A stretch of DNA of 23,597 nucleotides from a virus. The stretch is from the IMG/VR virus record IMGVR_UViG_3300044613_002535, positions 1 to 23,597 of that record; one strand, 5' to 3'. Shown one piece after another: positions 1-23,597 of this stretch (its first letter is position 1; the number at the start of each line of letters is the position of its first letter). The translations under genes and the position numbers were made by a program. The notes beneath the pieces are model-generated. The model was not told where the DNA came from and searched no databases. It saw only the letters and a program-made list of their open reading frames with translations.

Positions 1-126
1 GACACCATCGTCCACGAGTTGCTGCACGACTGTTTCCCCCACCTGAGCGAAGAAGCCGTCGCCGATGCCGCCGGAGTCATGGCGCGCAGCATGTGGCGCG
101 ACAAATGGAGGAGGGTCATGGAATGA
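1..126 (+). CDS. C-terminal end of a HExxH metallopeptidase-like phage protein (5' truncated)
   Basis: The frame is open from base 1 and stops at TGA 124-126, giving 41 visible residues. Residues 5-9 read HELLH, a HExxH zinc-binding and catalytic signature, followed by an acidic helix-like stretch (LSEEAVADAAGVMARSMW). Short phage proteins with this HELLH plus EEAV arrangement are generally annotated as putative zinc metallopeptidases of unknown substrate. The N-terminal part lies outside the window, so neither the full length nor the third zinc ligand can be checked. The stop overlaps the start of the next gene (ATGA), so the two are probably translationally coupled. The motif is seen directly; protease activity is inferred. 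Confidence 0.7.
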   Translation, partial: DTIVHELLHDCFPHLSEEAVADAAGVMARSMWRDKWRRVME

Positions 127-278
127 CGTCCGCAATCCTCATCGCCTTGGTCGGCCTGCTCTATTTCGCCGTGGCCATCGATCAATTCTGCATACAGCAC
201 AACTTTTGGGCCGGTGTCGTCTGGTTTGGCTACAGCGTTAGCCAGATCGGTCTTTGGCACATGACTATCCGGCCATGA
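123..278 (+). CDS. Small membrane protein, two predicted TM segments
   Basis: A 51-residue protein. ATG 123 was preferred over the in-frame ATG at 93 because GGAGGAGGG (107-115) lies 7 nt upstream and the start overlaps the preceding stop as ATGA. Residues 4-19 and 29-46 are hydrophobic, separated by a short polar turn with D20, Q21 and H26, which predicts a two-pass inner-membrane protein with both ends on the same side. Similar tiny membrane proteins are common in the accessory block ahead of terminase. It is too far from the endolysin to be called a holin. I do not recognise a family. No function is assigned. Confidence 0.6.
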   Translation: MTSAILIALVGLLYFAVAIDQFCIQHNFWAGVVWFGYSVSQIGLWHMTIRP

Positions 279-281
279 TTC

Positions 282-437
282 ATGAGTAAATACAGCATTA
301 TGACAGACGAAATTGCCGAAATCGACAAGACCATCGCCCTGCTGAAAACGCAGCGCACCAAACTTGTCGCCGCGGCGGCAAAGAAGAAAGCGGATGCGTT
401 GTGCGCGGAGATGCGCAAGCGCAAGCAATCCAAATGA
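282..437 (+). CDS. Small charged helical protein, unknown function
   Basis: A 51-residue protein if ATG 282 is used; ATG 300 (7th codon) is an alternative, and neither has a clear Shine-Dalgarno. From about residue 8 the sequence is heptad-like, with I/L/A alternating with D/E/K/R (EIAEIDKTIALLKTQRTKL), then an Ala/Lys-rich stretch and a basic tail (MRKRKQSK). This predicts one long helix or a short coiled coil with a cationic end, the composition of small DNA-associated or oligomerising phage proteins. It starts 3 nt after the membrane-protein stop and so probably shares its transcript. No family recognised. Confidence 0.5.
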   Translation: MSKYSIMTDEIAEIDKTIALLKTQRTKLVAAAAKKKADALCAEMRKRKQSK

Positions 438-634
438 ATTTTCTGATGGCAAAAGCGGGTTCGTGCAGGCGCGCATGGTGGTGCGCACCTCGGAGCAAGC
501 CGGTATGCCCAGCCCCACAGAGCACGACTAGTGGGGCGCCATCAAACTTTAGAGCGTCAGGGAATGCGGCGGACGTTGTGGTCTGGTCATTTCATACCCC
601 TGCCCCTGTAACCGCATAAAACAGGAGCCGCTCT
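438..634 (+). other. Region between genes with no confident CDS
   Basis: About 200 nt separate the helical protein from the strong RBS at 623-627. A 61-codon frame starting at ATG 434 (ATGA overlap) runs to 619, but its Cys/Trp/Arg/Pro-rich translation looks like an out-of-frame read. Another frame has a more protein-like stretch (445-529) that ends in TAG and lacks a good start. I therefore call no gene; the region could hold a decayed gene. A hairpin at 512-537 is listed separately. Confidence 0.4.
512..537 (+). repeat. 7-bp perfect stem-loop
   Basis: GCCCCAC (512-518) is the exact reverse complement of GTGGGGC (531-537), with a 12-nt loop. No T-run follows on either side, so it is not a standard intrinsic terminator. 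It could be an RNA-processing hairpin or chance in G+C-rich DNA. Confidence 0.35.
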
Positions 635-1051
635 ATGTATTTTGAAACCGAACAACACCGCGAAGTCGAGGCGCGCATGCTGCAGGAGGTCGCCGACAAA
701 TACGGCTACACGATCGAGCGCTGCAGCAAGGCGTATCCGGTGGACGCCGTCTTCATGCGCAACGGCGTGGCCAAGCGTCTGGTCGAAGCGCGGCGCCGCT
801 ACAACTCGAAGGACGCATACCCGACGCTTTGGTGGAGCCTGCAGAAATACGTCAGCCTTTCCCAATACAGCCAGATCCTGCCGACCACGCTCATTGTCGA
901 ATGGACCGAGGGCATCTACGCGCTCGATATCACGCGCAAAGCGTATCCTGTTATTTATATGAGGCGCCCGAACGGCCGTTGCGCCGCGGACAATGAGCCG
1001 TGTGTAGACATACCGGTGTCGGACTTTAAGGCGGTCATCGAGCGACAATGA
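635..1051 (+). CDS. PD-(D/E)XK nuclease-fold-like phage protein
   Basis: A 138-residue protein. ATG 635 has AGGAG (623-627) 7 nt upstream. The layout fits small phage proteins of the PD-(D/E)XK type: a helical start (residues 5-24), a strand with Pro-Val-Asp (35-37), a turn, then a strand ending E51-A-R53. A helical block follows (YPTLWWSLQKYVSLSQYS, about 62-79), then a core strand (TTLIVEWTEGIYALDI). In active members the second motif is ExK; here it is ExR, so catalysis may be altered or lost. Such proteins usually sit among replication or packaging genes. It overlaps the next gene by ATGA. The fold call rests on pattern recognition, with no search behind it. Confidence 0.6.
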   Translation: MYFETEQHREVEARMLQEVADKYGYTIERCSKAYPVDAVFMRNGVAKRLVEARRRYNSKDAYPTLWWSLQKYVSLSQYSQILPTTLIVEWTEGIYALDITRKAYPVIYMRRPNGRCAADNEPCVDIPVSDFKAVIERQ

Positions 1052-1263
1052 TTAGCTGGTCGCCATACCCAATGCGCGCCGAAGTCGCCGGTGTCGGCAC
1101 CGCGTGGCTGCTCTACGTCCAGCCGCAGGGCGGCATGGCGAACGACATTTGGACTTTTGTGCCGGAGTCCACCGGCCAACCGCTGCACGTCCGCAGCGAC
1201 CAGTTTCATTTTTCCGAGAATCCGACTTTAGACATAGCAACTTTGGGCGCTGACACGGCTTAA
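1048..1263 (+). CDS. Small hypothetical phage protein
   Basis: A 71-residue protein starting at ATG 1048, which overlaps the preceding stop (ATGA), so coupling with the nuclease-like gene is likely. It is predicted mostly beta, with a GTAWLLYVQPQGGMANDIWT core followed by HVRSDQFHF. The pattern NDIW-x-FVxE...HVRSDQ resembles small uncharacterised proteins found ahead of terminase in related phage contigs. It has no signal peptide, membrane segment or obvious catalytic motif. Its position just before terL would suit a packaging accessory such as a small terminase. However, it lacks the helix-turn-helix and coiled coil expected of TerS, so I do not assign that. The 3' end of the gene forms one arm of the 11-bp inverted repeat at 1244-1308. 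Confidence 0.6.
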   Translation: MISWSPYPMRAEVAGVGTAWLLYVQPQGGMANDIWTFVPESTGQPLHVRSDQFHFSENPTLDIATLGADTA

Positions 1264-1308
1264 CAAATCGGTTCTGGGAGGGACCGCGCGCTAACCAGTC
1301 AGCGCCCA
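1244..1308. repeat. 11-bp perfect inverted repeat upstream of terL
   Basis: TGGGCGCTGAC (1244-1254) and GTCAGCGCCCA (1298-1308) are exact reverse complements separated by 43 nt. The left arm spans the last codons of the upstream gene and the right arm ends 44 nt before the terL start. Possible roles are a large-loop terminator (a weak ATTACATTTT tract follows), an operator, or a packaging-site element. The pairing is seen directly; the role is inferred. Confidence 0.6.
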
Positions 1309-1318
1309 TTACATTTTA

Positions 1319-1355
1319 GAGGGGAGAGCGCAGCGGAGCCTGCGCAGGGGAAGTG
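1319..1355 (+). promoter_or_regulatory. terL translation start region: SD-like tract, hairpin, GTG
   Basis: A purine tract GAGGGGAGA (1319-1327) is followed at once by a perfect hairpin: GCGCAG (1328-1333), loop CGGAGC, CTGCGC (1340-1345). Then comes AGGGGAA (1346-1352) and GTG 1353. In linear sequence the first tract is 25 nt from the start, too far for initiation, but if the 18-nt hairpin folds the effective gap is 7 nt. The nearer AGGGG is only 2 nt from GTG, which is too close. The in-frame TAG at 1317-1319 leaves GTG 1353 as the first usable start. Confidence 0.55.
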
Positions 1356-2984
1356 AACGAACAGAAACAACGGTTTCAGCCGTCCGAGCACCCTGTGATG
1401 CGGATCGACACCGATCTTCTGAGCAAATTGGGGCCGGAGGAAGGCTGGCAATATCTCAAAACGAGGGAAGAGCTAATCGCGCGCGAGGCGAGCGATCCGT
1501 TCCGCTTTGGTTATGTGCCGCCGCTGTGGAAAAAGGCCAGCGAGCTGCTCGATAAACACCGAGAGCTGCTCGTCATGGGCGGAAACAGAAGCGGAAAAAC
1601 GGAGTGGGCGGCGAAGGAGGTCATTAGATTAATGCACAGCAAGGCCGGAGCCGTCGTCTGGTGCTTCGCCGAGACGTCCGCGACCAGCATCGAGTCGCAG
1701 CAACCGCGCCTTTGGAAATTTATGCCCCCTGAGTGGCGTAATGCGCGCAAAAGTCAGGTGACCAATATTTCATATACGCTGAAAAATGGTTTCTCAGAGG
1801 CCAAGTTTTGCAGTCCGAACGGCAGTATCTGCTGCTTTAAAAATTACGCGCAAGATTTGAGTGTCATAGAAGGCGCCGAGCTAGATATGGCATGGTGCGA
1901 CGAGCTGGTCGGTCTGGATCTGCTCGAAACGCTTCGTTTTCGCCTCGTAGACCGCAACGGCAAGCTCGCTGTCACGTTCACGCCGGTCCAAGGCTACAGT
2001 CCGACCGTCGCGTCCTACTTAAACGGCGCAAAAACGGTCGAGGACGCCGACGCCGAGCTGCTGCCGAAGCGCGCGGAGAAGGACGGCGAGCAAATCATCA
2101 CCGGATACGAGAAAGTCCCGATCCTGCAGATGAGCACGCGCAACCGGCCGGTGCTCTACTTTCATACGCGCGCCAATCCATGGGCCGGATGGTCTCGTAT
2201 GCGCAAGGAGCTGCAGAACGAGACCCGCGAGCGGATACTTTGTCGCGCCTATGGTGTGCCGACCAAGGCCATCTCCGGTCGCTTCCCACTATTCAACGAG
2301 AAGGTCCACGTCATCCGGCACAGCGACGTGCCGGAGGGCACGCGGTATCACTGGGTCGATCCGGCCAGCGGCAGAAACTGGTTTCAGCTCTGGTCCGTTC
2401 ACGACTCGGCCGGTCGCTGCATAATTTATCGTGAATGGCCAAGTATGGACGACTACATCCCATCTATCGGATACGCCGGAGAGTGGGCGCTGCCGGACGG
2501 AAAGAAGATGGACGGAAAAGCAGGACCGGCGCAGAGCGACTTCGGCTTTGGCCTTGAGCGATACGTCGAAGAGATCAAGCGCGTCGAGAACGGCGAGAAG
2601 ATCTTTGAGAGATACATGGACAGTCGCTTCGGCAACGCGCCGACGCTCGCGCGCGAGATGCCGACGACCCTGATCGATGAGATGGGCGAGCTGGGTGTGG
2701 ACTTCCTCGCCGCACCGGCCGACTCGATTGACGAGGGCATCGCCATGGTCAACTCCATGCTGCACTACAACCCTGAGCAGCCGGTCAACGCGCTCAACCA
2801 GCCGAAGCTCTATATCTCGGAGCGCTGCAAGAACACGATTTATGCTCTGGCGACCTATACCGGAGCGGACGGCAAGAAAGGCGCGACGAAAGATCCGGTT
2901 GACTGCGTGAAATTCATCGCGCTCTCCGGCGCCGGAAACGTGGACGGCGAGACGCTCATGTCCCGCGGAGGAGGAAGCTACTAG
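1353..2984 (+). CDS. terL: Terminase large subunit (packaging ATPase and nuclease)
   Basis: A 543-residue motor that cuts concatemeric DNA and pumps it through the portal into the prohead. The ATPase half has Walker A GGNRSGKT (76-83), Walker B LDMAWCDE (177-184, with D183 and E184) and a coupling motif AVTFTP (206-211). The nuclease half is RNase H-like, with acidic residues at D336 (HWVDPASG), D423 (RYMDSRFGN) and D515/D518 (KDPVDCVKF). Length is normal for the family. GTG 1353 is the only usable upstream start; an in-frame ATG 15 codons later is less likely. Its last codons contain GGAGGAGGAAG (2967-2977), the RBS of the next gene, and its TAG overlaps that gene's GTG. No small terminase is recognisable nearby. 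Confidence 0.95.
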   Translation: MNEQKQRFQPSEHPVMRIDTDLLSKLGPEEGWQYLKTREELIAREASDPFRFGYVPPLWKKASELLDKHRELLVMGGNRSGKTEWAAKEVIRLMHSKAGAVVWCFAETSATSIESQQPRLWKFMPPEWRNARKSQVTNISYTLKNGFSEAKFCSPNGSICCFKNYAQDLSVIEGAELDMAWCDELVGLDLLETLRFRLVDRNGKLAVTFTPVQGYSPTVASYLNGAKTVEDADAELLPKRAEKDGEQIITGYEKVPILQMSTRNRPVLYFHTRANPWAGWSRMRKELQNETRERILCRAYGVPTKAISGRFPLFNEKVHVIRHSDVPEGTRYHWVDPASGRNWFQLWSVHDSAGRCIIYREWPSMDDYIPSIGYAGEWALPDGKKMDGKAGPAQSDFGFGLERYVEEIKRVENGEKIFERYMDSRFGNAPTLAREMPTTLIDEMGELGVDFLAAPADSIDEGIAMVNSMLHYNPEQPVNALNQPKLYISERCKNTIYALATYTGADGKKGATKDPVDCVKFIALSGAGNVDGETLMSRGGGSY

Positions 2985-3190
2985 TGGCTCCCACTGGCAT
3001 AGTTCCCCCGCCCCCGCGCGCGAGGCCATGGCGCGGACGCAGCAAGGAGCCGCCGCGCTGTGGCGTGTGTTCTAAGCGGCTTCGTATCGAGGACATCCAT
3101 GGAGTGGACGAACAGCTCGGCCCCATCTGCCGCGAGTGCGGCCCGCACGTCATCGTAGCCAACAACGTCATGTATCCCTTCTGGATATAA
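2984..3190 (+). CDS. Four-cysteine zinc-ribbon-like small protein
   Basis: A 68-residue protein starting at GTG 2984, which overlaps the terL stop TAG by one base. The strong SD GGAGGAGGAAG (2967-2977) lies 6 nt upstream, inside terL. After a Pro/Arg-rich N-terminus (PPPPRARPWRGRSK) it has C26-x2-C29 and C49-x2-C52, spaced by 19 residues, the usual layout of a treble-clef or ribbon zinc site. The basic N-terminus plus zinc knuckle would suit nucleic-acid binding or a packaging accessory role. The tight coupling to terL supports a link to packaging, but that is inference. The cysteine pattern is direct. Confidence 0.65.
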   Translation: MAPTGIVPPPPRARPWRGRSKEPPRCGVCSKRLRIEDIHGVDEQLGPICRECGPHVIVANNVMYPFWI

Positions 3191-3234
3191 CCATTCGCCA
3201 TTCGCAAACCCCGAACACAAACAGCTTAAAAATT

Positions 3235-3525
3235 ATGCTATTCACGCAAAAAACCAAAACCATACCGGTGGACCGCTATGCCGTGTCCGACAACTACGAC
3301 CCAAAAGGCGCTCTCGCCTTCAGCCGCGAGCAGGCGCCCAATGCCTACTTGGCTGTGATGACGGAGCTGCAGGACCGCATCGCCGACGCCGTCACGCTGT
3401 GCAGCACGATGGCGACCTCGAAGGAGGGCGGATATCTCGCACACGCCGCCGGTCAGCTCTGCGCGCTGCAGGAACTGTGGGACGCGCTCGAAGCACGCCG
3501 CGCGGATTCGCATCGGGTGGAGTAG
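3235..3525 (+). CDS. Small hypothetical phage protein, helical
   Basis: A 96-residue protein. ATG 3235 is chosen because the in-frame sequence upstream overlaps the zinc-ribbon gene and reads as nonsense. No Shine-Dalgarno is present; the start follows an A+T-rich leader (CTTAAAAATT). Residues 1-30 look extended. Residues 35-90 form two or three predicted helices (AYLAVMTELQDRIADAVTLC, then GQLCALQELWDALEAR). There is no membrane segment and no metal motif. Lying between terL and the capsid operon, it may be a packaging or head-assembly accessory. Family not recognised. The 361-nt gap that follows suggests it ends one transcription unit. Confidence 0.6.
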   Translation: MLFTQKTKTIPVDRYAVSDNYDPKGALAFSREQAPNAYLAVMTELQDRIADAVTLCSTMATSKEGGYLAHAAGQLCALQELWDALEARRADSHRVE

Positions 3526-3886
3526 CTTTTGCGCCGTAGTCCAAGCGTGATTTGGTTCCCAGCCGCCAATGTAAGCATCCGGCGACACTGCGCCGCGCAA
3601 TGTAAAACCATGTTCCCGCTCTATACCCAATCGGGCGCAATCCGGTCAAAATCGACGGCTTTATACCCGCTCGGGAACTGTTGCAAACCGTAGGACAATG
3701 TCAAAAAGTGCATACAGTTTGTGACAAGTAATGCGTTTGCTATCCAAGCTGAGTAAAAATACTACTGGACATCCGTTCAGTATTACCGAATACTAGATAT
3801 ATCAACGTGGAGTGCGCTTTCATGGCGCTGGGTGTTGATCGGACTGAGAGACGAACTCTCTGGCACCATCTTGGGAGGTTTAGACC
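3526..3886 (+). promoter_or_regulatory. Long gene-free region; probable control region of the capsid genes
   Basis: This 361-nt stretch is the only large non-coding gap in the window and lies directly before the scaffold gene. It is more A+T-rich than its surroundings in 3680-3810. It contains an imperfect 18-nt direct repeat (3618-3635 and 3658-3675, 14 of 18 identical), an inverted repeat GTTCCCG/CGGGAAC (3612-3618 and 3672-3678) and a short hairpin AGTATT-ACCG-AATACT (3779-3794). A structured leader follows at 3801-3860. I see no strong sigma-70 hexamer pair; TTGCTA (3738-3743) with TACTAC 17 nt downstream is weak. A late promoter is inferred from position. Confidence 0.45.
3801..3860 (+). 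promoter_or_regulatory. Two tandem hairpins in the scaffold-gene leader
   Basis: The first hairpin pairs ATCAAC (3801-3806) with GTTGAT (3834-3839), extended by two G-T wobbles, and has an inner GCGC/GCGC stem (3814-3817 with 3825-3828) around a 7-nt loop. The second is GAGAG (3846-3850), ACGAA, CTCTC (3856-3860). Both lie just upstream of the SD GGGAGG (3873-3878), which is 8 nt from ATG 3887. The fold could tune translation or stabilise the capsid transcript. Confidence 0.4.
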
Positions 3887-4918
3887 ATGGCGGAAGGGAA
3901 AGTGGCGTCGAACGACGCTGATGTAGATGTAGTTTCACTAGCTATTCAGGAGCTGTCTGGCGGCATGCCGGAGCAGAAACTGGAAGAAGTGAAATCGGCT
4001 GACGAAGCCGAAGATCTTTTACAAGACGAGACAAAAGAAGAGGAGACCGAGGAGAACACCGAGGAAACCTCCGAAGAGGACAGCACAGAAGAGTCTGGCG
4101 ACTCGGAAGATTCCGAGGACAGCGAAGACGAGGAAGGCGAAGCGCCATCACCGGACAATGTCCAGAAGCGCATAAATAAACTGACGGCGCAAAAGAAGGC
4201 CGCAGCCGAAGAAGCCGCCACCGTCAAATCGCAATACGAAGAAGCGCAAAAGCGCCTTCAAGAGCTGGAGGCTCAGGTCAATGAGGCTTCGCGCCCGATC
4301 CTGCAGCCTAGCGCGGAGAACCCGCTCGCCGATGTCGATACCGCCGAAGCGCTTGATGCGAAAATCAAAAGCGCTCAGGAAGTTCGCCGGTGGGCTTTGC
4401 GCAACACAGACGGTGCCACCGTGCGTAAACCGGACGGCAGCGAGGTCTACGTTGACGCCGATGAGGTAAAAAACTACCTGATTCGTGCAGACGACGTTTT
4501 GACGGTGCATGCTCCCGCTCGACGCGAATGGCTTGCCCAAAGGCAGCCAGCAGTCGAAGCGGCCAAGAACCTGTTCCCCGACCTCTTCACAAAAGGCAGC
4601 GCGCTCAACCAAGCGTTCCAAGCGACCGTAAAACAAGCGCCGGAGCTATTGAAGCTCCCGCAGGTTGAATACTGGGTCGGCTTGGCGCTCTACGGTGAGC
4701 AGCAGCTCATGGCCAAGCAGGCAGCGTCTAACGCTAAAGCCGCCGCGTCGAAGAAGGTCTCGTCTAATAAGATCGCAAAGACACCTACCCCAGCGAACCC
4801 GATCAGTTCACCGAAAACTTCTACCAAAGGCGCCGTTTCTAAAGCGGCAAAGGACAGAGTTATGAGCGGCAGGATCGACGATCTTGCAGATTACGTCTCC
4901 GAAGCTCTGTTTAGTTAA
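3887..4918 (+). CDS. Capsid scaffolding protein
   Basis: A 343-residue protein with SD GGGAGG 8 nt upstream of ATG 3887. Residues 32-86 are extremely acidic, Glu/Asp/Ser/Thr-rich, with a repeated SED unit (72-81). Residues 91-135 form a strong coiled coil (KRINKLTAQKKAAAEEAATV onward). A mixed middle region follows, and residues 276-327 are a Lys/Ser/Ala/Pro-rich basic tail. Charge-segregated, helical, low-complexity proteins directly before the major capsid gene are classical scaffolds; the basic C-terminal part commonly contacts the coat. No protease motif is visible. The scaffold would guide prohead assembly and then leave or be degraded. Function is inferred from composition and position, which agree well. 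Confidence 0.8.
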   Translation: MAEGKVASNDADVDVVSLAIQELSGGMPEQKLEEVKSADEAEDLLQDETKEEETEENTEETSEEDSTEESGDSEDSEDSEDEEGEAPSPDNVQKRINKLTAQKKAAAEEAATVKSQYEEAQKRLQELEAQVNEASRPILQPSAENPLADVDTAEALDAKIKSAQEVRRWALRNTDGATVRKPDGSEVYVDADEVKNYLIRADDVLTVHAPARREWLAQRQPAVEAAKNLFPDLFTKGSALNQAFQATVKQAPELLKLPQVEYWVGLALYGEQQLMAKQAASNAKAAASKKVSSNKIAKTPTPANPISSPKTSTKGAVSKAAKDRVMSGRIDDLADYVSEALFS

Positions 4919-4929
4919 CAAAACCTCAC

Positions 4930-4939
4930 ACTAGAAAGA
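4930..4939 (+). promoter_or_regulatory. Shared 10-mer ACTAGAAAGA before the capsid gene
   Basis: The capsid gene is preceded by a 31-nt spacer with no classical SD. Its ACTAGAAAGA ends exactly 10 nt before ATG 4950. The same 10-mer sits at the same place before the decoration-like gene. It may act as a weak SD (AGAAAG) or a translation-enhancing site. Confidence 0.5.
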
Positions 4940-4949
4940 AAAACTTACT

Positions 4950-5972
4950 ATGGCAGCTCCCGCGGGACAATTGTTCCCCTCAGTTGGAAATAGGGAGGAC
5001 ATCCTTGATGTTCTTACCTACGTCGATAACAAAAACACACCCATCTCTTCGAGCATTGCTCGCGTAGGTGCGGACATCACTAATCCTTCGGTTTACAGCT
5101 ATTTGGCCGATTCTTACAGCGCTCCGTCCACAGACGGCGTTGTTGATTCCGCCGACGTGACCGAGTTCTCCGATGCGGCCGCAAACCGCGTCATGCTCAG
5201 TGCTCGCGCCCAAAAAATTCGCAGAACTGCCCGCGTTTCCGATTGGCAGGCGAACCTTGCTGACGTTGCCGCTATCGGCCGTCGCAAGGAATTTTCCAAG
5301 GCCATCGCCAAGACGATCTTGGAAGTCAAACGCGATGTCGAAGCGACCATCAGCTCGGACAACGAATCCGTCGAAGGCTCCGGCAGCGTGGCCTACAAAA
5401 CTCGCGGACTCGGCAAGTGGATCGCAACGGCCGGTTCTCAAACCGACCTTCCGGTTCCGACCTCGCAGGCGACTCCTTCTGCCAGCATCAACACGACCGC
5501 GACCGCGTCGCTCACCGAAAGCGCCCTGCAGAACGTCTTGCAGAGCATCTACGAGCAGACTGGCAGTCAGGATCGACTCGTCCTTGTGGCGGGACCGAGC
5601 CTTAAAAAGGCTGTGACTAATATGACACGCTTCACTGTGAACAGCACATCGAACGTGTTCAATCTGCGCCAGACCGCGCAGGCTTCCAGCTCGGATCGTC
5701 TGGTGTCGAATATCTCGTTCTACGAAGGAGATTTTTCGACCGTGGAAATCGTGACCAGCCTATTTTTGGCTGCCAACGCTTCGACCGACGCCGAGAAGTA
5801 TGCTCGCGGTTACATCATGTCGCCTGAGAGCGTCATGCTTCGCTACGGCCGCAAGCCGCGCTTCCAAGAGCTGCAAGACAGCGGTGGTGGACCGCGCGGA
5901 CTCGTGGATTGCATCGTGTCGCTCGCGGTTATGTCACCGAAAAATATGGGCAAGTTCTCCGCGACTTCCTAA
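4950..5972 (+). CDS. Major capsid protein, SU10/DUF5309 type (HK97 fold expected)
   Basis: A 340-residue protein that builds the icosahedral shell. It matches the DUF5309 (SU10-like major head) pattern. An N-terminal segment leads into REDILDVLTYVDNKNTPISS (15-34). The conserved part reads ANRVMLSARAQKIRRTARVS (78-97), then IGRRKEFSKAIAKTILEVKR (109-128), D129 and a turn before TRGLGKWI (151-158). A Thr/Ala-rich region and a beta-rich C-terminal half follow, including DRLVSNISFYEGDFSTVEIV. Length is typical. The position directly after a scaffold and before a small beta-rich protein agrees. Codon use and the shared spacer suggest high expression. Confidence in the role is high; the family name rests on pattern memory. 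Confidence 0.9.
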   Translation: MAAPAGQLFPSVGNREDILDVLTYVDNKNTPISSSIARVGADITNPSVYSYLADSYSAPSTDGVVDSADVTEFSDAAANRVMLSARAQKIRRTARVSDWQANLADVAAIGRRKEFSKAIAKTILEVKRDVEATISSDNESVEGSGSVAYKTRGLGKWIATAGSQTDLPVPTSQATPSASINTTATASLTESALQNVLQSIYEQTGSQDRLVLVAGPSLKKAVTNMTRFTVNSTSNVFNLRQTAQASSSDRLVSNISFYEGDFSTVEIVTSLFLAANASTDAEKYARGYIMSPESVMLRYGRKPRFQELQDSGGGPRGLVDCIVSLAVMSPKNMGKFSATS

Positions 5973-5983
5973 TCGAACAACTA

Positions 5984-5993
5984 ACTAGAAAGA
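5984..5993 (+). promoter_or_regulatory. Shared 10-mer ACTAGAAAGA before the decoration-like gene
   Basis: An identical copy of the element at 4930-4939, again within a 31-nt spacer, again starting 12 nt after the upstream stop and ending 10 nt before the ATG (6004). The rest of the spacer is poorly conserved, so the 10-mer stands out as the constrained part. Confidence 0.5.
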
Positions 5994-6003
5994 TCGTACT
6001 ATT

Positions 6004-6450
6004 ATGGAAATCTTCGAACTCCCCGCTGAGACCAAAGCCGCAACCGGCTTCACGCACAAGGCCATCGTCACGCACGCTGACCTCACCCTGACCACGGCTG
6101 ACGCCGACCAGACCATCGCGCTCTTGAGCGTGGCCGCTGGCGACGTCGTCGAGAAGGCCGCCTACAAGCTCGTCACCGCGTTCTCCGATGCTTCGGATGG
6201 CGCGTTCAACGACACCAAAGTGCAGGTCGGTGACGGCACCGACACCGATGAATACATCGCTGCCACGCAGGTCAACGTCAATGGCACCGAGGTGCTCTAC
6301 GCCGCCAACGTCAACACCGTTCCCTTCGCCTACACGGCGGCCGACACGGTTGACCTCTTGGTCGAGAGCATGACCGCCAAGTCCCTGAGTGATCTTGATG
6401 CTGGAGAAATCCACATCTATCTCGCCGTGACGAAGCTGTCCTCGCTCTAA
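6004..6450 (+). CDS. Probable head decoration protein or small structural protein
   Basis: A 148-residue, acidic, Ala/Thr/Val-rich protein predicted to be almost all beta (KAIVTHADLTLTTADADQTI, then YKLVTAF, TKVQVGDGTDTDEYIAATQV, DTVDLLVESM, GEIHIYLAVTKL). There are no Cys residues, membrane segments or signal peptide. Small beta-rich proteins immediately after DUF5309-type capsid genes are usually virion components, often decoration or cement proteins. It shares the spacer element of the capsid gene, which points to matched strong expression. A strong hairpin follows its stop. It could instead be a small fibre or head-completion protein. Confidence 0.6.
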   Translation: MEIFELPAETKAATGFTHKAIVTHADLTLTTADADQTIALLSVAAGDVVEKAAYKLVTAFSDASDGAFNDTKVQVGDGTDTDEYIAATQVNVNGTEVLYAANVNTVPFAYTAADTVDLLVESMTAKSLSDLDAGEIHIYLAVTKLSSL

Positions 6451-6463
6451 GCGTCTTAACACA

Positions 6464-6499
6464 CTGCCGTCCGCACTGCGTATGCGGGTCGGACGGCAG
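6464..6499 (+). terminator. Strong 10-bp stem-loop after the head genes (terminator or processing hairpin)
   Basis: CTGCCGTCCG (6464-6473) and CGGACGGCAG (6490-6499) pair perfectly around a 16-nt loop. An alternative inner stem, CCGCA with TGCGG (6471-6475 and 6483-6487), competes with it. No T-run follows on either strand, so classical intrinsic termination is doubtful. The 3' arm ends 8 nt before ATG 6508, in place of an SD, so it may also control translation of that gene. Confidence 0.55.
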
Positions 6500-6507
6500 A
6501 AGTTAGG

Positions 6508-6843
6508 ATGTCAGATCAAATATTCTCCGAGCTGGTCGGAGACATGGATGACGAGCTTGCTCACCTTGTCAAAGAGGAGCTACAGACAGGATGGCGCGCA
6601 CAGCAGGTGATGGCCGCTATCGACGCTCGCAAGGCCAAGCAGATCAACGACCAGTTAGAACACTGCACTGTAGACGGCATCGGTCAGCACGTCATGGACG
6701 TTCCGGCCGATGCTTATTTTGCATGGCAGAAGCATCTAGGTGACGGCTGCTGGTCTGACAAAACATTCCGCCACTGGTTTCTAAAACGGAACCCTGAGTG
6801 CGCGATTAAGTATACCCCGCGCAAAGCCACAGTCCTGATCTAA
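6508..6843 (+). CDS. Conserved-type hypothetical protein preceding the portal
   Basis: A 111-residue protein. No well-spaced SD is present; TTAGG abuts the ATG, and a strong hairpin ends 8 nt upstream. The first 50 residues are helical and acidic (SELVGDMDDELAHLVKEELQ). The C-terminal half carries DAYFAWQKHLGDGCWSDKTF followed by RHWFLKRNPECAIKY. This W/C-containing pattern (H/Y-W...G-x-CWxDKxF...RxNP) is familiar from small uncharacterised proteins near portal or capsid genes in related phages. The stop overlaps the portal ATG (TAATG), so translation is coupled and a head-assembly role is plausible. Function unknown. Confidence 0.65.
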   Translation: MSDQIFSELVGDMDDELAHLVKEELQTGWRAQQVMAAIDARKAKQINDQLEHCTVDGIGQHVMDVPADAYFAWQKHLGDGCWSDKTFRHWFLKRNPECAIKYTPRKATVLI

Positions 6844-8942
6844 TGAAACTCGACCGCGACAAAATCACGCGCATGATCAGCGACATCGATCAGGCGGACC
6901 ACGACGGCTCCGGTTACCTGCATCGCAAGCTCAAGAACTTCAACGTCCGGTATTGTATCTGGGCCGGACAGAGCGACGACGGCCGCAAGCACCAAGCCTT
7001 CTACGGCAAGAAGGTCTTTCCTTGGGAGAATAGTAGTGACTGTGCCGTCCGTTTGGCCGAATCGATCATTCGGGAGCGGGTGATTTCGCTCACGTCCGCA
7101 TTCTTCAAGTCTCGCCTGCAAGTCCAGCCGGTCGAGGTGATGGACGCTCCCAAGAAGAATGCCGCCGAGACTGTGCTTCGCTGGCTCCTGCACAGCCACT
7201 GTGCCGACGACATGCGCCGCGAGATCCGCTTGGCTGCCGAGTTTAGAGAGACCTATGGCCTCGCCGTCATGGCTGTCGATTGGGAGCGCCAGACCCGCGT
7301 CGAGGTGAAGAAGTTCACGCTCGAAGAGGCGATGATGATGATCGAGGAGACGCAAGACCCCAACCTGCAAGCGCTCCTCGAAGTCGTTCTTGATCCGGCT
7401 CAGGAGGAGCTGGCCGCGGAGCTTCTCGGTCAGGTGGTGCCGGAGTTGGGCAGCGTGTCCAAGGTCCGCCAGCTCCGCGAGAAGGGCGAGGTCGAGTGGG
7501 AAAGCCCTTATATTTTCTCCAGCAAGCCGGTGGTGCGTGCTCTCGAAGCATGGGAGGACGTGATTTTTCCAATACAGACGGACTCCCTGCAAAGGGCGCC
7601 CTTCATCGCCCGCCGCGAGCTGCTCAGTGAGTTCGAGCTGCGCGAGCGCGCCGCACTGGAAGGCTGGGACAAGGAGTGGGTCGAGCGCGCGGTGAAGCAT
7701 CGCGGCGAGATGAAGCGCATCCACATGAACATCCACCGCTCGGACCAGTTCTTGTACGAGCAAATGCGCGACCTGATCGAAGTGTGGCACGTCTACCGCA
7801 AGGAGCACGACGACCGCACTGGAGCGACTAAGGTCACCCGCACCGTCGTCAGCTACAGCATCACCGACTCCGTCGCCCTGCATGAGCTGATGCCCTACGA
7901 GCATCAGATGTATCCCTTTGTCGAGCTGCCCCGCGAGCGCAACACCCGCCCCCTCCTCGAAAGCCGCGGAATCCCTGAGATCGTCCAGTCGGCGCAGGAA
8001 GAGGTGAAGGTGCAGAGGGACTATAGGGTTGACCGCGCCAGTATCAGCATCATTCCTCCGCTCAAAGTGCCCGCTTCCAGAGGCCGCCTCGATCTCGTCC
8101 TCGGACCCGCGATGCAAATCCCTGAGCGCCGCCCGAACGAGATTAACTGGATGACACCGCCGCCGTTTGACCAAGGCAGCATCGAGGTCGAGCAGGCAAC
8201 CCGCGCCGACGTTGACCGCTACTTCGGACGAATGACCGAGAGCGTGAATCCCAACATCGCCATGCTGCACATGCAGGATCTGGCCGACTCATGGCTCCTC
8301 GATATGAAGGTCATGATGATCCAAATCCTCGCCTTGGCGCAGCAGTATATGTTGCCAGAGGAAATTTCTCGCGTCACCGGAAACGCCACGCCGTTAGCTG
8401 AAGGCGCCGCCGACATCCGCGGTCGCTATGACATCACTGCCGAGTTCGACGCGAGAACCCTCGATAACGCCGCCTTGGAAGCCAAGATGACGTTCTTGAC
8501 CCAAAATCTAGTGCCTCTGGATTCAATGGGGGTTATCGACCGCGCTCAATTGATCAAGGTCATGCTCGGCAGCGTTGACCAAAACCTCGCCAACCTCCTC
8601 GTCAGGGATATCGGCGCCGCGACGCAGATGGAGCAAGAAGACGAACAAACCGCCTTCGCCAAAATCGCCGCAGGCACCGAACCCCCGCTCAAAGAAGGCG
8701 GACAAAACGCACAGGTAAGGCTGCAAACCTTGCAGCAAATCATTCAGAGCAATCCGGCAGTCCAACAGCGCTACGCCCAAGACGAAATCTTCCGCAAGAT
8801 GATCGACGCCCGCGCACAGGCTTTCCAATTCCAGTTGCAGCAGCAGCAAAACGCCGTCATCGGCCGCACCGGCGCGCAGCCAGCGCTGCAAAAGATGGCG
8901 CAAGACCAGCAACTCGGCATGACCGCCCAACCAGCCGCCTAA
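6843..8942 (+). CDS. Portal protein
   Basis: A 699-residue protein expected to form the dodecameric ring at the head vertex through which DNA enters and leaves. Size is in the range of podovirus portals. It starts by TAATG overlap with the preceding gene. Features are an N-terminal helical and aromatic region (GSGYLHRKLKNFNVRYCIWA), a wing-like mixed region with long acidic helices (about 155-215), and a beta core (YPFVELPRERNTRPLLESRG). A stem and clip region follows (DRYFGRMTESVNPNIAMLHM, then a helix LADSWLLDMKVMMIQILALA). The tail is Gln-rich (about 640-699), like the barrel or disordered C-termini of large portals. Unusually, it lies after scaffold and capsid genes instead of directly after terL. 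Confidence 0.85.
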   Translation: MKLDRDKITRMISDIDQADHDGSGYLHRKLKNFNVRYCIWAGQSDDGRKHQAFYGKKVFPWENSSDCAVRLAESIIRERVISLTSAFFKSRLQVQPVEVMDAPKKNAAETVLRWLLHSHCADDMRREIRLAAEFRETYGLAVMAVDWERQTRVEVKKFTLEEAMMMIEETQDPNLQALLEVVLDPAQEELAAELLGQVVPELGSVSKVRQLREKGEVEWESPYIFSSKPVVRALEAWEDVIFPIQTDSLQRAPFIARRELLSEFELRERAALEGWDKEWVERAVKHRGEMKRIHMNIHRSDQFLYEQMRDLIEVWHVYRKEHDDRTGATKVTRTVVSYSITDSVALHELMPYEHQMYPFVELPRERNTRPLLESRGIPEIVQSAQEEVKVQRDYRVDRASISIIPPLKVPASRGRLDLVLGPAMQIPERRPNEINWMTPPPFDQGSIEVEQATRADVDRYFGRMTESVNPNIAMLHMQDLADSWLLDMKVMMIQILALAQQYMLPEEISRVTGNATPLAEGAADIRGRYDITAEFDARTLDNAALEAKMTFLTQNLVPLDSMGVIDRAQLIKVMLGSVDQNLANLLVRDIGAATQMEQEDEQTAFAKIAAGTEPPLKEGGQNAQVRLQTLQQIIQSNPAVQQRYAQDEIFRKMIDARAQAFQFQLQQQQNAVIGRTGAQPALQKMAQDQQLGMTAQPAA

Positions 8943-8945
8943 CGT

Positions 8946-9155
8946 ATGCACCCCAACGTCTCCGTCAGAAACATCGCCGGTCTCAACATTCCGCAGCATA
9001 ACGCGGTTGAGCTGAATTACGTCTCCACGACAAACAATCTCTCCACGGTGGTCTACAAAGAAGGCAGCCAGACAGTCGCCACGCTCACCTTCACCTATGT
9101 CGGCGGCACGCCGTCCTCGGATGACGCCAAGATCGCCACAGTGACCCGCTCTTAA
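8946..9155 (+). CDS. Small beta-rich structural-type protein
   Basis: A 69-residue protein starting 3 nt after the portal stop, without SD. The sequence alternates polar and hydrophobic residues (AVELNYVSTTNNLSTVVYKE, then VATLTFTYVGG), predicting a small beta sheet ending in KIATVTRS. Proteins of this size and pattern (an NYV...Y-x-G-x3-A-T-L-T-x-TY core) commonly lie next to tail-fibre genes and are annotated as hypothetical virion proteins. There is no membrane segment. Probably a fibre-attachment or small tail component; that is inferred from position. Confidence 0.6.
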   Translation: MHPNVSVRNIAGLNIPQHNAVELNYVSTTNNLSTVVYKEGSQTVATLTFTYVGGTPSSDDAKIATVTRS

Positions 9156-9176
9156 ATCTCCAATTTCTAATCTCAA

Positions 9177-10718
9177 ATGCCTTGGACGTTTAACCCCTTC
9201 AGCGGCACGTTCGATCAAAAAGGATCGGGCGGCGGCGGCGCGTCCTATATCGACGGCGAAGTGGCTGTCTATGCAGATTTGCCTTTAGACGGCTCGGCCC
9301 CTCTCAACAGCGCATGGCTAGTGCGCGGCAACAGCGGCGTGTGGCCCTTCAACAAACCGGCAGGCATCTACTATCGAAGCGCCACCGCTGGCGTCTCCCG
9401 CGATGCCGACTACACCTTCGGCGGCACGCTGGGTGACGTGTTCGCAGATAACGTCTTTCTGCTGTATGACAACAGCGACAGCACCCGCAACCTTCAGTTC
9501 GACCTCGGCAGCATCACCACCGGCACCACCCGCACGCTGACCGCGCCGGACGCCTCTGGACGCATCCAGATCGAAGGCCAGCCCATCGGCAACACCACGC
9601 CCGCCGCAGGCACCTTCACCACGCTCGCCGCCAACAACGGCACCATCACGGCGTCCGCGCCTGTGCTGGATTTGGCGCAGACTTGGAACAATGCGGCGGT
9701 GACTTTTACAGGGTTACGGTTCAATGTGACCAACACGGCAAGCGCCGCCGCGTCATTATTGGCCGACTTGCAAGTGGGCGGCACCACGCAATTTTGGGTA
9801 AGTCGCGCTGGCGTGACTGCGGCAACTGGACTGCGCCACCCGACCAGCACGACCGATTCAATACTGATCGGCGGAAGTGCAGGTTTTAACTCGGTGAATT
9901 TAGCTGTTAGTTCGTCGGCGGTTCGTTTTTCAGCCACGCTGCCTTTAACGTGGGGGCCAGCGACCAATCACCTCGATCCAGCGGATCTTGTAGTTGTGCG
10001 CGACGCCGCGAACACCCTCGGCCAGAGAAATGCGGCCAACCCCCAAACCTTCAACATCTACAACACCTTCACCTCCGCGACGAACCACGAACGCGGCTTC
10101 CTCAAGTGGAGCAGCAACGTGTTTCAGATCGGCACGGAGAAGGGATCGGGCGGCGGGACGGCGAGGGATCTGGAGTTGCAATCAGATGGCGTCACAAGAA
10201 TGCGAATTACTGGATCTCCAAGAATATTTGGTGGGCTAATAAATTACGCGGGAAGTATTACAGGTGCGGCCACCATCGGAATTGGCACGTTTGGGTATCT
10301 TTCTGGGACAGCAGGAAATTCTGGAGGAATTGCGTTTTATAACGGAAACGGCGGTAGCGTTGGCGCACGGTTAGGAACTGAAGAAGATTTCGTTCTGGCC
10401 ATGCGGAATGCAGGAAATAGCCACAGCCTGCGGATTTATAATACCCACACAAGCACGACAAGCTGGGAAAGACTTAATCTCCGCTGGGCCAGCAACGAAT
10501 TTATTTTGGACGCTGAAGCAGGAAGCGGCGGCGGCACCCTGCGCGGCATCAAGATCGGCAGCGCGACTTCCTCGCTGCTTGGCTTTTACGGAGTAACGCC
10601 CGTCGATCAACCCGCCACCGTAGCCGACCCCGCAGGCGGCGGCACTATCGACACCGAAGCCCGCACCGCAGTCAACGCCATCATCGACCGCCTCCAAGAA
10701 CTCGGCCTCATCGCCTAA
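9177..10718 (+). CDS. Tail fibre-like protein with two internal repeats
   Basis: A 513-residue protein. The N-terminus MPWTFNPFSGTFDQKGSG is the short anchor motif (xWxxNPFxGxFD) seen in many phage fibres. Residues around 100-160 contain NLQFDLGSITTGTTRTLTAP and QPIGNTTPAAGTFTTLAA, a typical fibre-shaft pattern. Two diverged copies of a module follow, about 281-338 and 406-463, each with R-N-A-x-N...IYNT-x-TS...W-x-S/A-S-N-x-F and GSGGGT. The C-terminus DTEARTAVNAIIDRLQELGL is a predicted helix of the type that closes trimeric fibres. It probably acts in receptor contact. There is no S74 domain here, unlike the later fibre. No SD precedes ATG 9177; a short A/T-rich leader does. Confidence 0.8.
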   Translation: MPWTFNPFSGTFDQKGSGGGGASYIDGEVAVYADLPLDGSAPLNSAWLVRGNSGVWPFNKPAGIYYRSATAGVSRDADYTFGGTLGDVFADNVFLLYDNSDSTRNLQFDLGSITTGTTRTLTAPDASGRIQIEGQPIGNTTPAAGTFTTLAANNGTITASAPVLDLAQTWNNAAVTFTGLRFNVTNTASAAASLLADLQVGGTTQFWVSRAGVTAATGLRHPTSTTDSILIGGSAGFNSVNLAVSSSAVRFSATLPLTWGPATNHLDPADLVVVRDAANTLGQRNAANPQTFNIYNTFTSATNHERGFLKWSSNVFQIGTEKGSGGGTARDLELQSDGVTRMRITGSPRIFGGLINYAGSITGAATIGIGTFGYLSGTAGNSGGIAFYNGNGGSVGARLGTEEDFVLAMRNAGNSHSLRIYNTHTSTTSWERLNLRWASNEFILDAEAGSGGGTLRGIKIGSATSSLLGFYGVTPVDQPATVADPAGGGTIDTEARTAVNAIIDRLQELGLIA

Positions 10719-10724
10719 CGCTTT

Positions 10725-11033
10725 ATGCTAACGAATCCAACACCCATCGAAACGCCCGCCGTAGCCGCCAAGGTCTACGACAGGCTCCACGTTTACAGTC
10801 TGTCCGCCATCCAGCCGACCGCGGATTCCGGCAGCATCACCGTGGAGCTTCTTCCCGCAACCGCAGACGGCGAACTCGCCAACGGAAGCCTCGTCCAAAA
10901 GATGACCGCACCGTTGACGCCCGAAATCATGCAGGCGGTTCCCGAACTCGCCGCCGCTTTCGCCGCAGTCCTCGCCGCGATTCCCGCGACCCAAGCCTAC
11001 TTGGCCAGCCAGCAGGAGCAGCCCAATGAATAA
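10725..11033 (+). CDS. Hypothetical protein downstream of tail fibre
   Basis: A 102-residue protein starting 6 nt after the fibre stop with leader CGCTTT and no SD. The first 60 residues are beta-like (AKVYDRLHVYSLSAI, GSITVELLPATADGEL). The rest is an Ala/Pro-rich helix (TPEIMQAVPELAAAFAAVLA). Small proteins with a GSITVxLLP segment after fibre genes are common in related phages, where they may be fibre chaperones or attachment proteins; that role is a guess. The next ORF begins inside its last codons (overlap of 8 nt), so the two are coupled. Confidence 0.6.
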   Translation: MLTNPTPIETPAVAAKVYDRLHVYSLSAIQPTADSGSITVELLPATADGELANGSLVQKMTAPLTPEIMQAVPELAAAFAAVLAAIPATQAYLASQQEQPNE

Positions 11034-11187
11034 GCAAATCACACTCACCGAAGCCGAGGCGAAGATCGTGATGCAGTGCCTCAACCTCGCCGTCAAAACC
11101 GGCGGGCTGAATGCCGCCGCGCAGATCCTGCCGCTGGCTACCAGCATCGAGAAGCAACTCACGGAGGAAGCACCCGCTACTGAATAA
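11026..11187 (+). CDS. Small helical hypothetical protein
   Basis: A 53-residue protein that starts inside the end of the previous gene (ATG 11026, 8-nt overlap) and whose TAA overlaps the next ATG (TAATG at 11185-11189). The sequence is helical: LTEAEAKIVMQCLNLAVKTG, then GLNAAAQILPLATSIEKQL. This pattern of two short helices around a glycine turn resembles small phage proteins with the theme E-A-x-x-I-x-x-x-L-x-L-A-V-K-x-x-G-L. It sits between overlapping neighbours, which makes it a real coding unit in spite of its size. Function unknown. Confidence 0.65.
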   Translation: MNKQITLTEAEAKIVMQCLNLAVKTGGLNAAAQILPLATSIEKQLTEEAPATE

Positions 11188-11804
11188 TGAGGACTGTCAC
11201 CTTACAGTCTATCCTCCTCCGCGCATGGCAACGTGTCGGCAACGACGCCAGCACCATCGACGCCATCCCATCCGGCGCAAGAACCATGATGGTCGCCGCC
11301 GCCAACGAACGCATCGCCGACTGCTGGGAGTGGGCCGATTGGCCTGAGCTTATGCGCGTCGAAAGCCGCACCGTGCAGGGCGATGCTACGAACGGCTATT
11401 ACATCGACTACGAGCAGAGCGGCCAGACCGCCATGGGAGAGGTCTTTGGCGTCCTAAGAGACAACCCTGCAACCCACGCCGCGCCCCGCGCCATTGGCTA
11501 TACGCTCCTCGGAGATGCCATTCGCTTCCCCGAAGACACCGACCTGCCAACTAGCGTCTGGGTCAACTACCGCGTGCGTCCGACCGAATACAGCGCCAGC
11601 AACCTCTCCGCGACAGTGCCCGCCGTCATCGCAAAGGCAGTCGGTCTGATGCTGAGTGCAGATTTGCTCCAAGAGGACGGACAGACCGACAAAGCACTCG
11701 CCATGGAACAGATGGCCGAATCCGAGCTGATCAGCCAGCGCGACAAATACTATTTTCAGCAAGGGCAACCCTCCATGTGGACCGCCCGCGTCAACCAATA
11801 CTAA
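11187..11804 (+). CDS. Head-tail adaptor/connector-like protein
   Basis: A 205-residue protein starting by TAATG overlap. The N-terminal helical part (TLQSILLRAWQRVG, ARTMMVAAANERIADCWEWA) with a tryptophan cluster W47, W49, W52 leads to PELMRVESRTV. A beta-rich middle follows (YYIDYEQSGQTAMGEVFGVL, then SVWVNYRVRPTEY). The C-terminal helix contains AVGLMLSADLLQEDGQTDKA and a tail SMWTARVNQY. This order (early W-rich motif, VRPxEY turn, late helix, short C-terminal tail) matches phage head-tail connector or adaptor proteins that sit under the portal. It would join the portal to the nozzle encoded at 13214-15334. Confidence 0.6.
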   Translation: MRTVTLQSILLRAWQRVGNDASTIDAIPSGARTMMVAAANERIADCWEWADWPELMRVESRTVQGDATNGYYIDYEQSGQTAMGEVFGVLRDNPATHAAPRAIGYTLLGDAIRFPEDTDLPTSVWVNYRVRPTEYSASNLSATVPAVIAKAVGLMLSADLLQEDGQTDKALAMEQMAESELISQRDKYYFQQGQPSMWTARVNQY

Positions 11805-11807
11805 ATT

Positions 11808-12062
11808 ATGCACCCGAACACCCGCATCACCAACCGCACGTCCGGCAGCCAATTCATCGGCGACACAAGCACCGTCACCGCTGACATCGTCTCCATCGAC
11901 GTGATGACCGACACCAAGTTCCACACGCTCACCGGCAACCTGACCGGCGCCGCGAACGCCACCGAGGCCAGCGCCGCGCTCATCAAGGCGGGCACGACCC
12001 TCGACGGCTTCTTCAGCGCCATCAAGCTGCACAGCGGCACGGTCATCGCTTACCGCAAGTAA
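11808..12062 (+). CDS. Small virion-type protein, Thr/Ala-rich
   Basis: An 84-residue protein starting 3 nt after the adaptor stop with leader ATT and no SD. It is predicted beta-rich: STVTADIVSIDVMTDTKFHT, then LTGNLTGAANATEA, and a closing HSGTVIAYRK. The SIDVMTDTKFHTLTGN...GTTLxGxFxAIxLxSGxVIAY pattern is familiar from short phage structural proteins of unknown role that often lie near fibre or lysis genes. It has no membrane segment or Cys. It shares MHPN with the gene at 8946 but nothing beyond that, so paralogy is not claimed. Confidence 0.65.
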   Translation: MHPNTRITNRTSGSQFIGDTSTVTADIVSIDVMTDTKFHTLTGNLTGAANATEASAALIKAGTTLDGFFSAIKLHSGTVIAYRK

Positions 12063-12082
12063 ACCCATTGAGGAGCCGCGCG

Positions 12083-12292
12083 ATGAGCTTGCAGTATTTT
12101 CATCACAACTTCAGCACGACGGAAAAAGGCGTCATCGGCACGGCCACGTCTATCGGCTCCTCAGTGTTTTCTATGCTCCCCCATTTAGAGACGACTCTCA
12201 GGGTCGCCGGTCTTTGTGTCGGTCTGGCCGTGGGCATCGTCACCTTAATTTCGGTCCTTCACGACCTGAGAAAGAAACAGAAGCAAAAATAA
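12083..12292 (+). CDS. Single-TM lysis-cassette protein (holin or antiholin candidate)
   Basis: A 69-residue protein. ATG 12083 is preferred over an upstream TTG because GAGGAG (12070-12075) lies 7 nt before it. Residues 1-38 are polar to amphipathic (FHHNFSTTEKGVIGTATSIG). Residues 41-61 are a hydrophobic segment (RVAGLCVGLAVGIVTLISVL). The C-terminus is strongly basic (RKKQKQK), predicting a cytoplasmic tail. It lies one base before a two-TM holin-like gene and close to the amidase, so it may be a second holin, an antiholin or an accessory lysis protein. It does not resemble an inner-membrane spanin, which would need an N-terminal TM and a periplasmic coiled coil. Confidence 0.65.
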   Translation: MSLQYFHHNFSTTEKGVIGTATSIGSSVFSMLPHLETTLRVAGLCVGLAVGIVTLISVLHDLRKKQKQK

Positions 12293-12293
12293 T

Positions 12294-12467
12294 ATGCGTA
12301 ACTACAAAACAACCCTGCTCGGCATCCTCACAATCATCGCCTCGCTCTCGACCGCTGGCCGCGAGTTCTTGGCCAACGGCAGCATCCCCGACCTCGGCCT
12401 CATCGCCGCGAGCCTGCTCGCCGGTTGGGGCTTGATCGTCGCCAAAGACAACAACGCCCGCCTCTGA
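12294..12467 (+). CDS. Holin-like small membrane protein
   Basis: A 57-residue protein starting 1 nt after the preceding stop. It has two hydrophobic segments (about 5-21 and 32-50) separated by a short polar loop, and ends KDNNARL. The pattern xNxKTTLLGILTIIASL...DLGLIAASLLAGWGLIVAKD is that of small phage holins or holin-like proteins, where the last segment ends in GLIxAKDNN. Two TM segments place it in class II by topology. It would form lesions in the inner membrane at lysis time so the amidase can reach the wall. No dual-start motif is visible (one Met only). Confidence 0.75.
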   Translation: MRNYKTTLLGILTIIASLSTAGREFLANGSIPDLGLIAASLLAGWGLIVAKDNNARL

Positions 12468-12471
12468 CTCC

Positions 12472-12627
12472 ATGGGCCACGCCCGCGTCACAAAACTCAT
12501 TGCAGTTGCGATCCTCGCCGCGAGTTGGGCTGCTCTTGCGGCTGGCTGCGTAACGGTGGGCTACGATTTCATTAAGCAACAGGCAACCGTCACCGTCAAC
12601 CCGCCGCCCAAAGGTCACGCGAAGTAA
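12472..12627 (+). CDS. Small lipoprotein, possible outer-membrane spanin
   Basis: A 51-residue protein between the holin-like and amidase genes, with no SD. The start is basic (MGHARVTK), then comes a hydrophobic core (LIAVAILAASWAALAA) and Cys26 preceded by L-A-A-G. This is a lipobox, though with Ala instead of Leu at -3. The mature part is only 26 residues (VTVGYDFIKQQATVTVNPPP then KGHAK), with a proline run. Short Pro-containing lipoproteins in lysis cassettes often act as o-spanins (Rz1-like). No partner i-spanin is seen, so this remains a candidate. Its presence supports a diderm host. Confidence 0.6.
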   Translation: MGHARVTKLIAVAILAASWAALAAGCVTVGYDFIKQQATVTVNPPPKGHAK

Positions 12628-12629
12628 CC

Positions 12630-13214
12630 ATGTGGAAGTGGATCAGGAATCTGTTTGGCAAGAAGTCCGCGACTGGCCCAGCGCCAGCCTCGCCGAGCTT
12701 GCCATTAGAATCCACAACCGTCTCCACACCCGCCGCGAGCAAAGTCTACGACGAGCGCAGGCTGAACACCCCGAACAAAAGCGCCAGACCCATCACGCCG
12801 ACCATGATCGTCTTGCATCACACATCCGGTAGCTACAACGGCTCCGTGAGCTGGTGCATGAACCCAGAAAGCAAAGTGTCCTACCACGTCATCATCGCCC
12901 GCAACGGCAACCGCACCGTCCTAGCCGACGACACGGCCCGCTGCTGGCATGCAGGTCTGTCGAGCTGGCAAGGCGTTCCAGACTGCAACAGCTATTCCCT
13001 CGGCGTGGCATGGGACGGCAACACCTACGAAGACCCGCTCGGTGAGGACGCTATGGACAGCGCCATCCAATACATCGTGCCCCGCATGAAGAAGTGGCAC
13101 ATCCCGATGAGCCGCATCGTGACTCACCAGCAAATCGCACCCAATCGCAAAAACGACATTTCTCCCGCCGACGCGGCGCGGTTCAAAAGCAGGCTTAAGG
13201 CAGCACTTAACTAA
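12630..13214 (+). CDS. Endolysin: N-acetylmuramoyl-L-alanine amidase (Amidase_2 type)
   Basis: A 194-residue zinc amidase that would cut the bond between N-acetylmuramic acid and L-alanine in peptidoglycan. The Amidase_2/AmpD fold is clear: LHHTSG with H63 and H64, SYHVIIARNG (84-93), CWHAG with H107, SLGVAWDG (123-130), and THQQIAPNRKNDISP with H166, K174 and D176. By analogy with AmpD and T7-type amidases the zinc ligands are probably H63, H166 and D176, and K174 is probably catalytic. The N-terminus is unusual: MWKWIRNLFGKK is cationic and tryptophan-bearing, followed by a Pro/Ala/Ser linker to about residue 38. There is no cell-wall repeat domain. Its stop overlaps the nozzle gene start. 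Confidence 0.9.
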   Translation: MWKWIRNLFGKKSATGPAPASPSLPLESTTVSTPAASKVYDERRLNTPNKSARPITPTMIVLHHTSGSYNGSVSWCMNPESKVSYHVIIARNGNRTVLADDTARCWHAGLSSWQGVPDCNSYSLGVAWDGNTYEDPLGEDAMDSAIQYIVPRMKKWHIPMSRIVTHQQIAPNRKNDISPADAARFKSRLKAALN

Positions 13215-15334
13215 TGGCATTAGAAAGTCCAGTCCAACGCGCAGGCGATGCCGGATTCATCGGCTTCGCCAGCCGCTTGAACCCGCTCACGCTACCGGCA
13301 GGCATGCTGCAAGACAGCGTGAACATGCGCTTGGATCGCGGAGTCGCGCAGACCCGCAAAGGCAGCAAGCGCCTCACCGACACGATCGGCACTACCGGCG
13401 CCCCACTGACACTCGACTTTACCTTGGGCACCGACAAGACCGTCACTTCGATCACTCGCAGCTCAACCACGGCCACCGTCACCGCGACCGCCCACGGATT
13501 CACCAGCGGCGACCAAGTGAACATCCGAGGCGCCGTGCAGACCGACTACAACGGCGACTTCATTGTCACCGTCACGGACGCCAATACTTTCACCTACACC
13601 GTGAGCGGATCTCCCGCGACACCGGCCACCGGCACCATCATCGCTAACAACGGCCCCGAAGTGCGCGACAGCTACGACGGCGGACTCTATGCGGCCGGAG
13701 TCTTCGCCAGCCAGAACTACGACAACGCGGCGGAATACATCGTCCTTGCCGGATCAGACAGCGCCACGCTTTACCGGCAGGGACAATCGCCGGTCGTGAA
13801 GACCTACCCGACCAGCCCCGCCGAGAAGATCGAAGGCACAGACACCGTCTCGGTGGTGCAGGCGTTCAATCGCTTGTATGTCTTGCGCGAAGCTGATCGC
13901 ACCGTCACCGGCTGGGAGCAAAAGCTCACAACGGCTTCAGGCATCACGGTTTCCTCGACCACGGCTACGGTCAACGTCACGGCCCATGGCTATCCGGCTG
14001 GCGCCCGCGTCCGCATCGAAGGCAGCACGACACCCGCCTTCGACGGCCACGAATACGACATCGTCAGCAGCTCGACCAACAGCTTTACCATCACCGTTCC
14101 ATCCGGCACCGCCACGCACGCCGCCGCCACGATCAAGGTGCGGAGAACAAAGCCGCCGATCTATTGGGACGGCGGTAGCGGCAACTTCGTCCGCGCCACC
14201 GCAGGCGTGCCCGCCGCAGGCGTGACCTACACGACCATGCCGAGCACCGGCTGGGCGAGCTACCATAATAACCGGCTTTGGTTCGCCAAAAACCGCGACA
14301 CCGTGGCGATCTCGGATGTGCTAGACCCAGATTTATACGACCCGTTCTTCAACAGCTTCCGCGCCGGAGCTGGTGGCGATGACCGCATTGTCGCCGTCCA
14401 CCCATGGGTCGAAGGCCAAGCCCTCGTTTTCTGCAGGAAATCCATCTGGCTCGCCACGCTCAATCAATTCGCCTCAACCGATGGCAGCGACTTCAGCGTA
14501 GACACTCCGGTGTCACAGCTCACGCTCCTCACCAACGAAATCGGATGCAGCGCAAGGAACACCATCGTCACCGCCGGTAACTTTGTCTTCTTCCTGTCAG
14601 ACGCCGGTATCTACCGCTTAGACCGCGCCCTCGACCTCAAGGTGCGCGGCGACACCAAGCCTCTCAGCGAACCTATCGCCGACTTGTTCAGCCAAGTCGT
14701 CCAGTCTCGCGTAGACAAGTCCGCCTTTGGAATCTGGCACGCAAACCGATACCTGATCGCGCTGCCAACCAGCACCGACCCGCTCGACGGCAATCAGCTC
14801 GTCCTCGCATGGAACGCGCTCAACAATAGCTGGGAATACCGCGACACCTATCCCAGCAGCGCATCGGTCAACCAAATCCTTGTCGGCACCTACGATAGCC
14901 AACGCCGCGTCTTCTCGGTGCCGCGCTCCGGCAACCTGTATCTGCTTGAACAGGAAGACACCGCGCTGGACGACAACGCAGTCAATGCGGGCACCAGCCC
15001 CATCACCGGCAGCATCCGGACCCGCCGCTACGATTTCGGCGACATGCACTCCAAGCGGTTCCTCCGCACCATCGCCGATGTCGTCATTCCAGCAGGCGCC
15101 AGCGTCACGACCAAGATCAGCACGATCAATCCCGACACCGAAACCACCGTCGGCACGCTGACCAACGCCGCCGCTGGACCGGAGGACTACAATATGAAGA
15201 CGCCGGTGCGCTACAAAGCGCACAGCGCCGAAGTCATTTACGAAACCTCCGGTGGGCGGCCGGAAATCAGATCCGCCAGCATCGAGGCATCGCCCAAGTC
15301 CTTGCCTCCGACCGAAACCCGATCAGCAGCATAA
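13214..15334 (+). CDS. Tail nozzle/hub-like protein with two FCCH-like repeats
   Basis: A 706-residue protein starting by TAATG overlap with the endolysin. The N-terminus (GFIGFASRLNPLTLPAGMLQ, DSVNMRLDRGVAQTRKG) is the conserved opening of large tail proteins that behave like tail tubular protein B or the nozzle in short-tailed phages. Two related beta modules are inserted at about 76-143 and 239-309. Each has STTATVxVTAHGxxxG, then V-x-I-x-G, then an N-x-F-T-x-T-V strand, a pattern known from the E1 FCCH-like domain in phage proteins. The remainder suits a beta-propeller-like platform (VAISDVLDPDLYDPFFNSFR, VVQSRVDKSAFGIWHANRYL). It would close the tail below the adaptor. Confidence 0.7.
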   Translation: MALESPVQRAGDAGFIGFASRLNPLTLPAGMLQDSVNMRLDRGVAQTRKGSKRLTDTIGTTGAPLTLDFTLGTDKTVTSITRSSTTATVTATAHGFTSGDQVNIRGAVQTDYNGDFIVTVTDANTFTYTVSGSPATPATGTIIANNGPEVRDSYDGGLYAAGVFASQNYDNAAEYIVLAGSDSATLYRQGQSPVVKTYPTSPAEKIEGTDTVSVVQAFNRLYVLREADRTVTGWEQKLTTASGITVSSTTATVNVTAHGYPAGARVRIEGSTTPAFDGHEYDIVSSSTNSFTITVPSGTATHAAATIKVRRTKPPIYWDGGSGNFVRATAGVPAAGVTYTTMPSTGWASYHNNRLWFAKNRDTVAISDVLDPDLYDPFFNSFRAGAGGDDRIVAVHPWVEGQALVFCRKSIWLATLNQFASTDGSDFSVDTPVSQLTLLTNEIGCSARNTIVTAGNFVFFLSDAGIYRLDRALDLKVRGDTKPLSEPIADLFSQVVQSRVDKSAFGIWHANRYLIALPTSTDPLDGNQLVLAWNALNNSWEYRDTYPSSASVNQILVGTYDSQRRVFSVPRSGNLYLLEQEDTALDDNAVNAGTSPITGSIRTRRYDFGDMHSKRFLRTIADVVIPAGASVTTKISTINPDTETTVGTLTNAAAGPEDYNMKTPVRYKAHSAEVIYETSGGRPEIRSASIEASPKSLPPTETRSAA

Positions 15335-15339
15335 CCACT

Positions 15340-16524
15340 ATGGCCTCCTATAATTACACATTCGCCTCTGGGGATACCGTGACCCCGACTAAGTTGAATT
15401 CCGCCCGCACCGTCAGCGAGATCGTCAACGCCGATGTCAGCGCCACGGCGGCCATTGCTGGAACCAAGGTTGCTCCAGCCTTCGGCGCGCAAGACATCAC
15501 CGTCACCACGGCCAACCGCTCGATCACCAACACCGGCAACTTTGCGCTGTCTTTTGGGACAAACAACATTGAGCGCATGCGAATCGCCGCTGGCGGCAAT
15601 TTAGGAATCGGATCAACCAGCCCAAGTCAGCTTTTGCAAATTGGAGACGGCACTGGGTTCACCATGCCGCTTGTTCTTGGAGACTCAAGCAGCTACGGCG
15701 CCGGACTAAGAATCCACAACGACAACACCGGCACCAGCGCCGGATGCTTTATTGATTTCGGTCTTGGTGCTGACACCACGGCCGCAGCGATCCAAGCGCG
15801 CAAGCAGTCAGATGGCTCCACCGATTTGGCGTTGCTGCCATCAAGCACTGTCGGAGCTGTCTTCGATGCAATCGTCATGGATGGTTCATCTGGCGGCATT
15901 AGTCTTACCGGAGACGTTACGATAGCCGACAAAATCATTCACAGCGGCGACACGAATACGGCTGTTCGGTTTCCTGCGGCGGATACGGTGACCATAGAAA
16001 CCTCTGGAAACGAGCGCCTTCGCGTCAACTCTACCGGCGACGTGTCATTTAACTCAACCGGAGTCAGCACCAGCACAACGGTTGGCGGCGCATCGTGGAC
16101 GAGCACCGGATACCATGTGTTTTATAGCAACGCCACATTGGCCGCGAGCGGCATTATTGACTACCATTCCGACTGGGTCGCAACCAACCGCAACGTGTTC
16201 CGAGTGCAGGCGGATGGCAATGCCCTCAATTTCAACAACAGCTACGGTGCGCTGTCCGATGTCTCAATCAAAGAAAACATCGAAGACGCTACGCCGAAGC
16301 TCGCAGCGCTGAAGCAGGTCCGCGTCGTCAACTTCAATCGCATCGGCGACCCCGATAACAAACAAATTGGCATGGTCGCACAAGAGCTGGAAGCGGTTTG
16401 GCCGAAGCTCATTTCCGAGGACCAAGACGGTCTGAAGTCGATCAAATACAGCGTGCTGGTGCCCATACTCGTTAAGGCAGTGCAGGAACTCGCCGCCAAA
16501 GTGGAAACCTTAGAAGCCGCCTAA
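15340..16524 (+). CDS. Tail fibre with C-terminal S74 intramolecular chaperone
   Basis: A 394-residue protein. The N-terminus (MASYNYTFASGDTVTPTKLN) is a short attachment segment. The shaft is beta-rich, with recurring RMRIAAGGNLGIGSTSP and GNERLRVNSTGDVSF units typical of fibres. The last 91 residues are a Peptidase_S74 domain: SDVSIKENI with the Ser306/Lys311 dyad, VVNFNRIGD, IGMVAQELEAVWP and a closing helix. In this family the domain drives trimer folding and then cleaves itself off just before the Ser of the dyad. The mature fibre would therefore be about 305 residues. No SD is present; the gene follows the nozzle by 5 nt. Confidence 0.85.
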   Translation: MASYNYTFASGDTVTPTKLNSARTVSEIVNADVSATAAIAGTKVAPAFGAQDITVTTANRSITNTGNFALSFGTNNIERMRIAAGGNLGIGSTSPSQLLQIGDGTGFTMPLVLGDSSSYGAGLRIHNDNTGTSAGCFIDFGLGADTTAAAIQARKQSDGSTDLALLPSSTVGAVFDAIVMDGSSGGISLTGDVTIADKIIHSGDTNTAVRFPAADTVTIETSGNERLRVNSTGDVSFNSTGVSTSTTVGGASWTSTGYHVFYSNATLAASGIIDYHSDWVATNRNVFRVQADGNALNFNNSYGALSDVSIKENIEDATPKLAALKQVRVVNFNRIGDPDNKQIGMVAQELEAVWPKLISEDQDGLKSIKYSVLVPILVKAVQELAAKVETLEAA

Positions 16525-16525
16525 C

Positions 16526-16690
16526 ATGAAACAACAACTTGCCGAACTCATCGAAGCCTACGCTTCCGCTCGCGTGAGCGGGAACCGGATGCTCATGGAA
16601 TTTGCCGCAGGGAAACTTAACGACCTCATGGCGGCTATTGAAGTTGCCGTGCCGAAGGAGATTTTGGAACAAACAAAGGAAGGACAATAA
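16526..16690 (+). CDS. Small helical hypothetical protein
   Basis: A 54-residue protein starting 1 nt after the fibre stop. It is predicted as two helices: QQLAELIEAYASARVSGNRM and LMEFAAGKLNDLMAAIEVAV, then a polar tail. The helix pattern with EAYASARxSGNxxLxxFAxxxL is seen in short phage proteins next to fibre or tail genes, of unknown function. It may be a small chaperone or an internal virion component. The final codons contain AAGGAAGGA (16676-16684), the RBS for the next gene, so the reading frame is coupled to its neighbour. Confidence 0.6.
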   Translation: MKQQLAELIEAYASARVSGNRMLMEFAAGKLNDLMAAIEVAVPKEILEQTKEGQ

Positions 16691-16692
16691 TT

Positions 16693-18213
16693 ATGGACGC
16701 AGCACAATTTATCAGAGACTACTTAGGAGCAAGACCGACAGCTCCGACACAGCTTGGCGCAGATGCGTTGGCTAATTATGGCATTGCGGATTCTCGGCGC
16801 GTAACAGGGGAGTTGGCGGGAGACGCTGCGTGGATGGCCGGAGGGCTGCGAGGTCAGCAGCTTGACGGCATCGGTCAAATCCAAGGCGGCTTTTCTGGAG
16901 CGAATAACGCCTACACGCGAGAGGCGGAAGGAGCTACGGCTCGCGGGCTAGGCCAAGCCATTTTGACATCGGGACTCGCCGACAGGTTCGGCGGGATGTC
17001 AGGGTTAATGACCGACCGCGCATGGCAAGATTACACGTCAGGGCCAAATGCGCTGGAAAACCAGATATTTGCAGCGGGCCAAGGCGCCATGGGCGCAAGA
17101 GCGGATCAAGTGGGCGTGCAGGGTGTCGGCGCGGGCCAGCTCGGCGGGTCGCTCATGCAGCAAGCGCTACAACGATCCCAAAGTGGCGGCCGACTGTCGG
17201 CAGAAGAGTCGCGGGATGCCACGCAAGCGGCTCGATCTGGCATGGCAGCGCGAGGAATGGCCACCGGCAGCGCCGGTGTGGCCGCTGAGTTACTTAACCG
17301 CGACCGCTTCACGCGCGCCCGCCAAGCAGAGGACAACGCATTTGCCAGCGGCGTGCAGGCGCAAGACCTGACGCGCCAGTTCAACAACCAAGATTCGCGT
17401 TTGCGTGCCGGAATAGCCAACCAAGCGGCCAATCAGCAGCAGCTCGCGCAGAATCGCGGGTTTATGACGGACGCGGCCAATGCGTTTAACACCAATCAGC
17501 TCAACCGCATGGGCCAAGCGGGCAACCTGCTCGGACTTGGAGGGACGTTCCTACAAAACGCCGGAGCACTGCGAGGACAGGCTGGCGAAATGAACTTCGC
17601 GGGAGCCGGTCGCATGATGGACATTGATCCATTTGCCCGCTCCGTTCAGGCGGGACTCAATATGGGGCAATTTGCCGCAGGGACAGCCACGGATGCAGTC
17701 GGTCAAAACTTCGCCAACATGCTTGACTTGGGCGCGAACACCTACGGATTCAACACCAACATGAATATGGATCTTTACAATTCATGGATCAATAACGCCA
17801 CGGCCGCGCAGACGGGCGCACAGGCAGCTAATTCGCAGCGTGACGCCGCCAACATCTCGGCGGCGGCGGCGAGGTCGGCGCAGCCGAAGTGGTATGAGAC
17901 GGCTCTGGGCGCAGTTGGAAATATCTTTGGCGGCTTTAATATGAACCCATTTAAATGGAGCGACAAGCGCCTAAAGACCGACATCAAGCCGCTGGGAAAA
18001 GCCGGTAGCGTGCTGGGTCTGACGGCTTACGAGTTCCGCTACAAGGGCGACAAGAAGAAGCGTAAGGGCTTTATGGCCCAAGACGTGCAGAAGGTGCTGC
18101 CGGAGGCGGTGAAAGAGTTTAGCCACAACGGCAAGAAGCGGCTGGCGATCAATCCCAAGGTCATCGGCGCGGCTCTGGCGGAAGAACTGGCGGCCAATGC
18201 ACAGGCAGCTTAA
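16693..18213 (+). CDS. Ejection/internal-virion-like protein fused to an S74 chaperone
   Basis: A 506-residue protein with SD AAGGAAGGA 8 nt before ATG 16693. Residues 1-400 are Ala/Gly/Gln/Asn/Met-rich and mainly helical (TREAEGATARGLGQAI, SAEESRDATQAARSGMAARG, FNNQDSRLRAGIANQAANQQ), the composition of internal or ejected virion proteins. A short hydrophobic segment (WYETALGAVGNIFGGF, about 399-414) leads to an 84-residue Peptidase_S74 domain. It has SDKRLKTDI with the Ser423/Lys428 dyad, AYEFRYKGD, GFMAQDVQKVLPEAV and a final helix. S74 normally trims fibres, so its fusion here suggests this protein also trimerises and matures by self-cleavage. Whether it is ejected or a tail component is inferred from composition and from the similar genes that follow. 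Confidence 0.7.
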   Translation: MDAAQFIRDYLGARPTAPTQLGADALANYGIADSRRVTGELAGDAAWMAGGLRGQQLDGIGQIQGGFSGANNAYTREAEGATARGLGQAILTSGLADRFGGMSGLMTDRAWQDYTSGPNALENQIFAAGQGAMGARADQVGVQGVGAGQLGGSLMQQALQRSQSGGRLSAEESRDATQAARSGMAARGMATGSAGVAAELLNRDRFTRARQAEDNAFASGVQAQDLTRQFNNQDSRLRAGIANQAANQQQLAQNRGFMTDAANAFNTNQLNRMGQAGNLLGLGGTFLQNAGALRGQAGEMNFAGAGRMMDIDPFARSVQAGLNMGQFAAGTATDAVGQNFANMLDLGANTYGFNTNMNMDLYNSWINNATAAQTGAQAANSQRDAANISAAAARSAQPKWYETALGAVGNIFGGFNMNPFKWSDKRLKTDIKPLGKAGSVLGLTAYEFRYKGDKKKRKGFMAQDVQKVLPEAVKEFSHNGKKRLAINPKVIGAALAEELAANAQAA

Positions 18214-18232
18214 CACACAAAAAAACAAAACT

Positions 18233-18859
18233 ATGTTAGCATACAATCCTCCAACACGAAACACCGCTGGGCAAATCTACAGCGACAACATGCAGCGGTC
18301 GGCTGGCTATGACGCTCAAGGCATCATGGCACAGGCCGAGGCGGACCTCATCAGGGCGCAACGCAGGCATCAAGCGATCCTCGATGGCGCCGGTTTGGTC
18401 GGCGATGTCGCCAAGACGGCGGTGGGCTTCGCCATGGGCGGGCCTGCGGGTGCTGCGATGGCGGGCGGCATGGGTGGCGGTGGTGGTGGTGGTGGCGGTG
18501 GAATCCTTGACACCATCATTGGCGCCTACGCGCAAAAGGAGCAGGACAAGAGCGATTCCAAGATCTACGGCAACTTGATGAAGGTGGTGGCACCGGCCTT
18601 TGGCGAGGACGGCGACGCCATAATGGAACAGTGGAAAAGCCTTGAGTCTGACCGCGACAAGGCGCGATTCGGTAGCACGCTGTTTTCTTCGCTTGGGCAG
18701 ATTAGTAATATGTATATGGCCAATCGGAGTGCTGGGATTCGGGAGAATGCGCAGGCGGCGAACTCTCCTCAAGTTCGCGCCTTGGTTGGCAACCAGCAGG
18801 ACGTGATTAACGAAGGTGGAAGCAGCATCGGCGGCGCAACTCGTCGCCGCACCCGCTAA
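18233..18859 (+). CDS. Probable internal virion/ejection protein with polyglycine
   Basis: A 208-residue protein. ATG 18233 follows an A-rich leader (18219-18232) without SD; an in-frame ATG 12 codons earlier overlaps the preceding gene and is less likely. Order: polar N-terminus (YNPPTRNTAGQIYSDNMQRS), a helix with EADLIRAQRRHQAILDGAGL, a hydrophobic Gly/Ala-rich segment (about 55-80) and ten glycines (81-90). A hydrophobic turn ILDTIIGAYA, a helical domain and a basic tail (GGATRRRTR) follow. The glycine-rich amphipathic centre suggests membrane insertion or flexibility, as in short-tailed phage ejection proteins. Family not recognised beyond that. Confidence 0.6.
   Translation: MLAYNPPTRNTAGQIYSDNMQRSAGYDAQGIMAQAEADLIRAQRRHQAILDGAGLVGDVAKTAVGFAMGGPAGAAMAGGMGGGGGGGGGGILDTIIGAYAQKEQDKSDSKIYGNLMKVVAPAFGEDGDAIMEQWKSLESDRDKARFGSTLFSSLGQISNMYMANRSAGIRENAQAANSPQVRALVGNQQDVINEGGSSIGGATRRRTR
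18473..18502 (+). repeat. GGT/GGC trinucleotide tract encoding ten glycines
   Basis: Ten consecutive Gly codons, seven GGT, two GGC and one GGA, with five GGT in direct tandem (18479-18493). Such a tract can lengthen or shorten in steps of 3 by slippage without shifting the frame. It lies in the hydrophobic centre of the encoded protein. Confidence 0.75.
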
Positions 18860-18863
18860 CAAT

Positions 18864-19820
18864 ATGCCTCCGCGCCGCAACACCCAACCACCCTACACGC
18901 CGGACGAAGAGCCGCTTCCGGCCATGGACAACGGTATGACGTTGGATCAGCTCAACGCCATGAACGGTGTCAACATGACCGAGGAGGATGCAATGGCATC
19001 CGGCATGGCGCCGCAGGATGTGGTCAACGACGTCGCCGCTGAACCAGAAGTGCGCCGCGCGGAGCCGAACCTCCGGCCTACCGGCGCGTTCATGGATCTC
19101 GGATTTATCCAGCAGCTCAACAACGCCGCATCGGATGAGGAGTTCAACGCCATGTACGACGCACTCGATCCCGCGCTGAAGCATGTGTACGACCGTAGCT
19201 ACGGCATGCAAATTAGCCCGAAGTGGGCAGCGGAGACGGCGCAGCAGTATTACCAGATGCAGGACAAGTTGAGCATGCCGCAAAACAGGCTCGCCGAGCA
19301 GGAGCTTAGTGAAAAACAGACGGCCAAGCTCAACGAGCGGCGCGACGCAATGCGGACGGCGCAGACGATGCTGGAGGCTGCCGACCGGATCGATAGGGCG
19401 ATTGACGCCGGTTTAGTCGGACCTTGGAAGGACGTGGAGCAGAAGTTTGACGGCAGCGGGTTGCCATTTAGCGACCCCGATCAGTTCGCCGAGCGCAAGG
19501 CGCTTGAAGTTCAGACCAAGCGCAGCGTCATCGATGTGCTGCCGGCATTCAAGGGGCCGTTGAGCGATTCCGACCGCCGCTTCTTTACCGAGATGTTCCC
19601 TGAGATCAAAGAGCCGACCGGCGTGTGGAAGGACTACTCTACGCAGTTGCGGGAAAAATTTCGCCCGATTGCCGAAGGCAACTTTGAGTTGCCTAGTGAG
19701 CAGGAGCAGAGGCCCGCTCAAGGTGCCGCTGCTACTGCCGCGCCAGCGCGCAACACCTTCGTCTACGACGGCGCCACCTACGAGCGACTGCCGGACGGAA
19801 CCGCCCGACTTATCGAATAG
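18864..19820 (+). CDS. Probable internal virion/ejection-associated protein
   Basis: A 318-residue protein. ATG 18864 was chosen over an in-frame ATG at 18816 because the latter overlaps the preceding gene; leader ACAAT, no SD. The N-terminal 80 residues are Pro/Met/Glu-rich and probably disordered (PPRRNTQPPYTPDEEPLPAM). Residues 90-240 are helical and charged (QMQDKLSMPQNRLAEQELSE, MLEAADRIDRAIDAGLVGPW). A motif KGPLSDSDRRFFTEMFPEIK (about 231-250) resembles the conserved helix found near the end of ejection-cluster proteins. A linker of E/Q/P/A then leads to a small C-terminal module (TFVYDGATYERLPDGTARLI). It probably belongs with its neighbours in a virion-internal complex; function unproven. 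Confidence 0.55.
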   Translation: MPPRRNTQPPYTPDEEPLPAMDNGMTLDQLNAMNGVNMTEEDAMASGMAPQDVVNDVAAEPEVRRAEPNLRPTGAFMDLGFIQQLNNAASDEEFNAMYDALDPALKHVYDRSYGMQISPKWAAETAQQYYQMQDKLSMPQNRLAEQELSEKQTAKLNERRDAMRTAQTMLEAADRIDRAIDAGLVGPWKDVEQKFDGSGLPFSDPDQFAERKALEVQTKRSVIDVLPAFKGPLSDSDRRFFTEMFPEIKEPTGVWKDYSTQLREKFRPIAEGNFELPSEQEQRPAQGAAATAAPARNTFVYDGATYERLPDGTARLIE

Positions 19821-19826
19821 CACGAC

Positions 19827-22800
19827 ATGCCGCCCAAAACACTCACGGCGGAACAGGTCGCAGAGATTGATCGGCAGCAGCAGCCAACGCAGCCGCGCCC
19901 AGTCAACTGGCAATCTGTCATCCCGCAAAAAGAAGACGTTCTGACCGCTCGCGTTAACCGCGCAGCGCGTCAGAATGCTCCGGCTACGCTCACAGCCGAG
20001 CAGGTGGATACCGCCGAGGCTCAAAACAGCGTGGCGGCGGAAACGTCTTTCGGGCGGGCCATGGGTGCGCGACCGGATCGGTCGGCGGGTCCGCTGGCGC
20101 CGGGGCCGAAGAAGGTGCTGTCGGCGCGGGAGGTGCAGCAGATCAACCACGACCGCGTCAGCGACATTTCCTACCTGCCAACGATGGATGAATGGCGGGA
20201 GGATCAGAAGTTTAAGGCAGAGCGCGATGACAGTGTGGGACGGTTCGTTGAGGCGGGCAAGGCCATTGCCGGCGGACTCTTCCAGGCTGCGGCGGCGACC
20301 GCTTATGCGCCGTTTGACTTTGTGGCGCGCGGCACCAAGGCATACGACGAATGGGTCAACTCTTCCGCCGAGGGCATACGTCAAGCGGGCATCAGCACCG
20401 CCGAGCTGTGGTCATGGGCCGGTGATGTCGTCAATGATAGCGTCCGAGAGACTGAGCGCGTCAACGTGATCGACAACCAACTGCGCCAGCGACTCGCCGC
20501 GGAGAACAAGTTTACCGGCAATGCTCAGGCCGACGCGCAGATTTTCGCTCAGGCTAGAGAGCGGGCCATGGCATCCGGTGCCTACGGAAAGACACAGGAG
20601 CAGGAGGCGGACGACGAGAACACCCAATACCAGCGCTTCATCCGCGACCGATCCTTCCAACAGCAGGCGGCTAACATCACCGAGACCAACATCGGCGCGC
20701 TGCCGGACGGCCGCGCAGAGATGGGGATTGATGCGTCAAAGCTCAATCCGGGGCTGGTCACAACCACGGCGCTTGTTGCCGATCCGCTCAATTTTGCCCT
20801 GCCCATCGGCTTCGGAGCGGTCAACAAGCTGCGCGTGCTGCGGCGTGTGGCGTCTTTGACGGGAACTCCGTTAAGGGGCGCAGGCAAGGCGGCGGGCGCC
20901 ATGGCGCAGGGCAGCGAGAACATCTACAGCAGGATCGTAGAAGGCGTGGAGGATGCCACGGGCATCGGCGAGGCTGGGCAAGCGGCAGCGGTCAGCGCCG
21001 TGTCGTGGAAGGCGGCGGCCGCCATGGCCACGCTGAAGGGCAGCGGGCGTGTCCTGCGCAATGTGGAGCGCGGGCTGGAGACTGGCAGCATCTTGGCGCG
21101 TGAGATTGGCATTGGTGGCGTGGGCGTTTCCCGCGTCGAGGCGGCTAAGAAGCTGCGCTATGCGCCGATCCCCGAGCGTTACCGCCGTGCCTATGATGGA
21201 TTTTTTACCTCACCGGACAGCACATTGCGGCGGATCAGCGAGACGCCGGGGCTGTCGCCTATCGCGCGCCGGTCGGCGGCTACGTTGGACAAGCTAGGGG
21301 CTACGCAAGTCTTTCGCGCAACGGATGACGCGCTGAGTGGCGCCTTGGCTACGGCACCGATTGCTGTGCCGCTGGCTGCGATTGCGCCGGAGGAGCGGCG
21401 ACCAGAGATCCTTGGTGCGCTGATGACGGTCGGCGCCGGGGCCGGTATCGTCGGCGGCAAGGTGCGGCGGATGTCGGAGTTTGACGATGCGCTGGTGGCC
21501 AAAATGCTGGCCGATGCGGATATCTCTGGCGGTGACGCGGCGTCACTGGCCAATGCGCTGCCTCACGACAAGCTGGTCAACATGGCGCGGATGCAGTCGG
21601 TTATTGCGGCCAAGGCGGATTTCATTCCGCTGCGGGCCAAGGACTACGCTCTGGATACTACGGTCAATGAGGCGATGGGCCTCGGCACCCGCGGCATCCA
21701 TGTGGACGCGCAAAAAGGGAAACGCCCTCGGATTTATCTCAACATCGATAAGATCGCCACGGGCGATGTGGCCGGCCATGAGATCGGCCACGCCATCTTC
21801 CGCAGCAATATCCTCGGCGGTGAGATCAAGCAGGGCATGCGCGGCATGGTGGACGTGCAGTATGGCATGGACGGCATCGCGGCGCGCGGACGGGAATACG
21901 TCAACTCGCAACTGACCCAAGAGGTGCGCGACGGCACGACGGGCATCCAGCTCAATGTGCTGACGCCAGACGAGGTGCAGCGCATTGCGGCGGCAGGCGG
22001 CGATGAGGCGGCCGAACAGGCGCTGAAGCAGGAGTTTATCCGCGAGCGCTGGGCCAAGGATGCCGATTGGCGCAAGCAGGCCATCGACGAGCGCACCGAT
22101 ATGCTCAACCAAGAGCGGCTGGCCCAGGGCGAGACGGCTTGGGATTGGGCGCGGGACGAGATCGCCGCGGAGACGTTCAGCGGACTTGGCAAGGGACTCA
22201 ACCTTTCCGGCATCCGGGCGAGCGGCCCGCTGGGGCGTGCGGTCGGCGCAGCGCAGGCCACGATGGAAGCGATGGGTGCGCGCTTCAAGGGCAACGGCCG
22301 GCTGGAAACGCCGAACCAGCTTTTTGTGGAGAACCCGCTCTTCGACACGCCAGAGATGCGCAAGGCGGCGGGCAACTACGTCAAGACCTACGACCGCTAT
22401 CTGGTCGGCCTCGAGAAGGAGGGCAAGGTCAAGCAACGCGGGACACCGATTGCGCCGACCGGCAAGGCGAGCGACGCAGCGCGCAGTCCGCACACGCGCA
22501 CCTACGCCAACACCAAGAACGGCGTCACGGTGGTGGAGAGCGATCTTTTTATCGAGCGACCAGATGGCACGCGGGTGCCGAAGTCGCAGGAGATGATCAA
22601 CACGCAGGAAAAGGCGCGGGCGGCCACGCTCAAGTCAATCAATGACCGGACGAAGTTCGCCGAAAGGGAGGGCGATTGGGGCGCGAGGAAGTTGAGCAAT
22701 GGGCGCGTGGAGGTCGGCGGGCCAACGTTGCCGCTGCAGTTCGACAATTTTATCCAAGTGCCGCAGTGGCTGCGGATCAAGGCGCGGGAGTTTGAGGCGG

Positions 22801-23597
22801 GGCGCGCGGAAGGTCGCAGCTACCTTTACAGCGTCAACGTCATCGGCAGTGGAGAATCTGGCACCTACAAGGTGAAGAACCTTGGCAACGTCGAGGCCAA
22901 GGTCGGCGAGATGGTGCCCTTCGGTTGGGCGGTGTCGCAGAAGAATCATTTGCTGACCAAGGTGATTGATCTCAACTCGTTCCGCGCGGCAACCATGCGC
23001 GCCATCGACAACGAGCAGCTTGGCGAGTTTGGCAACGACCTGCGCGCCGTGGAGGCTAGCCTCAAGCAGATGCTGCGCAACTACCAAGACGGCAACCCCG
23101 GCGAGACCGGCTTGGGCGTGACCAAAAAGAACATCCTCAACGGACTTCTCGGCACCGGCACCGTGACGCAGCGGCAGAACAACCCTGCATGGTATACGCT
23201 CAACAACCAAGGCAGCGTCCGCACGTTCCGCTTCGACCGGCTCAACTATGCCGATCCCTACGGCACCGGCTACTTCCCGCACTACAACAAGATCAACATC
23301 AACGCGCTGCCCGATGACGCTGGCCGCATGTCGATGGATAGCTACCGCCAATTTGACGCCGACCGCAAGGTGGCTTGGATGAACAAGGAAGCGGCCAAGC
23401 GCGGATTCAGCAATGCGACCAACTGGCAAGGCGCCGACCCGCAGGGATTCCAAGCGGCAGACTCACAGTATCGACAAGAGTTCCCAACGGAGAGCATGCC
23501 CCAGCAGATTCCGCGGGAGGCTCAGGGGATGCCGGATGTTGCGGACGAGGTTCTCGCTGCAAACAAAACTGCGCGCGCTGCTGGTGCTGTAGGCTTT
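19827..23597 (+). CDS. Giant virion-type protein with HEIGH metallopeptidase motif (3' truncated)
   Basis: From ATG 19827 one frame stays open to the window edge: 1257 residues with no stop. The N-terminal 110 residues are Gln/Pro/Ala-rich and carry a heptapeptide twice (TLTAEQV at 5-11 and 54-60). Helical domains follow, with hydrophobic stretches near 144-166 and 505-546 (GALMTVGAGAGIVGGKV). Residues 650-655 read GHEIGH, a HExxH zinc site (H651, E652, H655). Downstream, RDEIAAETF (E778, E782) could supply the third ligand as in gluzincins. The rest is charged, with a beta-rich part near 960-1010. It looks like a large internal virion or polyvalent-type phage protein that is ejected with DNA. 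Protease activity and role are inferred; the C-terminus is outside the window. Confidence 0.7.
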   Translation, partial: MPPKTLTAEQVAEIDRQQQPTQPRPVNWQSVIPQKEDVLTARVNRAARQNAPATLTAEQVDTAEAQNSVAAETSFGRAMGARPDRSAGPLAPGPKKVLSAREVQQINHDRVSDISYLPTMDEWREDQKFKAERDDSVGRFVEAGKAIAGGLFQAAAATAYAPFDFVARGTKAYDEWVNSSAEGIRQAGISTAELWSWAGDVVNDSVRETERVNVIDNQLRQRLAAENKFTGNAQADAQIFAQARERAMASGAYGKTQEQEADDENTQYQRFIRDRSFQQQAANITETNIGALPDGRAEMGIDASKLNPGLVTTTALVADPLNFALPIGFGAVNKLRVLRRVASLTGTPLRGAGKAAGAMAQGSENIYSRIVEGVEDATGIGEAGQAAAVSAVSWKAAAAMATLKGSGRVLRNVERGLETGSILAREIGIGGVGVSRVEAAKKLRYAPIPERYRRAYDGFFTSPDSTLRRISETPGLSPIARRSAATLDKLGATQVFRATDDALSGALATAPIAVPLAAIAPEERRPEILGALMTVGAGAGIVGGKVRRMSEFDDALVAKMLADADISGGDAASLANALPHDKLVNMARMQSVIAAKADFIPLRAKDYALDTTVNEAMGLGTRGIHVDAQKGKRPRIYLNIDKIATGDVAGHEIGHAIFRSNILGGEIKQGMRGMVDVQYGMDGIAARGREYVNSQLTQEVRDGTTGIQLNVLTPDEVQRIAAAGGDEAAEQALKQEFIRERWAKDADWRKQAIDERTDMLNQERLAQGETAWDWARDEIAAETFSGLGKGLNLSGIRASGPLGRAVGAAQATMEAMGARFKGNGRLETPNQLFVENPLFDTPEMRKAAGNYVKTYDRYLVGLEKEGKVKQRGTPIAPTGKASDAARSPHTRTYANTKNGVTVVESDLFIERPDGTRVPKSQEMINTQEKARAATLKSINDRTKFAEREGDWGARKLSNGRVEVGGPTLPLQFDNFIQVPQWLRIKAREFEAGRAEGRSYLYSVNVIGSGESGTYKVKNLGNVEAKVGEMVPFGWAVSQKNHLLTKVIDLNSFRAATMRAIDNEQLGEFGNDLRAVEASLKQMLRNYQDGNPGETGLGVTKKNILNGLLGTGTVTQRQNNPAWYTLNNQGSVRTFRFDRLNYADPYGTGYFPHYNKININALPDDAGRMSMDSYRQFDADRKVAWMNKEAAKRGFSNATNWQGADPQGFQAADSQYRQEFPTESMPQQIPREAQGMPDVADEVLAANKTARAAGAVGF

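What the first reader, a model, noticed from the sequence alone, without database searches (positions are those of the whole stretch)
19827..23597. Giant open frame with an embedded HExxH metalloprotease signature, running off the window
A single frame of at least 1257 codons holds GHEIGH at residues 650-655 and a candidate third-ligand segment (RDEIAAETF, E778/E782) about 125 residues later. Hydrophobic segments flank it. It ends a cluster of ejection-like genes, so a protease delivered into the host with the DNA is a reasonable hypothesis. Large polyvalent phage proteins that combine metalloprotease-like and other effector domains are known as a theme, but this domain order is not one I recognise.
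Basis: partly seen in the sequence, partly recalled or inferred. Interest (0 to 1): 0.75.

Follow-up and report, generated by a model that had tools for sequence, protein, structure and literature searches.

The report
Phage giant protein with swappable tails
The open frame is the first part of a giant protein of uncultivated bacterial viruses: a constant core with a conserved zinc-protease signature, followed by interchangeable end modules, some of them effector-like; it offers a testable case of a protease built into a multi-purpose phage protein that is probably injected into the host.

Summary
The frame at 19827-23597 is open, GHEIGH lies at residues 650-655 and DEIAAE at 777-782; the contig ends inside the gene. 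Close relatives are complete at 1,843-2,310 aa. The two His, the catalytic Glu and E778 are conserved, with few exceptions, down to about 30% identity, under purifying selection (dN/dS 0.06-0.14). It is very likely a genuine zincin-type domain, but the fold is only weakly matched and no curated family claims it.

Six of 29 cassettes scanned hit a curated family, four of them ART-PolyVal. I read it as a polyvalent, ejection-type virion protein. Self-cleavage at the joints is attractive but unproven: two proteins with HExxE and one with no ligands left still carry joints.

The parts
19827..23597 (+). Giant ORF, 5' part only (1257 codons; 3' end beyond the contig)
   Evidence: eight relatives are complete at 1843-2310 aa
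21327..21464 (+). Hydrophobic segments, residues 501-521 and 528-546
   Evidence: Kyte-Doolittle scan
21504..22316 (+). Zincin-like metallopeptidase region, about residues 560-830
   Evidence: alignment A6; AF2 model; dN/dS 0.057-0.138
21774..21791 (+). GHEIGH (H651, E652, H655)
22155..22172 (+). DEIAAE; third-ligand candidate E778 (and E782)
22434..23336 (+). C-terminal part of the constant core, about residues 870-1170, ending at the N-A-L-P-D block
   Evidence: natural core-only proteins L107, L119 and L136 end at this block
23520..23537 (+). Joint motif A-Q-G-M-P-D (residues 1232-1237)
23538..23597 (+). First 20 codons of the window's own C-terminal cassette; the last 104 nt of the window match L061 at 100 of 104 although the proteins' cores are 37.5% identical
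18816..19820 (+). Upstream gene, 334 aa, with syntenic counterparts in relatives
18197..18859 (+). Upstream gene, 220 aa with a Gly/Ala-rich segment, with syntenic counterparts in relatives

Best explanation
The frame is the constant core of a giant polyvalent, ejection-type virion protein of an uncultivated phage group (relatives lie on contigs of about 40 kb; short-tailed by inference from the ejection-like genes). Residues 1 to about 1,220 are shared by the family and hold, in order, an N-terminal part with membrane-prone segments, a zincin-like metallopeptidase (H651, H655 and E778 as zinc ligands, E652 as base; inferred) and a further conserved domain. After it come one to several interchangeable cassettes, some with ADP-ribosyltransferase domains, joined at a short peptide, GQAMP[DE] and variants. 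The likely working: the protein is packed in the virion, enters the cell with the DNA, and the cassettes act as early effectors on the host. The likeliest task of the zincin is processing of its own chain, possibly at or near the joints, to release the cassettes. Shown: conservation, architecture, exchange of cassettes, motif at the breakpoints. Inferred: virion location, injection, zinc binding, proteolysis, self-processing (which alone I put at about 0.35).
For: Active-site residues in 102 of 115 rows; dN/dS of the region 0.057-0.138 over six pairs. Zincin order of elements in the model (helix, three strands, HEIGH helix, DEIAAE helix), mean pLDDT 70.4, pTM 0.54. Cassette exchange: 14 pairs have core identity at most 60% but a cassette at least 80% identical over at least 250 aa, 8 of them with core 32-41% (two of the 8 involve the identical proteins L061 and L085). 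Window versus L061: 100 of 104 terminal nt identical, cores 37.5%; window versus L002: cores 98% identical in protein, sequences diverge just after QGMPD. Strict GQAMP[DE]: 49 copies in 33 of 54 cluster representatives against 0.009 expected, all 49 C-terminal to the third-ligand site. Breakpoints: 77 of 131 within 15 aa of a loosely defined motif against 12.3 by chance; internal breakpoints with the strict motif 19 of 44 against 1.9, maximum 8 in 5000 draws. ART-PolyVal above its cut-off in cassettes of L103, L110, L122 and L127. Upstream gene order, the same as in N4: 16.5 kDa, 66 kDa, giant.
Against: No curated model recognises the core: Pfam and PHROGs gave only sub-threshold hits; of 42 members of the protease region the only strong hit was to an insert in 3 of them. 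Foldseek gave no significant match; the best VIA-align matches have Z 5.2-6.4 only, and run over residues 28-263 of lethal factor, which by recall is its non-catalytic N-terminal zincin-like domain. Profile comparison with the N4 zincin did not beat a reversed control, and 1 of 20 column shuffles scored better. Against self-cleavage at the joints: L147 (=L173) and L156 have HExxE and L203 has lost the ligands, yet they hold 4, 3 and 1 motifs; 21 of 54 representatives have no strict motif, and L070, L071, L073 and L074, with intact HEIGH and long cassettes, have no variant that my loose pattern finds. N4 vRNAP, with an HExxH domain of its own, is packaged unprocessed (Iyer 2017, passage). Nothing shows virion location.
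Confidence: 0.6

Rival explanations
1. Same injected protein, but the zincin cuts a host or defence protein and the GQAMP[DE] peptide is only a flexible joint that tolerates recombination between cassettes.
For: Proteins with a broken HExxH keep the joints; members with intact HExxH can lack them; breakpoints cluster at the motif, as a joint predicts.
Against: The peptide GQA[ML]P[DE] is spelled 23 ways in DNA over 55 copies, which suggests constraint on the protein, with the caveat that copies were chosen by their peptide; all 49 strict copies lie C-terminal to the protease, though a joint between C-terminal cassettes would lie there too.
Confidence: 0.35
2. The zincin fold is kept for structure or packaging, with little or no protease activity.
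For: HEXXXH, HExxE and ligand-less versions exist in the family; in N4 the region with the zincin is required for encapsidation while the protein stays unprocessed (Iyer 2017, passage).
Against: Catalytic residues intact in 102 of 115 rows; strong purifying selection.
Confidence: 0.2
3. HEIGH is a chance motif in a structural protein.
For: No curated family, weak fold match.
Against: 0.003 expected by composition; conserved together with E778 to about 30% identity.
Confidence: 0.03

Closest known systems
Polyvalent proteins with zincin-like MPTase (Iyer et al. 2017, PMC5512222; abstract, outline and passages seen)
   Same: Giant multi-domain phage protein with HEXXH plus a Glu on a later helix; ART-PolyVal in relatives; HEXXXH variants in three members, a variant that paper describes; self-processing by the MPTase already proposed there; mosaic domain combinations reported there for some loci.
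   Different: No match to PF18818; a long constant core with exchangeable C-terminal cassettes at a recurring peptide, whereas the paper says polyvalent proteins did not conform to the constant-N, variable-C plan of secreted toxins (passage). Its text does not hold the word 'linker'.
N4 virion RNA polymerase gp50 (Schitoviridae)
   Same: Giant last gene of an ejection trio, internal HExxH domain (passages).
   Different: No RNA polymerase family hit in the giant; no profile similarity of the zincin domains above control.
MuF polymorphic toxins of temperate phages (Jamet et al. 2017, PMC5576092; abstract start and passages seen)
   Same: Phage-borne protein family with variable C-terminal effector domains.
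   Different: No MuF hit in the giant, several cassettes in series, internal zincin; one scan of bacterial genomes found no relative.
T7 gp14/gp15/gp16 ejection proteins (review PMC8954989; passages seen)
   Same: Gene order small, middle, giant; membrane-prone segments.
   Different: No transglycosylase hit in the giant; cassettes extend it far beyond the 1318 aa of gp16.

Membership tests
Zincin metallopeptidase | HExxH on a helix | tested here: met
Zincin metallopeptidase | Third-ligand Glu on a later helix | tested here: met
   E778 invariant in 42 rows, on helix 226-237 of the model
Zincin metallopeptidase | Ligands converge on one metal site | not testable with these tools
   The prediction tool returns no coordinates
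Zincin metallopeptidase | Zincin fold | tested here: inconclusive
   Foldseek: no match at E<=0.001. VIA-align: top eight rows all anthrax lethal factor, Z 5.2-6.4, 166-173 residues, rmsd 4.1-4.4, over its residues 28-263; below the level the tool says to trust
Polyvalent proteins (Iyer 2017) | Several unlike domains in one chain, drawn from the polyvalent repertoire | tested here: met
   In relatives only: ART-PolyVal above cut-off in L103, L110, L122, L127. No such domain in the window's own 1257 residues
Polyvalent proteins (Iyer 2017) | Delivered into the host with the DNA | not testable with these tools
   Only gene order supports it
MPTase-PolyVal PF18818 | Match to the Pfam model | tested here: not met
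   0 of 42 members at E<=1; one search was silent too, but its controls rang nowhere
N4 vRNAP zincin domain | Profile similarity above control | tested here: inconclusive
   hhalign E 0.094, HExxH in register; reversed control 0.077; 1 of 20 shuffles better
MuF polymorphic toxins | N-terminal MuF domain | tested here: not met
   No Pfam hit to MuF at E<=1 in P0001-P0005
Polymorphic toxins in general | Constant N-part, interchangeable C-terminal cassettes | tested here: met
Polymorphic toxins in general | Orphan cassettes nearby | tested here: inconclusive
   630 cassette HSPs inside giant ORFs, 5 outside, all 5 downstream of the interrupted ORF of L075; 78 loci, 1.33 Mb, mostly partial genomes
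Polymorphic toxins in general | Immunity genes | not tested
   No search made

The most novel reading that the evidence does not exclude
GQAMP[DE] is the cutting site of the built-in zincin: an injected, self-splitting polyprotein that releases a changeable set of early effectors, so that one short peptide serves both as protease site and as the joint at which phages swap effectors.
Probability: 0.3. Interest if true: 0.85.

Novelty: new variant of a known kind. Interest (0 to 1): 0.62.

Why it matters
Zincins embedded in polyvalent proteins were proposed in 2017 to process their own chain, by inference. This family offers a constant core, natural core-only forms, natural active-site losses and a repeated candidate site, so the idea can be tested with a few constructs. 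The cassettes are a pool of possible anti-host effectors; 23 of the 29 scanned match no curated Pfam family above its cut-off.

Tried and rejected
Named phages: tblastn of the window giant found nothing at 1e-5, and its residues 548-1240 only two hits at E 4; the giants of L131 and L135 gave none at 1e-3. Nearest named phage by the portal-like gene: C75C1, 28.6%; its positional equivalent of the giant, 1343 aa, has no blastp similarity better than E 5.8. Bacterial genomes: one scan, 186 pattern matches, no relative confirmed. PDB by sequence: nothing meaningful. The first structure job (residues 548-1240, 14 rows) was poor, pLDDT 52.3, pTM 0.33, and was not searched. Foldseek against viral models: best E 0.14, no significant match; rank 2 is a 'large polyvalent protein associated domain' protein at E 0.15, probability 0.44. 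Profile comparison with N4-type zincins: E 0.033 with the single N4 sequence, 0.094 with nine sequences, no better than the controls.

Motif ideas: a pattern for GQAM-F-[FL]-P-E gave 5 stretches, only one of them (L023, itself a giant) in this family. That motif and intact protease always go together: rejected by L147, L156 and L203. Motif as a general phage linker: an RGQAMPD scan gave 74 stretches, 49 with similarity to the giants, all 49 in ORFs of at least 400 aa; 25 without, of which six are in ORFs of at least 400 aa (L170, L174, L177, L185, L190, L196), among them a recurring unrelated protein type with RGQAMPDG[S]-like text; L177 and L185 share a frame that I did not resolve. Ten of 54 representatives carry no joint that my loose pattern finds: L070, L071, L073, L074, L075, L107, L119, L123, L135, L136. 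GNAT-like, methyltransferase-like and DNA-glycosylase-like cassettes were suspected by eye only and are not claimed.

Literature: 6 searches; no paper of that library holds GQAMPD or GQAMPE. Of PMC5512222 I saw abstract, outline and passages; of PMC12633501, PMC8954989 and PMC5576092 passages; all others only as listings.

Limits of the counts: one search found 91 relatives and kept 80, in 79 loci; I used 78 (L053 left out, whose protein is a copy of that of L052). Clustering at 95% was single-linkage and merges some proteins with different cassettes (61 clusters, 54 with a 3' end). The 54 include L075, whose ORF stops early, and two 5'-open ones (L104, L115). The loose motif was defined after viewing sequences; the strict test is. 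Breakpoints and pairs share ancestry and are not independent. In one search upstream genes were picked by a greedy ORF rule.
Full report
Observation. The frame 19827-23597 is open to the end of the record, which is a whole IMG/VR contig of 23,597 bases. By composition 0.003 HExxH would be expected in this frame.

Completing the gene. Relatives in the viral collection give complete proteins: L002 (2064 aa, 98% identical over the core), L003 (2089), L005 (1843), L006 (2008), L012 (2151), L013 (2310), L014 (1948), L017 (2153). Step-wise searches with the protease region reached 79 loci, the most distant at 27% identity. Over 54 cluster representatives the stop-to-stop frames run from 1121 to 2428 aa. 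No named phage and, in one scan, no bacterial genome holds a relative.

The protease region. In a 42-row alignment H655, D777 and E778 are invariant, and H651, E652 and E782 reach at least 90%. A profile survey of 115 rows (the 78 ORFs plus ORFs from the motif scan, duplicates and fragments included) gives H,E,H,D,E,E in 102. The 13 others: 3 fragments that start after HExxH; 3 with HEXXXH (L119, L135, L136), a variant that Iyer et al. describe (passage); 3 rows of 2 distinct proteins with HExxE (L147=L173, L156); 2 with D777 as Glu (L145, L179); 1 with E782 as Asp (L107); 1 with the ligands lost (L203). Nei-Gojobori dN/dS of the region is 0.057-0.138 over six pairs. A model from the 42 rows has mean pLDDT 70.4, pTM 0.54 and the expected order of elements. 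Foldseek gave nothing significant. VIA-align ranked eight entries of anthrax lethal factor first, Z 5.2-6.4, model residues 1-256 on residues 28-263 of that protein; by recall that is its non-catalytic N-terminal domain of zincin-like fold. This lies below the level at which the tool says to trust a match; it is, however, the protein to which Iyer et al. linked the polyvalent zincins by HHpred (passage). Ligand distances could not be measured. PF18818 matched 0 of 42 members, and comparison with an N4-type zincin alignment did not beat its controls.

Constant core and cassettes. The first about 1,220 residues align throughout in the close relatives; beyond that the proteins part into unrelated ends. 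The ends recur in other backgrounds: L061 and L006 share 606 aa at 88% while their cores are 38% identical; L070 and L092 share 454 aa at 88.5% with cores at 41%. Over the pairs examined, 14 have core identity at most 60% and a cassette of at least 250 aa at least 80% identical; in 8 the core identity is 32-41%. The window itself shows it: its last 104 nt match L061 at 100 positions though the cores are 37.5% identical, while its 98% relative L002 departs just after the same QGMPD. Core-only proteins exist (L107, L119, L136) and end at the block where cassettes attach. In 78 loci, mostly partial genomes, cassette similarity lies inside giant ORFs in 630 HSPs and outside in 5, all 5 behind the interrupted ORF of L075.

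The joint. GQAMP[DE] occurs 49 times, in 33 of 54 representatives, against 0.009 expected; of the 119 other orders of GQAMP only AQGMP occurs (14 times), itself a variant of the joint. All 49 lie after the third-ligand site. The 55 copies of GQA[ML]P[DE] use 23 DNA spellings. Of 131 distinct breakpoints 77 lie within 15 aa of a loosely defined motif, 12.3 by chance; of 44 internal ones 19 lie within 15 aa of the strict motif, 1.9 by chance, at most 8 in 5000 draws. 21 of 54 representatives have no strict copy and 10 no loose one.

What the cassettes are. Of 29 cassettes scanned against Pfam, six have a hit above the curated cut-off: ART-PolyVal in L103, L110, L122 and L127, DUF7178 in L040 and L117. 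The cassette of L013 also matches part of a 2564-position PHROG family named endolysin.

Delivery. Of 26 loci inspected (window plus 25 relatives), 18 have an ORF of 281-356 aa directly upstream of the giant, and 14 of these also one of 155-220 aa before it; L052 and L123 have longer ones (398, 440 aa) and L105, L107, L119, L131, L134 and L135 do not fit by this ORF rule, L119 being cut at the locus edge. N4 has the order 16.5 kDa, 66 kDa, giant vRNAP. This is the only support for injection.

Mechanism. The facts fit an ejected polyvalent protein with exchangeable effectors. That the zincin splits the chain at the joints is the tidy reading, and Iyer et al. proposed self-processing for such domains in general (passages); but joints persist in proteins with broken active sites and intact ones can lack them, so I hold that step at about 0.3-0.35.

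Noticed in passing
window 15340-16524 and 16693-18213: Two neighbouring genes both carry a Peptidase_S74 endosialidase-type chaperone domain near the C-terminus; the gene at this place differs in length between relatives.
   Followed up: no
window 1353-2984, 4950-5972, 6843-8942, 12630-13214: Terminase large subunit and major head protein by PHROGs, a portal-like protein whose best named match is phage C75C1 at 28.6%, and an Amidase_2 lysis gene.
   Followed up: partly
L097 and L101 (just before HEIGH), probably also L098, L099, L102: An inserted stretch between strand 3 and the HEIGH helix; three members of A6 hit Apocytochrome F C-terminal or RPOC hybrid models, probably through this insert.
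   Followed up: partly
L063, L076, L078, L081, L093, L100, L103, L128, L147, L156: A small module of about 80 aa that ends in LQRRGQAMPD or close to it and usually begins at another joint recurs in many backgrounds.
   Followed up: partly
L147/L173, L156, L203: Family members whose zinc ligands are replaced (HExxE, or none left) but which still carry joints and cassettes.
   Followed up: partly
L075 near 12895: The giant ORF stops early although cassette similarity continues downstream; interrupted gene or assembly error.
   Followed up: no
L177 (2350-aa frame, RGQAMPD at 1128) and L185: A long frame with RGQAMPD and, in L177, HEAGH, but no similarity to the giants; L177 is on the same contig as L102; not resolved.
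   Followed up: no
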